This document shows, piece after piece, positions 1 to 64,000 of a stretch of DNA of 64,000 bases (within the stretch, counting starts at the first letter, position 1; each line of letters opens with the position of its first letter). A model generated the notes under the pieces. The model worked only from the letters and a program-made list of their open reading frames with translations. It was not told the origin of the DNA and searched no databases. Both the position numbers and the translations under genes were made by a program. The DNA is from Synechococcus sp. MEDNS5 (GTDB taxonomy: Bacteria > Cyanobacteriota > Cyanobacteriia > PCC-6307 > Cyanobiaceae), in contig NZ_CP047952.1 in the NCBI RefSeq assembly GCF_014279875.1, positions 1,612,001 through 1,676,000 on the forward strand, read 5' to 3'.

Positions 1-2
1 CG

Positions 3-650
3 ATTCGAGCCGAAAAAGCCGACAGCCTGTTCGATGCGGGCATCAGCGCCTGGGCCTGCAGCGGCACACCCGCCGACTGCATGAAACTGGCTCTATTCGA
101 ACTGATGGACACGGCGCCGGACCTGGTGCTGAGCGGCATCAATCACGGCCCGAATCTGGGGACCGATGTGTTCTGCTCCGGCACCGTGGCCGCGGCGATG
201 GAAGGAACCCTCGAGGGGCTGCCGTCGATGGCCATCAGCAGTGCCTGTTTCCAGTGGCGCGACTTCCAGGGTGCTGCCGCCCTGGCGGTGGAGGTGGCCA
301 CAGCCGCACTTCGTGATCAATGGCCTGAAAATCTGCTGCTCAACCTGAACATCCCCCCCTGCCGCCCTGAGGTGATGGGTCCTCTGCGCTGGACGCGCCT
401 GTCCATCCGCCGCTACGACGAGCAATTCAGCCCTCGCAAGGATCCGCGCGGCCGCACCTACTACTGGCTTGCAGGTGAAGTGGTGGAAGACCTGGAATCC
501 GGCGGGGATGGCCCGCGGGACTGGCCCACGGATGTGGCTCAGATTGAAGCCAACAGTCCGTCGCTCACACCAATCCAACCGGAGCTGTTCTGGCGTGGCC
601 CCCTCGGAGGCCTTCCCCGCTTAGAGCTCCACGGTCAGCGGGTTCGGTAG
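3..650 (+). CDS. surE: 5'-nucleotidase SurE (5' end outside window)
   Basis: SurE is a metal-dependent phosphatase that removes phosphate from nucleoside 5'-monophosphates (also acts as exopolyphosphatase in some bacteria). The reading frame is open from base 3, so the N-terminal part lies upstream of the window; about 215 residues are visible. The family signature [12 protein letters not shown] followed by [11 protein letters not shown] forms the nucleotide/metal site, although the N-terminal DD metal ligands are not in view. The stop overlaps the end of the convergent DUF3611 gene by 16 bases. It is the first of a rightward group whose next member, ribF, also handles nucleotide cofactors. 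Confidence 0.93.
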
Positions 651-1195
651 ATCCGCTGCAGCAGCCAGAGCGAAAACAGCAATCCGATCAGGTGGGCGAA
701 CAACACCTGCGTATTGCTTAAGACAGAGAGCATCTCCAGCGAGGTGATCGCCAGGTTCTCAGCAGCACCCTGGCTGCCGATCGCAATTCCTGGAGTCTGC
801 GAGGAAGCCTGCACAAACAAGGCTCCAGCCAGCGACTGATAGCCAACCGCCGCCAGCACAAGCCCGAGGAGATCCGCAAAGATTCCACGCTTGATCAAAC
901 GGCTGGCTTCTGCGCGACTCGGGCGCACACCACTCGCGAGTGCACGCCCCAGGCGCACGATCAGCCAGCCTTGCCAAAGGCTGAACAGCAACACAAAGAA
1001 CGACAGGGTGGTCAGGGACAGGCCTGGACTCAGTCCCACCGCACGATCTGCATTCCTGGAGAGGCTGCCGCCGATGTTGTTGAAGAGCAGCACCCCGACC
1101 ACCACCACACCGAGGACGGTTTGGATCCAGAAGCGAATCCAGGCCGTCCGCTTCAGGCCAAGGGCCAGTAGCTGGAAATCGAGCCGGTCGGCCAT
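635..1195 (-). CDS. DUF3611 family membrane protein
   Basis: A 186-residue membrane protein of unknown function, resembling the DUF3611 family of cyanobacteria and plastids. Four hydrophobic segments are visible: about residues 22-42 ([17 protein letters not shown]), 58-80, 100-125 and near the C-terminus ([16 protein letters not shown]). I chose the ATG at 1195 (MADRLDFQ) over an in-frame start at 1273, because the longer form would run into ribF on the other strand. It is divergent from ribF and convergent with surE. No catalytic motif is seen. Confidence 0.75.
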
Positions 1196-1242
1196 GCGGG
1201 CTTGGTCGTCTGTCGTCCAAACTTGCCACCAACCACCGCACT

Positions 1243-2181
1243 GTGCACGGCCCGTTGATCCCTCTCTGCTCACCTCAGCAGGCCCGCACGCCCACTGCGC
1301 TCGCCCTCGGCAGTTTTGATGGTCTCCATGCCGGGCACCGGCGTGTGATCGACGCCATCACCACAGACCCTGCAGGCGGGCATCCCACCGTGGTGAGTTT
1401 CTGGCCTCACCCTCGCGAGGTTCTGCACGGAGAGCCACGCCTGCGCCTGGATCTCCCGGATGAAAAGCTGCACCTGCTCGAACCCCTGGGGATTGAACAG
1501 CTGGTTCTGGTGCCCTTCACCAAGCAGCTGGCACAACTGAGCGCCGCCGACTTCGTGGATCAAGTGCTGCTGGCCACTCTGCAGGCGCGTCACATTGCCG
1601 TTGGGGCCAACTTCCGTTTCGGCCGCGGCCGAGAGGGCGACACCAACACCCTGGCCCGCCTGGCCTCAGCAGCTGGCGTGAAAGTCAGCGTCGTCCCGAT
1701 CCTGGAGGATGAGGAAGGGCGAATGAGCAGCAGCCGCATCCGCGCGGCGCTCAGCGCCGGAGATTTGCACAGAGCGGCCACGCTGCTGGGCCGTGCCTAT
1801 CGCTTCCAGGGAGAGGTGGTGCGCGGGCGGGGGCTGGGTCGCGGTTTGGGATGGCCGACGGCCAATCTGCAGGTGGATGGCCGCAAATTTCTGCCCGGGC
1901 TTGGGGTATACGCGGCCTGGGCTTGGGTGGATGGCCATGGCACGAGGCTGCCGGCGGTGATGAATCTCGGCCCCCAACCCACCGTTGACCCCGGATCCCC
2001 CTCCGCTGTGGAGGTGCATCTCCTCGATCTCGAAATGGAGCTCGTGGGCCGCTGGATCAGGGTGGAACCAGTTCAGCGTCTCCGCGGCCAGGAGCGGTTC
2101 TCCGGCCTGAAGGAACTCAGTGCCCAGATCGGACGTGATGCCGACGCAGCCAGAGAGACGCTCAACACTCAGGAGGGGTAA
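1243..2181 (+). CDS. ribF: Bifunctional riboflavin kinase / FMN adenylyltransferase
   Basis: Converts riboflavin to FMN and then FAD in the cytosol. The 312-residue length fits the bacterial bifunctional family. The N-terminal adenylyltransferase half shows the nucleotidyltransferase motif GSFDGLHAGHRRV (about residues 22-34) and later the MSSSRIR signature. The C-terminal kinase half has GRGLGRGLGWPTANL and the PAVMNLGPQPTV segment. The start is a GTG; no better ATG lies before the GSFDG motif. The 3' end overlaps a tiny convergent membrane-peptide ORF by 13 bases. Confidence 0.95.
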   Translation: MHGPLIPLCSPQQARTPTALALGSFDGLHAGHRRVIDAITTDPAGGHPTVVSFWPHPREVLHGEPRLRLDLPDEKLHLLEPLGIEQLVLVPFTKQLAQLSAADFVDQVLLATLQARHIAVGANFRFGRGREGDTNTLARLASAAGVKVSVVPILEDEEGRMSSSRIRAALSAGDLHRAATLLGRAYRFQGEVVRGRGLGRGLGWPTANLQVDGRKFLPGLGVYAAWAWVDGHGTRLPAVMNLGPQPTVDPGSPSAVEVHLLDLEMELVGRWIRVEPVQRLRGQERFSGLKELSAQIGRDADAARETLNTQEG

Positions 2182-2255
2182 GCGTTGGCCAAGCCCCAGA
2201 CGATGAAAACACCGATTCCTCCGAGCAAGATGATTCCCCACACCAGCACACTCAT
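2169..2255 (-). CDS. Tiny single-span membrane protein (28 aa), unrecognised
   Basis: A 28-residue ORF beginning MSVLVWGIILLGG and ending in AYPS. Almost the whole chain is one hydrophobic helix, as in the small subunits of photosystems or the cytochrome b6f complex, but I do not recognise it as any named subunit (PetG, PetL, PetM, PetN, PsbT and PsbM look different). A GGAGG sequence lies about 13 bases upstream of the ATG. A longer form starting at 2282 would add nine polar residues. It overlaps the 3' end of ribF on the other strand. Function unknown; existence rests on composition and the ribosome site. Confidence 0.5.
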   Translation of the reverse strand: MSVLVWGIILLGGIGVFIVWGLANAYPS

Positions 2256-2317
2256 GGTGCTGTCAGATCCTCCGTTCTCCATCGCCGCATCAGGCATGAG
2301 ATCCTGCCCAGAGTGCC

Positions 2318-3379
2318 ATGGAATCGATGCCTGTCGCCCCCAGCACTGATCCGCGTGTGGCAAGGCTGATCGATGCCAACCTCGATCGGGCCCGAGAGGG
2401 GCTGCGCGTGATCGAAGACTGGTGTCGGTTTGGACTCGATCGTCAGGACCTTGTGGTGCCACTGAAGGACTGGCGTCAACAGCTTGGTCAGCTGCATGAC
2501 GACGCTTACCGACAAGCCCGCTCCACCGCCACCGACGCTGCGGCTGGGTTGGGCCATCCGGCCCAGGACACCCGCAGCGACAGTGTTGCCATCGTGAAGG
2601 CCAACGCCAGCCGCGTCCAGGAGGCGCTGCGGGTGATTGAGGAGTTCGCCCGCACGGGTGATGCCGTTCTCGCCCGCACTGCGGCGTCGGTGCGCTACGC
2701 GCTTTACGACCATGAGGTGCGCATCCTCGAAGCCTGCGGGCACAACCGCCGCAGGCAACAGCTAGCGGACGCCAAGCTTTGCCTGATCACGAATCCCAGT
2801 GCCGACGACGACAGCCACCGGCTCGTGCGTCACGTGAACGCGGCCCTGGATTCAGGCGTCACCCTGGTGCAATACCGGCGCAAACACGGATCCGATGGCC
2901 TACGGCTTCAGGAGGCACAGCAACTGGCGCAGCTCTGCCGAGCGCACAATGCCCTGTTCATCGTGAATGACCGCATCGATCTCGCCCTGCTCGTGAATGC
3001 CGACGGTGTCCATCTCGGCCAGGAGGACCTGCCGCACGACGAGGCCCGTCGTCTTCTCGGCAACGAGAAGCTGATCGGACGCAGCACCCATGCGTTGGCG
3101 CAGCTGCTCCAGGCGCAACAGGAAGGGGCGGATTATGCAGGCGTAGGGCCGGTGTTCGCCACAGCCACCAAAGCCGATCGGCAACCCGCCGGTCTGAACT
3201 GGGTGAAGGAAGCTTGCGCAGCAGCCCGCATTCCCTGGTTCGCCATCGGCGGCATCACCGCCACAACCTTGCCCCAGGTGCTTGAGGCTGGCGCCAACCG
3301 GGTGGCTGTGGTGAGCGCGATCATGGCGTCCGACGATCCAGCGCTTGCCAGCCGGCAGCTGCTGGATCTGCTCATCTGA
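2318..3379 (+). CDS. thiE: Thiamine-phosphate synthase with cyanobacterial N-terminal domain
   Basis: Joins HMP-PP and the thiazole phosphate carboxylate to give thiamine phosphate. At 353 residues it is much longer than typical bacterial ThiE (about 210). An N-terminal domain of about 145 residues (ARLIDANLDRAREGLRVIED, later SRVQEALRVIEEF) precedes the TIM-barrel, as is usual in cyanobacterial ThiE. The barrel shows VTLVQYRRK, FIVNDRIDLAL, GVHLGQEDLP, GRSTHA and YAGVGPVFATATK. The gene for the sulfur carrier ThiS follows after 14 bases, probably in the same transcript. Confidence 0.95.
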   Translation: MESMPVAPSTDPRVARLIDANLDRAREGLRVIEDWCRFGLDRQDLVVPLKDWRQQLGQLHDDAYRQARSTATDAAAGLGHPAQDTRSDSVAIVKANASRVQEALRVIEEFARTGDAVLARTAASVRYALYDHEVRILEACGHNRRRQQLADAKLCLITNPSADDDSHRLVRHVNAALDSGVTLVQYRRKHGSDGLRLQEAQQLAQLCRAHNALFIVNDRIDLALLVNADGVHLGQEDLPHDEARRLLGNEKLIGRSTHALAQLLQAQQEGADYAGVGPVFATATKADRQPAGLNWVKEACAAARIPWFAIGGITATTLPQVLEAGANRVAVVSAIMASDDPALASRQLLDLLI

Positions 3380-3393
3380 ACCGTCGACCCGCC

Positions 3394-3600
3394 ATGCAAC
3401 TCACCGTGAATGGAGAGGCACGTGAGCTCAATGGAGCCCTCACCCATCTCGATCAGGTCATCGACGCCCTCGGCCATCACCCCAGGTTGGTGGTGGTGGA
3501 ATTCAATGGCCTGATCCTCACCCCTGAACGCTGGGGATCCCAACCCGTTCAGGACGGTGACAGCCTGGAGATCGTCACCATTGTGGGTGGTGGTTCCTAG
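3394..3600 (+). CDS. thiS: Thiamine biosynthesis sulfur carrier ThiS
   Basis: A 68-residue ubiquitin-fold carrier that brings sulfur, as a C-terminal thiocarboxylate, to the thiazole synthase ThiG. The N-terminus (MQLTVNGEARELN) and the C-terminal DGDSLEIVTIVGGG are typical. Unusually, a serine follows the glycines, so the translated end is GGGS rather than the GG needed for adenylation. Either the residue is removed or the activating enzyme accepts it. Directly downstream of thiE. Confidence 0.9.
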   Translation: MQLTVNGEARELNGALTHLDQVIDALGHHPRLVVVEFNGLILTPERWGSQPVQDGDSLEIVTIVGGGS

Positions 3601-3625
3601 GATCAACTCAGTTTTTTAGGTCGTT

Positions 3626-4600
3626 TTGGCCCATTCGCCGAATCGCTTCTCCAACCGTGCCATCCAGCGCTGGCTCTCGGGCCTGATGGTGCCAGTGCTG
3701 CTGGTGAGTCTTCTCCTGATCAATCCTCTTCCCAGTGATGCGGCCCGTGGCGGCCGGATCGGAGGCGGCAGCTTCCGGGCCCCAAGCATGCCCCGGAGCG
3801 GTGGCTACGGCGGTGGTGTCAGGGGGGGATACAACGGCGGCTACAACAGGGGCTACGGCGGCGGGTTCGGCTTCCCCTTCATCATTCCAATCTTCGGTTT
3901 CGGCGGCGGCGGACTGCTTGGATTTCTCGTTTTGATGGCGATTGTCGGGGTGGTGGTGAATGCAGTCCGTGGAGGTGGCGGACGTCCGGCGATCGGCGGT
4001 GGCGTTGGTGGTTACGACGGCCCTCGGGAAATCCCCATGGGTCCGGTATCGCTGATTCAACTGCAGATCGGCCTTCTGGCCAGCGCCAAGGATCTTCAGA
4101 CGGATCTCCGCGCGCTTGCCTCATCGGCCGACACCAATTCCTCCAGCGGCCTTCAGCGCGTGCTTCAGGACACCACCTTGGCCCTCTTGCGCCAGCCGGA
4201 TCTGTGGGTTTACGCCAATGCCGAATCCGGCAGCGTTCCCTTCAACGCGGCTGAATCCACCTTCAATCGCCTCTCCATGACCGAGCGCAGCAAACTGCGC
4301 GAAGAACTCACCACCAACGTGGGCGGAGTCAGGTCGAACGTTGAGACCATCGCGAGCCGCGGTGATGCCGACGCAACCAATGAATTCATCGTGGTGACGC
4401 TCCTGGTGGCCAGCCGTCGCCCCGTGACCCTCAAGAAAGCCGACAACGGTGAAGACCTGCGCGAATCCCTGCGCATTCTGGGTTCGACAGCCTCCAGCGA
4501 TCTCATCGCTCTCGAGGTGATCTGGCAACCCGATGGTGCTGGCGACGTCCTCAGCGCCGATGAGCTGGTGACGGCCTACCCCAACCTCCAACACCTCTGA
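3626..4600 (+). CDS. DUF1517 family membrane protein
   Basis: A 324-residue protein of the DUF1517 family, common in cyanobacteria and plastids and of unknown function. An N-terminal hydrophobic segment (about residues 20-37) ending in SDA looks like a signal peptide or anchor. A Gly/Arg/Ser-rich stretch follows (GGRIGGGSFRAPSMPRSGGY), then a second hydrophobic segment (about 85-115) and the soluble DUF1517 domain (about 130-324). The annotated start is TTG; an ATG about 22 codons later would shorten the signal region. No catalytic residues can be named. Confidence 0.75.
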   Translation: MAHSPNRFSNRAIQRWLSGLMVPVLLVSLLLINPLPSDAARGGRIGGGSFRAPSMPRSGGYGGGVRGGYNGGYNRGYGGGFGFPFIIPIFGFGGGGLLGFLVLMAIVGVVVNAVRGGGGRPAIGGGVGGYDGPREIPMGPVSLIQLQIGLLASAKDLQTDLRALASSADTNSSSGLQRVLQDTTLALLRQPDLWVYANAESGSVPFNAAESTFNRLSMTERSKLREELTTNVGGVRSNVETIASRGDADATNEFIVVTLLVASRRPVTLKKADNGEDLRESLRILGSTASSDLIALEVIWQPDGAGDVLSADELVTAYPNLQHL

Positions 4601-4730
4601 GCAGTTTTAAGAAAATCTTCCGCAGATTTGATGTCATGAAACGCGAAAAAAGCGTGTGGCATCGATAGGTTTAAATCACTAGTAGCGCATCAGTTCATTG
4701 GCCCCTGCATCCCGTCCAGATCCAAGATCA

Positions 4731-4865
4731 ATGCAGTGGCAGACGAACGGGGAGCTTGATCGCAACGATCTCTTCGAACTGGTGCGCACGCTCAGGGATG
4801 TTGAATCGCCCAACCACAGCAATGAGCTTTGGCGCCTGGGAACCAAGTACGACGAAGCCTCCTGA
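4731..4865 (+). CDS. Hypothetical small protein (44 aa)
   Basis: A 44-residue ORF starting MQWQTNGELDRND and ending KYDEAS. It is acidic and charged, with no membrane segment or known motif. Codon use resembles the neighbouring genes. It lies in a 545-base stretch that otherwise has no large gene. No strong ribosome site is visible, so the call is tentative. Confidence 0.4.
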   Translation: MQWQTNGELDRNDLFELVRTLRDVESPNHSNELWRLGTKYDEAS

Positions 4866-4966
4866 ACTGATTCCGGATCTCCAACCGTCCCTCTTGCCCG
4901 CTTGAGTGACGCGCTGCACCGTGCGATTGCTGCTTTTGCTGAATGTCGGCCCGAACTCCTTCATGG

Positions 4967-5113
4967 GTGAATTCCAGCGTGCTGATGGAGGCCCTCCAGC
5001 GCTATGAGCAAGATCTTCTACCCCGTTCATTGCGTCTCTGGGTGGAGGCCACGCTGGAACTGGATCCCGAGGAACCCGTTGCCAGCCTCCTGCCGCATCC
5101 GTTCACGGATTAA
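4967..5113 (+). CDS. Hypothetical small protein (48 aa)
   Basis: A 48-residue ORF starting at GTG (MNSSVLMEALQRYEQ) or at the ATG at 4985. The core ALQRYEQDLLPRSLRLWVEA looks like an amphipathic helix and the C-terminus is proline-rich. No domain is recognised. It ends 32 bases before the convergent larB stop. Confidence 0.4.
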   Translation: MNSSVLMEALQRYEQDLLPRSLRLWVEATLELDPEEPVASLLPHPFTD

Positions 5114-5145
5114 TTCTTCAGTCCGGACCGCTCAACACTGACCGC

Positions 5146-5811
5146 TCAGGATTGAGTGCCTCTGCCCTGAAGAATGCGCAAAGCGGCCATCGCTGCGCCG
5201 TAGCCATTGTCGATATTCACCACCGTGAGGCCAGGTGCGCAGCTCGCCAGCATGCCCTCGAGGGCGGCACGCCCACCGGCACTGACCCCATACCCCACGG
5301 ACACCGGCACTCCGATCACCGGTTGGGGCACCAACCCTGCCAACACCGTCGGCAGGGCTCCTTCCATCCCGGCGCAGGCAATCAACACATCCAAAGGCTG
5401 CAGCGATGGCAGCACCGCCAGGAGACGATGCAGGCCTGCCACGCCCACATCCAGCAGCATCTCGGTCGCCACACCATGCACCTGCAAGGCGAGTTCCGCT
5501 TCAGCAGCAACGCGTCGATCGCTTGTGCCGCCACTGAGCACACCCACCCTCACCCCCTTTGTTGCATTCGGGAACGATCCATCCGTGAGGCAGCCTGCAT
5601 CGCGATGCCATTGCACGGTCGGCAAGGCTTCCATCACCGCGGCTGCCTTGGCGGGGTTCACCCGGGTGACCAGCGCCAACTCCCCCGCAGCACGCATGCT
5701 GCGCAGGATGGCTGCAATCTGCTCGGCATTTTTGTGCTCGCCCCACACGGCCTCCACCATCCCCAGCCGCTCACGACGCTGAAGATCGAGACGGGCCTCG
5801 TCCGGCGTCAC
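5146..5811 (-). CDS. larB: Nickel pincer cofactor biosynthesis protein LarB
   Basis: LarB carboxylates and hydrolyses nicotinate adenine dinucleotide in the first step of nickel-pincer nucleotide synthesis, the cofactor of lactate racemase and related enzymes. The 221-residue protein has the AIR-carboxylase (PurE)-like C-terminal domain with GVLSGGTSDRRVAAEAE, ACAGMEGALPTVLAGL and GVPVSVGYG. The Cys/Met-containing AGMEGALP loop matches the family. The partner genes larC and larE are not in this window. The ATG overlaps the stop of the TIGR03792 gene, so the pair is probably co-transcribed with ispF and trmD. Confidence 0.88.
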   Translation of the reverse strand: MTPDEARLDLQRRERLGMVEAVWGEHKNAEQIAAILRSMRAAGELALVTRVNPAKAAAVMEALPTVQWHRDAGCLTDGSFPNATKGVRVGVLSGGTSDRRVAAEAELALQVHGVATEMLLDVGVAGLHRLLAVLPSLQPLDVLIACAGMEGALPTVLAGLVPQPVIGVPVSVGYGVSAGGRAALEGMLASCAPGLTVVNIDNGYGAAMAALRILQGRGTQS

Positions 5812-6263
5812 TGGGGGAGAAGTTCGCTTTCATACACCAGTGGGAAAGGATTCCCCTTGACCTGCCCCAAAGCCTGACGGGCGATCAGCTCGAACCGCTG
5901 CTGAACGGCCTCCACCTCCTCCTGAGGAATCGCCTTCCAGGCCTCCCGACTGCTCCAGCGGATCAACAGCATGCCCTCCTCGGTGCTGGGATCCCAAAGC
6001 AAATCGCGACCAAGAAACCCTTTCTGCTGAGCGAGCCAGGGCTCCCAGCTCCCCCGTTCAGCTTCCATCCAGGCATCCCGCGCCTGATCAGACACCTGAA
6101 TGCGCAGATATTCCACCACGGCAACGTCATCGCCTCCCCTGGGCTCAGCCAAAGCGGTATCGCGGAGATCGTCGTGCCCGGCCAACGCGATCACCAGAAC
6201 CAAGCAAGGTCCAGCCAGGCTAAACAGAGCGCGACGCAGCCGGATCAAAAGAATCGTGATCAT
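5808..6263 (-). CDS. TIGR03792 family protein
   Basis: A 151-residue protein resembling TIGR03792, a family restricted to cyanobacteria with no assigned function. The N-terminus carries one hydrophobic segment (about residues 8-28, [18 protein letters not shown]), consistent with a signal peptide or anchor. The conserved part ([20 protein letters not shown] through [10 protein letters not shown]) resembles an antibiotic-monooxygenase-like ferredoxin fold. It overlaps ispF upstream and larB downstream by four bases each. Confidence 0.75.
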
Positions 6264-6742
6264 TGGCTCAGCAGGGCAACGGCATGACAGGCGATGCCCT
6301 CTTCGCGCCCTTCCGGACCGAGGCGTTCATTGGTGGTGGCCTTCACACCCACCTGGTCAGGAGCAATCCCCATCGCTGTGGCGATGGCCGTGCGCATGGC
6401 CTCGATGTGCGGTTTGAGCTTGGGGCGTTCAGCGATCACCACGGAATCCACATTCACCACCTGCCAGCCGCGCTGCTGGATCAGGACCACAACCTGGCGA
6501 AGCAGCTCCAGGCTGTCAGCCCCCTTCCACTGGGGATCCGTGGGCGGGAAATACAAACCGATGTCCCCAAGGGACAACGCCCCGAGGAGGGCATCCATGA
6601 TCGCGTGAACCAGAACATCGGCATCGCTATGGCCATCGAGCCCAACCCCGTCAGGGTGCTCAAGGCGCTGGCCGCCGAGAATCAGCGGCCTGCCGGCCAC
6701 CAGCCGATGGATGTCGTAACCGTTGCCGATGCGAAGCGTCAT
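6260..6742 (-). CDS. ispF: 2-C-methyl-D-erythritol 2,4-cyclodiphosphate synthase
   Basis: The fifth step of the MEP isoprenoid pathway: cyclises CDP-methylerythritol phosphate, releasing CMP. The 160-residue length is standard. The metal-binding GNGYDIHRL at the N-terminus, the [14 protein letters not shown] segment, and the [21 protein letters not shown] end are diagnostic. The start codon abuts the stop of trmD, so translation is probably coupled. Confidence 0.97.
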
Positions 6743-7471
6743 TCAGGCCCTGTTCTCTGATTCATTGTCAGTGCCGACGCGCTGCTGCCAGCGTTGCATC
6801 AGATCCGGTCGGCGCGCCGCCGTTCGCTGCTCCCGCTGCTGCTGACGCCAGCGGGCAATGGCACCGTGATCCCCGCTGCGCAACACCTCGGGCACCCCCA
6901 TCCCTCGAAACTCGGCTGGACGGGTGTAGTGCGGGTGCTCCAGCAGGCCATCGCTGTGGCTTTCCTCCACTAGCGATTCAGCGCTGCCGACCGTCCCCGG
7001 CAGCAGGCGCACCACACCGTTGATGATGGTCATGGCTGGCAACTCACCGCCGGTGAGCACAAAATCGCCGAGCGACACTTCCTCATCTGCGAGGGAGCGA
7101 ATGCGCTCGTCAAATCCCTCGTAATGGCCGCAGAGCAGCACGAGCTGATCATGATCAGTGGCCCAACGCTGCAGATCGGCTTGCTGCAACGGACGTCCCT
7201 GGGGCGTCATCAACAGCACCCGGCGGCGCCCGCAAACAGGAATCGCGTCGAAGGCCGCAAACACCGGCTCAGGCTTGAGCACCATCCCCGCGCCGCCGCC
7301 ATAGGGCTCATCGTCGACCTTGCGATAGCGATCGGTGGCGCGATCGCGCGGATTGTGGAGAACCAGCTCCGCGCGACCAGCGTTAAAAGCACGCCCGATC
7401 ACCCCCAGCTCGCCCAGAGGCGCGAAGGCCTGCGGAGCCAGGGTCACGACGTCCAGCCGGTACGGAGCCAT
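6743..7471 (-). CDS. trmD: tRNA (guanine-37-N1) methyltransferase TrmD
   Basis: Methylates G37 of tRNAs that read CNN codons, preventing frameshifts. The 242-residue protein has the SPOUT trefoil-knot residues: MTPQGRPLQQ, LLCGHYEGFDERI and VSLGDFVLTGGELPAM, plus the YTRPAEFRGMGVPEVL segment of the C-terminal domain. It is the middle gene of a leftward run from era to larB. Confidence 0.97.
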   Translation of the reverse strand: MAPYRLDVVTLAPQAFAPLGELGVIGRAFNAGRAELVLHNPRDRATDRYRKVDDEPYGGGAGMVLKPEPVFAAFDAIPVCGRRRVLLMTPQGRPLQQADLQRWATDHDQLVLLCGHYEGFDERIRSLADEEVSLGDFVLTGGELPAMTIINGVVRLLPGTVGSAESLVEESHSDGLLEHPHYTRPAEFRGMGVPEVLRSGDHGAIARWRQQQREQRTAARRPDLMQRWQQRVGTDNESENRA

Positions 7472-7477
7472 CGTTGA

Positions 7478-7939
7478 TCAGGGCTGGGGCGGTGACACGC
7501 GCCGAATCTCGGAGCAGAAACGGGCTTGAACGGGGGTTCCCTCCGCCGCCGTGGCAGTGGTGCTGCGCAACCGCAGGTTGGGCTTGATGAACCAGATGCG
7601 CTCAAGCACTCGGGTGTCGCCTTCCATCACCTCCAGTTCCACACTGGCGTCGGGACGGAACTGCCAGGCCCCCTGGCGTTGTGAGGCCTGCGAGCGCAGC
7701 ATCAACTCACCATTCGCTGCAAACAGAAGCTCACTGGACGCGCCATCCGCCGCCTCCACCGTGAGCGTCCAGGCTGAATCCTGGCGCGCCGCCTTCACCG
7801 TGACCTCACCACGGTCGCTGGCATGCCATTGGTCCTCGGCACCCTCCAGATCAAACCGACTGCGCAGACTCATCCAACGGCCTGCACACAACTGCAGAAA
7901 GGCTTCCAGATCGGCTGGGGGAAAAGCGGTTTCATCCAT
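7478..7939 (-). CDS. CpeS/CpcS-type phycobiliprotein lyase-like protein
   Basis: A 153-residue protein resembling the CpcS/CpeS family of chromophore lyases, which attach phycobilins to cysteines of phycobiliproteins. Family-like features are the LQLCAGRWMSLRSRFDL opening and the closing ERIWFIKPNLRLRSTT segment followed by ARFCSEIRRV. I chose the ATG at 7939 because GAGG lies eight bases upstream; an ATG at 7960 is alternative. It sits between era and trmD, not in a phycobilisome cluster, so its exact substrate cannot be inferred. Confidence 0.7.
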   Translation of the reverse strand: MDETAFPPADLEAFLQLCAGRWMSLRSRFDLEGAEDQWHASDRGEVTVKAARQDSAWTLTVEAADGASSELLFAANGELMLRSQASQRQGAWQFRPDASVELEVMEGDTRVLERIWFIKPNLRLRSTTATAAEGTPVQARFCSEIRRVSPPQP

Positions 7940-7963
7940 GGGTCCATCCTCGCAGGACATGGT

Positions 7964-8902
7964 TCAGCGGCCCTCTTCGGCGTACCCCAGCTCCGCCAGC
8001 CGCTGCGGCTTACTGCGCCAATCGGGGACCACCTTCACGAATAACTCCAGGTACACCGGACCATCAATCAGGGTTTGCATCTGCAAGCGCGCTCCCTGGC
8101 CGATGGTCTTGAGCATGGCGCCACCCTTTCCGATCAAAATTCCCTTCTGACTCTTGCGTTCCACAAGCACGGTGGCCAACACCGCAGTCCGGCCCGATCC
8201 CTTCCCTTTGGATGGCATCTCCTCCACCCTGTCGATGCTGACCGCAACACTGTGGGGCACCTCCTCCCGGGTAAGAAGCAGCACCTGCTCACGAATCAGT
8301 TCGGCCATCAACAGCCGTTCCGGCTGGTCACTGACCATCTCCGGCGGATAGAGCTGAGGGCCCTCCGGCATCAGGGCACTGACGGCCTGCACAAGCTCAG
8401 GGCAACCTTCACCCGTGAGCGCACAGCAATGGTGGATGGGCCACCCCGACTCCGCCAGCAGATCGCGGTAAGCAGCATCCGCCTCCGGTCGTCGCTCCGT
8501 GGGGACCTGATCCCATTTATTGAGCACAACCTGCACCGGCAGCCGTTGCTGGCGCAGGAGATTGACGATGAAGGCATCCCCTCTGCCCGGGGGTTCGCAT
8601 CCCTCAAGCAACAGAAGCACCTGGTCCACTTCACCAATGGCCGACCTGGCGCTCTGCACCAGGCGTTCTCCGAGCAGATGGTGGGGCTTGTGGATCCCCG
8701 GAGTATCCACCAGGATCAGTTGAGCCTCCGCTGTGGTGAGGATCGCGCGCAGGCGGTTGCGGGTTGTCTGGGCCACCGGAGACGTGATCGCCACCTTGTC
8801 GCCCACCAGCTGATTGACCAGCGTGGACTTACCGACATTGGGACGCCCGATCAGGGCCACAAAGCCGGAGCGGTGACCCTCCGCCAAAGGAGTGACTTGC
8901 AT
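7964..8902 (-). CDS. era: GTPase Era
   Basis: An essential GTPase that binds 16S rRNA and assists 30S subunit assembly. Domains: G domain with P-loop GRPNVGKSTLVNQ (about residue 17), DTPGIHKP, NKWD and the C-terminal KH domain (KGILIGKGGAMLKTIG). The start at 8902 (MQVTPLAEGHRS) gives 312 residues, normal for Era; an upstream in-frame start at 9037 would run into the divergent gene at 8975. First gene of the leftward run to larB. Confidence 0.95.
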   Translation of the reverse strand: MQVTPLAEGHRSGFVALIGRPNVGKSTLVNQLVGDKVAITSPVAQTTRNRLRAILTTAEAQLILVDTPGIHKPHHLLGERLVQSARSAIGEVDQVLLLLEGCEPPGRGDAFIVNLLRQQRLPVQVVLNKWDQVPTERRPEADAAYRDLLAESGWPIHHCCALTGEGCPELVQAVSALMPEGPQLYPPEMVSDQPERLLMAELIREQVLLLTREEVPHSVAVSIDRVEEMPSKGKGSGRTAVLATVLVERKSQKGILIGKGGAMLKTIGQGARLQMQTLIDGPVYLELFVKVVPDWRSKPQRLAELGYAEEGR

Positions 8903-8974
8903 GGTCTCAGTCTGCGGGGTCACGGCCCTGCCCGATTCAGAGAAATAGCCTGATGGTGCGGGCACCAATTGGCC

Positions 8975-9496
8975 ATGACAAACAGAACCCCCAGCTTTCA
9001 GGAGGCAATGGAGATCGCCGCCACCTGGTTGAAACAATGGGATGAGGAGGAGATCAGCGATGAGGTGATGGCTGATCGCGCCTCAGAGCTGCTCGCCAGC
9101 CGCGACGGAGCCAGAGGCTTCTTCGTGGTGAGCCTTGCCGGCGAGAGCACCTTGATGGACCGACTGCCGGAGCCTCTCGTGATCAAGTTGCGTGAGGCGG
9201 GCGATGGGGTAGTGGATCTCACCGCACGCAATCTGGCCATGAGCGCGGCGATGGTGGTGCATCACCGCAACAACGGCGATGAAACGCAAGCCATGGGATC
9301 AGAGCGGGTGAATCAACGCTGCACCGAATTGCTGCGCCAGCTCGACAGCCAACGGGTGAAGGAGCGACTGGAGACCCTGCTCGATGCAGCCAGCCACAGC
9401 CGTGGCGACGACCTCAGCTTTCTCGAGCGCTGGGGTTACGACGCCGAACAGAAAAATGCCATCGGCGAGGCCGTCGAAGCTGTTGCTGAGATGTGA
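8975..9496 (+). CDS. Conserved hypothetical protein (173 aa)
   Basis: A soluble, acidic 173-residue protein with no domain I recognise. The N-terminal half is helical and charged (WLKQWDEEEISDEVMADRA), the middle has a hydrophobic strand (GFFVVSLAG), and the end (FLERWGYDAEQKNAIG) looks like a conserved motif. I used the ATG at 8975 rather than a TTG two codons upstream. It is divergent from era, with a 72-base shared promoter region. An inverted repeat after its stop may terminate it. Confidence 0.7.
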   Translation: MTNRTPSFQEAMEIAATWLKQWDEEEISDEVMADRASELLASRDGARGFFVVSLAGESTLMDRLPEPLVIKLREAGDGVVDLTARNLAMSAAMVVHHRNNGDETQAMGSERVNQRCTELLRQLDSQRVKERLETLLDAASHSRGDDLSFLERWGYDAEQKNAIGEAVEAVAEM

Positions 9497-9507
9497 CAAC
9501 CAGCAAA

Positions 9508-9535
9508 CCGACCACGCCAGATCTGGTGTGGTCGG
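9508..9535 (+). terminator. Inverted repeat after the 173-aa gene, possible terminator
   Basis: Fourteen bases on each side pair almost perfectly (CCGACCAC... with ...GTGGTCGG), with one G-T pair and no real spacer. No T-run follows on the + strand, but an A-run a few bases to the right would serve as a T-run on the - strand. Could also be a protein-binding palindrome. Confidence 0.4.
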
Positions 9536-9566
9536 CCAACAAAAAAGCCCAAAGCAGGAAGCTCTG

Positions 9567-9582
9567 GGCCGGGTGATGGGGA
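9567..9582 (+). repeat. 16-base direct repeat, copy 1
   Basis: GGCCGGGTGATGGGGA occurs here and again exactly at 9726-9741. An exact 16-mer repeated within one short intergenic region is unlikely by chance. Confidence 0.75.
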
Positions 9583-9725
9583 AACCTGACCATAGCCAGA
9601 GATCCGGCCTAAATCCAGCACCACATCTGGTGGCTGCAAACATGAAGCAACGTGATGCAGCACTATTAGGCCAATCTGAAGGTGAATCGCATCCTCTGAT
9701 CAGCGGCTTATCGTGGCGGTTCGAC

Positions 9726-9741
9726 GGCCGGGTGATGGGGA
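9726..9741 (+). repeat. 16-base direct repeat, copy 2
   Basis: Exact second copy of the 16-mer at 9567-9582, just upstream of the rightward terminator. Confidence 0.75.
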
Positions 9742-9756
9742 TCAGTCGGCTCAGAG

Positions 9757-9780
9757 CCCGGGAGTATCCCGGGTTTTTTA
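9757..9780 (+). terminator. Rho-independent terminator, rightward
   Basis: A seven-base GC stem (CCCGGGA/TCCCGGG) with a three-base loop, followed by six T. It would end a rightward transcript, either read-through from the 173-aa gene or an unannotated small RNA. Confidence 0.8.
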
Positions 9781-9820
9781 TTGCCTTGCTTCGGGCCGCT
9801 CTAAAGAACTCAGAGCCAAT

Positions 9821-9845
9821 AAAAAACCCCGGCGCAAGGCCGGGG
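9821..9845 (-). terminator. Rho-independent terminator of the Bax-inhibitor-1 gene
   Basis: On the - strand a CCCCGGC/GCCGGGG stem with a five-base loop is followed by six T. It lies 38 bases after the stop of the leftward membrane-protein gene. Confidence 0.85.
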
Positions 9846-9882
9846 ACCGAACAAACTGAAAACCTCGAGCAAGGCGTTGACC

Positions 9883-10617
9883 TCAGTCGCGGCGGCCACC
9901 GCCCTGGAGCGCGATTACCAGGCGGAGAATGAAGATGAACAGATTGATATAGGTGAGGTACATCCCCAGAGCACCGGCCAGATACTGATCATCCCGGTAG
10001 GTGCGGGGCATGGTGTAAAAGTCAACAAACGCCATGCCCACGAACAGCACCGTGCCAAGCCCTGCAATGGCCAGGTTGGTGGCGGCATAGATGCCGGGAA
10101 TGAAGAAACCGGCCACAAAGATGCCGAGCATGGCGATGATCAGCCCCATCAGACCAAGGCCCACCACAGCCGTGAGCGCCTGACCGACACTGTCGCTCAT
10201 GCGCCGGCCCACCACCGAGGCAACCACGAATGTGAGCCCTGTCGCCAGCGCGGCAATGCCGATTGAGGCCACCCCTGCAACGGCAATCGCCTGGACCACA
10301 AGCCCCGTGAGCGTGAAGCCCGTGAGAAGGCTGAACGCGGCCATCAGGGGCAACGCAGTGCCGTTGTTCGCTTTGCTGGCCGCATTCTGGGCCACGAAAA
10401 ACAGAATGAACCAGGGGATGATCGCGACAAGCGACAGCCCGTTAAAAGCCTGAAAGCCGATGGAAGCCATCGTGGCCATACCGCCCACAACGCCCGCTGC
10501 CGTCAGGGCCATGCCGCCTCCAACATACGGGAGGGCCTTGTTCACGACATTGGGGCCGACGAGAGCACTGGATTGTGCCTCGCGAATGGCGTTTTGAAAA
10601 TTGCTGCTGGCTGGCAT
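9883..10617 (-). CDS. Bax inhibitor-1 / YccA family membrane protein
   Basis: A 244-residue, mostly hydrophobic protein with about seven membrane segments, matching the BI-1 (YccA/TMBIM) family, whose members are pH-sensitive calcium leak channels or modulators of membrane proteases. The family-like part includes GLVVQAIAVAGVASIGIAAL and the C-terminal VDFYTMPRTY... YLTYINLFIFILRLV. I chose the ATG at 10617 (MPASSNFQNAI); longer in-frame starts would enter phoH. Last gene of a leftward run headed by ffh; a strong terminator follows. Confidence 0.85.
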   Translation of the reverse strand: MPASSNFQNAIREAQSSALVGPNVVNKALPYVGGGMALTAAGVVGGMATMASIGFQAFNGLSLVAIIPWFILFFVAQNAASKANNGTALPLMAAFSLLTGFTLTGLVVQAIAVAGVASIGIAALATGLTFVVASVVGRRMSDSVGQALTAVVGLGLMGLIIAMLGIFVAGFFIPGIYAATNLAIAGLGTVLFVGMAFVDFYTMPRTYRDDQYLAGALGMYLTYINLFIFILRLVIALQGGGRRD

Positions 10618-10669
10618 AACGCCCCAGATCACTGGTTTCATCCTGCCAGCTGCAGCAGGGTTATGGGCT

Positions 10670-11701
10670 TTACCTCGGTGCGGATCTCCCCATCGAGCGT
10701 CGCGCGGGAGCACCCTCCCGGTGGGGATGGGTTTTGTCACGACGGGCATAGGCCTCCACCACCCGCTGCACAAGGGGGTGGCGCACCACATCGGCGGATG
10801 TAAGGCGGCAGACGGCCACACCTTCCACCCCATCGAGCACCTCGGAGGCTTCCACCAAGCCACTCAGGTGACCTGGCGGCAGGTCCACCTGGGTGATGTC
10901 ACCGGTGACCACCATGCGCGATCGTTCCCCCAAACGGGTCAACACCATGCGCATCTGAGCCGGCGTGGTGTTCTGTGCCTCATCGAGAATCACGAAGGAT
11001 TCCGCCAGCGTGCGGCCGCGCATGTAAGCCAGCGGGGCCACTTCAATCACCCCTTTTTCCAGCATTGCGGCCGTTTTTTCGGGCCCCAAAAGCATGTGCA
11101 ACGCGTCGTACAGAGGCCTCAGATAGGGATCCACCTTCTGCTGAAGGTCGCCGGGCAGAAACCCCAGTCGCTCTCCGGCTTCCACCGCGGGCCTGGTCAG
11201 CACCAATCGCTCCACTTTGCGCTCCGTGAGCATGCGCACGGCCAGAACCGTGGCCAGAAACGTCTTGCCCGTGCCCGCTGGCCCGAGAGCAAACGTGAGA
11301 TCGTTGCGCTCCATCGCTTCCACGTAGGTCTTCTGACGCAACGTGCGCGGACGCAAGAGAGCACCCCGTTGATTTTTGGCCAGCACTTGCTGACCCATGG
11401 CGTCGTGCTCGCGATCGCGCCCGGTGTCGAGGGCCTGCAAAGCAGATTGCAGATCCACCTGGGAGATCGGCTCGCCCTCCTGCCAAAATTTGCGCAGCAA
11501 CTCCACCGTTGCAGCTGTGCGCTCCAACTGGCTTGGACGGCCTTGGATCACCAGCTGCAATCCCCGGATCACGAGGGATGCTCCTGTCAGAGCCTCCAAT
11601 TGACGGAGGGTCTGACCAGAGGGGCCTCCCGCAAGTGCAAGAGCGGCTTCTGTGTGGGGTAAATCAAAGACGAAGCAACCGTCTGAGGCAGCCTCGGACA
11701 T
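10670..11701 (-). CDS. phoH: PhoH-like ATPase
   Basis: A 343-residue PhoH/YbeZ-family protein, an RNA-associated P-loop ATPase linked to ribosome maturation and, in some bacteria, to phosphate starvation. The Walker A motif GPAGTGKTFLA, the RPAVEAGERLGFLPGD segment, and the Walker B VILDEAQNTTPAQMR are visible. The N-terminal part resembles a KH-like domain. It starts nine bases after the rpsP stop and is probably co-transcribed with ffh and rpsP. Confidence 0.92.
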   Translation of the reverse strand: MSEAASDGCFVFDLPHTEAALALAGGPSGQTLRQLEALTGASLVIRGLQLVIQGRPSQLERTAATVELLRKFWQEGEPISQVDLQSALQALDTGRDREHDAMGQQVLAKNQRGALLRPRTLRQKTYVEAMERNDLTFALGPAGTGKTFLATVLAVRMLTERKVERLVLTRPAVEAGERLGFLPGDLQQKVDPYLRPLYDALHMLLGPEKTAAMLEKGVIEVAPLAYMRGRTLAESFVILDEAQNTTPAQMRMVLTRLGERSRMVVTGDITQVDLPPGHLSGLVEASEVLDGVEGVAVCRLTSADVVRHPLVQRVVEAYARRDKTHPHREGAPARRSMGRSAPR

Positions 11702-11709
11702 GCTGCTGA

Positions 11710-12144
11710 TCAGGCTTCGGCAGGTGCTTCTTCAGCAGCCTCGTCACCAGATTCGGCCTCAGCAGCAGCCTTGGCCTCTTCAGCAGCCTTGGCCTCAGCT
11801 TCCGCAGCAGCTTTGGCTTCAGCAGCCTCCTTGGCCGCCTGCTTGGCATCCGCTTCACGCTTCGCCGCCTGCTTGAGCTTGCCGACGACTTCAGCTGGAC
11901 GCACGGTTTTTTCGATCAAGCCACCCTTCTCGAGAAGGGTGCGCACCGCATCGGTGGGCTGGGCACCCTGTCCAAGACGCTCACGCAGCGCTTCGGCGTC
12001 CAGGCGGGTCTCTTTGGTGCGGGGGTTGTAGTACCCGAGCTCCTGCAGGGGGCGTCCGTCGCGGCGAGAAGTGCTGTTGCACGCCACAAGGCGGAAGCTC
12101 GCTTCCCGCTTCTTACCGAACCGCTTCAGGCGGAGCTTGATCAT
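11710..12144 (-). CDS. rpsP: 30S ribosomal protein S16
   Basis: Ribosomal protein S16 in the 30S body. The core ([49 protein letters not shown]) is standard. The protein has 144 residues, with an Ala/Glu/Lys-rich tail of about 60 residues past the usual end, a low-complexity helix whose role is unknown. The ATG at 12144 matches the universal S16 start; an upstream in-frame start at 12195 is not used by the family. It follows ffh. Confidence 0.96.
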
Positions 12145-12220
12145 CGTGGCGCTTGCTGAGGTGGAAACAATCGGCGCAGGTGAAACGAGCGCCAAAGAAC
12201 CAACTTACCTTGCCGGGGGA

Positions 12221-13708
12221 TCAAAGCTGCCCGAAGCCCTTTTTCTTCTTGACCGGACGCTGCCGGCGAGGGGTCCCGCCCCCGCGCCCAGCCCGGCCCG
12301 ACGGCATTCCCCCTTGCATCCCGGGCATGCCGCCACCCATTCCGGGGAATCCGCCCATTCCAGGCATGCCGCCACCCATTCCAGGGAAGCCACCCATGCC
12401 GGGCATGCCTCCGCCTTGGGTCATCTGCTGCATGAAGCCACGCATCTTCTGAAAATCCGCCAGCACCTTGTCCACATCGGCGGGCTGGTGACCACTTCCC
12501 CGGGCAATCCGGCGGCGCCGGGAGGGCTGCCCCGCCAGCAGGTCGGGATTCTCCCGCTCCTGCTGCGTCATGGACCCAATCATCGCTTCGATCTTCTTCA
12601 ACTGCTGCTCGCCCTGCTTGAGCATGCCGTCATCGATCTTGTTCATCCCCGGGATCATCTTCATCAAGCCACCCAGCGATCCCATGCGCTTGATCAGCCG
12701 CATTTGCTGCACGAAATCAGAGAAGTCGAACGTGGCTTCCTGCAGCTTTTTCTGCATCTTTTCGACATCAGCCAGCTCCACCTCCTTCTGAGCCTTCTCC
12801 ACCAGGGTCAGCACATCGCCCATACCGAGGATGCGGCTGGCCATCCGCTCCGGGTGGAAGGGCTGCAGAGCCTCCACCTTCTCGCCCGTTCCGATGAACT
12901 TGATCGGCTGGCCGCTCACCTTGCGGATCGACAGCGCTGCACCGCCACGGGAGTCGCCATCCAGCTTGGTGAGCACCGCTCCGGTGATGCCGACCTGCTC
13001 ATGGAAGGCACGGGTGAGCTCGGCCGCTTCCTGACCGATCATCGAATCCACCACCAGCAGCACTTCATCGGGCTGGACGGCGGTGCGGATTCGCACCATC
13101 TCCTCCATCATCTCGGTGTCGATCTGGAGGCGACCCGCTGTATCCACCAGCAGGGTGTCGAACCCCTCCTCCTTCGCCTTGGCCAAACCAGCAGCCGCAA
13201 TGGCTTCGGGTTTGGCATCAGCGCCGAGACTGAAGACCTCCACACCGATCTGCCCACCGAGGGTCTTGAGCTGCTCAATGGCCGCCGGACGGTACACATC
13301 GGCGCCAACCATCAGAGCCCGGCGCCCCTGATCCTTGAGATGCAGGCCGAGCTTGGCCGTGGCTGTGGTTTTACCAGCCCCCTGCAGACCGGCCATCAAC
13401 ACAACGGTGGGAGCCTCCTCGGCCTGGGCCAGCGGGGCGTTGCCGCCACCCATCACCTCAACCAGCTGCTCGTGCACAACCTGGATGAACTTCTGATCCG
13501 GGCTGACGCCACGCACCACGTCGGAGCCAACGGCCTTTTCGCGCACATCGGCCACAAAGTCCTTCACAACAGGAAGGCTCACGTCCGCCTCCAGCAAGGC
13601 GCGACGCACATCTTTGAGGGCCCCCTCGACATTGCTGTCGGAGATCTTGTCCTGACCTCTCAGCCCCTTGACCGCATCTTCAAAGCGGGCTGACAGCTCA
13701 TCGAACAT
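12221..13708 (-). CDS. ffh: Signal recognition particle protein Ffh
   Basis: The SRP GTPase that binds signal sequences and the SRP RNA (gene at 45450-45547) and delivers ribosomes to FtsY. Domains: N domain (residues 1-90), G domain with GLQGAGKTTATAKL, DTAGRLQ and TKLDGDSRGGAA, and the Met-rich M domain. The C-terminal end carries tandem Gly/Met/Pro repeats (GGGMPGMGGFPGMGG), followed by a basic tail. The start at 13708 (MFDELSARFEDAV) is the family start. Head of the leftward group rpsP-phoH. Confidence 0.97.
   Translation of the reverse strand: MFDELSARFEDAVKGLRGQDKISDSNVEGALKDVRRALLEADVSLPVVKDFVADVREKAVGSDVVRGVSPDQKFIQVVHEQLVEVMGGGNAPLAQAEEAPTVVLMAGLQGAGKTTATAKLGLHLKDQGRRALMVGADVYRPAAIEQLKTLGGQIGVEVFSLGADAKPEAIAAAGLAKAKEEGFDTLLVDTAGRLQIDTEMMEEMVRIRTAVQPDEVLLVVDSMIGQEAAELTRAFHEQVGITGAVLTKLDGDSRGGAALSIRKVSGQPIKFIGTGEKVEALQPFHPERMASRILGMGDVLTLVEKAQKEVELADVEKMQKKLQEATFDFSDFVQQMRLIKRMGSLGGLMKMIPGMNKIDDGMLKQGEQQLKKIEAMIGSMTQQERENPDLLAGQPSRRRRIARGSGHQPADVDKVLADFQKMRGFMQQMTQGGGMPGMGGFPGMGGGMPGMGGFPGMGGGMPGMQGGMPSGRAGRGGGTPRRQRPVKKKKGFGQL
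12315..12412. repeat. In-frame Gly/Met-rich tandem repeats in ffh
   Basis: About two and a half copies of a 39-base unit encode GMGGFPGMGGGMP repeats in the M-domain tail of Ffh. They lie inside the coding frame and keep it open. Confidence 0.7.
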
Positions 13709-13793
13709 CGGTGACGCGGCGGTTGCAGACCACTGATCGTAAAAGTGGCCGGGCTCGGCAGTGATTTCTAGGGTTGCAGCAGAGCGTGATGCC

Positions 13794-15485
13794 ATGCGAC
13801 TCGCCTCTTTAACCCCAGGCCTTGTTGCCCTGCGGGGCTATCGCCCCACTCAGGATCTGTTCCGCGATCTGTTTGCAGGCCTTTCGGTGGCAGCAGTGGC
13901 TCTTCCGGTGTCGATCGCCTACGCCGAACTGGCCGGGCTCGATCCCGTGACCGGTCTCTACGCCAGCATTCTCCCGTTGCTGGCCTATGCCCTGTTCGGC
14001 ACGTCCAGGCAGCTGATGGTCAATCCTGACGCCGCCACCTGCGCCATGATCGCGGCAGCGGTGACCCCTCTGGCAGGAGGGAATCCGGGGCTGTATGCCG
14101 CGATGGTGCCGGTGCTCACCCTGTTCACCGGCCTCTTCTGCATCCTGGCCAGCCTGTTTCGCCTTGGCGTGCTGGCCGACTTCCTCTCCCGCCCGATCCT
14201 GATCGGATTTCTCAACGGAATCGCCCTCAGCATTTTCCTGGGCCAGGTCGGCAAGCTGCTGGGTTTCTCGGTGGACAGCGGAGGAATCATTCCAAGGCTG
14301 CTGGAGATCCTCCAGAAACTGCCGCAGACCCATGGACCCACCGTCCTGGTGGGACTGTTCAGCTTTGGCGTCCTGCTGCTGAGTCAGCGCCTGCTCCCGC
14401 GCATCCCCGCCGCCCTGCTGGTGCTCGTGCTTGGAGCAGGTGCCGTCTGGTTGCTGGATCTCACCAGCTTGAACGTGGCGGTGCTGGCCCCGGTGCAAGC
14501 AGGCCTGCCGCCCCTGAGGCTGCCTTCGGCCCCGCTGAAAGTCCTTCCGTCCCTGGCTGGATCGTCAGCCGGTGTGGCCCTGGTGTTGTTCACCAGCGGC
14601 ACGATCACCTGCCGGAGCTTCGCCTCTCGCGGCGGATACCGCATCGATATAGACCGTGAACTGGTGGCCTACGGGATTGCCAACGTGGCTTCGGCCCTAT
14701 CCGGCGGTTTTGCCGTCACCGGAGCCGATTCGCGCACGGCCATGGCTGTGACCAGTGGGGGGCGAAGCCAGGTGACAGGTCTGGTGGCGGCAGCAGCTTT
14801 GGCAGCGATCCTGCTGTGGTTCACCGGGCCGATGCAATTCGTGCCGCTAGCGGCCCTCGGGGCGGTGTTGATGCTGGCGGCTTACTCCCTGTTTGATCTG
14901 GCCAGCCTGAAGCGTCTCTGGACTCTGGATCGCAAGGAATTCGCCCTGTCCTTGATCACATCCCTGGGGGTGGTGACCCTAGGAGCGATTAACGGAATCC
15001 TGATCGCCGTGGCGCTCGCGGTCATCCGTTTTGTGAAACACACGGCCCGCCCCCGTGTGGAGCTGCTCGGGCGGGTGAAAGGACTTCAGGGATTCCATTC
15101 CCTGCAGACCCATCCGGATGGGAAGGGACGTCCTGGACTGCTGCTGTTCCGCTTCAACGCACCACTGGTGTTCTTCAATGCCGACCACTTTCTGGAGCAA
15201 TCCCGCCGAGCCGTTGCAGAAGCGAATCCGAAGCCGCAGTGGTTCGTGGTCGATGCCATCCCGATGGATCGCATCGACATCAGTGGCGTGAACGCCCTCC
15301 AACAGCTCAATCAATTCCTGGCCTCCAAGGAAATCCGCCTGGTGCTCGCCGGACGCCGCACCGAATTACTGCAGGCATTGAACGCCATGGGCATGGACAG
15401 CAACACCATCGAGCCCTGGCTGTTCCCCACGTTGCATCAAGCCGTCAGAGCCTTCCGGATGAATCCTGGTCAGCCAGGGATATAG
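13794..15485 (+). CDS. SulP family anion transporter with STAS domain
   Basis: A 563-residue inner-membrane transporter of the SulP family, which moves sulfate, bicarbonate or other anions, usually coupled to Na+ or H+. About 10-12 hydrophobic segments (residues 25-425) include the family signature ALPVSIAYAELAGLDPVTGLYASI; a cytosolic STAS domain follows (about 440-560, with LLLFRFNAPLVFFNA). It looks more like generic SulP proteins than BicA, so the substrate is left open. The ATG at 13794 is preferred; a GTG at 13761 is alternative. Divergent from ffh; its end overlaps zipN by 16 bases. Confidence 0.88.
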   Translation: MRLASLTPGLVALRGYRPTQDLFRDLFAGLSVAAVALPVSIAYAELAGLDPVTGLYASILPLLAYALFGTSRQLMVNPDAATCAMIAAAVTPLAGGNPGLYAAMVPVLTLFTGLFCILASLFRLGVLADFLSRPILIGFLNGIALSIFLGQVGKLLGFSVDSGGIIPRLLEILQKLPQTHGPTVLVGLFSFGVLLLSQRLLPRIPAALLVLVLGAGAVWLLDLTSLNVAVLAPVQAGLPPLRLPSAPLKVLPSLAGSSAGVALVLFTSGTITCRSFASRGGYRIDIDRELVAYGIANVASALSGGFAVTGADSRTAMAVTSGGRSQVTGLVAAAALAAILLWFTGPMQFVPLAALGAVLMLAAYSLFDLASLKRLWTLDRKEFALSLITSLGVVTLGAINGILIAVALAVIRFVKHTARPRVELLGRVKGLQGFHSLQTHPDGKGRPGLLLFRFNAPLVFFNADHFLEQSRRAVAEANPKPQWFVVDAIPMDRIDISGVNALQQLNQFLASKEIRLVLAGRRTELLQALNAMGMDSNTIEPWLFPTLHQAVRAFRMNPGQPGI

Positions 15486-17533
15486 GCCTGCAGGCGCCAT
15501 CCATCGGCATCCCGTCCAAGGATGTAAGTCACACGAATCATCGAAGGTTCGGTCTTCGCCACGACGCGCCCCGCTGTGTTGGTGGTCTGGTCGCGGTAGT
15601 CGACCTCAGCCAGCAATTCGATGCGCTGGGGCGTTTCACTCACAAGCTGCACCGAAGTGATCGAAGCTTCGATCGCTTGCTTCAAACCGCCGGCCTGATC
15701 GGCTGCCCGCTGCTGGCGGACCAGGCTGATCAATCCAGGCCTGGCGATCGCCTGCAAGCGCGACTGGGCCGTGCCTTCACCCTGCAGAACAGCAGCTTTG
15801 CCATCCAACCAGCCCTGAAGCAGACGCTGCAGTTGCGCTGCCGTGGGCTGCGGGGCCTTCAAAGGGGCCAAAGCCACTGGCTCGGCGGAGCCGGAAGCTG
15901 TTTGCTCCGGCTTGAGCGTGGCGGTGGGAGGTGTGGCGTTGGCCTGAGGCAGGGGTTTCTCCTTGACTGCAGACGACTGACCATCGGCTGCACTGGGATC
16001 GGCTTCTTGACGCAAGCCAATCAGGCTGCCAACAGCAACCACCACCACCAGCGCGGCGAACACACCCGAGCCAATCAGCACCGGACGGCTTGGACGCGGA
16101 ATTTCAGGAACAGAGAGTCTGGGCAACGCCGGCCAGCTCAGTTGCTGAATGCGGGGCCAGGAGAATGGGTGCGCAGCAGAACGTTCGGAGACGTCCGCCT
16201 CTGATTCGCTGCTCTCATCAGCCATCGCCGGAGCTGGAATCGACATTGGCAAGGTGCCATCAGGATCGAGTCCCAAAGGCGGGAGATCGTCAGCCATGGG
16301 TGGGGTGAACGTTGCCTGCCTCGCCTGCTTGCGTTCCAGGCTCTCCACATAAGCCTGCACATCACGATCAGCGAACCAGGTTTCAAGATCAACAGCGTCA
16401 GCATCCACATCCCGGTAACCCGGCAGCACATCACGCCCGAGCCAGGTGCGGCAGTAATCACAGAGAGCTGCCAACACATCGCCTGGATGGTCGTCCATCC
16501 AGGCTTTCAGCGCCGGGTCAGCACTGGTGGAAAAGCGACGTTCGGCTCGATCCACATCACCGAGCAGCAGATCAAGGCAACCCAGCAGAGGCTTCGTATC
16601 GAAGCCATCGAGCACCAAAGCCTCAAGCTTGGTGCGGGCATCCTGAACCCGTTCAGGCTTGCGTTGGGAAAAACCAGCCGCCGCCAGCGCCATTACCCCA
16701 AGGAAGGCCGCATCGATCGAGCCGGCTTCCTGCAGATGGCCGAAAAGATCAACTTGCTCCTGAACCGTCAGGAAGCGTCGGATCTGCTGAAAGAACAGTT
16801 CAAAGGCACCCTGATCCATGGCACCGGCCACCTCGTCGGAAGCTTCAGCATCCGCAGGAGCCCCCTCGAGTCCTCCACGCTCAAGGATGAAGGCTTCCAG
16901 CATCACCAGACCTTCACGGCGCGCAGATTGCTCGGCAAGATCGCGGCTGAGCAGATCCAAGATTCGATAGGGCCTCAGCTGGCGGAGTTCGCTTTCCAGC
17001 GCTTGCCGCTGATCCGGCAACTTCCCCATGCGTTGAAGCAGCTGCAATCCCTCCTGCAGCAGGTTCGCTGCCGATTCATAGCGCCGTTGCTCACTGTCTT
17101 GGAAGGCGGCATCCCGGCAGGCCAGCGCTGCCAGCAGCGACAAATCCGACTCGCGGCCGCTGCCCAGGGCCGGAGCCTGCGGCGGTTGCAGAGCCTGGCG
17201 AGCCATCTGAAAGGTTTCATGGGGAGCATGGGCCTCCCAGAGCAACATCAACCCGGCAACCTCACGGTTGGAGGCGAGTTCCAAACCAGCCGTTTCCCCG
17301 GGGTGGTCGCGCCCCAATTCCAGCAGCGTCGCCTCGTACTCCCTTCGACGCACGGGATCGCTGAGGAGATCCGCTGACAGCCTCAGAAGCTCAGCACGCT
17401 GGGTGAGAGCGTCGTGGGTGAAGCCCTGGTCTGGAGTGCGATCCAGGCGCAGCTGAAGGGTCCTGAGGACCATTTCGGCTTCGGCGGTGGGACTGACGCC
17501 CAACAGCCGGAAATGGTCGATGGGCAGGTCCAC
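15470..17533 (-). CDS. ftn2: Cell division protein ZipN/Ftn2 (ARC6 homologue)
   Basis: The cyanobacterial FtsZ-ring anchor, homologous to plastid ARC6. Domains: an N-terminal DnaJ-like domain (DLPIDHFRLLGVSPTAEAE, residues 1-70), long helical repeats, an acidic proline-rich linker, one membrane span (VLIGSGVFAALVVVVAVGSLIGL) and a C-terminal ARC6-like IMS domain (RLQAIARPGLISLVRQQ to the end, WRLQAYIPG). I used the GTG at 17533, since homologues begin right at the J-like domain; an ATG at 17587 adds 18 residues. It works with FtsZ and FtsQ, encoded 27 kb away. Confidence 0.88.
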   Translation of the reverse strand: MDLPIDHFRLLGVSPTAEAEMVLRTLQLRLDRTPDQGFTHDALTQRAELLRLSADLLSDPVRRREYEATLLELGRDHPGETAGLELASNREVAGLMLLWEAHAPHETFQMARQALQPPQAPALGSGRESDLSLLAALACRDAAFQDSEQRRYESAANLLQEGLQLLQRMGKLPDQRQALESELRQLRPYRILDLLSRDLAEQSARREGLVMLEAFILERGGLEGAPADAEASDEVAGAMDQGAFELFFQQIRRFLTVQEQVDLFGHLQEAGSIDAAFLGVMALAAAGFSQRKPERVQDARTKLEALVLDGFDTKPLLGCLDLLLGDVDRAERRFSTSADPALKAWMDDHPGDVLAALCDYCRTWLGRDVLPGYRDVDADAVDLETWFADRDVQAYVESLERKQARQATFTPPMADDLPPLGLDPDGTLPMSIPAPAMADESSESEADVSERSAAHPFSWPRIQQLSWPALPRLSVPEIPRPSRPVLIGSGVFAALVVVVAVGSLIGLRQEADPSAADGQSSAVKEKPLPQANATPPTATLKPEQTASGSAEPVALAPLKAPQPTAAQLQRLLQGWLDGKAAVLQGEGTAQSRLQAIARPGLISLVRQQRAADQAGGLKQAIEASITSVQLVSETPQRIELLAEVDYRDQTTNTAGRVVAKTEPSMIRVTYILGRDADGWRLQAYIPG

Positions 17534-17633
17534 CAGCAAACTCACCGTTGGCTGCAGACTGTAGACAGTGTCTGGAGTTTTGCCCATTGATTCACCGCTG
17601 CCCCTTAAAGTCGCGTGACGATCACGCAGTGCC

Positions 17634-18728
17634 ATGAGCCAGGACATCGCAGTGGGCACCGAATCACGCACCCAATCCCAGGGCGGTCTTGTGGGGGCCC
17701 ATGCAGAGCGTTTATCCAGTCTGGTCACCGCACAAAGAGCCTCGGTGGATCGCACGACGGGTCTGGTGCTTTACCGGGACATGACGCTCGGACGACGCTT
17801 TGAAGACAAGTGCGCGGAGATGTATTACCGCGGCAAGATGTTTGGATTCGTGCATTTGTACAACGGCCAGGAGGCTGTGAGCACGGGTGTCATCGGCGCC
17901 ATGAAGCGCCAGCACGACTGGTTCTGCAGCACCTACCGCGACCACGTACACGCCCTGAGCGCCGGTGTTCCAGCCCGTGAGGTCATGAGCGAGCTGTTTG
18001 GCAAGGAAACAGGTTGCAGCAAGGGTCGCGGTGGCTCGATGCACCTGTTCTCGAAGGAACACCATCTTTTGGGAGGTTTCGCCTTCATCGGAGAGGGGAT
18101 TCCCGTTGCGCTGGGAGCCGCCTTCACCAGCCGCTACAAGCGCGATGCCCTTGGTGATTCCAGCAGCAATGCCGTCACAGCGGCTTTCTTCGGCGATGGA
18201 ACTTGCAACAACGGCCAGTTCTTTGAGTGCCTCAACATGGCGCAACTCTGGAAGCTGCCCATCCTTTTCGTAGTTGAGAACAACAAGTGGGCCATCGGCA
18301 TGGCCCACGATCGCGCCACGAGCGATCCCGAAATCTGGCGCAAGGCCGGTGCCTTCGGCATGGCTGGTGAAGAAGTGGATGGCATGGATGTGCTGGCTGT
18401 CCGCGCCGCAGCCCAGAGGGCAGTGGAACGGGCCAGGGCCGGGGAAGGCCCGACCGTCCTGGAATGCCTCACCTATCGATTCAGGGGCCACTCTCTTGCC
18501 GACCCAGACGAATTGAGGGCTGAAGAGGAAAAGCAGTTCTGGGCTAAACGTGACCCCCTCAAAGCCCTGGAGCGGGATCTGTTGGCCGCCAATCTGGTCT
18601 CTGCTGAGGAGCTTCGGGCGATCGAAAAAGAAATCGATGCCGAGGTCCAGGACTGCGTGGACTTCGCGCTCAGTGCTCCAGAACCCGATGGGTCCGAACT
18701 GACCCGTTACATCTGGGCTGACGACTGA
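17634..18728 (+). CDS. pdhA: Pyruvate dehydrogenase E1 component alpha subunit
   Basis: The 364-residue thiamine-diphosphate subunit of the pyruvate dehydrogenase complex that makes acetyl-CoA. Visible motifs: [59 protein letters not shown] (written here in parts of one segment), and the ThDP motif [15 protein letters not shown] ending in VVENNKWAI. The last segment, [17 protein letters not shown], carries the phosphorylation-loop equivalent. Its partner E3, lpdA, is at 27709-29157. Divergent from zipN. Confidence 0.97.
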
Positions 18729-18729
18729 A

Positions 18730-19644
18730 TCACAACCCGTGCAACCGCGCCTGATCCGCAGCAGCGCGGAAGACCAAGGCATGCCGTTTCACAAGGGGGA
18801 TCATGGCGTCGTAACCCCCACCGATGACGGTGGCCACTGGAATGCTGCGGCGCAGGCAGGCATCGAGCACCAAATGATCGCGCTGGAGCAGCCCTAGATC
18901 CGTGAGGGCGAGACGTCCAAGCCGATCATCCCGGTGGGGATCGACTCCCGCGTTGTAGAGAACCAACTGAGGACGCAGACGATCCAGAACACCGGGAAGG
19001 TTGTCGCCGATGGTTTCCAGGTAGGCCCTGTCTTCCAGTCCATCGCCTAATGGCAGATCAAGATCGCTGACCTGCTTGCGGGAGGGGAAGTTTGACGCGG
19101 CATGCGCTGAAAAGGTGAACACGCGTTCATCGCCTCTGAAGATCAGGGCGGTGGCATCCCCTTGATGCACATCCAGATCAACAACAAGCACGCGCTGGAG
19201 GCCTTCCTGCTCGATCAGAACCCGCGAACAGACAGCAAGATCATTAAAGATGCAAAATCCGCTGCCGAAATCGGGAAAGGCATGGTGGGTGCCTCCAGCG
19301 AGGTGACAGGCCAAGCCATGGCGCAAGGCAAGCCTGGCCGTGAGCACAGTTCCACCGACAGCGAGCCAGGTGCGTTGAACCAGAGGCGTTGTGGCGGGCA
19401 AACCAATTCGGCGCTGCGCCTGCCGATCCAGGCGGTCTCTGGCGAAGGCTTCGTGGTACGACCTCTGATGCACAAGCTCAAGCCAGCGTCGCGGCACAGG
19501 CAGGGGGCGATGCATCTGGCTGGAGTGCGCCAGTCCACAGTCGAAGAGGCAGCGCTCGAGTCCCCGGAACTTCGCCATCGGGAAGCGATGGCTACTGGGA
19601 AGGGGTGCGCTGTAGGCCTCGTGATAGACAAGCGGTGGCTTCAA
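18730..19644 (-). CDS. Histone deacetylase-family (acetoin utilization-like) protein
   Basis: A 304-residue arginase/deacetylase-fold protein related to AcuC and HDAC-like amidohydrolases; bacterial members remove acetyl groups from lysines, polyamines or small amides. The zinc and catalytic residues are present: GGTHHAFPDFGSGFCIFND, VVDLDVHQGD and LVLYNAGVDPHRDDRLG. I chose a TTG at 19644 (KPPLVYHEAY) because longer forms overlap the sigma-factor gene; the start is uncertain. The gene lies 37 bases after that gene, probably in the same transcript. Confidence 0.82.
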   Translation of the reverse strand: MKPPLVYHEAYSAPLPSSHRFPMAKFRGLERCLFDCGLAHSSQMHRPLPVPRRWLELVHQRSYHEAFARDRLDRQAQRRIGLPATTPLVQRTWLAVGGTVLTARLALRHGLACHLAGGTHHAFPDFGSGFCIFNDLAVCSRVLIEQEGLQRVLVVDLDVHQGDATALIFRGDERVFTFSAHAASNFPSRKQVSDLDLPLGDGLEDRAYLETIGDNLPGVLDRLRPQLVLYNAGVDPHRDDRLGRLALTDLGLLQRDHLVLDACLRRSIPVATVIGGGYDAMIPLVKRHALVFRAAADQARLHGL

Positions 19645-19681
19645 CGGATCGATTCGATCCGTGAAGTCTGCAAGACGAGGC

Positions 19682-20623
19682 TCAGAACGTGGGAGCCACC
19701 CGACGGGTGAGATTGCGGAGCTTGCGCAGGGCCTTGAGCTCCACCTGACGGACCCGCTCGCGTGACACGTCGAGGAGCCGACCGATTTCCGCCAACGTAT
19801 GGCGTTCGTTGCCATTCAAGCCGAAACGCAACGTGAGCACGTGCTGCTCCTGATCACTGAGGTGACTCATCCAGCGACCGAGCTGCTCGTGATGCATCCG
19901 CTGCTCCACCCTGTCGAGAGGCTCCTCAAGGGACGAATCAGCAATCAAATCTCCAAGGAAACTGCGCCCTTCCTCTCCGTTCACGGGTGCATCCAGGCTG
20001 CTGGTGGTGAGCGCCTGCCTGAGCAGGGAGTCAAGCTCCTCAACCGGCAGATCCATCGCCTCGGCAATCTCGAGGCGGCTTGGCATGGCTCCCAGCTTGT
20101 GAGCCAGATCCAAACTCACCTTGCGGATGGTGGTGAGACGTTCGCTGAGGTGGACCGGCAAACGGATCGTGCGCGACTGACAAGCAATCGCCCGGGTCAT
20201 GCTCTGGCGAATCCACCAGAAGGCATAGGTGGAGAATTTGTAACCACGGGTGGGGTCAAATTTCTCGACGGCCCGCTCGAGGCCAAGAGACCCTTCTTGT
20301 ATCAAATCGAGAAGCTCGAGACCCTTGCCCTGGTATTTCTTCGCAACGCTAACGACCAAGCGAAGGTTGGCTTTCATCATCCGTTGCTTGGCACGCTGAC
20401 CCACTCGAATCAAACGACGCTGCTTGCCATCAAATTGATCGCTATCTGCTGCAATCGAACCATCTTCAGTGAGCTGCATCAGCTGCTGCACTTGATTACC
20501 AAGCTCAATTTCCTCAGCGGGAGTCAGCAAAGGAATTCTTCCGATCGTTGCGAGATACCAACTGATTGGATCACTGCTTCGTCGTCTTTGGGTTTCAGAA
20601 ACCCCGGCTGCGGCTGAAGGCAT
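19682..20623 (-). CDS. RNA polymerase sigma factor, RpoD-like group 2
   Basis: A 313-residue sigma-70 factor without the long N-terminal region 1.1 of the primary factor, placing it in the non-essential group 2 typical of cyanobacteria. Region 1.2 (DPISWYLATIGRIPLLTPAEEIEL), region 2 (LDLIQEGSLGLERAVEKFD, YKFSTYAFWWIRQSMTRAI), region 3 and region 4 (LTLRFGLNG, TLAEIGRLLDVSRERVRQVE) are complete. Which stress it answers cannot be read from the sequence. A 140-base upstream gap probably holds its promoter. Confidence 0.93.
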   Translation of the reverse strand: MPSAAAGVSETQRRRSSDPISWYLATIGRIPLLTPAEEIELGNQVQQLMQLTEDGSIAADSDQFDGKQRRLIRVGQRAKQRMMKANLRLVVSVAKKYQGKGLELLDLIQEGSLGLERAVEKFDPTRGYKFSTYAFWWIRQSMTRAIACQSRTIRLPVHLSERLTTIRKVSLDLAHKLGAMPSRLEIAEAMDLPVEELDSLLRQALTTSSLDAPVNGEEGRSFLGDLIADSSLEEPLDRVEQRMHHEQLGRWMSHLSDQEQHVLTLRFGLNGNERHTLAEIGRLLDVSRERVRQVELKALRKLRNLTRRVAPTF

Positions 20624-20763
20624 GGGGATGGACTTATGACGTGGGGAGACTGTCCTACGAAATTCACTGAATTGAATGTGTTTTCAGCAACCCTTCAGAT
20701 TCGTACGTTGAAAACGACACAAACCAATCACTTGTGCATCATCACGTGTTGAAACCTAAATAA

Positions 20764-22332
20764 TTACTTCAGAGCATCACCCAATCGCGTCGTCGATCGC
20801 ACCAATTGCGTGAGTTGATCCGCAATGGTGAGTGCCCCACTGCCGCGGCTGCATTGGCGAGCAGCCTGAGCATGCAGCAATCCCGCGGCTGCCAGAGCGG
20901 CCCCATCCACAGGGCTGGCGGCAGCCTGCAGTCGCGCTCCCCACCCCCCGGCCAGGCCGGCCAACAGATCCCCAAGCCCGGTTCGAGCAACCTGGCGATC
21001 CGTACCCACCAACTGACGTAAAGATCCCGAAGGGTCCGCGATCACGCTGTGTGCACCTTTGAGCAACACCACTGCACCGCTGCGTTCCGCGGCGGCTGCA
21101 GCGCGGTCCAGCGGAGAACCCTGATCGCAGCCGGGAAATAGACGTTCAAATTCCTGGGAGTGGGGGGTGATCCAGGTGGGTCCCATCCGCTTCAAGAACC
21201 AGCGCCACCCCTCACCCTCCCCGGACAGTTGATTGAGCGCATCGGCATCCAGCACCAAAAGGCCCCGGAAGGTCAGCAACGGTTCGGCCCAGCCTTGCCA
21301 GACCCCTTCCATCAGTCCCAGACCGGGCCCCAGCAGCACGGCATCCAACCGGCTGAGATCGCTCCGCTCCAGAGCAGGCCCCCACAGCAGTGAACCACTG
21401 TCATCGCACTCGACTGCAGGCTCCGAGACCACTTCCGGGGCCCATTGCCAGAGCTGTTGATCCACCGCTTTCGGCAGAGCGGCCCGCACACTGCCGGCAC
21501 CACTGGCCAAAGCCCCCCGCACCGCCAGGTGAGCCGCACCGCGATAACGCTCGCTGCCAGCGATGAGCAGCAAACATCCGCGCTCATATTTCATCGCAGT
21601 GCTTCTCTCATCAGGAACTTGCAGGGTCTTGAGGTCTGGGGCCCCCACCTGAAGCACCAGGGGAGAGGTCTGGCAGGCCATCAACCGCGGCGGTACCCCT
21701 GGATCGATGCGATGCACGGTGCCAGCCAAGGGCAGAGCCGCGTCCTGAACCAGTCCTCGCTTGATCAGAGCCACAGTGAGGGTGTCGGAAGCCACGGCAC
21801 CGGCGGCTCCCAACGGCACGCCTGAATCGCTATCCAGACCACTCGGGCAATCCAGGCTGATCAGCTGTCCGGGTGCGCAGAGCTGACGCTGTTGCAACAG
21901 TTGCGCCAGCTGATCTGGAAGGGGGCGGGTCTGGCCGAGACCAAAGAGAGCGTCGATCCAAAGGGCGGGATCGGCTGGGTCAGGCTCGCACTTATGCACA
22001 GGCACCCCAAGCCACAGCAGGTGCCGCCAGTGCTCACGGGTCAGGGACTGTCGCAGGGGCAACGGTGCCCAGAGACGCACGGCAATGCCCCTCTCCAGCA
22101 ACTTTCGCCCCAGAACCAGGCCATCGCCTCCGTTATGGCCTGGCCCTACAAGAACCAAAACCCCTTGGGCAAGACGAGCGGGACGCTGCAGACACCACTC
22201 CGCCATCCTCTGGCCGACCGATTCCATCAAGGCAGCGACGGGCAGCCCGCTTGCCAGCCACTGCTGCTCAAGCTCCAGCATCTGGTCACTGCAAACCAGC
22301 AGATGATCAGCATCGACAGCTGGCCAATGCAT
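20764..22332 (-). CDS. nnrD: Bifunctional NAD(P)H-hydrate epimerase / dehydratase
   Basis: Repairs hydrated NADH and NADPH. The 522-residue protein fuses the epimerase NnrE (about residues 1-215: [34 protein letters not shown]) to the ATP/ADP-dependent dehydratase NnrD (about 235-522: [52 protein letters not shown]). The start at 22332 gives the usual N-terminus; a longer in-frame start at 22374 overlaps the mnmA leader. Divergent from mnmA. Confidence 0.93.
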
Positions 22333-22390
22333 GGAGGGGGCCCATGGGACCTCACTATGGAGAAAGAAGCCCATTCCTGTCCGTCAGCCC

Positions 22391-23560
22391 ATGCCGGCCG
22401 CGTTTCCAGTCACAGCCGCCACGCCCGCAGGAGCTGAGGCCCTGAATCGATTGCGCCATTGGCCAGGGGAGCATCGTGTTGCCGTGGGCCTCTCCGGTGG
22501 TGTGGACAGCTCACTCACCGCAGCGCTGCTTGTTGAGGCCGGCTGGGACGTGGAAGGCCTCACCCTGTGGTTGATGAGCGGAAAGGGGGCCTGCTGTGCA
22601 GAAGGGCTGGTGGATGCCGCTGGGATCTGCGAGCAACTCGAGATTCCCCATCACGTGGTGGATTCACGTGACACTTTCCAGCGCGAAATCGTGAATGGCC
22701 TGATTGAGGGATATCAGGCCGGCATTACGCCCTTGCCCTGCTCACGCTGCAACCGGGCTGTGAAGTTCTCGCCAATGCTGCGGTGGGCCCAGGAGGAACG
22801 TGGTCTCGCCAGGATTGCCACCGGGCATTACGCACGGCTCCGTTTTGACGACAGCTCCGGCCGATGGCGACTGCTGCGCGGTCTCGATGCGCGCAAGGAC
22901 CAGAGCTACTTCCTCTACGACCTCACCCAGGACGTCCTCGGCCGCGTGGTGTTCCCTCTTGGAGAACTCACCAAGCCCGACACCCGTCTGGAGGCCGCTC
23001 GCCATGGACTGCGTACAGCGGCGAAACCGGAAAGCCAAGACCTCTGCCTCGCCGATCACCATGGATCGATGCGGGCCTTTCTCGATGCATACCTGCCACC
23101 GCGTCAGGGGGAAATTGTTCTCCAGGATGGAACGGTTGTGGGAGAGCATGACGGCATCGAGCACTTCACCATCGGGCAGCGCAAAGGACTCGGCATCGCC
23201 TGGAGCGAGCCCCTGCATGTGATCCGCCTCGATGCCGCGATGAACCGCGTCGTCGTCGCCACTCGCGATCAGGCGGGGCGCAGCCATTGCGTTGTGGGCG
23301 CCATCAACTGGATCTCAATCGCTCCACCAGCACCAGGGCAGCGTCAAAAGGTGCAGGTGCAGGTGCGCTACCGCAGTGCTCCTGTTCCCGCCCAACTCAC
23401 CACCATGGAGGCTGAGGCATCGGATGCTGCGGCCGACCGCCCCCATCGCTGCAGGCTTGACTTTGATGAGCCTCAGTTTTCGATCACTCCTGGGCAGGCG
23501 GCGGTGTTCTACGACGGTGACGCTGTTCTTGGGGGAGGACTGATCCAGACCTCGGCCTGA
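22391..23560 (+). CDS. mnmA: tRNA-uridine 2-sulfurtransferase MnmA
   Basis: Thiolates U34 in tRNAs for Lys, Glu and Gln using ATP and a persulfide donor. The 389-residue protein has the PP-loop GLSGGVDSS, the [10 protein letters not shown] catalytic/zinc segment, [15 protein letters not shown] and the second catalytic-cysteine region KPESQDLC. I chose the ATG at 22391, which avoids overlap with the divergent nnr gene. The 3' end overlaps the convergent lnt gene by 77 bases. Confidence 0.95.
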
Positions 23561-24995
23561 GGAGCGTCGCGGCGGCGATCAAGAGAAGACCCGCCAGGGG
23601 CCAATCGCGCAGTCGTGCATAGGGGGTCAAAACGTTGCTGGGCTGCACCTGCACGGTCAGCAGGCCAGGGCGCATCGCTGGCAAACGAGACGTGACCTGT
23701 CCCTTGGCATTGATCGCAGCCGTGGGACCAGTATTGGCTGCCGACACCAGCGGTCGGGCCGTCTCCACACTGCGCAATTGCGCCAGAGCCAGAAACTGCT
23801 GCTGCAACAGCAAGGGATAAGGGTCCAGATTGGCGGCTGTGAGGATCCATTGCCCCCCTCTCGCCGCCGCCCGGGCGAGGGCCGTGCCGTTGGAGATCTC
23901 GTAACAGATCGCGACCTGGGCAGGAGGGCCTCCCCAGCGCCAGAGCCTGGACGCCCCACCAGATTCGAGCCCCCCCACTGCGGAGAGTCCCGCAAGGCCT
24001 GGCAAGGCCGGAGTCCATTCCCCCAGGGGGACCAGACGATGCTTATCGATCACAGCGCCAGGAGTTGCATCATCTCCTTGCAGCAACAGCAGAGCACTGC
24101 GCTGACGGCCCGCAACCCAGCGAAAGCCACCGCTGATCAGAGGGACAGGCTCCACCAGCAGATTCCCTCGATCCAGCGGCAACGTTCCCTCCGGGGCGAT
24201 CAGCAGATCAGCCCCCTCAGCTTCAGCTCTGGTCAGTGCCGCCCGTAGCAGTCGGGGGAACTGACTCTGACGCTCAGCACTGAATTTCTCTCTGGTGGGA
24301 ATCGCGGGCTGCCAGAGAGCCAGATTCAGAGGGTCCCTGGAGACATCAGGACGATCGATCCCGACCAGTGCCGCAACACCGAGAGCGTGCAGGAGCGCCA
24401 AGCCAACCGCTCCGATCCCCAGCAGCCGTAATCGCATGCGGCCACGATCAGCGCTGGCCAACAGCGTCCATAACCACCAGCCCAGAAGCAGCTGCAGGGC
24501 CGCCAGACCTCCGGCGCCACACCAGCGTGCCAATCCGCCCAGAGCAGGATCAGCAGGAAAGACGCTCCCTCCCACACCGATCCAGAACAGTGGGCTTCGA
24601 GAGAGCAGGGTTTCTCCAAGGCCCCAGATCAAGGACAGAACAAGCGCCTGCAACGCGCCACCCCGCCCTGGCAGCAACCGAACCAACCCACTCCAGCCGC
24701 TTAACAACAACGCCGCGGCCAGCACACAGCCCAGCCAAACCGCAGCAGCCAAGGGAAGACTTAGGAGCTCTGGCACCCCTAACCAGGTGAGTGGGTGCAG
24801 GGCCAGCAGCCAGCGATGGCTGATCGCCACGGCAAGCGCCCCCCAGAGTGCTGCGGCCAGAGGGTTCATCGCCACAGACCACAGCAAAGCCAGCGCGGGC
24901 AACATCCACCAAACCCCCGACAGGCTGAGACCGGTGCCCGCCAGCAAACCTCCCAGCAGAGCCCGGAGCAGGATCTGGGATCGGTCATTGCCCAT
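23484..24995 (-). CDS. lnt: Apolipoprotein N-acyltransferase
   Basis: Adds the third acyl chain to lipoproteins at the periplasmic face of the inner membrane. The 503-residue protein has about seven N-terminal membrane segments, a nitrilase-like domain (about 205-460) and a C-terminal membrane segment. The catalytic triad is readable: Glu in [11 protein letters not shown], Lys in [12 protein letters not shown] and Cys in [10 protein letters not shown]. The last 26 codons, a basic tail, overlap the end of mnmA on the other strand. Confidence 0.93.
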
Positions 24996-25048
24996 GGTGC
25001 CCCCCAGAGGTTGACGTCATCCTGAAGTCACAACGCTCAACATCCGTG

Positions 25049-25378
25049 ATGGAGACCGCCAACCCTCTCCAACAGATACTGCTCCGAGGCCTTGGCACCA
25101 CCACCCTGGTGGCCGAACGCCTGCGTGGCGTGACCCAGGAGTGGGTGAGCAGTGGCCGTCTCGACCCCAGCCAGGCCTCGGCTCTGGTGGACGACGTTCT
25201 CAAAGCTCTGCGCGGGGAAACCCCTGAACTCGAGCAGCAGATGGGGCGCAATCTGGAGCGCAACCGCGACAATCTTCTGCAGGATCTGGGCCTTCCCAGC
25301 CAGAAGGAAGTTGATGAGCTGCGCGGCCGCATCGACCGACTGGAGCAGCAACTCCGCCAGCGCGAACGCCAAGACTGA
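25049..25378 (+). CDS. Phasin-like coiled-coil protein (109 aa)
   Basis: A 109-residue helical protein resembling short phasin-family or PhaM-like proteins common in cyanobacteria. The N-terminal helix ([19 protein letters not shown]) is amphipathic, and the C-terminus is a heptad-rich coiled coil ([20 protein letters not shown]). No polyhydroxyalkanoate synthase is nearby, so a granule role is only a family guess. The ATG at 25049 follows a GTG directly; the real start could be either. Followed by the FKBP gene. Confidence 0.7.
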
Positions 25379-25413
25379 ACCTGCCAGACTCCTCCAGAAC
25401 AAAGGGAGCTCCA

Positions 25414-26061
25414 GTGCGCGACATTCTGATCAGTTCTGCCGTCTGTGTGGCGTGCCTGATGGTGGCGCTGGTGAGTCAGATCGTGGCACCGTCCACCGTG
25501 ATCGCCGCACCACCCACCACCACCGCTCAGACATCCACCGCTCAGACATCCACCGCTCAGACATCCACCGTGCAGGCAGCCGCTCAGACGGCTGACGTGC
25601 AGGCCTCCACGGCGATGGAACTGGACCCCGACGAGACCAACCCAACCCTCTTTGCCATGGCACCCGACTCCAATCAGGCTGATGCGTCCGCTCTCGGAGG
25701 CGCAATGAGTGCCGAAAAGCCTGAAATCACTGCCAGCGGTCTGCGGATCACCGATCTCGTGGTGGGGACCGGCGCCGCAGCCTCCTCCGGACAAACCGTG
25801 GTGGTGCATTACCGCGGGACCCTCGAGGACGGCCGTCAGTTCGACGCCAGCTACGACCGCGGCACCCCGTTCAGCTTCCCCCTCGGTGCTGGCCGGGTGA
25901 TCAAGGGTTGGGACGAAGGTGTTCAGGGGATGAAAGTGGGCGGCAAGCGCAAGCTGGTGATTCCTCCCGATCTGGGTTACGGAACCCGTGGTGCCGGTGG
26001 TGTCATTCCCCCCAACGCCACGCTGATCTTTGAAGTGGAGTTGCTTGAAGTGAAAGGTTGA
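25414..26061 (+). CDS. FKBP-type peptidyl-prolyl cis-trans isomerase, exported
   Basis: Accelerates proline isomerisation during folding of exported or thylakoid-lumen proteins. The GTG start has an AAGGGAG ribosome site. An N-terminal signal segment (residues 5-30) is followed by a Thr/Ala/Gln-rich linker that includes a 15-base tandem repeat, then the FKBP domain (about residues 105-215): [59 protein letters not shown]. The aromatic active-site residues are present, so it should be active. Confidence 0.92.
25525..25569 (+). repeat. Three 15-base tandem repeats in the FKBP linker
   Basis: GCTCAGACATCCACC is repeated three times without error, encoding AQTST repeats between the signal segment and the FKBP domain. 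The perfect identity suggests recent slippage. Confidence 0.9.
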
Positions 26062-26131
26062 GCCTGCCAGGAGGGCAACAGCTGAAGGTCACGCACTGTC
26101 GTTAGGATCCCGCTGCTCGGTTGCCCTCCCC

Positions 26132-26731
<600 letters not shown>

Positions 26732-26752
26732 TCAGACGCTGATCCACCATCA

Positions 26753-26777
26753 AGCCCCCGCTCTGCGGGGGCTTTTT
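26753..26777 (+). terminator. Terminator of sodB
   Basis: An eight-base GC-rich stem (AGCCCCCG/CGGGGGCT) with a five-base loop followed by a T-run, 22 bases after the sodB stop. Confidence 0.9.
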
Positions 26778-26801
26778 AATGCCGCGATCCAAGGGATTCC
26801 A

Positions 26802-27686
26802 TCAGCCTGCGATCAAATCGCGCAGACCCTGCTCCACGCTCTCTTGGCGCATCAGTGCTTCGCCAACGAGCACCGCACCGGCACCGCTGCGTTGAACGCG
26901 ATTCAAATCGGAGCGAGTGAACAGACCCGACTCACTGACCAGAAGGGCACCTTGCGCGCGCAGGCGATCACCAAACCGTTCCGAAAGCGACTCCGTCGTG
27001 GCCAGATCCGTCTCAAAGCTGGTTAGGTCGCGATTATTGATTCCAATGAGCGGGAAGCCTCCAAGGGTGAGGACGCGCTCCATCTCCTCAGCATCGTGCA
27101 CTTCCACCAGAACAGTGAGACCAAGGGTGGCCGCCACCTTCTGCAGATAGGCGAGATCCTGATCTGAAAGGATGGCTGCGATCAGCAGAGCGGCATCGGC
27201 ACCGGCCGCGCGCGCCTGATACAGCTGATGCGGACTGAGAATGAAGTCCTTGCATAACAGCGGCAGTTCCACGGCTTCGCGCACAGCCACCAGCACATCG
27301 AAACCGCCTTGAAAAAAGGTTCGATCCGTGAGCACGGACAGGCAACTGGCCCCTCCAGCGGCATAGGCCTTGGCAATGGCCACGGGATCGAAATCCTCAC
27401 GAATCACGCCTTTGCTGGGACTGGCCTTCTTGACTTCAGCAATCACAGCAGGAGCCAAAGGGGCCTGACGCAAAGCTCCCAGAAAATCCAGCGGTGGAGG
27501 CAGTTCTGCAACCCGTGCCTTCAGCTGCACGAGGGGCATGCGCTGGCGGGACGTCTCGATCTCACGATCCTTCTCCCAGACAATCTTCTCGAGAATGTTG
27601 CGAGGCTCACCGTCCTGGTGGGGGATGGCGTACTCGAGGTGGGCCACCTGAACCTTCGGGTTGGGCGGTCGACGACGGATCTCCAT
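26802..27686 (-). CDS. trpC: Indole-3-glycerol phosphate synthase
   Basis: Closes the indole ring in tryptophan synthesis. The 294-residue (beta-alpha)8 barrel shows the catalytic Lys segment [54 protein letters not shown] and the C-terminal [11 protein letters not shown]. An N-terminal extension of about 45 residues is usual in cyanobacteria. The ATG at 27686 begins just after the lpdA stop, so the two are likely co-transcribed. Confidence 0.96.
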
Positions 27687-27708
27687 GGCAGATGCGGAAA
27701 GAACGGAA

Positions 27709-29157
27709 TCAGGCAGGTATGAGAAGGGAGGCTGCCGCCTGCTTGTAAGCCACCTCCACCACTTCACTGAGGGTGGGATGGGTATGAACTTCGGTGGAGA
27801 GCTGACGCACGCTCTGTCGACGGGCCACGGCATTTGCCACCTCCTGAATCAAATCAGCGGCATGCAATCCATAAATGTGGGCTCCCAACACCTCTCCAGA
27901 GGCCTTGTTGAACAGAAGCTTCATCAGACCATCGCTGTCCAGTTCAGCGAGCGCCTTGGAGTTGGCCTTGAAGTAACTGCGCACCACACCCAGCTCAAAC
28001 CCTTGATCGGATGCCAACTGCTTGGCATCGGCTTCACTGAACCCAACCGAACTGATCTCTGGATGGGTGAAGGTGGCAGCGGGAATGCTGCGGTAATCGA
28101 TCTCGCGGCTGTGGCCAAGAATGTTGTCGATGGCCACCGTCCCCTGCGCAGCGGCAGTGTGCGCCAGCATCAATTTTCCCGTGACATCACCGACCGCCCA
28201 GAGATGGGGAACCGGCTGCCCGTTGGCCATCACCTGCATGCGGTCGTTGATCGGCACAAACCCGCGCAGGGTTTCCACGCCGAGCTGTTCAAGCTTGAGG
28301 TTGCGGCTGCTTGGAACCCGGCCGGTGGCCACCAGAACAGCATCCACCTCGAGGGTCTCCACAGGCTCGCGGGTCTGCATGTCGACCAGTTCAATCTGAA
28401 CCGGAGCACCCGGTTTGATCGATTGGGCCAGAACCCCTGACCGAGCATCAATATCCCGCCCATCAATCAAGTGGCGCGCAGCGATTCTGGTGATGTCGGG
28501 GTCAAAGGTCGGCATCACCCGATCCAGAGCCTCAATCATCGTGACCTCGCAGCCGAGAGCCGTATAGACGTCTGCAAATTCCAGACCGATATAACCACTG
28601 CCGATGATGGCGAGCCAGCGCGGGAGCCACTCCAGGCTGACGGCCTCATCGCTGGTGAACACGCTGCGACCATCGGTCTCGATACCAGGCGGAACAAAGG
28701 GGTCCGATCCCGTCGCCAGAATCACGTCTTTGGCAGTGATCACCCTGTCCACGCCACTGATTTCCCTCACTCCCACGGCTTGCGCCGACTCCAGACGGCC
28801 CTGGCCACGAATGATGGTCACGCCAGCCCTCTCCAAAGTTTTGGTGAGGTTTCCGCGAATCGTGGCCACGAGTTGATTGGCGTGATCAGCGATTTTCTGG
28901 CGTTCGAAGCGAACCGGGGCGGCATGGATCCCAAAACCTGCCAAATGTTCGGCATCGGCCAGCTCGCGGACACGGCCTGAAGCGGCGAGCAGAGCCTTGG
29001 AGGGAACGCAACCGCGGTTCACACAGGTCCCGCCCATGTCGCGCGATTCGATGATCGCCACCTTCAGGCCATGCTCAGCAGCATGCTTCGCTGCATCGAA
29101 ACCGCCATAACCGGCACCGATCACGATCACATCGAAGTCGAAACTGGCGTCGCTCAC
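27709..29157 (-). CDS. lpdA: Dihydrolipoamide dehydrogenase (E3)
   Basis: The flavoprotein that reoxidises lipoamide in the pyruvate dehydrogenase complex and in glycine cleavage. The 482-residue protein has the FAD motif [12 protein letters not shown], the redox disulfide [15 protein letters not shown], the NAD-binding [14 protein letters not shown], and the C-terminal His-Glu segment [13 protein letters not shown]. The GTG at 29157 overlaps the stop of the upstream methyltransferase gene (GTGA), supporting this start. It partners with pdhA at 17634. Confidence 0.96.
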
Positions 29158-30029
29158 CCGGACTGCTGCATGGGAGCTGTCATTGTCGCCCGTCGTCGTT
29201 CCAAGAGGAGAGGAACGGCGGCAGCTGCCACATTCAGAGATTCCACCTTCCGTCCGTGAGGGAGGGTCACTCCGTGGCTGCAGCAAGCCAGCAGCCGAGG
29301 ATGCAAACCGGCCCCCTCGTTACCAAGCACCAGCACGGTGGGGCGACACCAGTCCAATTGCCAATACGGCTGCACCTGGAGACCTGTCGCAGCATCAGGA
29401 ACGAGGGTTGCCACCACCTGCAGTCCTCTGGCTCTGGCGTCCTTGAGGACGGTGGCCAATTGTTCAACCCCCAGGGCGTCCGTGGGACCGAAACGGCGGT
29501 ACGGCAACGCAAGGATCGCGCCAGCAGCAGACCGCACCACCTTCGAGCCCAGTGGATCAGCCCCGGCCCCCATCCAGACCTGCTCGACATCGGCTGCCAA
29601 CGCAGTTCGCAGCAGGGATCCCACATTGCCGGGATCCTGGAGACGATCAAGAGCAAGAACGAAGTTTGGATGGGGCTCTGGGGAGGGCAAACGCTTGAGC
29701 GGCCACAGGCAGGCCACCCCATCGGGGTGCACGGTGGATAACGCAGCGTCGAGCGCTTCTGAACTGATCAATTGCAACTGAACCGGCCCAGGCAACGCTG
29801 CAAGCAGAGCCCGGTGGCGCTGAAACCACAGCGGCGTGGCCAAAACCTGCAGAGGATCGATCCAAGCTTGGGCATGAACAAGAAGTTCTTGCACCTGGTG
29901 CGTTCCCTCGAGCAAAAGGCACTGCTCATTCTCCCGGCCGGCTTTGCTTTGCAAAGACCGAATCCGTTTAATCAGGGGATTGCGCCGACTCGAAATCGGT
30001 TCACCCTCAGCCCCTGAAATCGCCGACAC
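29154..30029 (-). CDS. SpoU/TrmH-family RNA 2'-O-methyltransferase
   Basis: A 291-residue SPOUT methyltransferase that likely methylates a ribose in rRNA or tRNA; the exact target is not readable. The N-terminal RNA-binding part (RRNPLIKRIRSLQSKAGR, LLLEGTHQVQELL) and the C-terminal trefoil knot (LALDRLQDPGNVGSLLRTA, VLVLGNEGAGL, LPHGRKVESLNVAAAA) are complete. Situated between the 82-residue gene and lpdA. Confidence 0.92.
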   Translation of the reverse strand: MSAISGAEGEPISSRRNPLIKRIRSLQSKAGRENEQCLLLEGTHQVQELLVHAQAWIDPLQVLATPLWFQRHRALLAALPGPVQLQLISSEALDAALSTVHPDGVACLWPLKRLPSPEPHPNFVLALDRLQDPGNVGSLLRTALAADVEQVWMGAGADPLGSKVVRSAAGAILALPYRRFGPTDALGVEQLATVLKDARARGLQVVATLVPDAATGLQVQPYWQLDWCRPTVLVLGNEGAGLHPRLLACCSHGVTLPHGRKVESLNVAAAAVPLLLERRRATMTAPMQQSG

Positions 30030-30030
30030 G

Positions 30031-30279
30031 TCAGAACGTGGTGTGCTTCCGCACCTTCATTCCTTCGTGAATGGACAGATCCGAGCCATCGATATCCAGA
30101 CCATTCACCGCAGCGATCTCACCTTTGAGCCCCTCGGCAGCAAGATTCTCGACCATTTTCTTGATCACCTGATCTTCAACCGTTGATTGATCCACGGAAT
30201 CCGGTGTCAAAAATTCGAGAAATTTGCCGACTTTCGACGCAACCACCTCGGAAGAGTTGGAAATCTTCAGCACGATCAT
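30031..30279 (-). CDS. Conserved hypothetical protein (82 aa)
   Basis: A soluble 82-residue protein with alternating strand and helix character (MIVLKISNSSEVVASKVGKF) and a Val-rich end. No known domain is recognised. Its position two bases before the RNA methyltransferase gene points to co-transcription in the run to trpC. Confidence 0.7.
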   Translation of the reverse strand: MIVLKISNSSEVVASKVGKFLEFLTPDSVDQSTVEDQVIKKMVENLAAEGLKGEIAAVNGLDIDGSDLSIHEGMKVRKHTTF

Positions 30280-30315
30280 GGTCAGCGGTTAGAAGCTCTA
30301 GCCCCAACAACATAA

Positions 30316-30399
30316 TGCGGATGGGGAGACTTGAACTCCCACGACATTGCTGCCACTAGTACCTGAAACTAGCGCGTCTACCAATTCCGCCACATCCGC
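30316..30399 (-). tRNA. tRNA-Leu (CAG)
   Basis: A class II tRNA of 84 bases with acceptor GCGGATG/CATCCGC, a CTAGT/ACTAG anticodon stem and loop TTCAGGT (anticodon CAG), a long variable arm, and a T-loop GTTCAAGT. The CCA end is not encoded. Confidence 0.95.
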
Positions 30400-30545
30400 T
30401 GGCGTGTGTCGCGTAGGCGACCAAGAGACCATAGGTCATCGAAGGGCCGCCTCCCCAGGAGCTGTCAAGCCAGTTTGAGCGCCGGCCGTCTAGACGGTCT
30501 CAAGCGATCTCGTCAAGATGGGCGCACATCTGGTGAAAGCGAGGA

Positions 30546-31844
30546 ATGACAACCGCGGCGCCTCCGTCTCAGGACATTCTCAAGCCGCATCTCGCTATCG
30601 ATGGGGGGCACAAGCTTCAGGGAGAGCTAAGGGTCAGCGGAGCCAAGAATTCGGCCCTGGTGCTAATGACAGCCTCCCTGCTCACCTCCGAGCGTCTCAC
30701 GCTTCACAACGTGCCACCCCTCACCGACATCGACGGGATGGAAAGCATCCTCGTGTCCCTTGGAGTGAAGGTTCATCGCCGCTCAGAAACTGTTGAGCTG
30801 GAGGCTTCGAATCTCACCAGCGCTGAACCTCCCTACGAACTGGTGAATGGTCTGCGGGCCAGCTTTTTTGCGATCGGATCCATTCTCGCCAGGATGGGTT
30901 ACGCCAAAGTGCCCCTTCCTGGTGGGTGCCGCATCGGCGCACGGCCGGTGGTTGAGCACATCCGGGGCCTGAAAGCCCTGGGAGCGTCCGTCGCCGTGGA
31001 GCACGGGGTCGTGACAGCGGCAGTCCCGGGGGAGAGCAAGCGACTGAAAGGTGCGTCCATCGTGTTGGACTGCCCGAGCGTGGGCGCCACGGAAACGATC
31101 CTGATGGCCGCAACCGTGGCAGAAGGCACCAGCGTGATTGAAAACGCTGCTCAGGAGCCCGAGGTTCAGGATCTCGCCAACCTTCTCAATGCCATGGGGG
31201 CACGCATCACCGGAGCTGGTGGCCCCACGATCACGATCCAAGGAGTGGAGAGATTGCATGGTTGTGACTACTCCGTGATTCCGGATCGCATCGAAGCTGG
31301 AACCTTTCTGCTCGCAGCGGCGATCACCCGTTCACCCCTGCGGGTTGCACCGGTCATTCCCGAACATCTGAACGCGGTGCTGCAGAAACTGCGCGACTGC
31401 GGCTGCACGCTCGAGATTGACGGGGAAGGCATCACGATCACCCCTGGAGAGATCAAGGGCGTCGACATCACCACTCAGCCATTTCCTGGCTTCCCCACCG
31501 ATCTGCAAGCTCCTTTCATGGCTCTGCTGACTACAGCCAATGGAACCAGCGTGATTACAGAGAAGATCTACGAAAACAGGATGCAACACGTTGCTGAGCT
31601 GCAGAGGATGGGTGCAGCCATCCGCATCCAGGGGAACACGGCTGTTGTTGAGGGTGTTTCAAGCCTGAGTGCTGCCCCAGTGAACGGCACGGATTTGAGG
31701 GCTGCAGCCGCCATGGTTCTTGCCGGCCTCGTGGCCCGTGGGAGCAGTCAGGTGTGTGGTCTTAACCATCTCGACCGGGGCTATGCCGGCATTGAAGCCA
31801 AGCTGCGTGCCTGTGGTGCGGTGCTTGAACGGCATCTCCCCTGA
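30546..31844 (+). CDS. murA: UDP-N-acetylglucosamine 1-carboxyvinyltransferase
   Basis: Transfers enolpyruvate from PEP to UDP-GlcNAc, the first committed step of peptidoglycan synthesis; target of fosfomycin. The 432-residue protein has the inside-out barrel repeats, with KNSALVLMTASLL near the N-terminus and the fosfomycin-sensitive Cys at about residue 128 in LPGGCRIGARPVVEHI. The end shows LNHLDRGYAGIEAKLRACGA. Other cell-wall genes (ddl, ftsQ, ftsZ, dgcN/dgcA) lie within the next 15 kb. Confidence 0.97.
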   Translation: MTTAAPPSQDILKPHLAIDGGHKLQGELRVSGAKNSALVLMTASLLTSERLTLHNVPPLTDIDGMESILVSLGVKVHRRSETVELEASNLTSAEPPYELVNGLRASFFAIGSILARMGYAKVPLPGGCRIGARPVVEHIRGLKALGASVAVEHGVVTAAVPGESKRLKGASIVLDCPSVGATETILMAATVAEGTSVIENAAQEPEVQDLANLLNAMGARITGAGGPTITIQGVERLHGCDYSVIPDRIEAGTFLLAAAITRSPLRVAPVIPEHLNAVLQKLRDCGCTLEIDGEGITITPGEIKGVDITTQPFPGFPTDLQAPFMALLTTANGTSVITEKIYENRMQHVAELQRMGAAIRIQGNTAVVEGVSSLSAAPVNGTDLRAAAAMVLAGLVARGSSQVCGLNHLDRGYAGIEAKLRACGAVLERHLP

Positions 31845-31881
31845 TCAGGAGCACGGGTTGGTCGCTTAATGTCGAAGACGG

Positions 31882-31963
31882 GGGAGCGTGCCGGAATTGG
31901 TAGACGGACTCGACTCAAAATCGAGCGCCTTCGGGCATGTGGGTTCAAGTCCCACCGCTCCTA
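31882..31963 (+). tRNA. tRNA-Leu (CAA)
   Basis: A class II tRNA of 82 bases with acceptor GGGAGCG/CGCTCCT, anticodon stem CTCGA/TCGAG with loop CTCAAAA (anticodon CAA), a long variable arm and T-loop TTCAAGT. The CCA end is not encoded. Confidence 0.95.
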
Positions 31964-32044
31964 CTTCACCACCAGCGGATCGCACCGGACACTGAGAGAC
32001 TGATTTTTCAATCTCCCCCTACGAAGTACAGATCGCACAGCGTC

Positions 32045-33265
32045 ATGGTGGAGCCCAAAGCTGATTTGATGTCCTCAGCGGTGATGGGCACCTACAACCG
32101 CTTCCCTCTGTCCCTTGTGAAGGGTCGTGGCTGCTGGGTATGGGACGACCAGAACCGACGGCACCTCGACGCCGTTGCTGGGATCGCCACCTGCACACTC
32201 GGGCACAGCGATCGGGTCCTGCGGCGCGCCCTTTCCCGCCAGCTGAGGACGCTTCAGCACGTTTCCAACCTCTACAAAATTCCTGAACAGGAACAACTGG
32301 CGCAGTGGCTGGTGGCCAACAGCTGCGCTGACAGCGTGTTCTTCTGCAATTCAGGAGCGGAAGCCAACGAAGCAGCGATCAAACTGGCGCGAAAGCACGG
32401 CCACATGCGCCGCGGTATCGAGCGGCCAGTGATCATCACAGCCGCTGCCAGTTTTCATGGCCGGACGTTGGCTGCGGTAAGTGCAACCGGTCAACCGCGT
32501 TACCACCAAGGATTCGAGCCCATGGTGGAAGGATTCGCATTCTTCCCCTACAACGACGGCGACGCCTTCGAGCAGCTGCTGATGCAGCTGGAGCAGAACG
32601 GCCCCAGGGTGGCTGCTGTTCTGATCGAACCGCTTCAGGGCGAAGGCGGTGTGAACCCTGGCGATCCCGCTGTGATGCAGCGCATCCGCAAGCTCTGCAG
32701 CGAGCGCGACATTCTGCTGATCTTTGATGAGGTGCAGGTGGGAATGGGCCGCACGGGCACGCTCTGGGGTTATCAACAACTCGGGGTCACACCGGATGCC
32801 CTCACCCTGGCCAAAGGCCTCGGAGGAGGGCACGTGATCGGTGCCCTGCTGGTGAGTAAGCACGCTGACGTGTTCGAACCCGGTGATCACGCCAGCACCT
32901 TCGGCGGCAATCCCTTCGCCTGCCGTGCGGGTCTCACCGTGGCCAGCGAAATTCTGCGTCGCGATCTGCTGAAGAACGTCCAGGCTCGGGGAGCGCAACT
33001 GCATCAAGGACTGAACCACCTGGTGGAGCGTTATCCCGACCACTTAGCGGGGAGTCGCGGCTGGGGATTGCTACAGGGTCTGGTTCTCCGGGACACCTGC
33101 CAATTTTCAGCCGCCGATGTGGTGAAGGCCGCTCTTGAAGAGCAGCTGCTGCTGGTGCCTGCAGGCGCTGCGGTGGTGCGCATGGTGCCTCCCCTGGTGA
33201 TCGGGCCCAGGGAAATCCAGACCTTGCTCACCCGACTGGATCGCGCTCTCCAGCAGCTGATGTGA
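32045..33265 (+). CDS. argD: Acetylornithine aminotransferase
   Basis: A PLP-dependent class III aminotransferase that makes N-acetylornithine in arginine synthesis. The 406-residue protein carries NSGAEANEAAIKLARK, SFHGRTLAAVSATGQ, the cofactor Asp in LIFDEVQVGMGRTG and the PLP lysine in TLAKGLGGGHVIGA. The ATG at 32045 is preferred, since an earlier in-frame start lies in tRNA-Leu. A second ATG eight codons later is possible. The stop overlaps folC by four bases. Confidence 0.93.
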   Translation: MVEPKADLMSSAVMGTYNRFPLSLVKGRGCWVWDDQNRRHLDAVAGIATCTLGHSDRVLRRALSRQLRTLQHVSNLYKIPEQEQLAQWLVANSCADSVFFCNSGAEANEAAIKLARKHGHMRRGIERPVIITAAASFHGRTLAAVSATGQPRYHQGFEPMVEGFAFFPYNDGDAFEQLLMQLEQNGPRVAAVLIEPLQGEGGVNPGDPAVMQRIRKLCSERDILLIFDEVQVGMGRTGTLWGYQQLGVTPDALTLAKGLGGGHVIGALLVSKHADVFEPGDHASTFGGNPFACRAGLTVASEILRRDLLKNVQARGAQLHQGLNHLVERYPDHLAGSRGWGLLQGLVLRDTCQFSAADVVKAALEEQLLLVPAGAAVVRMVPPLVIGPREIQTLLTRLDRALQQLM

Positions 33266-34506
33266 ATCCACTCCACCCTGGGGCCGGAAGAGATGATCTG
33301 AGTGATCTGCTGCCGCGCTTCGATCTCAGGGGGATGGACCTCTCCCTCGAACGCATGCAGGAGGCCCTGAGGGAACTGCAGCATCCGGCTGCTGAAATCC
33401 CCGCGGTTCAGGTGGTGGGGACCAATGGCAAGGGGTCCATCGCCTGCTTCCTTCACCATGCACTGATGGCCGCCGGGCTGCGCTCAGGCCTCACCATCTC
33501 GCCCCACCTGCTGAGCTGGTGCGAGCGCATCCGCGTGAACGAGCGACTGATCACCATCGAGAAGCTTCGCTGCCTGCTCCAGACCTTGCAGCCGGTGGTG
33601 ACCACCTGCCGGCTCACCCCATTTGAACAACTGATCTGTGCTGCCATGGTGCATTTCGAGGCCGAGCGCCCCGACTGGTTAGTTCTGGAGGCCGGTTTGG
33701 GAGGCCGGCTGGACGCCACCACAGCCCATCCCCATCGCCGCCTGATCGCGGTGGGCTCCATCGGCCTGGACCACAGGGAACATCTCGGGGCCACCCTCGA
33801 GGAGATCGCAGCTGAGAAAGCCGCGGCCATCCCACCAGGAAGCCACGTGGTGAGTGCGGCGCAGCTCCCGGAGGTGCAGCGGGTGCTGGAGCACAGTGCT
33901 GCAGCGATGCACGCCAGCCTTCGCTGGGTGGAACCGCTCGCCAATGATTGGACGCTGGGCCTGCCTGGAGGTCTGCAGCGAAGCAATGCAGCTGTGGCCT
34001 GGGCTGCCCTGGAATGGATCGGCCGCGACATCAACACGCAGATCACAGTCGATGCCATCCGCAAGGGATTTGCTGCGGCCCGCTGGCCAGGCCGGCTGCA
34101 GTGGATGCAGTGGCATGGTCGACCGGTGCGCGTTGATGGAGCCCACAACCCGCCAGCTGCGGCTGCCTTGGCCAACGAGCGTTGCCGCTGGCTAGCTGCC
34201 GATCAAGCGCAGATCTGGGTGCTGGCGATCCAGGCACACAAGCAGGCCCCGGAGATGCTGAAGCACCTGCTGCAGCCCAACGATCTGGCCTGGATCGTTC
34301 CCGTTCCAGAGCACCGCAGCTGGAGCTTGGAGCAGCTGCAGCTTGACGCTCCGGAGCTTGCCCACCAGCTCAGGGGCGCCGCAGATGCAACTGGGGCGCT
34401 CACCCAGCTCGAGCACGACGGGTGGCCGCAGGTGGCCCCTGTTGTGGCCGGTTCTTTGTATCTGATCGGTCATCTGCTGGAGACGCATCAATTGCAGGCA
34501 GAGTGA
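33262..34506 (+). CDS. folC: Folylpolyglutamate synthase / dihydrofolate synthase
   Basis: Adds glutamate to dihydropteroate and folates. The 414-residue Mur-ligase-like protein has the P-loop VVGTNGKGSIACFL, ISPHLLSWCERIRVN, LEAGLGGRLDATT and VDGAHNPPAAAAL. The GTG start overlaps the argD stop (GTGA), which fits translational coupling. It ends five bases before the pentapeptide-repeat gene. Confidence 0.95.
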   Translation: MNPLHPGAGRDDLSDLLPRFDLRGMDLSLERMQEALRELQHPAAEIPAVQVVGTNGKGSIACFLHHALMAAGLRSGLTISPHLLSWCERIRVNERLITIEKLRCLLQTLQPVVTTCRLTPFEQLICAAMVHFEAERPDWLVLEAGLGGRLDATTAHPHRRLIAVGSIGLDHREHLGATLEEIAAEKAAAIPPGSHVVSAAQLPEVQRVLEHSAAAMHASLRWVEPLANDWTLGLPGGLQRSNAAVAWAALEWIGRDINTQITVDAIRKGFAAARWPGRLQWMQWHGRPVRVDGAHNPPAAAALANERCRWLAADQAQIWVLAIQAHKQAPEMLKHLLQPNDLAWIVPVPEHRSWSLEQLQLDAPELAHQLRGAADATGALTQLEHDGWPQVAPVVAGSLYLIGHLLETHQLQAE

Positions 34507-34510
34507 ACTG

Positions 34511-35053
34511 ATGCTGTGCTCGTCGTTCATGCCTCCGCTGCTGAAACTCATCACCGCCATCACCCTGGTGATCGGCGTCCTGTGCGACCCCGTCATGGCG
34601 CTCGACACCTCAGCCGGGGTTGGCCTGCAGGACAGAGCTTTGTTTCAGGAACGGGTGGATTACACCTTGACCAATCAAAACGGCGTTGATTTTCATGATC
34701 AGGTCCTCAGCAACACCTCCTTTGCTGGCGCGGCGGGCAAGGGCGCTGATTTCAGCGGAGCCAATCTGCAAGGGGCGATCTTCACGCAGGGTGCGTTTGC
34801 CGATGCCAACTTCCATGGCGCCGACCTCAGTGATGCCCTGATGGATCGTGCGGATTTCACAGGAACGGATCTGCGGGATGCCGTCTTGATCGGCGTGATC
34901 GCATCCGGAAGCAGCTTTGCCGGGGCTCAGGTAGATGGCGCCGATTTCAGCGATGCCCTGCTGGACCGGGATGACCAGCGAAGGCTCTGCCAAGAGGCCG
35001 AGGGGATCAACCCCACCACCGGTGTGCTGACCCGCGAAAGCCTCAGCTGCTGA
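34511..35053 (+). CDS. Exported pentapeptide-repeat protein
   Basis: A 180-residue protein with an N-terminal signal segment (about residues 8-31, ending VMALDT) followed by A(D/N)LxX pentapeptide repeats from about residue 60 (GADFSGANLQGAIFTQGAFAD, then FHGADLSDALMDRADFTGTD). Such right-handed quadrilateral helices are common in the cyanobacterial thylakoid lumen and periplasm. The C-terminus has two cysteines (LCQEAEGIN and the final SC). Exact function unknown. Its end overlaps the convergent oxidoreductase by 11 bases. Confidence 0.85.
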   Translation: MLCSSFMPPLLKLITAITLVIGVLCDPVMALDTSAGVGLQDRALFQERVDYTLTNQNGVDFHDQVLSNTSFAGAAGKGADFSGANLQGAIFTQGAFADANFHGADLSDALMDRADFTGTDLRDAVLIGVIASGSSFAGAQVDGADFSDALLDRDDQRRLCQEAEGINPTTGVLTRESLSC

Positions 35054-36374
35054 ATCCGCCAAGCTTCCCAGGATTCAGCAGACCCGCTGGATCCAAACGC
35101 TGCTTGGCGGCCACCTGATCGCCATCCACGACGCCAAGCCCTCCGCCCTCAACGGTGAGCACGTGAGGATTAAAGATCAGAGCCCCGAGGTCGCGGCAGT
35201 GCTGCATCAAACGCTCCAGCTCGTCAGCCCCGCGCCAGCGCACGAGCGGCAGAGCCGCAAGCCGCTGAACACCCTGCTGTCGCACGGCTTCCAGATGAAT
35301 AAGCACATCCCCTCCCCAGGTCTGCTTCAGCGCTTGCAGGCAGTCCAATTCAGGTTGCGGAAGCAGCATCTGCAGGTAGGTCCAGTCAGGTTCGCTCTGG
35401 CGCATGTGCAGGGTGGTGTGATTCCAGGTCAGTTCCCGCAGGCCATGGCCGGCATGGTGCATCTCCGCACCGAGATGCACCACGGCCGCACCGCAGTCGG
35501 CCGCCAACCGCTCCACCGTGCTGACCGCATCGGGGGCCGCCAGCAAGAGGACACGGTCCGCCTTTGTGTTCGGGAAGTCCCAGGCCGGCAACTGAGCCAC
35601 CACTTCAGCCTCCAGAACGGTGCAGAGATGGAGGTTCAAAGCCGATCCGCAGCAGTGTCGCGCCAGCTCAACAGCGGATGGCCAATCAACGCAGTCGATC
35701 ACCACTTCCTGCCACTCCACCGTTGGCGCGGTGGCGAGCGTCAATGCGGTGATGATCCCGTTGGTGCCGTAGGCATGATTCAACGCCTCCGCATCGGAGG
35801 CGTCCAACTGGAGCCGCTTTGGCTCCGGCTCCATCGTCACCACCTCAAGACCGAGTAAGTGGCCCGGATCGCGCAGAAAGCCCCAGCGCACCGAACCGAT
35901 GCCACCGGAGCCACCGGCAATGAAGCCACCGATCGTGGCGCTGCGCCAGGTACTGGGCAGCAGGCGCAGCTGACGACCGTGCCCACGCAGGGTCTGATCG
36001 AGATCCTTCAGGATGCAGCCGCATTCCACAGTGACGACACCAGTAGTCGCCTCGATCCTGCGGACGGCACGCAGGCGTCCCATCAGCATCACCACCCCTC
36101 CCTCGAGGGGGACGCTCTGTCCGTAGTTGCCGGTCCCGGCGCCCCTCAGGGTGAGGGCAATGCCATGACGGCAACAGGCCGCAGCCACACCCACCACGGC
36201 ATCCACCGTTTCGGGGCGCACCACCAGCGCCGCCCGGCAGGACGCCAGGCGCTCCTGCAACACCGGTGAGTAGTCGTAGGCATCTCTGGAATAACGATCC
36301 AGATCCTCTGGACGTTCCAGCAGGGTGAGGCCTGGCACCGCCGCCAGTTCCGCACGCAACATCTCAGGAACCAT
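35043..36374 (-). CDS. FAD-binding oxidoreductase (GlcD/LDH type)
   Basis: A 443-residue flavoprotein of the VAO/PCMH-fold family that includes glycolate oxidase subunit GlcD and D-lactate dehydrogenases. Visible are the FAD-binding ALTLRGAGTGNYGQSVP, VTVECGCILKDLD and FIAGGSGGIGSVRWGFL. The C-terminal FAD-oxidase cap ends in RLDPAGLLNPGKLGG. The substrate is not determined. I chose the ATG at 36374; a GTG at 36383 adds three residues. It follows the amidohydrolase on the same strand. Confidence 0.88.
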   Translation of the reverse strand: MVPEMLRAELAAVPGLTLLERPEDLDRYSRDAYDYSPVLQERLASCRAALVVRPETVDAVVGVAAACCRHGIALTLRGAGTGNYGQSVPLEGGVVMLMGRLRAVRRIEATTGVVTVECGCILKDLDQTLRGHGRQLRLLPSTWRSATIGGFIAGGSGGIGSVRWGFLRDPGHLLGLEVVTMEPEPKRLQLDASDAEALNHAYGTNGIITALTLATAPTVEWQEVVIDCVDWPSAVELARHCCGSALNLHLCTVLEAEVVAQLPAWDFPNTKADRVLLLAAPDAVSTVERLAADCGAAVVHLGAEMHHAGHGLRELTWNHTTLHMRQSEPDWTYLQMLLPQPELDCLQALKQTWGGDVLIHLEAVRQQGVQRLAALPLVRWRGADELERLMQHCRDLGALIFNPHVLTVEGGGLGVVDGDQVAAKQRLDPAGLLNPGKLGGFSS

Positions 36375-36401
36375 GAACGTCACGATCAGAGGAACGACCT
36401 T

Positions 36402-37631
36402 TCAATCCTGAACCCAGACGCCACCCGCCAGCACCTTGCGCTGGGGAGGAGCCGAGAGCAGTTCGGGCCAGCCGCCAGTGGGCATATGGATCAGATCCGC
36501 AGGAGCACCGGGGCGCAGAACTCCATCCCAAGCAAGGCCCAGCAAACGGGCGGCGTCCGTGCTGAATGGAGCAATCCCCTCCTGATCCCAGGGAGCCAGT
36601 TGAGCAAGGGGAACACTCATGGCCATCAAGGCCAGAGGGTCCAGGTTCCCGCCTGGAAACCAGGGATCCTGCACATTGTCTCCCCCCACAGCCACACACA
36701 CTCCGCGATCACGCAGCTGGCGGATCGGAGCGAGGGGTCGTTGCACCGGTGTGGTCTGCCCTCGACGCCCAAGCAGCCATCCATTGGTGAGAGGCAGGGC
36801 CACCACCTGCAGCTGATGCTCCGCCATCCGCTCCCCCAGACGCCGAAGCGAGCCTGGATTCAGCAGCGAAAGGCTGCTGGCATGGCTGCAGGTGATTGGC
36901 ACCGACACGTCCATCGTGCTGAGAACCCGCAGCAGTTGCCGAACCCCGGCTGCTGGATGCTCCGACGCCTCATCGATGTGCAGATCAACCGGGCACCCAA
37001 AGCGCTCCGCCAGCGCCAGGAGACGTCGCAGCGCTTGGCGAGGGCCCCTGCCCCGACAAGGAGGTTCGATCACACCACCGATCACCCCCTCGGCCGCTGC
37101 GACCTGAGAGGCCAGCTGCTCTCCCTCCGGGGTGGACCAATGGGCGATGGGCACGAGCGCCACCAGCTGGAGCTCGATGCGCTCCTTCCAGTGCTGACGT
37201 CTCTCCGTCAACACCTCCCAGCTGCAGGCGGCCCCTGGTCCCAGGCTGTCGATGTGCGTGCGAATGGCCCGAAGGCCATGGCCCCAGGCCAGCCCCAGAG
37301 CTCGCTCACTGCGTTCGTGAACCCGATCAGCGGTTCGGGTGCGATGTTCGCGCATGTTGGCCTCCATCGCACCGGCGTAGGTCCCTGAACCATTGGGGTA
37401 ATCGGTCCAGGAGAAGGCTTTATCGAGATGGGCATGGGGCTCGACCAACCGGGGGAGCACCAGTCCCTGCCCGTCAGCAACAGGCAAGACGGACGTGATC
37501 CTGCCGTCCATCCAACGCAGCTCCACCGAGAGCAGGCCATCTGCAGGCTGCTCTGGTGCCACTTCAGGAGACAAGTCAACAAGGCTGACCGGGCAGCGGC
37601 TGCGCAGCGATCCAGCGTCTTGCGGCCTCAT
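36402..37631 (-). CDS. Cytosine deaminase-like amidohydrolase
   Basis: A 409-residue metal-dependent amidohydrolase resembling the cytosine/isoguanine deaminase group. Metal and catalytic residues are visible: HAHLDKAFSW, RTHIDSLGP, CPVDLHIDEASEHPAAGV, ITCSHASSL and AVGGDNVQDPWFPGGN. Without a purine or pyrimidine operon nearby the substrate is open. It overlaps the DUF4359 gene by four bases and is followed by the FAD oxidoreductase, so the three are likely one transcript. Confidence 0.88.
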   Translation of the reverse strand: MRPQDAGSLRSRCPVSLVDLSPEVAPEQPADGLLSVELRWMDGRITSVLPVADGQGLVLPRLVEPHAHLDKAFSWTDYPNGSGTYAGAMEANMREHRTRTADRVHERSERALGLAWGHGLRAIRTHIDSLGPGAACSWEVLTERRQHWKERIELQLVALVPIAHWSTPEGEQLASQVAAAEGVIGGVIEPPCRGRGPRQALRRLLALAERFGCPVDLHIDEASEHPAAGVRQLLRVLSTMDVSVPITCSHASSLSLLNPGSLRRLGERMAEHQLQVVALPLTNGWLLGRRGQTTPVQRPLAPIRQLRDRGVCVAVGGDNVQDPWFPGGNLDPLALMAMSVPLAQLAPWDQEGIAPFSTDAARLLGLAWDGVLRPGAPADLIHMPTGGWPELLSAPPQRKVLAGGVWVQD

Positions 37632-38011
37632 TCCAACTCTCCGGCATCGGACTGGGTCTTCAGGACCAAAAACCGACCCGCAACCCCCAGGGTCGTGACG
37701 GAGTAGCGAGGGAGACGCAAGGTGGGCAGCAGATCCTGTCCCCCCACAGTGGTCACATAGACGCTGGCAACGCCCAAATTCCAGCGCCGGGTGAACTGGG
37801 TGGCGAGCGACGCCAGCGTGGCCTCCTGGTCAGCGATCAACCGAGGGCAGTCCTTGATCCAGAGCTGCAGCACCAGGGGGAGCGTGCGCTGAGAGCAGAG
37901 CTCGTCGGTCGCCAGACCGACCAGTTGGCTCCCTGCATGGTCGCTGTAGTCCTCCTTGGTGGGATTGGTGACAGCCAATGCGGTGACGCTCCCCCCAAGC
38001 AAGAGGGCCAT
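37628..38011 (-). CDS. DUF4359-like membrane-anchored protein
   Basis: Resembles DUF4359, a cyanobacterial family of unknown function. A single hydrophobic segment at the start (MALLLGGSVTALAVT) precedes the conserved TNPTKEDYSDHAG and a soluble part with two cysteines. Start uncertain: the ATG at 38011 gives 127 residues, while an in-frame start at 38113 gives 161 but would run into tRNA-His on the opposite strand. Overlaps the amidohydrolase by four bases. Confidence 0.65.
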   Translation of the reverse strand: MALLLGGSVTALAVTNPTKEDYSDHAGSQLVGLATDELCSQRTLPLVLQLWIKDCPRLIADQEATLASLATQFTRRWNLGVASVYVTTVGGQDLLPTLRLPRYSVTTLGVAGRFLVLKTQSDAGELE

Positions 38012-38098
38012 GGCGATCGCTGTCGCCGGAGACCAGCGCCGATGGACGGGGGACGTAGGCAGGGCCTGGGGGGCGGATTGGTAGATTCTTACCGACGC

Positions 38099-38172
38099 GG
38101 CGGGCGTCGCCAAGTGGTTAAGGCAGCGGCTTGTGGCGCCGCTATTCGGGGGTTCGAATCCCCTCGCTCGCC
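38099..38172 (+). tRNA. tRNA-His (GTG)
   Basis: 74 bases including the encoded extra 5' G (base 38099, paired with C73) that marks tRNA-His. Acceptor GCGGGCG/CGCTCGC, anticodon stem GCGGC/GCCGC with loop TTGTGGC (anticodon GTG), T-loop TTCGAAT. Confidence 0.95.
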
Positions 38173-38189
38173 CTCACATTTTTCATGGG

Positions 38190-39251
38190 TCACGGAGCCA
38201 TCAAGGCCTCGAGCAGGGAATCAGCTCCCTGTCTGATCGGATCCACGCAGGGAAGCGAAAGCCTCTCGCTGAGTTCTGCGCTGAAACGCGCGCACTCCGC
38301 ATCGCTCAGTCCTTCCGTATTCAGGGCCACCGCTCTCACCAGGGGTGGAGGTCCGGCTCCTCGCGGTCGGCCGATGGAAGCCAGACCCTCACAGAGCTGA
38401 ATCAGATCCTCCAGGGGAGGAAGGGCAATGTCTGGCAAACGATGAATGCAGCTCTGATGGGCGCGATGCACCATCAGCAGGGCTGTTGGCTGGGAGCCAC
38501 GCAGTAACGGAAGGGTGGCCGTCGAACCGGGATGACAGAGCGATCCCTGCCCTTCCACCAGCAGCAAAGCATCGTCCCCTGCTGCGGACGCTGCGCTGAG
38601 GACCGCCGCCTCCACCGCACCAGCGGCGTAGTCAACCCGTACGGCATCGAGGGGAACCCCCTGGCCACTGATCAGAATTCCCGCCTGTCCTGTTCCCACG
38701 AAGGCCACGGACACAGCGAGACGCTGCGCCGCTTCCTGCACCGCCAGGCAGGCACTCATCTTGCCGACAGCCATATCGGTTCCGACAGCCAGAACGCGCT
38801 TGCAGGGCAGAGCGGCAGCCCTGGCCTGGCCAACCCTGAGTCCCTTGGGCTCGCAGCGGAGATCCCAGATCCAGCGTCCAGGCTGAACCGCCGCGCTCAG
38901 CTCCGGATCATCGGCCAGATAGGTGTGCAAGCCGCTGGCCACCGAAAGCCCCGCCTTCAGAGCAGACAACACATCCGACCTCAGAGCTGCTGGCAGCACA
39001 CCACCGGAGGGCGCCAGACCCACCACGGCGACAGACGGCCTGAAGGCAAGGGCCTCAGCCAGATCCCTCACCACCGGAACAGGCCTGGGAATCCCGGTCA
39101 CAGTCTCCAATCGCTGGCCGGCATGGTCTGGATCAATCACCGCCACGATCGGTCCGCGCCGATGCCGCAACATCGCCAAACCGGTCTTGCCGGTGAGGCT
39201 GTCGAGGCCTCCGTGCTGGAGAAGCACCACAGGATCTTGGTCAGCAAGCAT
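38190..39251 (-). CDS. DUF1611 protein, probable D-glutamate N-acetyltransferase DgcN
   Basis: A 353-residue DUF1611 protein. The N-terminal half is Rossmann-like (VVGLAPSGG) and the C-terminal half has a P-loop (VGTDMAVGKMSACLAVQ). Members of this family paired with an enolase-superfamily racemase have been characterised as DgcN, which acetylates D-glutamate. Here the pair is present: the start ATG shares a base with the stop of the epimerase gene. The assignment rests on that pairing. Gene order, dgcA first, implies one transcript. The substrate, possibly D-Glu from wall turnover, is inferred. Confidence 0.75.
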   Translation of the reverse strand: MLADQDPVVLLQHGGLDSLTGKTGLAMLRHRRGPIVAVIDPDHAGQRLETVTGIPRPVPVVRDLAEALAFRPSVAVVGLAPSGGVLPAALRSDVLSALKAGLSVASGLHTYLADDPELSAAVQPGRWIWDLRCEPKGLRVGQARAAALPCKRVLAVGTDMAVGKMSACLAVQEAAQRLAVSVAFVGTGQAGILISGQGVPLDAVRVDYAAGAVEAAVLSAASAAGDDALLLVEGQGSLCHPGSTATLPLLRGSQPTALLMVHRAHQSCIHRLPDIALPPLEDLIQLCEGLASIGRPRGAGPPPLVRAVALNTEGLSDAECARFSAELSERLSLPCVDPIRQGADSLLEALMAP

Positions 39252-40333
39252 CAGGAGGCCTCCACCGGCGTAACGCCCAAGCCGCTTCCCTGCGGTGGCA
39301 GCAGTTGATCCCCTTTGAGCGGCAAACCCTCGTAAGGATCGTCCACCAGATTGAGGTGGCTGTCCAAGTCAGGCCAACGGATGCAGGCAAGCAACTGCGC
39401 CGCAGCAGCATTCATCAAGGTGCTGTCCGAGTAGCAGCCCACCATCAGATCCAGATCAAGCCGCTCAGCCACCTGGGCCATCAGCCAGGCCTCCGAAAGA
39501 CCACCGGTCTTGAGAAGCTTGAGATTCACACCGTCCACATGGGGCGCCAACCGAAGCAGATCCTTCAGATCCCAACAGCTCTCGTCAGCAACCAAGGGCA
39601 GATTGCAAGCAGGGCGTAGCGCTGCAAATCCCTCCAGATCCTCGTCCGGATCAAGACGAGCGGGCAGCGGTTGCTCGAGCAACACCACCCCAGCTTGATC
39701 CAGATCCACCTGCATCGCCTTGGCCTGCTCAAGAGTCCAGCCTCCGTTGGCATCCACCTGAAGTTCGTGCGCCACCGCCATCCGCTGGGAGCGCTCCTGA
39801 AGGGCGATGGCCACCGCCTGCAATAGGGCGCGGTCATGCTCCAGTCCTTCGGGACTGCCGAGTTTGAGCTTGATGCGGGTTGCCGGCATCTGACTCCACC
39901 AGCGCTCAAGACGCTCCAGGACCTTTTCAACAGAGGCGAGACCAAGGGTGACGCTCGTGGCCACCCCCCTGGTTCCATCCAGCGCAAACAGCCTCCAGAT
40001 CGGTTGCCCAAGCTGCTGTCCCCACCAGTCCCATAGGGCCAGATCCACAGCACAGCGCGCCGGTGGAGACAGGGGGGCCAGCCAAGGTGCCAGGCCATGA
40101 TGGTCCTGAGGATTCAAGGACTCCAAGGTCGGCAACAGGGCCTGGAGTTCAGCCTCGATGCCCTGCAGCGCGTAGGCGCGATGGCCCGTATCGAGACCAC
40201 CTGTTTCCCCTAACCCCACAGTCCCGCCATGGTCGAGGCGAAGTTCCAAACGTTCCACAACGGACGTGGTTCCTCTGCTGATCGCCAGTGGCACCGCCTT
40301 GGTGAGGGGAAATCGACGCAGACTCCAGCCCAT
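39251..40333 (-). CDS. Enolase-superfamily epimerase, probable N-acetyl-D-Glu racemase or dipeptide epimerase
   Basis: A 360-residue muconate-lactonising-type enzyme. The catalytic KxK lysines ([11 protein letters not shown]), metal ligands ([27 protein letters not shown]) and the second-side lysine ([10 protein letters not shown]) are all present, so it should be active. Such proteins are usually annotated L-Ala-D/L-Glu epimerase, but the coupled DUF1611 gene makes DgcA, the N-acetyl-D-glutamate racemase, equally likely. The ATG at 40333 matches family length; longer starts would cross the miaB upstream region. Confidence 0.82.
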
Positions 40334-40430
40334 GGCCCGCGAGCACCAATCCACAAGCTGGCACAGCACCGCCGTATCCGACACTGAAAGCAGCCTTCGA
40401 CGCCGCCGATCCCTCGGTCGGCTCTCTGCC

Positions 40431-41825
40431 TTGACCGTGACCGCTTCGCCCACCACCCAAACGCTGCCGAACCGGGAGCGTGGCAGCTACTGGATCACCA
40501 CTTTCGGCTGCCAGATGAACAAGGCCGATTCCGAGCGCATGGCAGGGATTCTGGAATCCATGGGCTACCAGGAGGCAAGCGCCGAACTGGATGCCGATCT
40601 GGTGCTCTACAACACCTGCACCATTCGCAATAACGCGGAGCAGAAGGTGTACAGCTACCTGGGACGCCAGGCCCAACGCAAACGCACGAACCCGAATCTC
40701 ACCTTGGTGGTGGCGGGCTGTGTGGCGCAGCAGGAAGGTGAATCGCTTCTCAGGCGGGTGCCGGAGCTCGACCTGGTGATGGGGCCTCAGCACGCCAACC
40801 GCCTCGAAACGCTGCTGCAGCAAGTGGACAGCGGCCAGCAAGTGGTGGCCACCGAAGAGCACCACATCCTTGAAGACATCACCACCGCCCGGCGCGACAG
40901 CAGCATCTGCGGCTGGGTGAATGTGATTTACGGCTGCAACGAACGCTGCACCTATTGCGTGGTTCCTTCCGTCCGCGGCAAGGAGCAGTCACGGCTTCCT
41001 GATGCCATCAAGCTTGAGATGGAAGGGCTCGCGGCCCAGGGCTTCAAGGAGATCACCCTGCTGGGGCAAAACATCGATGCCTACGGACGTGACCTACCGG
41101 GAATCACGCCCGAGGGCCGCCGGCAGCACACCCTCACCGATCTGCTCCATCACGTGCATTCCGTGGAGGGCATTGAGCGGATCCGCTTCGCCACTAGTCA
41201 CCCCCGCTATTTCACCGAGCGCCTGATCGACGCCTGCGCCGACCTCCCCAAACTCTGCGAGCACTTCCACATCCCCTTCCAAAGCGGTGACAACGACGTG
41301 CTGCGGGCCATGGCCCGGGGGTACACCGTGGAGCGCTACAGGCGCATCATCGACAGAATCCGTGAGCGCATGCCCGACGCCTCATTGAGTGCGGATGTGA
41401 TCGTGGCCTTCCCGGGTGAAACCGATGCCCAATACCGGCGCACCCTGGCGCTGATTGAAGAGATCGGTTTCGACCAGGTGAACACGGCCGCTTACTCACC
41501 GCGACCAAACACCCCCGCCGCCGACTGGGACAACCAGCTGCCTGAAGACATCAAGGTGGAGCGACTCAGAGAAATCAATGCTCTGGTGGAGCGCTGCGCG
41601 CGGGAACGCAACGGGCGCTATTCCGGCCGCGTGGAAGAGGTGCTTGCTGAGGGCATCAATCCCAAAGATCCATCCCAGCTGATGGGGCGCACCCGCACCA
41701 ACCGACTCACATTTTTCCGTGCTGAGAACGGAGAAGGCCGCCGCTTCAGTGCTGGTGACCTGGTTCAGGTGCGCATCGATGCCGTGCGCTCCTTCTCCCT
41801 CAGTGGCACTCCTCTGAACTGCTGA
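40431..41825 (+). CDS. miaB: tRNA-2-methylthio-N6-isopentenyladenosine synthase MiaB
   Basis: A radical-SAM methylthiotransferase acting on A37 of tRNAs reading UNN codons. The 464-residue protein has the N-terminal cluster cysteines ([36 protein letters not shown]), the radical SAM motif [16 protein letters not shown] and a C-terminal TRAM domain ([15 protein letters not shown]). I chose a TTG at 40431 (LTVTASP) by comparison of length with the family; earlier in-frame starts overlap the divergent epimerase. Confidence 0.93.
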
Positions 41826-41863
41826 TACGTTGCGGGACAACCCGACGTACCGACACCGCCCCC

Positions 41864-42925
41864 ATGCCGACTTCCCTTCTCCGCGTTGGCGTGGTGTTCG
41901 GAGGAGCCTCCGGCGAGCATGCCGTGTCGATCCGATCAGCCCTCACGGTGATCAAGGCGTTGAGGGCCCCGGAGAATCTCGAGCGGTTCGAGGTGATCCC
42001 GCTGTACATCGATCGCGATGGTCGCTGGTGGGACCCGACCGTTGCCCAGCGTGCGCTTGATCAGACCAGGGCCCTCGACGCCAACGACCTACCCCAGCCT
42101 CTGCCTGCTCCTGGGCTTCGTCACTGGCCGGTCGATCCCGACACGGTGGATCTTTGGTATCCAGTTCTCCATGGTCCCAACGGTGAAGATGGGACGGTGC
42201 AGGGTCTGTTCACGCTGATGAACAAACCCTTCGTGGGCTCCGGGGTACTCGGATCAGCTGTGGGAATGGACAAGCTGGCAATGAAAGCCGCCTTTGCCGC
42301 CGCTGGACTGCCCCAGGTTCCCTATGTGGGCCTAAATGCGGCCGACCTCGAGAAACCAGAGCGACTGGAGCAGCTGTTAACCCGGCTGGAGCAGGAGCTG
42401 GGTTACCCCTGTTTTGTCAAACCCGCCAACCTGGGCTCATCGGTGGGCATCACCAAAGCGTGCAACAGGGATGAGCTTTTGGCTGGATTGCACCAGGCGG
42501 CCGCACTCGACCCAAGGCTGCTCGTCGAACAGGGCATCAAAGCCAGGGAACTGGAATGTGCCGTGCTGGGGCGGCGTCATCTGCGGGCCTCCGTAGTGGG
42601 AGAGATCCGCTTTGACGCCGATTGGTATGACTACGAAACCAAGTACACCGAGGGGCGCAGTCACACGCTGATTCCCGCTCCACTTCCAGCATCGGTGAGC
42701 CAGCAGATTCAGGCCATGGCGATTCGGGCTTGCCATGCCGTGCATGCCTTCGGCCAGGCCCGCGTGGACGTCTTCTACGAGGAAACATCCGGCCAGATCT
42801 GGCTCAATGAAATCAATACCCTGCCTGGCTTTACCTCCCAGAGCATGTATCCCACGCTCTGGGAAGCCACAGGTATCCCATTGCCGCAATTGGTGGCAGA
42901 GCTGGTCGATACAGCGCAAGAATGA
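41864..42925 (+). CDS. ddl: D-alanine-D-alanine ligase
   Basis: Joins two D-alanines for peptidoglycan precursors. The 353-residue ATP-grasp enzyme shows [58 protein letters not shown] and the metal-binding [13 protein letters not shown]. Upstream of ftsQ and ftsZ, as in many bacteria, separated from ftsQ by one small membrane-protein gene. Confidence 0.97.
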
Positions 42926-42953
42926 GTTGATTGATGCTGGTAACGCCGCGATG

Positions 42954-43361
42954 ATGCACGGACTGCTCTGGCTTCCACTGCTGCTGGTGTTCGTGTTGCT
43001 GGCCGCTTTGGGTTGGCTCGAACGTCGAAGGCAGTCCCTGTTCAGACAGTGGAGTCAGTCGTCGGAGCTCGCCAAACTGGATGGCTGTGGAGCAGCCCGG
43101 CTCAAGGAGGGTGAACTCTGTTGGAGCAGTTTTCACGCCGGAAGTTTCCGAGAAGAGGGTCGCTTTGTGATCAAAACCCTGGAGCTGGTTGAGCTGATGT
43201 CTCTTGCTTCGGGAGACACACCGCTCTCGGAGGAATCCCAGGGTCAGTGCCGCCTTCGACTGATCGGCGAAGGGCTTCAGATGGACGTTCCTTTCTCCGA
43301 TGCGGAACGGGCCCGTCGCTGGATGGAGCAACTGATGGCCAAGGCCCGCTGTGACCTCTGA
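42954..43361 (+). CDS. Hypothetical membrane-anchored protein (135 aa)
   Basis: A 135-residue protein with one N-terminal span (MHGLLWLPLLLVFVLLAALG) followed by a basic cytosolic start (WLERRRQ) and a soluble domain. No named domain is recognised. Its position between ddl and ftsQ, with its stop overlapping the ftsQ ATG by one base, suggests a link to wall synthesis or division, but that is inference from position only. The first ATG at 42951 adds one methionine. Confidence 0.75.
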   Translation: MHGLLWLPLLLVFVLLAALGWLERRRQSLFRQWSQSSELAKLDGCGAARLKEGELCWSSFHAGSFREEGRFVIKTLELVELMSLASGDTPLSEESQGQCRLRLIGEGLQMDVPFSDAERARRWMEQLMAKARCDL

Positions 43362-44212
43362 TGCCCCGCAGTCAGAGCCAATCCGTCAAGCGTCGGGCTT
43401 CGAAGTCTTCGGGTCCGCTGCCTCCAAGCGTTGAACGTCGCAGGCAGCTAAGGCGAGAGCGACGGCGCGACCAGTTGATTCAGGCCTGGCGGATCATGGT
43501 CTTCACCGGATCGTCCGCCGCGCTGGCCTGGATCATTCTCAGTGCAGGCTGGACGCTGCGCTCCATTGACCAGCTCCAAGTCGTCGGTAGTGATCGCCTC
43601 GGCCCAGACAACGTCGCCAAAGCAGGACGGCTGCAGTTCCCACTTCCGCTTCTGTCGTTGAAACCGAACACGCTCGAACGTCGCCTGATGGCGGAACTTC
43701 CTGTGCAGTCGGTGACCGTGCAACGCCGGTTATTGCCACCAGGCCTGGAGGTAGAACTAAAAGACCGACGCCCGATCGCCGCAGCAACACGCAGTGGAGC
43801 TGGGGGAACGGAGCAGGGCATGGTGGATCGCGAAGGGCACTGGATGCCCCTGACCGTGGCGCGTCAGGGCGAGGCACCGGCGAGTGCTGTTCGTGTGCAG
43901 GGCTGGATTCCAAGCCGACGCTCAACCATCGCCAAGCTGCTCGAACAAAGAGATCGGCTGGGCAGCCCCTTGCAGGTGATCCATGTGGCTCCCGATGGAG
44001 ACCTCAGCCTGCGCACGGCCTCACTCGGTCTCGTCAAACTCGGCTCCAACGGAGCCTTGCTGGACCAGCAACTCAATACCGTGGTTCAGTTGACACACAG
44101 CCTTCCGGCCCAGCTGCGAGGTCAGAGCGACACCAGCATTGATCTATCAGACCCGAGCAAGCCCGAATTGCAATTGCCGGCAAAAGCTGCAAAGAAAGCG
44201 AGCGAATCCTGA
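43361..44212 (+). CDS. ftsQ: Cell division protein FtsQ
   Basis: A bitopic divisome protein that links early and late division proteins. The 283-residue protein has a basic N-terminus, one membrane span (about residues 41-60), a POTRA domain (TLRSIDQLQVVGSDRLGPDNVAKA, with RRLLPPGLEVELKDRRPIA) and the FtsQ C-terminal domain. Sequence conservation is low, as is normal for FtsQ. ftsZ follows after 73 bases. Confidence 0.88.
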   Translation: MPRSQSQSVKRRASKSSGPLPPSVERRRQLRRERRRDQLIQAWRIMVFTGSSAALAWIILSAGWTLRSIDQLQVVGSDRLGPDNVAKAGRLQFPLPLLSLKPNTLERRLMAELPVQSVTVQRRLLPPGLEVELKDRRPIAAATRSGAGGTEQGMVDREGHWMPLTVARQGEAPASAVRVQGWIPSRRSTIAKLLEQRDRLGSPLQVIHVAPDGDLSLRTASLGLVKLGSNGALLDQQLNTVVQLTHSLPAQLRGQSDTSIDLSDPSKPELQLPAKAAKKASES

Positions 44213-44285
44213 CCACTGGTTGCGTTCTCTGTGAAGGAAACCGAGTGTGTCTCGATTATCGGCAATCGTCACTCGCAGGGACATA

Positions 44286-45440
44286 ATGCAAACGCAGCTC
44301 AACGGGTCAGCGGTAACCATGGAGATGGTGAACGGTCAGATGTCGTCGTCTCCTGCAGTCGAAGGGATTCTTCCCAGTCAGTCAGCGCGGATTGAGGTGA
44401 TCGGCGTTGGCGGTGGTGGCAGCAATGCCGTTAATCGCATGATCATGAGCGAACTCGAAGGAGTCGCTTATCGGGTCCTCAATACGGATGCCCAAGCCCT
44501 CATTCAGTCATCGGCCGAACACCGGGTCCAACTCGGTCAAACCCTCACCAGGGGTCTTGGCGCTGGTGGCAATCCCAACATCGGCCAGAAAGCGGCTGAA
44601 GAATCCCGCGCTGATCTTCAGCAAGCCATCCAGGGTGCTGACCTGGTGTTCATTGCTGCCGGCATGGGAGGCGGAACCGGCACCGGCGCTGCACCCGTTG
44701 TTGCCGAAGTCGCCAAGGAAAGTGGCGCTCTCACCGTTGGCATCGTCACTAAACCCTTTGGATTCGAAGGTCGCCGGCGGATGCGTCAGGCCGATGAAGG
44801 GATCGCTCGCCTGGCGGAACACGTGGACACCCTGATTGTGATCCCCAATGACAGGCTCAGGGATGCCATCGCAGGTGCTCCTCTTCAGGAAGCATTCCGC
44901 AGTGCCGACGATGTGTTGCGGATGGGTGTGAAGGGAATCAGCGACATCATTACCTGCCCAGGCCTTGTGAACGTGGATTTTGCCGACGTGCGTTCGGTGA
45001 TGACAGAAGCCGGTACGGCTCTTCTTGGCATCGGCGTTGGATCAGGACGCTCCCGGGCCATCGAAGCAGCCCAGACCGCAATCAACAGCCCACTGCTTGA
45101 GGCGGCTCGAATCGATGGCGCCAAGGGATGCGTGATCAACATCAGCGGCGGTCGTGACATGACCCTCGAAGACATGACCAGCGCTTCCGAAGTGATTTAC
45201 GACGTGGTGGATCCCGAAGCCAACATCATTGTGGGAGCTGTGGTGGATGAGGCTCTCGAAGGGGAAATTCATGTGACGGTGATTGCCACCGGCTTCGAGA
45301 ACGGTCAGCCCTATCGCAGTGAGCGCAGCATTCCCAAAGCCGCCCCCTCGGCATACGTAGCCCCTGAGAGTTCAGATTCCGGAGCCAGAATCCCCGAGTT
45401 TTTGCGTCAACGTCAATCCCGTCAGGATCAAGCGAACTGA
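44286..45440 (+). CDS. ftsZ: Cell division protein FtsZ
   Basis: The tubulin-like GTPase of the division ring. The 384-residue protein has the N-terminal [17 protein letters not shown], the tubulin signature [13 protein letters not shown], the T7 loop [11 protein letters not shown] and the conserved C-terminal tail peptide [10 protein letters not shown], which binds ring anchors such as ZipN. The ATG at 44286 has AGGGA upstream; a GTG at 44247 is an alternative that adds 13 residues. Confidence 0.98.
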
Positions 45441-45449
45441 AGGAAGGTG

Positions 45450-45547
45450 GTGACCCGGAATCCACGCCTGTCCCGAGCATCCCGTGTGGCTGCTGCCTTC
45501 CGGATCTGACCAGGTTTGGGCGTCTGAACCGCATGGGTCCGAGTCAC
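45450..45547 (-). ncRNA. ffs: Signal recognition particle RNA, small bacterial type
   Basis: On the - strand the conserved apical sequence ACCTGGTCAGATCCGGAAGG followed by CAGCAGCC marks the SRP RNA tetraloop and asymmetric loop that bind Ffh. Terminal bases GTGACTCGGA and TCCGGGTCAC pair to close the hairpin, giving about 98 bases. Ends are judged from pairing and may be off by a few bases. It lies antisense between ftsZ and panB. Confidence 0.9.
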
Positions 45548-45589
45548 TTCGGATGTTAGCAATGGACTCACGCTGCCACGAGGAAGAGG

Positions 45590-46408
45590 TTGAGAGCCTC
45601 TGATCTGATCCGGTTCAAACAATCCGGCCGCACCATCACGATGCTCACAGCTTGGGATGCCCTGAGCGCCTCAGTCGTCGAAGAAGCAGGAGCTGACATC
45701 GTGCTGGTCGGGGACTCCCTGGCCATGGTGAGCCTTGGGCACGCCACCACGCTGCCTGTGACCCTTGAGCAGATGCTGCTTCACACCCAGGCGGTCTGCA
45801 GAGGGTTGCGCAAGCCTCCATCCGAGCAGCCTTTGGTGATCACCGATCTGCCCTTTCTCAGCTACCAGTGCGGTCTCGACCGTGCAGTGGCCGCTGCAGG
45901 GCACCTGCTGAAGCACTCCTCTGCAGCCGGCGTGAAGCTGGAAGGTGCCGAACCGGAGGTGGTGGAGGTGATCGAGCGCCTGGTGCGCATGGGAATTCCC
46001 GTCATGGGCCACTTAGGTCTGACACCTCAATCCGTGCATCAGCTGGGGTACCGCCGCCAAGCGAAGGATCCAGTGAGCCAGGAGCGCTTACTACGCCAGG
46101 CCACCAGCCTCGAGATGGCCGGTTGCTTTGCGATGGTTCTGGAGCACGTGCCGGAGGCACTGGCTGGCCGAATGCGTGAAAACCTTCAAATCCCTGTGAT
46201 CGGAATCGGCGCTGGGCAGGACTGTGATGGCCAGGTCAGCGTGACAGCCGATCTTCTGGGGCTGACGCCCATGCAACCACCCTTCAGCCCCGCGCGCCTG
46301 GATGGGAGGACTCTGGGCATTGAAGCGCTTCGGTCCTGGCTGGAGGAACAGCGTCATCCGGCAGCAGATCCCACCACTGCACAACCTCCACCAGGATCTG
46401 ATTGCTGA
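45590..46408 (+). CDS. panB: 3-methyl-2-oxobutanoate hydroxymethyltransferase
   Basis: Makes ketopantoate for pantothenate and coenzyme A. The 272-residue barrel shows [49 protein letters not shown] and the late [14 protein letters not shown]. The start is TTG with AGGA five bases upstream. Its C-terminal tail overlaps the convergent hemW end by 125 bases. Confidence 0.95.
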
Positions 46409-47585
46409 GGGCCATGCCAAGGGGGTCTGTGAGTCGCCAGCGACGCCCCCGTTGCACCATCAAGCCTTGAGTGAGGAACTCCTCCCAACGCCTTTCCAAC
46501 TCAGGAAGATGCAAGGAACAGCGCTGGACAGTCCAACCACAGCACTGGGCTTGCTGCAGCAAATCCACCCCTTCCCGACGGCGTAGCCCCACCAACAGAC
46601 GGTCTTCGAGCGTGAGCGGCAGAGCACTCTCCTGAAGCAACGAGGCATGGGGACCGTCCCGCTGTTGCTGGTTGAGCCACAGGGCATAGGCCTCCCGGGT
46701 GCGCGGCCTAGCGAATCGCTCGCCCCAGGGGGCACTGGTGGCGCCGAGGCCAAAAGCCCACCATCCCGCACCACTCCAATACACCCGGTTGTGGCGGGAC
46801 GCATGCCCCGGCCTGGAGAAATTGGAAATCTCATAGCGGCAGTAGCCCGCATCGAAGAGGTGCTTTGTCGTGAAAGCGATTCGATCGGCGGCACCGTCCT
46901 CATCGGGCAGCATCAGGGTCCCCTGCTGCTCGCGCCTGGCGAACACGGTGCCGGCCTCAATGCTGAGGTCGTAGATCGATAGGTGGGGGGGGTGCTGCGC
47001 CACAGCCTCTGTCAACGCAGCAGCCCAGGCCGCATAACTTTGATCGGGGAGATTGCGGATCAGATCCAGGCTCCAGCTGCGAAGACGTCCCTCCTGCAGG
47101 AAGTGGTGCATCCAGCGGCAGGCCTCAAGCAGGTCCTTCCGGCGGTGCCGGCGCCCCAGAGCGGCGAGAACAACATCATCAAAGCTCTGCCCACCGAGGC
47201 TCACCCGATTCACGCCGTAGCGAACCAGCGCCGTGAGTTCAGCGAGAGAGAAGCTGGCAGGGTCCATCTCCAACGTGATCTCAGCCCCTTGCTGCAGGCC
47301 GAAACGATCCGCAAGGGCATCGAGCAGACATCTCACCTGATCCGGTGTCAGCAGGGACGGGGTGCCGCCACCGATGTAGACCGTTGCCAGCGGAGGCCCT
47401 GGTGGCGACGCGCGGATCTCCAGAAGAATCTGGTCCAGGTAGAGCGCAATGGAACGACTGCCAGGACCATCCAGCGCATTGACGCGATCACCGAGAGGTA
47501 CCACTGCGAAATCGCAGTAAAAGCAGCGGCGGTGGCAAAAAGGAATATGGAGATACGCGCTTCGGGGCGCGGGTGCGGACATCAT
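46284..47585 (-). CDS. hemW: Radical SAM heme chaperone HemW
   Basis: HemW is related to the oxygen-independent coproporphyrinogen oxidase HemN but acts as a heme-insertion chaperone. The 433-residue protein has the cluster motif [16 protein letters not shown], the SAM-binding GGGTPSLL, and [12 protein letters not shown]. The four-Cys motif CxxxCxxCD without the extra N-terminal HemN segment favours HemW. The C-terminal end ([11 protein letters not shown] onward) overlaps panB by 125 bases on the other strand. Confidence 0.9.
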
Positions 47586-47653
47586 CCCGAGCCAAACGAT
47601 CGACGATGATGCATGCTGCCTTCAAACGGAGTGAGCAGCCGGAATCCGACACG

Positions 47654-48808
47654 ATGGTTGAAGCGCTCATTCTCATTTTGTTTCTCATCTCCGGTTCAGC
47701 CACCGGCTGGATGGGAGTGCACCTGCTTCCCCAGGAGCTTCTCGATGATGTGAATGCCCAATGGGTGCGCTTCGGGCTCACGGCTGCCGGGGCGGGCATC
47801 GGCATCGTGGCAGGGCTGGTGTTCCGCAGGCTGCGGCAACAATTGATGCGGCAAGTCCGCACCATGCCCACCGACCTCCTGGTGAGCCGGGCTGTGGGAC
47901 TGATCCTGGGGCTTCTGGTGGCCAACCTGCTGCTGGCACCAATCCTGTTGCTGCCTTTGGCAGGAGCCAGCTCGTTAGTGAAACCGCTGGCAGCCATCCT
48001 CAGCAATGGATTCTTCGGCGTCTTGGGGTACAACCTGGCCGAGGTTCACGGACGAACCCTGCTGAGGCTTTTCAACCCAACTTCTACGGAAGCTCTTCTG
48101 GTGGCTGATGGTGTTCTGACACCAGCGACGGCCAAGATTCTTGATACCAGCGTGATCATCGACGGACGTATCCGTGGAATGGTCGGCTGCGGCCTGCTTG
48201 AAGGCAAGGTGATCGTGGCGCAGACCGTGATTGATGAGATGCAGCAGCTTGCTGACTCCAACAACCTGGATAAGCGCGGCAAAGGGCGCCGTGGACTCAA
48301 GCTCCTGAATGAATTGCGAGAGGCCTACGAGCGCCGCCTGGTGATCAACACCACCCGCTACGACGGTGCAGGGACCGATGACCGTCTGCTTCAGCTGACC
48401 GAAGACACCGGTGGCACCCTGGTGACCGCTGATTTCAACCTGGCCCAGGTGGCCCGTCTGAAGGATCTGAAGGTGATGAATCTCAGTGAACTTGTGATTG
48501 CGTTGCGTCCTGAAGTGCAGCCCGGAGATGAACTCAACCTGAAAATCGTGCGTGAGGGCAAAGAGGAGCACCAAGGTGTGGCCTACCTGGAGGACGGCAC
48601 GATGGTGGTGGTGGAAAACGCCCGATCGGCCATCGGAGAACGGCGGCCTGTCGTGATCACCGGTGCTCTTCAGAATCCCAGTGGACGCATGGTGTTCGCC
48701 CGTCTGGATCAAGACCGGGCCCCAAGCGTCGTTGGCAAGGAGAGCAAGGCGTCCAAAGCTCCCCGCAAGTCCAAAAGCAATGAGCGTCCAGCGCCAGAAT
48801 CCCGCTAG
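47654..48808 (+). CDS. PIN/TRAM domain membrane protein (YacL type)
   Basis: A 384-residue protein with four N-terminal membrane segments (residues about 2-150), a PIN nuclease-like domain (about 160-280: ILDTSVIIDGRIRGMV, LVTADFNLAQVARL) and a C-terminal TRAM domain (about 295-355). PIN acidic residues are present, so RNase activity is possible; in YacL-type proteins the target is unknown. The ATG at 47654 begins the hydrophobic segment. Basic tail at the end. Followed by clpR. Confidence 0.88.
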   Translation: MVEALILILFLISGSATGWMGVHLLPQELLDDVNAQWVRFGLTAAGAGIGIVAGLVFRRLRQQLMRQVRTMPTDLLVSRAVGLILGLLVANLLLAPILLLPLAGASSLVKPLAAILSNGFFGVLGYNLAEVHGRTLLRLFNPTSTEALLVADGVLTPATAKILDTSVIIDGRIRGMVGCGLLEGKVIVAQTVIDEMQQLADSNNLDKRGKGRRGLKLLNELREAYERRLVINTTRYDGAGTDDRLLQLTEDTGGTLVTADFNLAQVARLKDLKVMNLSELVIALRPEVQPGDELNLKIVREGKEEHQGVAYLEDGTMVVVENARSAIGERRPVVITGALQNPSGRMVFARLDQDRAPSVVGKESKASKAPRKSKSNERPAPESR

Positions 48809-48838
48809 GCTCCTGCCACGACAGCTGATGAGAAGCAG

Positions 48839-49510
48839 ATGACCACGTCAGCCCCGTATTACGGCGACTCGTCGGTGATGAGAACACCACCGCCGGATCT
48901 GCCGTCGCTGCTGCTCAAGGAAAGAATCGTCTACCTAGGGCTTCCTCTCTTTTCAGATGACGACACCAAGCGTCAGGTGGGCATCGATGTCACAGAGCTG
49001 ATCATCGCCCAACTCCTTTATCTGGAGTTCGACAATCCTGATAAGCCGATTTACTTCTACATCAACTCCACCGGCACCAGCTGGTACACCGGTGACGCCA
49101 TCGGCTTTGAAACCGAAGCCTTCGCGATCTGCGACACCCTTCGTTACGTGAAACCGCCTGTTCACACCATCTGCATTGGCCAGGCGATGGGGACAGCGGC
49201 CGTCATCCTTTCAGCCGGCACTAAAGGGCAGCGCGCAGCTCTTCCCCACGCCTCAATCGTGCTGCACCAACCCCGTAGTGGTGCCCGCGGCCAAGCCACC
49301 GACATTCAGATCCGCGCGCAGGAGGTTCTCCACAACAAGCGCGCCATGCTTGAAATCCTCTCCACCAACACGGGGCGCTCTGTGGAAGAACTGTCGAAGG
49401 ATTCCGACCGCATGAGCTATCTCACTCCCGACGAAGCCAAGGACTACGGACTGATCGATCGCGTTCTAACCAGTCGCAAGGATCTTCCGGCACCGGTTCC
49501 CGCTGCCTGA
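48839..49510 (+). CDS. clpR: ClpP-like subunit without catalytic serine (ClpR)
   Basis: A ClpP homologue of 223 residues. Where ClpP has GLAASMGA with the nucleophilic serine, this protein has GQAMGTAA, placing Gly118 at that position; the histidine segment (LPHASIVLHQP) is retained. Such ClpR subunits form mixed rings with an active ClpP (ClpP3 in cyanobacteria, with ClpC). The active subunit gene follows after 51 bases, as in other cyanobacteria. Confidence 0.92.
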   Translation: MTTSAPYYGDSSVMRTPPPDLPSLLLKERIVYLGLPLFSDDDTKRQVGIDVTELIIAQLLYLEFDNPDKPIYFYINSTGTSWYTGDAIGFETEAFAICDTLRYVKPPVHTICIGQAMGTAAVILSAGTKGQRAALPHASIVLHQPRSGARGQATDIQIRAQEVLHNKRAMLEILSTNTGRSVEELSKDSDRMSYLTPDEAKDYGLIDRVLTSRKDLPAPVPAA

Positions 49511-49561
49511 CCCTCTCCCCCTTCATCCCCAACCTTTCCCACACGTCACCCCCAAGGAACC

Positions 49562-50164
49562 ATGCCCATCGGAACCCCGAGCGTCCCTTACCGCCTTCCC
49601 GGCAGCCAGATGGAGCGCTGGGTCGACATCTACACCCGCCTGGGAGTGGAGAGGATCTTGTTTCTTGGCTCAGAGGTGAATGATGCCGTCGCCAACAGCC
49701 TCGTCGCTCAGATGCTGTATCTCGATTCCGAGGACAGCGGCAAGCCGATTTACCTCTACATCAATTCTCCCGGCGGCTCGGTGACAGCAGGCTTGGCCAT
49801 CTACGACACCATGCAATACGTGAAGAGTGACGTTGTCACCATCTGTGTCGGCCTGGCCGCCTCCATGGGCGCGTTTCTGCTTGCAGCTGGTACCAAAGGG
49901 AAGCGACTGGCACTCCCTCACAGCCGGATCATGATCCACCAACCCCTGGGCGGAACGGCGCAGCGGCAGGCCAGCGACATCGAGATCGAAGCCCAAGAAA
50001 TTCTGCGCATGAAAGAGATGCTCAACCGCTCCATGGCAGAGATGAGCGGCCAGAGTTTTGAAAAAATTGAGAAAGACACCGATCGTGACTACTTCCTGAG
50101 CAGCCAGGAAGCCAAGGACTATGGCCTCATCGATCGCGTGATCGCTCATCCGAACGAGGCCTGA
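49562..50164 (+). CDS. clpP: ATP-dependent Clp protease proteolytic subunit
   Basis: The 200-residue serine peptidase subunit, with catalytic Ser101 in [14 protein letters not shown] and the His in [14 protein letters not shown]. The Asp and adaptor-contact segments ([20 protein letters not shown]) are also present. Together with ClpR it should form a mixed double ring. Confidence 0.96.
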
Positions 50165-50184
50165 GCCAGCCGGCGCTTGCGTAA

Positions 50185-51216
<1,032 letters not shown>

Positions 51217-51243
51217 GCCAGGGCCATTCAGCCCGCGTACCTG

Positions 51244-52239
51244 GTGATCGCCGCTGCCGGTCTCGACTGGTTGATCGGCGATCCCCGATGGTCACCCCAT
51301 CCCGTGGTGTGGATGGGGCAGGGCATTCGCTTTCTCAGGCAACGGATGGAACAGTGGGCGGGAGACCGTCCCAGGGAACTCAGGTTGAGCGGTGGCCTGA
51401 TCACCACTGTGCTGGTCTTGACCAGCGTTGCTGCTGGATGGCTGGTTGAGCGCCTTTGGCTGCAGTCCAACGGACTATGGCAGTGGGCTGCTGGTTTGAT
51501 CCTGGTAGTGGCGCTGGCCAGTGCTCTGGCGGCACGCAGCCTGCAGGACGGAGTCATGGCTGTGATCAATGCCCTCCCAGAGAACGGCGATCAAGAGCCG
51601 GCCCTTGCACGCGAGCGTCTGAGCTGGATTGTGGGCCGTGAGACGAAGCAACTCAGCCACGAGGAGATTCTGCGAGCAGCAGCGGAAACGGCCAGTGAAA
51701 ATGCAGTGGACGGCATCTTCGCGCCCTTGTTCTGGATGCTGGTTGGCGTTGCTCTGTGGAGAGCAGGCTGGCTCCAAGGGCCAGGCCCCCTCGCGCTGGC
51801 CTGGGGATTCAAGGCCAGCAGCACCCTCGACTCCATGCTGGGCTACAGACGCGGGAGATTGCGCTGGCTGGGAACAGCAGGCGCCCGTTTGGATGATGCC
51901 CTCACCTGGCTGCCCTGCCGGCTGGTGATGGTGACGCTGCCGCTAATCAGCCGCAGCTGGGGGGTGTGGCCCTCGTTGGTACGGGCAGCGGAACGGGATG
52001 GATCCCTGGATCCTTCACCCAACGCTGGACGGTCGGAAGCGATCTACGCCCATTGCGCTGGAGTTCAGCTGGGAGGCAGCAACCGCTATGGAGACACGTG
52101 GATCGAAAAACCCCTTCTCAAGGCCGGAGGAGCTGAAGCCGACGCGCACGGAGTACGCACCATCCTGAGCCTGTCGGCACGACTGGAATGGATGTGGCTG
52201 GTTGCCGCGAGTGGGATGAGCCTGCTCACGAAGCAATGA
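51244..52239 (+). CDS. cbiB: Adenosylcobinamide-phosphate synthase CbiB
   Basis: An integral membrane enzyme that attaches aminopropanol to adenosylcobyric acid in (pseudo)cobalamin synthesis. The 331-residue protein shows LDWLIGDPRWSPHPVVWMG, the catalytic TASENAVDGIFAPLFW and STLDSMLGYRRGR. The start is GTG. It lies 27 bases after ilvC on the same strand. Marine picocyanobacteria make pseudocobalamin, so an anaerobic-type pathway gene is expected. Confidence 0.92.
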   Translation: MIAAAGLDWLIGDPRWSPHPVVWMGQGIRFLRQRMEQWAGDRPRELRLSGGLITTVLVLTSVAAGWLVERLWLQSNGLWQWAAGLILVVALASALAARSLQDGVMAVINALPENGDQEPALARERLSWIVGRETKQLSHEEILRAAAETASENAVDGIFAPLFWMLVGVALWRAGWLQGPGPLALAWGFKASSTLDSMLGYRRGRLRWLGTAGARLDDALTWLPCRLVMVTLPLISRSWGVWPSLVRAAERDGSLDPSPNAGRSEAIYAHCAGVQLGGSNRYGDTWIEKPLLKAGGAEADAHGVRTILSLSARLEWMWLVAASGMSLLTKQ

Positions 52240-52240
52240 C

Positions 52241-52969
52241 TCAGCGGGTGTGAAAACGTCCCAAGATCAGGGCAATGAGAATGGCCACGTACAGCTGGCC
52301 GCTCACGGTGATCACGGTGACGATGACCTGGGACGTGACATCAGCAGAGTTCATCACTCCGGATCCAACAGTGGTGAGCAGGTTGAACGAGGCCGCCATC
52401 AGCACCGGGGCGTAACGCTCCACAGCCAGCGCCTCGCCCCCTGCGAGAGCAGCAGGATCACCCTGGGTCAATACAGATAAATCAAAGGCCGATGGATGCA
52501 GTTCGAGCGCTGCGTTCAGCAGAACTCCACCCGCAATCCCAATCAGGAGGTACCCCTGCGCAGCCCCCATCACCACAGCCACAGTCACAAACGGCTCTCG
52601 GACCAGCGACCGAATCATCCACAGAACATTCGCTAAGAAAAAAACGGTCCAAACGAGCACATGCGGCAGCGTGAGCCAATGACCAAAAGCCGGCAGAAAG
52701 ACCAATGCCAAATGCCAGAGCACTTCGAGTGCAATCGCTAGAAATCCGAGGGCGTAGAGCCACCTGATTTGACGCTTGATTCGGCTGTAACGCACTAAGA
52801 ATCCCATCAGCACGACTGCCAAGGAGATCAGAAGAACCGACAGAAAAAACGGATATTGAACCGCAAGCGGGAGCAAAAGCAGAAACAGCAGCTTATTGAC
52901 CAGGAGTACGAAGTAGCCCCTGTGACGGAATCGGAGACGCTGTATCTGCTCTTTCGAGTAATGCCCCAT
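52241..52969 (-). CDS. Ion-channel-like membrane protein with altered filter
   Basis: A 242-residue protein with about seven hydrophobic segments. Its C-terminal third has the pore-helix, filter and inner-helix layout of a two-TM potassium channel, but the filter reads TTVGSGVMN (residues 199-207) where potassium channels have TVGYGD. Loss of the Tyr-Gly-Asp carbonyl cage suggests altered selectivity or a non-channel role. It starts ten bases after the sugar transferase stop on the same strand. No soluble regulatory domain is present. Confidence 0.6.
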   Translation of the reverse strand: MGHYSKEQIQRLRFRHRGYFVLLVNKLLFLLLLPLAVQYPFFLSVLLISLAVVLMGFLVRYSRIKRQIRWLYALGFLAIALEVLWHLALVFLPAFGHWLTLPHVLVWTVFFLANVLWMIRSLVREPFVTVAVVMGAAQGYLLIGIAGGVLLNAALELHPSAFDLSVLTQGDPAALAGGEALAVERYAPVLMAASFNLLTTVGSGVMNSADVTSQVIVTVITVSGQLYVAILIALILGRFHTR

Positions 52970-52978
52970 TCCTGTGGA

Positions 52979-53758
52979 TCAATAAGCTCCCCGATCCATC
53001 GGCAGAAGAAGCACGCCGAATGTGCGCAAGATGATGGCGAAATCCAGAAAGAATGATCGGCCTCTGGCATAAGCCAGATCTAGTCGAACCCTTTTGGAGT
53101 AACTGAGGTTGTTGCGACCGCTTACCTGCCAAAGCCCAGTCAGTCCTGGGCGGACGGCCAGAACCTCATCCATGTAGTCGGAGTAGCGCTCAATTTCCTT
53201 ATCCACAATCGGCCTCGGACCCACCACGCTCATCTCTCCACGCAACACATTGAGGAACTGGGGGAGTTCATCAAGGCTTGATCGCCTGAGAAAACGCCCA
53301 ATCGGCGTAATCCGCGGGTCTTCCCGCAGCTTGAAATCACGCTCGAACTCAGCACGCATGGCTGGCGATCGCTCCAGCACCTGCGCCAGCACGGCATCCG
53401 CATCGGCTCGCATGGTGCGGAATTTGATGCAGCCGAAGCGGCGGTATCCCCGACCAACGCGTTTTTGCACGTAAAACACAGGCCCCGGAGAACTGAGCTT
53501 CACCAGTGCTGCCAACAAGCCAAACAATGGGGCGCCCAAGGCGAGAACAGCCAGTGAAAAGAGCACATCACCGCTGCGCTTGATGCTTCGCCCGACCCTG
53601 CTTTGACGGCGAACAAGGGTGAGCGCTGTCAGGCTCGACGGAGGCGCGGAAATCAGCTCGAGATGCCGGCGAGAGGCACGACGCCTGAGCCCGGAGGCCG
53701 AAGACTTCAATACAGATCGCCCTGATGCGCTGAGCAATCTCCGTCCCTCGTGTCTCAT
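52979..53758 (-). CDS. Undecaprenyl-phosphate sugar phosphotransferase
   Basis: Starts a surface or exopolysaccharide unit by moving a sugar-1-phosphate from a UDP-sugar to undecaprenyl phosphate. The bacterial sugar transferase domain shows one membrane hairpin (about residues 65-90), the catalytic KFRTMRADAD, RRSSLDELPQFLNVLRGEMS, VGPRP and RPGLTGLWQVSGRN. The 259-residue form lacks the extra N-terminal membrane half of WbaP-type proteins. The ATG at 53758 is preferred over a start at 53827. No other polysaccharide gene is nearby. Confidence 0.9.
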   Translation of the reverse strand: MRHEGRRLLSASGRSVLKSSASGLRRRASRRHLELISAPPSSLTALTLVRRQSRVGRSIKRSGDVLFSLAVLALGAPLFGLLAALVKLSSPGPVFYVQKRVGRGYRRFGCIKFRTMRADADAVLAQVLERSPAMRAEFERDFKLREDPRITPIGRFLRRSSLDELPQFLNVLRGEMSVVGPRPIVDKEIERYSDYMDEVLAVRPGLTGLWQVSGRNNLSYSKRVRLDLAYARGRSFFLDFAIILRTFGVLLLPMDRGAY

Positions 53759-53933
53759 CCCAATCAATCGCACCGCGAACGATCCGTCAGGCGAACGGGG
53801 CCAGTAGCGGCAACGGCACAGAACCAATGCACGCGACCTTGCCTCCGCATCAAGCCGTCTTACAACGCGACAGATTCATCACGAAGTCTCTCAGGCAATT
53901 GCCGCCGGGGTGACTTGTCCCGAAGCTTGGGTC

Positions 53934-54191
53934 ATGGCAACGACCAGCACCCCTCTCAACAGCCTGCTCGAAGAGTCCCTCAAGGAGCCCTCGATCGGTG
54001 AAACCGGCAACTTTCGGTGGCATGCCACGCCTGTGGGCATCGCCGCGCTCTGGCAATCCAACAGCCAGCCGCTCACCCCTCCCTTTGACGATGCCCTCAA
54101 AGAGGGGCTGGAAGTCGGACTCGATCTCAGCCGCGAAGAACGCGAATTTCATCAGGTCAGCTTTGGGCTTGTTCTGCTGTTTCATTCCTAA
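53934..54191 (+). CDS. Hypothetical protein (85 aa)
   Basis: An 85-residue protein (MATTSTPLNSLLEESLKE) with an acidic middle and hydrophobic end (FGLVLLFHS). No known domain. Codon use favours this frame over the antisense ORF. Its TAA directly abuts the stop of the convergent DUF1345 gene. Confidence 0.5.
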   Translation: MATTSTPLNSLLEESLKEPSIGETGNFRWHATPVGIAALWQSNSQPLTPPFDDALKEGLEVGLDLSREEREFHQVSFGLVLLFHS

Positions 54192-54917
54192 TCAGGCACT
54201 GGTGACCAGGTTGAGCACGGCAGAAATCACCGTTGAATAAAAAAGAAAACTTACAATGGAGTGGAACCAGACCACCCTTCGAATCCTCGAATCTTCAAGC
54301 GTTACATCACTCATGGCATAGGTGAGACCTACCGCGAAAGCGACGTAAAGAAAATCGGTAAAGATTGGCTCACTCCCTTCGAAGATCAATCCCTGCGGGG
54401 ACTCACCATTCTCGCCACTTCGGGGGTTGAGCTGAAAATAACTCTTAGCATAGTGAATACCGAAACCATTATGCAATTGCATCCACGTAGCGAACATAGA
54501 CAAGAAATACACAACAATCCTCAGCCATTCTGGCAAGAAACTCTGACCGGAATGAATGTCACTGATGCTCAAGCTTAACAGGGCAATACTCATAAAAGTA
54601 AACAAAATCGTTCTGAGGATAAGCCGCATACGACGAGCCCTTTCATGGCCGAAGAGCGTTCGTGTTTGCGGAAGATTCAATCGTGATGCACAAACATTGA
54701 AACGGACAAGGTCGATCAGCATGGCGCTGAGAAACCCAACAGAAAAGGCTTCATCAAGCACATTCCAACGCGCCCCCATGACCCAGAAGATGATCAGGGC
54801 AACAACAACACCAATCGAGCCAGCGATCTTGGCGCGCTCAAGATCATGAAATGCACTGAACAGCTGATGGGAAAAAGACGAGGCCGTCATGGCCACATAT
54901 TCATGATTCAAATCCAT
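54192..54917 (-). CDS. DUF1345 family membrane protein
   Basis: A 241-residue membrane protein resembling DUF1345, function unknown. Six or so hydrophobic segments are seen, with the conserved core HYAKSYFQLNP, DFLYVAFAVGLTYAMSDV and RRVVWFHSIVSFLFYSTVI. The sequence is visibly richer in A and T than the genes to the left. An alternative ATG at 54890 would drop nine residues. Confidence 0.75.
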   Translation of the reverse strand: MDLNHEYVAMTASSFSHQLFSAFHDLERAKIAGSIGVVVALIIFWVMGARWNVLDEAFSVGFLSAMLIDLVRFNVCASRLNLPQTRTLFGHERARRMRLILRTILFTFMSIALLSLSISDIHSGQSFLPEWLRIVVYFLSMFATWMQLHNGFGIHYAKSYFQLNPRSGENGESPQGLIFEGSEPIFTDFLYVAFAVGLTYAMSDVTLEDSRIRRVVWFHSIVSFLFYSTVISAVLNLVTSA

Positions 54918-54992
54918 TCATAGGTCAGGAACCTGCTCCAAATGAGGTTTTACTCCTGATGCTTAAGTTAGAGGAGGTCTATTGACGCGGCC

Positions 54993-55493
54993 ATGAGCGC
55001 TGATGCGCATAAAACCACTCACTTTGGAGTGGAGCATCGACTCCATGCCAGAGCCCGCATTCGCTTCAGGTCTGAGCCCAGTCCAGAGACGCTGCGGAGC
55101 GTCATCTGGCTGATTGAGCGTGATGAATCGGGCGTCATGGCTCGCTCAGCACTGGCGGGACGTGGGCTCGTGCTCTGGTGTGTCGACAAGGAACAATCCA
55201 TCGAGATTGGCTTACAACTCCTCCAGAACGTGCTGCAAGCTCCCTGCGCGCACCTAGTCATCCCCCCCGCACGCGGATTGGCCGGCGTGCTTCAGCGATC
55301 CCGTAAGGGTGGCATCAAAGTTCTAATGGCCCTTGCCGTGGCTGGTTGGGCTCTCCCTGTCCTTCCTGGTACACCCTTCTTTTTGATGGCCTGGTGGTTG
55401 GGATGGAGACCAGACCCATCGCCTGCCTCTCAGCGGAAATCGATCTCGATGCAAACGCCTTTAACCCTTGCGGATAAAGGAGCCAATCCATGA
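54993..55493 (+). CDS. HMA2-like small membrane protein, type 1
   Basis: A 166-residue protein with a clear GAGGAGG ribosome site. The N-terminal part (HRLHARARIRFR, then ARSALAGRGLVLWC) looks like the HMA2-type ferredoxin-like domain and lacks the metal-binding CxxC. The C-terminal half has a hydrophobic hairpin (MALAVAGWALPVLPGTPFFLM). It opens the P-type ATPase cluster and shares its layout with the gene at 59316. Its end overlaps the convergent ArsA-like gene by 64 bases. Function unknown. Confidence 0.6.
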   Translation: MSADAHKTTHFGVEHRLHARARIRFRSEPSPETLRSVIWLIERDESGVMARSALAGRGLVLWCVDKEQSIEIGLQLLQNVLQAPCAHLVIPPARGLAGVLQRSRKGGIKVLMALAVAGWALPVLPGTPFFLMAWWLGWRPDPSPASQRKSISMQTPLTLADKGANP

Positions 55494-56509
55494 GATTCTT
55501 TGGGTAAGACGATCTGCAGACGCTGTTCAAATGCAGAGATTTCCAGCTTTTGATCTCGGCAGGTGATGCGCAAATCCGCCTTTTGGACACCGGGAGCAAA
55601 AACACGGCAGGTGAGCGTCAATCGCCCCTGCTGATCCCCACGATCCCAGCGCACGGATGGAGGCGGTGTGGATGCTGAGCTCCACCATTGTTGAATGAAA
55701 TCCCGTTGATTCATTTCGTCGCGCCCAGTGATGAGAACGGGGAGTCCCGAATCTGGTAATGGCGTCACGGTCCAGCCCTGACCCTGCAGAACAATGCGAG
55801 TGAGTGGAAGGGAATTAAGAGGCATCAGGGCACAGCGTCGTCTCAGCAAAGGCCAGCGTGCAGCATCTCCAATCAGCGCCAGCACCAACTCGCTGTGAGC
55901 AGGGTTGTTCAAGTAAGTGGAGAGTTTCTGCAACCGCCTTCTCCACACCTCTGGTGGTCGTAGATCGTCAGCAGCAGGCAATTGCAAGCGCAGCACTCGG
56001 TCAAAGTGCGAAAGCTTCCGCCGGGTTTCAGTCCACCAGGTCAACAGGGGGCCCCAGAGGGAATCGAGCAGCTCAGGGCCCTGGCGAGCCAGTTGAAGCA
56101 TGGCAAGAGCCTGGGTAGCCGGTGGAAGCACCACCGTTACAGCGCCGGCAACGCTGGACTCGATCTCGTGATCCAGCTGTTCAGCAAGCCATAGCAAGGC
56201 CTGGAGATCCCGGAGTCCCGGCAGCAGCCAGGGAGGCCTGGGGTCAACATCCTCGAAACCCAGCATCAGAAGCCAGGGAGTGAGGGGCTGTTTCAGCTCA
56301 CTCCAAAGCATGCGGGAATGCGCATCGACAGCGAAGGGCTTCACGGTGCGAGGAAAGTCGTTTGGAAGAATCAGCGACAGATCCCCTGCAAGGTCAAGAA
56401 CGGGACCATCATCAGGCTGTGCAATCAACAGATCTGAGGCCATTTCCAGTTGATCAGCGCAAAGGAAGACCAGCGATGGCACTGTCAGCCTTTGCAATGT
56501 ATTGACCAC
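55430..56509 (-). CDS. ArsA/Get3d-like protein lacking the P-loop
   Basis: A 359-residue protein. The C-terminal ~85 residues resemble the HSP20/alpha-crystallin-like domain of ArsA and Get3d proteins (FAPGVQKADLRITCRDQKLEI). The N-terminal part shows the fold pattern of an ArsA/Get3 ATPase (FLCADQLEMASDLL, ALIGDAARWPLLRRRCA) but no GKGGVGKT-type P-loop, so ATP binding by the usual mode is unlikely. The start is GTG. It is the only leftward gene in the first part of the cluster. The homology is weak and read by eye; a decayed or specialised Get3d is my best guess. Confidence 0.5.
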   Translation of the reverse strand: MVNTLQRLTVPSLVFLCADQLEMASDLLIAQPDDGPVLDLAGDLSLILPNDFPRTVKPFAVDAHSRMLWSELKQPLTPWLLMLGFEDVDPRPPWLLPGLRDLQALLWLAEQLDHEIESSVAGAVTVVLPPATQALAMLQLARQGPELLDSLWGPLLTWWTETRRKLSHFDRVLRLQLPAADDLRPPEVWRRRLQKLSTYLNNPAHSELVLALIGDAARWPLLRRRCALMPLNSLPLTRIVLQGQGWTVTPLPDSGLPVLITGRDEMNQRDFIQQWWSSASTPPPSVRWDRGDQQGRLTLTCRVFAPGVQKADLRITCRDQKLEISAFEQRLQIVLPKESHGLAPLSARVKGVCIEIDFR

Positions 56510-56590
56510 TACGTTTCAAGCCATCACGTCAATTTTGGCATCGCTGAATCGGAGAAAAGCAAGTAAATTCCCGGGAGATGGGTGAAAGCG

Positions 56591-56926
56591 ATGTTCGAGC
56601 TGGAGACAGTACTTGCCTTCGGCGTTGGTGCCGGATTGGTTGCATTGGCACCAATGGTGAAGCGTTTCGGCAATCCCCAACTCGGCGATTCGATGAACCA
56701 GACAGGGCGTTCCATGGCAAAAAGTGGAATCAAATTGGGGGTCACCGTGGCCAGTGCAGCTGGTGCTGCTGCCAAGGGGGTCGCGCGCGGAGCTGCTGAA
56801 GCAGCCGAGGGGCTTGGAGATTTGGTTGCTGAAGCCAGGCATGAAATGGAGTCCTCTGGAGAAACAGATGAGCCTGCTGTCAAGTCGACCAAATCCAAAA
56901 AAGTCACTGAAGTCACTGTCGAGTGA
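56591..56926 (+). CDS. DUF5132-like small membrane protein, copy 1
   Basis: A 111-residue protein with one N-terminal hydrophobic segment (FELETVLAFGVGAGLVALAPMV), then an Ala/Gly-rich amphipathic helix (GVTVASAAGAAAKGVARG), acidic EAR repeats and a Lys/Thr/Val tail. The layout resembles DUF5132, and also, by architecture only, the mycobacterial PacL scaffolds of metal-efflux ATPases. The ATG at 56591 matches the start of the paralogue at 63267. Its stop overlaps the ATPase start (GTGA), tying the two together. Confidence 0.65.
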   Translation: MFELETVLAFGVGAGLVALAPMVKRFGNPQLGDSMNQTGRSMAKSGIKLGVTVASAAGAAAKGVARGAAEAAEGLGDLVAEARHEMESSGETDEPAVKSTKSKKVTEVTVE

Positions 56927-59319
56927 GGAATTCCACCACCATCTCTGGTTGCCTCACTATGAGGGAGCAGTCGACTACTGGCTTTCAGCTCATTCATCGC
57001 AGTAATCAGCGACTGCGCTTGAGTCTTCCTCACGATCGCAAGGCTCCTGAGGCGCTGCATCAATGGTTGGCTAGTCAACCTGAAATCCTCTCAGCCAGGG
57101 TCAACACCTTGGCTCAATCACTCATCATCACGCTGCCTCCATCCAACTCAGGCTGGAGCGACGATGACGTGATCCGCTGGATGAATTCCCTCCCCAGCGA
57201 TGGGGAACTGGTTCATCAACTCAACGCCTGTCCTCCGATTCAGGACGTTGCGTTGAGTGGTGGCAATGAGGAGGAGCCCTTCGTCCCCTCCCGGATCATT
57301 CTTCCTGTCAGTTCCTTGGCACTGGCACTACTCGCCGGCCCCTTATCGCTGCCACCTCTGGGCGTGGCGATCTTCATTCTCATTGCAGCCCGCCTGAGCT
57401 TCCGTCGGGCCTGGGAGGGCCTGCGGGATGAACGCCGCATCAACGTCGATGCTCTCGACGCTTTGGCTGTGGGTATTCACAGTCTCGAGGGATTTCTTAT
57501 TGGCCCGGCGTTGATGATCAGCATGATTGAGGGCGGTGAAGCGGTTCGCGATGCCACCCAACGGATTGCGCATTCAGCCAGTTCCGATCTCCTGGCAGGT
57601 CTTGAGGCGGATGTCCGCCGTGTTGATGACGCCGGAAACGAAACGATCGTGCCCAGCTCCGAACTCAAATCAGACGACAGAGCCATCTTTTATCCAGGGG
57701 ACAGCATTCCCTGTGATGGAATCGTTGAAAAAGGCGAAGTCAGCTTCGATGTTGTGAAGCTCACCGGTGAATCTGTCCCCCGTCACGCCGAGGCAGGAGA
57801 TGAAGTTTTGGCTGGATTCATCCTGCTTGAAGGGACCATGATCATGCGCATCACGGCTGTTGGCTGCGACACCCGTATCGGCCAAATCACAGCGTTGATC
57901 GACTCAGCTCCTGTTTTCGACACTCGGGTGGGCAATGTCGCAGCCAGGGTTGCTAATCGCTTCGTGTTGCCGACTCTTGCATTGGCAGGGGTCTCACTGC
58001 TTCTGAGTGCAGGCAATCTCGCCCAGGCGGCCTCCCTGCTGATGTTCGACCTGGGCACCGGCCTCAGGGTTTCTGTCCCAACTGCGATCATGGCCGCCCT
58101 GACACGCGCAGGGAGCCAGGGACTCCTGATTCGTAGTGGACGTGCGCTCGAACTTCTCGATGAGATCGACGTTGTTGTCTTCGATAAGACCGGCACACTC
58201 ACCAAAGGCCACCCCTCCGTGGTTCATTTTGATGTGCTCGACCCGTCCTTTGCGCCAGAAACACTGATGCATCTGGCGGCATCCGCCGAACAAGGACTAA
58301 ACCATCCGATTGCAGAAGCCGTCGTTCAATACGCGGCACTCTCAGAACAGCACCCAGCCACTCCTGATGCATGGGATTACAAGGTCGGGCGTGGTGTCTC
58401 CGCTGTGATCGATGGCCATTCCGTGTTGATCGGGAACTCCAGATTGCTTCGCGAAGAAGGCTTAACTGAGCCAGAACTAGCGATTCGCCCTGATCTAGAC
58501 ACAGCAACACCTGTTTTTCTTGCCGTCGACGGTGCCATCGTCGGTGTCTTCCACGCCGCCGATACCCTGCGTCCCGACAGCCACGCCCTGGTGCAAGAAC
58601 TGCACCGCCGCGGAATCCAAGCGCACATGCTCACCGGCGACATTGCACCCGTTGCTCACGCTGTGGCCGCTCGGCTTGGTCTAAGGCCAGATGAAGTGCA
58701 CGCGGAAGCGCTACCCGATCAGAAAGCCGAACTGGTGAAAGCATTCAAAGACCAAGGCAAACGCGTCGTGTTCGTGGGAGATGGCATCAATGACTCAGCG
58801 GCTCTGGCCTACGCCGATGTGTCTGTTTCATTCGCCTCTGGCAGCGACCTGGCCAGGGAAACCGCTGACATCGTGCTCACGAACGATCGTGTTTCCGATC
58901 TGATCGCTGCACAGGATCTGTCTCGGCTCACCTTCAAACTCATCCGCGAGAACATCGGCATCGTTGGCGTTCCCAACCTCACCGCACTGCTCATCGGAAC
59001 CTTCTTCCCCCTGGGACCCATCACAGCCGTGCTGATTAATAACGGGTCCTCCTTGGTAGCTGCTGGCAATGCCATGCGCACGCTCAGATTTCGTCCTTCC
59101 CCCCTACCAGAACCGCAAAGCTGCGACCTGCCGGCACCATTGCGCGCCAGTGATCTTGCCAAACGCTTGGGAACGACCCATCAAAGGATTAGCTCGATGC
59201 GCAGGAGAGGGGGACTTCACTCTTGGAGCCGCCTCCAAGATCCTGACGGACACAGCTGGCGCTACTGCGAAACAACTCAGATCTACCACCCGCTGGAAAT
59301 CGCTGAGGCGGTGGCTTGA
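56923..59319 (+). CDS. P-type ATPase, P1B-like, lacking the CPC motif
   Basis: A 798-residue transport ATPase with every catalytic element: actuator TGES (T281-E283), phosphorylation DKTGTLT (Asp421), HP (His461-Pro462), TGD (571-573) and GDGINDSAA (619-627). The N-terminal HMA2-like domain (about residues 25-95) has no CxxC. The membrane segment before the P-domain reads FDLGTGLRVSVPTA (375-387) where heavy-metal pumps have CPCALGLATPTA, so the CPC ligands are gone and the ion is unclear. A C-terminal extension (about 735-798) looks like a helix-turn-helix domain. Start GTG overlapping the DUF5132 stop; an ATG at 56959 is alternative. Confidence 0.88.
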   Translation: MRNSTTISGCLTMREQSTTGFQLIHRSNQRLRLSLPHDRKAPEALHQWLASQPEILSARVNTLAQSLIITLPPSNSGWSDDDVIRWMNSLPSDGELVHQLNACPPIQDVALSGGNEEEPFVPSRIILPVSSLALALLAGPLSLPPLGVAIFILIAARLSFRRAWEGLRDERRINVDALDALAVGIHSLEGFLIGPALMISMIEGGEAVRDATQRIAHSASSDLLAGLEADVRRVDDAGNETIVPSSELKSDDRAIFYPGDSIPCDGIVEKGEVSFDVVKLTGESVPRHAEAGDEVLAGFILLEGTMIMRITAVGCDTRIGQITALIDSAPVFDTRVGNVAARVANRFVLPTLALAGVSLLLSAGNLAQAASLLMFDLGTGLRVSVPTAIMAALTRAGSQGLLIRSGRALELLDEIDVVVFDKTGTLTKGHPSVVHFDVLDPSFAPETLMHLAASAEQGLNHPIAEAVVQYAALSEQHPATPDAWDYKVGRGVSAVIDGHSVLIGNSRLLREEGLTEPELAIRPDLDTATPVFLAVDGAIVGVFHAADTLRPDSHALVQELHRRGIQAHMLTGDIAPVAHAVAARLGLRPDEVHAEALPDQKAELVKAFKDQGKRVVFVGDGINDSAALAYADVSVSFASGSDLARETADIVLTNDRVSDLIAAQDLSRLTFKLIRENIGIVGVPNLTALLIGTFFPLGPITAVLINNGSSLVAAGNAMRTLRFRPSPLPEPQSCDLPAPLRASDLAKRLGTTHQRISSMRRRGGLHSWSRLQDPDGHSWRYCETTQIYHPLEIAEAVA

Positions 59320-59819
59320 GCAGCAGCGACTGCCTGATCTTGCGCCACCGCAACTCCCTGCGTTGCCGATACACGATTTGTTCGTCGACCTCAATTTGCT
59401 GGCGTCAACTCGAACGAGAACTCTCCAATCGCCTCGCCAACCACAGCATTCAGTTCCGTTGCAACAAACTAGCCGGTTCGATTTCGTTTCACACCACAGC
59501 AGCTCTGGGTGAACTGAATTGGCACGTCGCAACCCAGGCCCTGGTGGCGTCCCTCAATGCTTTGGGGGCCACGCCTCCCCCTGCCAAGGTGTTGGCGATT
59601 TCCGTAAAAACGATCCGGTCCCCATTGCCACCCCTTGGCAATGCCATCACGTTGGCACTCAGTGTGAGTCTCGCCCTGATGGCCTTTCTGCTTCTGCTGA
59701 TTGGTCTGCCAGCGCTCCTGCTGCCGTTGTCCCCGGGTTCTGTTCTGATTCTCCTGGCGACTTGGTGTCTTGAACTTTCACTGCTGATACGACGTCCCTT
59801 CGTTCAATACGCCCCCTGA
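59316..59819 (+). CDS. HMA2-like small membrane protein, type 2
   Basis: A 167-residue protein starting at a TTG that overlaps the ATPase stop. The N-terminal domain has the HMA2-like features seen in its neighbours (HRNSLRCRYT, then CNKLAGSISF), and the C-terminal half has two membrane segments around LPLSPGSVL. Same layout as the gene at 54993. The translation start is uncertain. Lies between the active ATPase and the inactive homologue, five bases before the latter. Confidence 0.6.
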   Translation: MSSSDCLILRHRNSLRCRYTICSSTSICWRQLERELSNRLANHSIQFRCNKLAGSISFHTTAALGELNWHVATQALVASLNALGATPPPAKVLAISVKTIRSPLPPLGNAITLALSVSLALMAFLLLLIGLPALLLPLSPGSVLILLATWCLELSLLIRRPFVQYAP

Positions 59820-59824
59820 TTGCC

Positions 59825-61990
59825 GTGACAACCATGGTTTCGATCACCTCGGATGTCCAACTCTGGACAGTGGTCAGTGACCTTCCCGGCAGGGTGAGGG
59901 TTCGCTGGAACCCTGCACTCTTCAACGTTGAGACACTACGTCACACCCGATTGGTGCTGGGTGGTTGTCCCTGGCTGCTGGGATTCCGCATCAACCCCCT
60001 GGCCGGAAGTCTCTGCATTCATGTGCGCTCCGACCACCGCTCGAAGCTGGAGGAGCTGCTTGCCCTGGCATTCGATCCAGGTGGCACTCAACTCGAGCCG
60101 GATTGCGAGGCTTTGGTGCGGTCGAGACGCGCAAGCCGCGTGTTGTTGCACGGTGGAGTCTGCACGGGGATCCTGTTGTTTGATCTCTTAATTCCTCTGC
60201 CGCTCACCCTGCTGGTTGGCCTGTCGTCGGTGATGATTTGGCCAAGGATCCTTACAGGCTTGCGATCTCTCTTCAAGGGGGAGACCGATTACGACTTGAT
60301 GGAGCTTGGACTCTCCGGGCTCATGCTCTTCCAAGGACTTCCCGAGGAAGTTCTCTTGGATCTCAGCATTCATGATGGAACGGGCCTAATGCAGCAATCC
60401 ATGCTGCCCGCCGAAGAGACCGGAAGCCCCAAGCGCTTGTTGCAGCGACTCGAAGAGCGAATTCATCTCACATCGCCGGATCCCGATCAAAAGACCATCT
60501 GCCTTTCAGATGCGAAACGCGGGCAAAAGTATCTGATTCATGCCGAACAAATGTGTCCCTTGCGTTCACGCGTGGAATGCGGGGATCTACTTGTGATTGA
60601 TAAACGCATCAACGGTGACTGGCAACCACGCTGGTTGAAGCAAGGCGATGGCGTCAAAGCTGGGGCGCTGGTGATTAAAGGCAAGGGAGTCCTGAGCCTG
60701 CAGACGGAACTCGACAACGACCCTACCTATGCCTTATTGCATAAACAGCAAACACACAGCGGCCTCGAAGACAACGTTTTAGCGGACGATCTCGCATCAA
60801 TCGGTCGCTGGATGAATCCTTTTCTGCTGCTGAGCAGCGGTGCCTTGATTGCCACTGGTGCCGGCCACGCGGCGCTCGCCCCCCTGCAATTCACGCCCTT
60901 GCATAACTGGGAACAGAGCGTAAGTGGTGCCAGGCTGACAGCGGTAGCTGATCTGAAGCTACACAACGTCAATATTCACAACCCCAACACGCTGAGCAGT
61001 TTCGGCAGGGTCAAGCACCTTGTGGTGACCTTCAGCGGCCTAAACCATCACCGTGGGATCAATTTAGAAGAGCACAGGATCGAGGATGGCTTAGCAGAAG
61101 GAAGCCTGGTGAGACTTCTGTCGGGAATCCAGTCCTGGTTGGTTGAAGAAGGAGGGCCCTCGATCTGGGCTGATCAGCTACGCAAGATCGACAATCCCAC
61201 AGCGATCGACTCGGTAACGATCGAGTCAGCAAGCCGTCGCTTCAATGTAGTGACAGCAACTGGTGAAAGATACTTAGTGGAGCCTGGGGTGACGGAATCG
61301 CCTTCCACCTCAGATGTTCCGGAGATCCTGCAGCCCCTGACCATTTTCCGTGATGGCAACGCAATCGGCAGGATCACCATGACAGTTTGTCCTGACGATC
61401 ACTGGATTCAAGCCTCTTCTTGGCTCAAGAGACAGGGAATCAAGCTTCATGTGGTCTCCACCCTTCCGCCGAAACAGCTGAGAACCAGCGTTCACAGCCT
61501 GGGCATTCCTGATGGTCAAATCCATGGAGGTTGCGACGGAGCCAAGCGGGTCGCACTGGTCAGACGCCTTCAAGGACAATCCCAAACTGGGGTGGCCTAT
61601 CTGGGCTACCTGATCCAGGACCTCGCAGCCCTTGAATTGGCCGATGTCTCAATTGGCATGCGCGTCGAAGACGACAGCCTCTTCATCTCCGAACTCTGCG
61701 ATCTGACGATTCCCACGAACGCAGGATGGATTCCCAGACTGATCGAGCTGAGCCGCAGATTGCAGTCCACAGAGAACGGCAACTTTGGACTGATCACTAC
61801 AACCCAGCTCATTTCGACCCTGGCAACCGTTGTGGGTTGGATCCCGCCGCTTCAGACCATCCTTCTCGCCGACCTACCGATGTTGATTGCTGAATTGCAC
61901 AACATCTTGAGCGTTGAACGAGTGGGCTACCCGGCTGGGGATGCTGGAACTCAGCTGGCGGCCTTCACAAGTCGCCATGACGATCGCTGA
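59825..61990 (+). CDS. Inactive P-type ATPase homologue (pseudo-ATPase)
   Basis: A 721-residue P-type ATPase fold without the catalytic residues. The N-terminal HMA2-like domain (SDLPGRVRVRW, NPLAGSLCIHV) and two membrane pairs are kept. At the phosphorylation site the sequence is VVTFSGLNHH (Thr402 where DKTGT has Asp); the TGE loop is replaced by a segment around GDWQPRWLKQGDG; and GDGINDSAAL has become GYLIQDLAAL (594-603), still followed by ADVSIGM. The frame is intact, so a non-catalytic role is more likely than decay. Start GTG, or ATG at 59834. Three overlap or spacing signals place it in the same transcript as the active pump. Confidence 0.8.
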   Translation: MTTMVSITSDVQLWTVVSDLPGRVRVRWNPALFNVETLRHTRLVLGGCPWLLGFRINPLAGSLCIHVRSDHRSKLEELLALAFDPGGTQLEPDCEALVRSRRASRVLLHGGVCTGILLFDLLIPLPLTLLVGLSSVMIWPRILTGLRSLFKGETDYDLMELGLSGLMLFQGLPEEVLLDLSIHDGTGLMQQSMLPAEETGSPKRLLQRLEERIHLTSPDPDQKTICLSDAKRGQKYLIHAEQMCPLRSRVECGDLLVIDKRINGDWQPRWLKQGDGVKAGALVIKGKGVLSLQTELDNDPTYALLHKQQTHSGLEDNVLADDLASIGRWMNPFLLLSSGALIATGAGHAALAPLQFTPLHNWEQSVSGARLTAVADLKLHNVNIHNPNTLSSFGRVKHLVVTFSGLNHHRGINLEEHRIEDGLAEGSLVRLLSGIQSWLVEEGGPSIWADQLRKIDNPTAIDSVTIESASRRFNVVTATGERYLVEPGVTESPSTSDVPEILQPLTIFRDGNAIGRITMTVCPDDHWIQASSWLKRQGIKLHVVSTLPPKQLRTSVHSLGIPDGQIHGGCDGAKRVALVRRLQGQSQTGVAYLGYLIQDLAALELADVSIGMRVEDDSLFISELCDLTIPTNAGWIPRLIELSRRLQSTENGNFGLITTTQLISTLATVVGWIPPLQTILLADLPMLIAELHNILSVERVGYPAGDAGTQLAAFTSRHDDR

Positions 61991-62463
61991 CCCGGCCGCT
62001 GGATCCGCAGGCAGCGAAGCCCTCGTCTCTCGAAGCCTTTGCCGTCGCAGAGATCCTGCAAAGGAGGTAAGCGCCTGAGCTGAAGAAGATCCGCCAGCTC
62101 ACGGCTGTCCACTTCGATGCCAGTTCGCACAAGCTGTTCAAGGATCTCGAGACGTTCTCTGAACAGCCTTAGATCTGCGAACTGCTCAGCTTTCATCCAA
62201 TTGGATTCGCCACTGACGACAGGCAAAGACGACGCATCACTCTCGCCATGGGCCTGAACCAGCTCAAGCTCGGTCGCTACAAGCTCCCCACCTTCGCCGG
62301 TGGCCGCAGCTCTCAAACGTGAAACGTCACTCGCCCGCAGGAATGTTCGCAGCCCTCGACGCTCAGGAGTGATGCCAATGCGCTGAGCCAAGACAAGGAT
62401 CTCAGCTCGCGAGAGTCCCAGCTCGGATTCGAGCCTCGAGAGGGTCAGCATCTCATCAGCCAT
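61951..62463 (-). CDS. HTH-like putative regulator (170 aa)
   Basis: A 170-residue protein whose first 45 residues (SRLESELGLSRAEILVLAQ, then FLRASDVSRL) look like a MerR/excisionase-type winged helix. The C-terminal third (SRELADLLQLRRLPPL, then RPGQRSSWRLV) resembles the C-terminal extension of the P-type ATPase at 56923. Start ATG at 62463. Divergent from the carbonic anhydrase gene; its end overlaps the pseudo-ATPase by 40 bases. A role controlling the cluster is inferred from position. Confidence 0.6.
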   Translation of the reverse strand: MADEMLTLSRLESELGLSRAEILVLAQRIGITPERRGLRTFLRASDVSRLRAAATGEGGELVATELELVQAHGESDASSLPVVSGESNWMKAEQFADLRLFRERLEILEQLVRTGIEVDSRELADLLQLRRLPPLQDLCDGKGFERRGLRCLRIQRPGQRSSWRLVKAAS

Positions 62464-62556
62464 GGGCAAGCAACGGACCACCGGGACATGTTGGTCGCGA
62501 ACAGTTCAGAACGGGGTGGTCATGACGACACCGTGTCCAGAACATCGAGGCAATTC

Positions 62557-63183
62557 ATGGCAACCTTCGACCAAAACCCCTCCACGAAAACGGACATGAC
62601 GATGACGCCCGAACAGAGTTTTCAAGCCTTGAAGGCGGGGCATGAGCGATTTATGGCGGGAAAATCGCGGCACCCCCATTCCTCAGCTCACAGGCTCAAG
62701 CAGCTGGTGGATGGTCAACGTCCGATGGCCGCCATCTTGAGTTGTTCCGACTCGCGCGTTCCGGTTGAGTTGCTCTTCGATGCGGGGTTTGGAGATCTTT
62801 ACGTGGTCCGCACCGCAGGGAACACAAGTTACAGCGACACCATTGGCTCTCTCGACTACGGCGTGCTGTCGTTAGGCATTCATCTCATTGTGGTGATGGG
62901 GCATGAACGCTGCGGAGCCGTCACAGCAGCCTGCACTTCAGAGGAAACGCTCACGCCAGCGCTCAGCGATCTGGTTGGCACCATCCGCTCCAATCTCAAA
63001 CGCGTTGGTATGAGCAATGATGTGGGCGCAGCCTGCCGAGCCAACAGCATGGAATCGGCTCGCAGCTTGGTTCATGGCAGTGCGTTGATGCAGGAGCGGG
63101 TGAAGCAAGGAACTCTTCGTATCGAAGCGGCTTGTTACACCCTCGAAGAGGGGGCCATCGAGTGGCTCGGTGCTGTCTCCTGA
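62557..63183 (+). CDS. Beta-class carbonic anhydrase
   Basis: Interconverts carbon dioxide and bicarbonate. The 208-residue protein has zinc ligands Cys63, His116 and Cys119 with the catalytic Asp65-Arg67 pair (CSDSRV and GHERCGAV). No signal peptide is visible from the ATG at 62557, which has GAGG six bases upstream; an earlier in-frame ATG at 62488 would add 23 residues. Not part of a carboxysome gene set. It sits inside the P-type ATPase cluster. Confidence 0.92.
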   Translation: MATFDQNPSTKTDMTMTPEQSFQALKAGHERFMAGKSRHPHSSAHRLKQLVDGQRPMAAILSCSDSRVPVELLFDAGFGDLYVVRTAGNTSYSDTIGSLDYGVLSLGIHLIVVMGHERCGAVTAACTSEETLTPALSDLVGTIRSNLKRVGMSNDVGAACRANSMESARSLVHGSALMQERVKQGTLRIEAACYTLEEGAIEWLGAVS

Positions 63184-63266
63184 TGAGCACAAGTCGCTGC
63201 TTTTTCGGCATAAAGCACTAAATTTGAAATTGTTTATCGGCCTTCCTTTCCGGCCCCTTCACCACG

Positions 63267-63584
63267 ATGTTCGAACTCGAATTTCTCCTGGCCATGGGCG
63301 TCGGCGCTGCTCTTGTTGCTGTGGCACCTACCGTGAAAGCCATCAGTGGAAAGGAAACCGACTGGAGCCGCTCGGTTAGCAACAGCGGACGCACCATTAC
63401 CAAGCAGGGCCTCAAGCTTGGAATTCGTCTGGCGGACACAACGGGGGCTCTCTTGAAAGGTGTAGGACACGGCTTTTCAGAGGTCAGCGAAACCTTCACA
63501 GACCTTCTCGCTGAAGCTCGTGCGGACCTTGAAACCAACAAGTCAGCCCAACCTGCTGCGACCGTGACATCCAAACGCGGTTGA
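63267..63584 (+). CDS. DUF5132-like small membrane protein, copy 2
   Basis: A 105-residue paralogue of the protein at 56591: same start (MFELE), an N-terminal hydrophobic segment (FLLAMGVGAALVAVAPTVKA), an amphipathic helix and acidic EAR repeats (LTDLLAEARADLE-like). Followed four bases later by the convergent end of a second inactive ATPase homologue. Confidence 0.65.
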   Translation: MFELEFLLAMGVGAALVAVAPTVKAISGKETDWSRSVSNSGRTITKQGLKLGIRLADTTGALLKGVGHGFSEVSETFTDLLAEARADLETNKSAQPAATVTSKRG

Positions 63585-63588
63585 ACTC

Positions 63589-63999
63589 CTAAGCCCTCTT
63601 TCCACGCATGAGGCTTGCAACAGAGCGGGAATTGAAAATATCAGCGGTGAGGATCGGTAGATCCACAAGAATCACTGCAACCAAAGGGTTGAGTGGGATC
63701 ACAAGGTTCACCAACACCACCAACAAGTGAGGCATGAGCACCCAAATCACTTGCTCTTTCTGCCGTCGCTGGAACCGTTGGCAAAGATTGACCAGCACAG
63801 GGAGCTGATCAATACATCGAGGTGCTATCAGAACATCGGCAAGCTCCTGGGAGAACGCCTGATCCAGGTCAGAGATCCGCATCCCCACATCAGCAGCTGC
63901 GATTAAGGAAACATCCGTATCCTCACCCGCGAGCAGCATCACCGGTCCCTGGGAGCGACACTGCCCAAGCCAGGCCAACTGCTTGGAAACATCGGGCTC
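63589..63999 (-). CDS. Second inactive P-type ATPase homologue (5' end outside window)
   Basis: The last 136 residues of a leftward gene that continues past the right edge. It aligns with the C-terminal end of P-type ATPases: VMLLAGEDTDVSLIAAADVGMR corresponds to the GDGINDSAALAYADV hinge but with GEDTDV, so the key Asp and Asn are not conserved. Two membrane segments (VIWVLMPHLLVVLVNLVIPL and a later one) and a VDLPILTADI end match the 59825 homologue (ADLPMLIAEL). Upstream catalytic motifs are not visible. Confidence 0.65.
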   Translation of the reverse strand, partial: EPDVSKQLAWLGQCRSQGPVMLLAGEDTDVSLIAAADVGMRISDLDQAFSQELADVLIAPRCIDQLPVLVNLCQRFQRRQKEQVIWVLMPHLLVVLVNLVIPLNPLVAVILVDLPILTADIFNSRSVASLMRGKRA

Positions 64000-64000
64000 A

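Follow-up and report, generated by a model that had tools for sequence, protein, structure and literature searches.

The locus considered here raises the question of what an enolase-superfamily epimerase and a protein of the DUF1611 family, encoded by two overlapping genes of Synechococcus sp. MEDNS5, do together. Both genes lie in the window, which is the whole stretch of 64,000 nucleotides that was analysed and to which the coordinates below refer. An earlier note had filed the pair with DgcN and DgcA, the two enzymes of a D-glutamate pathway reported by Yu et al. (2023, ISME J 17:537), as described in the accessible parts of PMC12363236 and PMC10845958. No paper on a DUF1611-epimerase pair in cyanobacteria was found among the matches listed in the open-licence literature. 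We consider it somewhat more likely than not that the two enzymes together invert D-glutamate, as a module working like DgcN/DgcA. The observed basis of this proposal comprises the gene pair itself, its co-inheritance, the catalytic residues, and the core and fold of DUF1611.

Gene pair and genomic neighborhood

The pair, its motifs and the neighboring genes are located in the window as follows.

39251..40333, (-) strand: enolase-superfamily epimerase, putative N-acyl-D/L-Glu epimerase, 360 aa from ATG 40333 (PF13378, 102.6 bits)
38190..39251, (-) strand: DUF1611 protein, putative D-Glu N-acyltransferase (or ligase), 353 aa (PF07755, 226.7 bits; PF17396, 99.6 bits)
39249..39253, (-) strand: TGATG overlap of the epimerase stop and the DUF1611 start, read from the sequence
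39428..39439, (-) strand: GCYS motif, epimerase residues 299-302, from the alignment of references and phototroph loci
39362..39370, (-) strand: DxD motif (D322, D324) of the epimerase, common to dipeptide epimerases and DgcA
38754..38783, (-) strand: P-loop GTDMAVGKMS, DUF1611 residues 157-166, with G157, D159, G163 and K164 invariant in 36/36 rows
38544..38555, (-) strand: EGQG motif, DUF1611 residues 233-236, with E233, G234 and Q235 invariant in 36/36 rows
30546-31844: murA (548 bits, cut-off 392.7)
31937-33265: argD (452 bits, cut-off 410)
35043-36383, (-) strand: FAD-binding protein
36402-37631, (-) strand: cytosine-deaminase-like amidohydrolase (260.9 bits, cut-off 403)
41864-42925: ddl, near the pair
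43361-44212: FtsQ-type POTRA protein, near the pair
44247-45440: FtsZ, near the pair

The epimerase gene is upstream and the DUF1611 gene downstream, and a single base (39251) is common to the stop of the former and the start of the latter, which confirms the one-base overlap described earlier. The epimerase start is ambiguous and may be either ATG 40333 (360 aa) or GTG 40456 (401 aa). Both proteins exceed the Pfam cut-offs for their two domains, with 226.7 bits (cut-off 25) and 99.6 bits (22.6) for the C- and N-terminal domains of DUF1611, and 102.6 bits (29.4) and 29.1 bits (22) for MR_MLE_C and MR_MLE_N of the epimerase. The 2.44-Mb MEDNS5 genome, assembled as one contig, encodes one DUF1611 protein and one epimerase of this type; a close named relative in the search, with 88% identity, is Synechococcus WH7803.

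The proximity of the cell wall genes murA, ddl, ftsQ and ftsZ had been noted before, and all four were located, together with argD, which is absent from the earlier note. Their nearness to the pair was nevertheless rejected as functional evidence. The gene order argD-folC-pentapeptide-FAD-amidohydrolase-DUF4359-DUF1611-epimerase-miaB-ddl-ftsQ is conserved in 13/13 loci of the MEDNS5 family (a relic included; DUF1611 was found by BLAST in 12), whereas miaB, ddl and ftsQ are near the pair in only 1/15 other phototroph loci and argD in 0/15. In family f38, presumed from its phylogenetic position to be Vampirovibrionia and so named here, ddl and ftsQ lie close to the pair in 0/5 loci. Of the wall and arginine genes, this comparison across loci covered ddl, ftsQ and argD. 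Thus, the wall and arginine genes nearby represent family-level synteny, an inherited scenery that is kept in the own family of MEDNS5 and rarely outside it. By eye, miaB was also seen to adjoin the pair in two genomes of another genus. The FAD-binding protein and the amidohydrolase are encoded beside the pair throughout the MEDNS5 family.

Co-inheritance across the cyanobacterial phylum

Among 292 genomes of the cyanobacterial phylum, 81 encode both genes, two encode DUF1611 only, none the epimerase only, and 209 neither (Fisher p 9e-71, to be read with caution because the genomes are related). The DUF1611 set was derived from a PF07755 search, in which 91 genomes had a match and eight weak ones were dropped, and the epimerase set from a profile of 26 epimerases, which matched 100 genomes, 81 of them at more than 400 bits. 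The 81 two-gene genomes correspond to 20 family codes, as read from the table, and are not 81 independent events. Both DUF1611-only exceptions fit co-inheritance: the sole DUF1611 of genome G211 belongs to the PLP-type class described below, and the relevant ORF of genome G266, located beside miaB and the amidohydrolase, fuses the first part of the epimerase with the last part of DUF1611 and is a relic of both genes. This fused ORF occupies L043:6637-7551, where both genes decayed by one deletion.

The two genes are separated by at most 700 bases in 70 of the 81 genomes and by at most 3 kb in five, and are unlinked in the remaining six. At the level of loci, the epimerase is beside DUF1611 on the same strand in 80/80 cases (80 kept of 169 found); an adjacency of this extent is far beyond chance. 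The order of the pair is reversed in 5/5 Vampirovibrionia loci. In five of the six unlinked genomes the genes are on different contigs, each at least 11 kb inside its contig, so their separation is not an assembly break; since both genes are kept though unlinked in 6/81 genomes, the tie between them is not mere hitch-hiking. When the neighbors of the unlinked genes were inspected by eye, no repeated partner was seen except for one threonine-dehydratase-like ORF, recognized by eye as a neighbor of the epimerase in two genomes from a single family. The gene pair is thus old and functionally tied.

The co-inheritance bears on an alternative that we regard as unlikely, namely an ordinary L-Ala-D/L-Glu dipeptide epimerase of muropeptide recycling next to a DUF1611 protein that carries out a separate recycling step. 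A muropeptide Ala-Glu epimerase should need no DUF1611, hence a pathway requiring both proteins is the economical reading of 0/81 epimerase genomes without DUF1611. A control search with PF07755 gave a match in 4/14 named genomes and none in E. coli, B. subtilis or Bacteroides; according to the accessible part of PMC5808125, the first two species have characterized Ala-Glu epimerases encoded next to peptidase genes. In addition, visual inspection of the unlinked genomes revealed no wall-recycling gene adjacent to the epimerase or to DUF1611. Points on the side of the dipeptide epimerase are a haloarchaeal locus with the order NlpC/P60 - DUF1611 - epimerase and the presence in the MEDNS5 genome of one NlpC/P60 protein and two S66 LdcA-type matches. 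On the whole, co-inheritance counts against a muropeptide epimerase acting alone and favors a DgcN/DgcA-like route in two steps.

Catalytic residues, folds and phylogeny of the two proteins

The MEDNS5 epimerase retains all catalytic residues of Glu epimerases: K155, K157, D194, N196, E220, D250 and K272, positioned via alignment to YkfB, are conserved in 26/26 rows, as is the DxD motif. R20 is also invariant and, although the alignment to YkfB is one residue off there, probably corresponds to the YkfB arginine that binds the side chain of Glu. The catalytic residues and DxD match those of characterized dipeptide epimerases, and the best PDB match, 3jva, is a dipeptide epimerase, both of which favor the muropeptide alternative; however, the DgcA references have DxD as well, so this motif does not discriminate and was rejected as proof of dipeptide specificity. 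The protein also stays below the equivalog cut-offs for dipeptide epimerases (NF011708, 99.1 vs. 343 bits; NF041118, 83.4 vs. 500 bits). Its best NCBIfam model is that of DgcA (NF042940), yet the score of 169 bits is below the cut-off of 400, with annotated DgcA proteins at 402, 508 and 423. This ranking was likewise rejected as evidence, since a Deinococcus dipeptide epimerase, whose gene adjoins NlpC/P60 with no DUF1611 in 9 kb around, scores higher against the same model (238 bits).

One segment sets the phototroph enzymes apart. The motif G-x-M, present in 12/12 references (three DgcA, YcjG, YkfB, 4gfi, 3iji, 3s5s, 3jva and three further loci), is replaced by GCYS in 124/124 phototroph loci with the region present, some of which may come from one genome present in two collections (apparently the case for L036 and L139), whereas GCMI is kept in 5/5 Vampirovibrionia epimerases. 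These counts were made on 135 loci, six of them incomplete or relic, after two loci from the window itself, a further two that were duplicates, and six references had been left out. In YkfB the G-x-M segment is presumably near the N-terminal residue of the dipeptide. The replacement suggests that the substrate may differ and that an acyl group other than acetyl may be involved.

The phototroph enzymes group together in the epimerase tree, in which DgcA falls among the YcjG-type enzymes and the haloarchaeal DUF1611 partner lies with 3s5s/YkfB. AU tests rejected a single clade of all DUF1611-partner epimerases (p 6.6e-5) and a clade of cyanobacterial epimerases with DgcA (p-AU 3.2e-5), and did not reject the cyanobacterial enzymes with the whole YcjG/DgcA group (p 0.148); the epimerase and DUF1611 trees contain long branches and some incomplete PDB sequences, a weakness that the AU tests share. 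As judged from these results, epimerases probably acquired DUF1611 as a partner on more than one occasion.

The DUF1611 proteins have 18 columns invariant over 36 rows, four DgcN included. Of 41 columns with good conservation, six place the cyanobacterial group with DgcN and apart from the PLP-partnered proteins, and two place it with the latter and apart from DgcN, counts that rest on few rows (four DgcN and eight PLP-type). Cyanobacterial, Vampirovibrionia, DgcN and PLP-partnered proteins form separate, well supported groups in the DUF1611 tree. The AlphaFold model of the MEDNS5 protein (pLDDT 90.8) has 2obn, 2g0t and 7xrj (DgcN) as its nearest folds, and superimposes on 7xrj with Z 35.2 and rmsd 3.5 over 323 residues. 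DUF1611 genes are also carried by jumbo phages of Erwinia and Dickeya (34 phage records); in Dickeya phage AD1 (L165:4857-5912) the gene is followed by a putative asparagine synthase.

The C-terminal domain of DUF1611 has, in the predicted model, a dethiobiotin-synthetase-like P-loop fold. Outside its own family it fits first to dethiobiotin synthetase 3mle (Z 13.7, rmsd 3.4 over 175 residues) and cobyrinate synthase 5if9 (Z 13.3, rmsd 3.6 over 183), which head many P-loop proteins with tied Z. This fit speaks for a second alternative, in which DUF1611 would be of the dethiobiotin synthetase/CobB type and would use ATP, as a ligase or in the manner of a carboxylase, to join a small polar group to D-Glu, the epimerase inverting the product. 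The GTDxxVGK and EGxG motifs of DUF1611, which we take to resemble those of BioD/CobB, point the same way, as does the epimerase GCYS, more polar than the GCM of DgcA. DgcN, however, is named an acetyltransferase in its PDB title and in NCBIfam and has the same fold, which consequently cannot separate ATP from acetyl-CoA use, and the tie with many other P-loop proteins further weakens the argument; we consider this alternative distinctly unlikely. The DgcN paper reportedly compared DgcN to GNAT enzymes.

Proposed route and comparison with known systems

In the D-glutamate inversion module that we favor, DUF1611 would put an acyl group on the amino group of D-Glu, for which acetyl-CoA is the donor with precedent. 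The epimerase would then take up N-acyl-D-Glu and invert its alpha carbon through Mg-assisted proton abstraction by two bases, K157 (in the K155-x-K157 pair) and, on the opposite side, K272, yielding N-acyl-L-Glu to be deacylated or handed to another pathway. Acylation would thereby allow an enzyme built for X-Glu dipeptides to accept glutamate. It is D-Glu as the substrate, the acylation step and the D-to-L direction that we infer here. Counter-evidence to this module comes from the sub-cut-off scores, the rejected DgcA clade, GCYS, and 3jva as the best PDB match.

The host genome encodes the glutamate racemase MurI (191 bits, cut-off 147), ArgJ, ArgD and two M20 proteins, making both D-Glu turnover and N-acetylglutamate metabolism possible in MEDNS5. 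ArgJ and ArgD are expected in any case, and nothing connects the pair to either process; a wall origin of the D-Glu and a passage of the product into arginine synthesis, as proposed in the earlier note, are conjectural. MurI could in principle racemize D-Glu directly, which counts against the module. A module running in reverse, which would back up MurI by converting N-acetyl-L-Glu to D-Glu (or to N-acyl-D-Glu), would be compatible with the reversibility of enolase-superfamily epimerases and with ArgJ and ArgD, owing to which N-acetyl-L-Glu is presumably available; it is highly improbable given that MurI is present and that the pair is missing from most genomes of the phylum (192/292 have no match to the epimerase profile at E <= 1e-20). 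One of the M20 proteins (L171:1477-2766) scores 432 against the model for N-carbamyl-L-glutamate amidohydrolase ErtE (cut-off 520) and, speculatively, might be an outlet for an N-carbamoyl-Glu product.

If the D-to-L module is true, D-Glu inversion by N-acylation extends from marine Proteobacteria and haloarchaea to phototrophs, and a pair present in 81/292 sampled genomes, along with the 2obn structure without function, gains a testable role. The pattern of DUF1611 with racemases of two folds offers a route to assigning a domain of unknown function.

In the accessible part of PMC12363236, which discusses dgcN, the string 'cyanobacteri' has 0 mentions; the accessible part of PMC3605383 places Ala-Glu epimerase genes in cyanobacteria, with 0 mentions of DUF1611. 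Synpcc7942_2373, called an L-Ala-D/L-Glu epimerase, carries two different mutations, W98* and G27R, in two laboratory strains of S. elongatus (PMC13273366, Table 2). Its identity with the epimerase gene of the pair was not confirmed by the orthologs in L173 and L174 (the latter by eye), two genomes of one genus that we guess to be near S. elongatus, in which residues 27 and 98 do not fit the W98/G27 numbering.

DUF1611 is also found next to a racemase of an unrelated fold. It adjoins a PLP alanine/ornithine-racemase-family gene, annotated as such in three plasmid records, on proteobacterial plasmids of Phaeobacter, Vibrio europaeus and Ruegeria (L160, L161, L167), and a second DUF1611 copy accompanies a PLP-type ORF in several cyanobacteria (L041, L050, L053, L055, L057), where the one partner scanned is Ala_racemase_N and the others were recognized by eye. 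The PLP-partnered DUF1611 proteins form their own clade (100/99) and have Q, not D, at position 207 of the MEDNS5 protein. A PLP racemase requires a free alpha-amino group; therefore, DUF1611 cannot act there on the same nitrogen beforehand and might act afterwards or on the side chain. A broader proposal, to which we attach low confidence, is that DUF1611 is a general partner of amino-acid racemases, joined separately to more than one enolase-superfamily lineage (cyanobacterial, YcjG/DgcA-like, and YkfB/3s5s-like haloarchaeal) and to a PLP racemase. The cyanobacterial pair would then handle a polar N-substituted D-Glu that differs from N-acetyl-D-Glu and is produced by DUF1611 as a P-loop enzyme, perhaps with ATP, in a D-amino-acid pathway distinct from DgcN/DgcA.

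Among known proteins, Ava_3511 of Anabaena variabilis (2obn), deposited without an assigned function, lies inside the cyanobacterial DUF1611 clade with 48% identity to the MEDNS5 protein and no notable difference at this level. The epimerase shares with YcjG (1jpd) and YkfB (1jpm/1tkk) the K-x-K motif, the D/E/D metal site, the second Lys and DxD; it differs in having Y for the M of G-x-M and a DUF1611 partner, whereas the control search gave no DUF1611 match in E. coli or B. subtilis.

With DgcN-DgcA, the pair shares the coupling of DUF1611 to an enolase-superfamily epimerase, the common invariant core and fold, and the catalytic residues. It differs in gene order, with the epimerase first and DUF1611 second in MEDNS5 and dgcN first in the reference loci L156-L158; in the position of the cyanobacterial epimerase, which is not sister to DgcA and has GCYS vs. 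G-x-M; and in that both proteins fall below the equivalog cut-offs, DUF1611 reaching 221.9 bits against the DgcN model (NF041892, cut-off 480; annotated DgcN at 493, 551 and 523). The original filing under DgcN/DgcA therefore holds for the pair, its overlap, its strict co-inheritance, the common DUF1611 core and the catalytic residues, and fails for membership proper (221.9 vs. 480; 169 vs. 400). We lean slightly toward a pair that works like DgcN/DgcA and is not a member of DgcN or DgcA. The DgcN/DgcA-type pathway is already known, and the cyanobacterial pair is probably a variant thereof.

Follow-up and report, generated by a model that had tools for sequence, protein, structure and literature searches.

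We describe a P1B-type ATPase homologue, here called D1, that belongs to this family by fold and lies outside its catalytic members by every catalytic feature tested. D1 is encoded downstream of an active P1B-type ATPase (A) in the window, the 64,000-nucleotide stretch of Synechococcus sp. MEDNS5 DNA that was analyzed. For this protein it is established that it is homologous to the pumps at the level of the fold, that every catalytic motif is lost, that selection on it is purifying, and that its gene keeps its place in the gene order and co-occurs with the active pump; the explanation that we consider probable, short of settled, is that D1 is a P-type ATPase pseudoenzyme kept as a noncatalytic subunit or regulator of cation transport, most likely assembled with the upstream ATPase. 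Pseudoenzymes are familiar among kinases and phosphatases, and P1B pumps are usually pictured as solo actors. In the literature searched, which left subscription papers largely uncovered, no description was found of a bacterial P-type ATPase without catalysis that is conserved beside an active one, and as far as this search reaches such proteins are undescribed.

D1 is part of a gene cassette made up of A, D1, a second paralogue without catalytic residues (D2), and about eight more genes, which occupy the following window positions:

54192-54917, minus strand: DUF1345 membrane protein
54993-55493, plus strand: H1, 166 aa, distantly similar to a Tolypothrix HMA_2 protein (profile E=4e-9)
55430-56509, minus strand: conserved protein with an HSP20-like end (Pfam PF17886, slightly under the cut-off), found in every complete cassette
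56582-56926, plus strand: S1, small protein of 114 aa that resembles S2
56923-59319, plus strand: A, active P1B-type ATPase, 798 aa, with DKTGTLT, TGES, GDGIND, and HP intact
59316-59819, plus strand: H2, 167 aa, with distant similarity to HMA_2 proteins
59825-61990, plus strand: D1, full-length P1B-type ATPase homologue without catalytic residues, 721 aa (from the frame, profile alignment, and AlphaFold)
61951-62481, minus strand: conserved 176-aa protein, helix-turn-helix-like by eye, no Pfam match
62488-63183, plus strand: beta-carbonic anhydrase (PF00484, E=2e-32)
63267-63584, plus strand: S2, small protein whose family profile matches a Tolypothrix DUF5132 protein (1e-5)
63589-64000, minus strand: D2, C-terminal part of the second homologue, which runs past the window end

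The D1 frame begins with a GTG start codon and continues for 721 codons with no internal stop. When a profile of 21 D1 homologues is aligned with one of 18 active relatives, the match covers 661 columns (E=2.6e-31), starting in the N-terminal domain and ending at the final membrane helices; residues 505-688 match the NCBIfam model TIGR01525 for heavy-metal P-type ATPases (4e-8), and a Pfam scan of the D1 protein alone gave no match. The complete P1B layout is visible in an AlphaFold model built on the 21-row alignment (pLDDT 76.5, pTM 0.71). All 50 best Foldseek matches to this model are P-type ATPases, the best PDB match being the zinc pump ZntA (4umv; E=4.3e-26, probability 1.00) with TM-scores of 0.58 (query) and 0.67 (target), moderate values that call for caution on domain positions. 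The P-type fold, with A, P, and N domains and a membrane core, is present in D1 according to profile alignment, AlphaFold, and Foldseek. At its N-terminus, the putative HMA_2-like domain is supported by the sequences of homologues and not by the window protein alone: 13 of the 21 homologues match PF19991 (HMA_2) at E<0.1 (best 8e-5), and D1 of the window does not.

Sites of D1 that distinguish it from the active pump, or that are conserved in its own family, are all on the plus strand:

59891-59905: R-x-R motif in the HMA_2-like N-terminus, residues 23-27, with R23 and R25 invariant in 21 homologues
60611-60619: NGD, residues 263-265, replacing TGE of the actuator domain (by alignment)
60884-60919: M4 motif QF-x-P-x-x-(D/N)-W, residues 354-365, common to D2, where the active pump reads MFDLGTGLRVSVPT (by alignment)
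61028-61030: Thr402, where the active pump has its phosphorylated Asp; of 21 homologues, 18 have Ser and 3 have Thr
61547-61549: Arg575, where the active pump has the P-domain Lys; Arg in all 21 homologues
61604-61621: GYLIQD, residues 594-599, in the place of GDGxND, last Asp invariant
61871-61894: DLPMLIAE, residues 683-690, in the last membrane helix, with acidic residues not found in the active pump (NNGSSLVA; by alignment)

DKTGTLT, TGES, GDG[IL]ND, and HP are invariant in the active pump family (18 of 18 sequences). Thr402 of D1 aligns with D421 of DKTGT in the active pump, and this phosphorylation site is not kept in D1, with Ser or Thr in its place in all 21 homologues. NGDW (residues 263-266) aligns with TGES, a reading found in none of the 21 aligned D1 homologues, and the TGD hinge is lost as well. 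Arg575 aligns with Lys601 of the pump, and GYLIQD with its GDGIND, the final Asp being the sole residue of these that is kept as Asp; across the homologues the last Asp of GDxxxD is present in 21 of 21 and the first in 7 of 21, and the third-position Gly of GDGxND is retained in none of the 21 sequences aligned. For the HP nucleotide-binding motif of the N domain, which is H461-P462 in the active pump, D1 has nothing equivalent. Recurring as they do across 21 homologues, these losses are thorough, old, and not peculiar to this genome. A hidden catalytic site elsewhere in D1 was considered and rejected, as no DKTG-like site was found in the protein, whose sole D-x-T-G, at residues 184-187, falls within a helix of the membrane region.

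An earlier note on this DNA had described D1 as a full-length P-type ATPase homologue, which the 721 open codons, the 661-column profile match, and the AlphaFold and Foldseek match to ZntA bear out. It had placed the replacement of the phosphorylated Asp at Thr402, which is the exact residue, and had correctly read GDGxND as GYLIQD at what are residues 594-599. Its report that the TGE loop is absent was right as to the motif, but the loop has been replaced by NGD(W) and not deleted, and its statement that an HMA2-like segment is kept has support from 13 of the 21 homologues, the window protein itself giving no match. The alternative Asp-Lys-Thr-Gly-like site that it named as a possible refutation was looked for by alignment, and D1 has none.

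Nei-Gojobori counting on the tested pairs gave dN/dS values of 0.12-0.26 for D1, 0.05-0.24 for D2, and 0.06-0.14 for the active pump, D1 evolving faster than the pump. All 21 homologues, which come from picocyanobacteria, have open frames, as do the roughly 30 divergent full-length copies (some genomes hold two or three), and frames remain open across amino acid identities of 21-51% to the window protein. The faster evolution of D1 is what could be cited for a decaying pseudogene still open by chance; the low dN/dS, the open divergent copies, and the further duplication in some genomes rule out decay or sequencing error, and this explanation can for practical purposes be dismissed. The argument of the earlier note that intact length points to a noncatalytic role is supported, the dN/dS near one that would have spoken against it having been looked for without being found.

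D1 is tied to the active pump in its distribution. Among 400 genomes of the window's family, the active-pump membrane motif DLGTGLRVSVPT occurs in 30 and D1 in 27, all of them among those 30, and neither is present in the other 370 (Fisher p=6e-39, relatedness ignored). This value is overstated because the genomes are related, and the lack of phylogenetic independence among them counts against the subunit interpretation so far as it rests on these counts. Of the three motif genomes without D1, two (G080 and G105) encode a D2-type protein close to the pump, and the third is a 73% complete assembly. The idea that D1 is common to cyanobacteria generally was rejected: among 386 genomes of the phylum, full-length matches occur only in the window's own family, the remaining matches being C-terminal and to ordinary ATPases. 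A P-type ATPase (CK_00045881) that Synechococcus clade VIII and subcluster 5.2 are reported to have in common, at one or two copies (PMC7522525), may be one of the proteins described here.

Further evidence for a subunit comes from the frames of A, H2, and D1, which overlap or almost touch (H2 shares 4 bases with A, beginning within its stop, and only 5 bases separate H2 from D1), and from a gene order kept across genus groups. The content of the cassette, that is, the genes listed above apart from D2, recurs across several genus groups; order and strand from H1 to D1 are nearly constant, and the carbonic anhydrase, DUF1345, and S2 genes change place. The beta-carbonic anhydrase gene (62488-63183) stays with the cassette in most genomes, its position varying. 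Profiles of both H1 and H2 match the Tolypothrix HMA_2 protein. The last approximately 50 codons of the active ATPase gene (56923-59319) encode a conserved extension, LSxRLGxxHQxIxxRRRRGDFxxWxRSxDPxGxxWxY, which by eye resembles a helix-turn-helix DNA-binding segment and is unusual in a pump.

The second paralogue has followed a similar course. The whole D2 gene (L005:3589-5811) encodes 740 aa; its site of the phosphorylated Asp is Ser or Thr in 9 of 9 sequences, and TGE and most of GDGxND are also lost. The D2 model is weaker (pLDDT 68) and matches the same zinc pump, ZntA, as D1. D2 scores above the Pfam E1-E2_ATPase cut-off despite its missing catalytic residues. A tree of 59 proteins places D1 and D2 together in a single clade (SH-aLRT 100), which groups with the active-pump clade (support 88). 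A single catalytic loss before D1 and D2 split is likely but not certain, since this is a quick tree only and the long branch joining D1 and D2 may mislead.

Copies of both paralogues also occur in other settings. In three genomes of group g10, extra D1-type genes lie at most 24 bp behind an antiporter gene of the Na/Ca-exchanger family (Na_Ca_ex) on the same strand (E 7e-26 to 9e-28 for the Na_Ca_ex matches), and D2 copies in this group have no antiporter neighbor. The Na_Ca_ex and D1-type genes are found in this order at L048:7028-10571, L052:6477-12233 (with two D1-type genes), and L063:6964-10407. At L044:330-4261, a D2 gene (group g47) and a gene for a GDT1 divalent cation/proton antiporter (1e-40) are divergently oriented, with a cation-efflux gene adjoining. 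The extra D1 copies beside antiporters and the lone D2 copies indicate that the ATPase is not required as a neighbor, and the copies beside antiporter genes that the partnership is wider than the ATPase alone; the simplest theme common to these settings is divalent-cation transport, not one pump. The earlier proposal that D1 is a partner of the upstream ATPase therefore agrees with the gene order, the almost joined frames, and the co-occurrence in 27 of 27 genomes, while remaining an inference, and is too narrow in view of the antiporter-linked copies, the second paralogue, and the wider cassette, none of which that note had recorded.

With its complete body evolutionarily kept and its ATP-using parts gone, D1 most likely aids or controls ion transport and is not a solo pump. 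As we envisage it, D1 keeps the P1B body complete, from the HMA_2-like N-terminus through the membrane helices to the actuator, P, and N domains, but has none of the residues with which a pump uses ATP and is autophosphorylated and dephosphorylated. Its most likely role in the main cassette is to assemble with the upstream active ATPase, and with the H1/H2 and S1/S2 proteins; the pump would thereby gain a further, remodelled membrane module and an HMA_2 domain, which would gate, load, or position it. The physical complex, the regulatory action, and the ion are inferred, in the absence of interaction, expression, or transport data.

The main rival, which we regard as unlikely, is that D1 and D2 carry ions themselves without ATP. 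The P-type membrane core would then have become a sensor or a pathway of passive or secondary transport, in which acidic and polar groups newly acquired in M4 and M6 bind the cations. It rests on two motifs, QF-x-P-x-x-D-W in M4 and D-x-P-(x)4-E in M6, which are common to D1 and D2 and missing from the active pump; the conserved acidic residues that are new to the last membrane helix would also fit transport by D1 itself, as would the positions of D1 copies beside the Na_Ca_ex antiporter and of one D2 copy beside the GDT1 antiporter. The M6 Asp of D1 is however found in 15 and the M4 Asp in 14 of 21 homologues, and so neither is invariant, the cytosolic domains hold conserved residues too, and we know of no transporter that reuses a P-type core without ATP. 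That D1 is still an ATPase or phosphatase with another nucleophile is very hard to credit. The nucleophile of P-type ATPases and of most HAD phosphatases is Asp; a conserved Ser or Thr does occupy this site in D1, and the last Asp of GDxxxD and the Arg in the place of Lys are invariant, but TGE, the TGD hinge, the HP motif, and in most members the first Asp of GDGxND have all been lost together.

A structural role for D1 in a ferrosome-like iron organelle, or in a membrane patch around a FezB-like ATPase, seems to us improbable. Ferrosome-type systems comprise FezA, FezB, and FezC (PMC12574912, PMC10979944). Such a system is marked by a FezB-type ATPase with FezA as partner and by iron granules within a membrane. 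The active ATPase appears, by its motif and small partners, to fall in the same broad clan as FezB, without a direct comparison with FezB. Relatives of the pump among HMA_2-type ATPases lie beside iron genes, namely FeoB in Tolypothrix, FeoA and FeoB in Pseudothauera, and genes for a FUR-family regulator and a DUF6110 protein in Coprococcus, which points to iron and ferrosome-type systems, as does the Fur repression reported in difficile (PMC12574912). Against this, the window cassette contains no iron genes, its neighbors being carbonic anhydrase and, elsewhere, the Na_Ca_ex and GDT1 antiporters, and the membrane motif of the active pump is unlike the DFSCALKLS type. As the neighbors seen here suggest Ca or Mn, evidence on the substrate is divided between Fe and Ca/Mn, and the question remains open. 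A doubtful, more speculative extension of the noncatalytic-subunit explanation is that picocyanobacteria have turned a P-type body into a noncatalytic adaptor family shared by divalent-cation transporters of several kinds, namely a P1B pump, an Na_Ca_ex antiporter, and perhaps a GDT1 exchanger, the main cassette linking cation transport to carbonic anhydrase, a link that might serve the handling of inorganic carbon or of mineral inside the cell. Carbonic anhydrase and antiporters are only suggestive of intracellular carbonate formation as a function.

Among known systems, P1B-type ATPases of the ZntA/CopA build (TIGR01525) share with D1 their domain order, fold, and the 661-column profile. Unlike them, D1 lacks the phosphorylated Asp, the Lys and Thr of DKTGT, TGE, the TGD hinge, HP, and the CPC-type membrane motif, and most members lack the first Asp of GDGxND. 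P4-ATPase/CDC50 and KdpFABC are P-type pumps with noncatalytic subunits and share with D1 the idea of an obligate noncatalytic partner, although their partners are not P-type ATPase folds. The nearest conceptual precedent that we found is TMEM94/ERMA of animals, which has a P-type-like structure without TGES and for which no phosphorylation cycle has been observed (PMC12134183); its classification is disputed, another report calling the protein the ER Mg2+ ATPase (PMC13322241). In contrast to D1 it is eukaryotic, has ten membrane helices, and represents an independent case. If D1 is a subunit, then P1B pumps can have P-type-shaped regulators, and if it carries ions itself, a P-type membrane core can work without ATP; D1 would also give the dispute over human TMEM94 a simple bacterial model.

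Resemblance in architecture is also seen in the HMA_2-type P1B ATPases that occur with DUF5132 or DUF6110 small proteins (the FezB-like clan; Tolypothrix L069, Hahella L097, and Coprococcus L076), which have an Arg-rich HMA_2-like N-terminus, no CPC motif, and small helical partner genes. Unlike D1, these ATPases keep the DKTGT site, and no counterpart without catalytic residues was seen beside them in Tolypothrix, Hahella, or Coprococcus. The Tolypothrix locus (L069:2754-12050) holds two HMA_2-type P1B ATPases with HMA_2 proteins, DUF5132, and an adjoining FeoB_N protein. A small HMA_2 protein of Hahella (L097:12073-12480, minus strand) has a weak match to DUF4405 (E=0.005), the family that the ferrosome protein FezC has been described as resembling.
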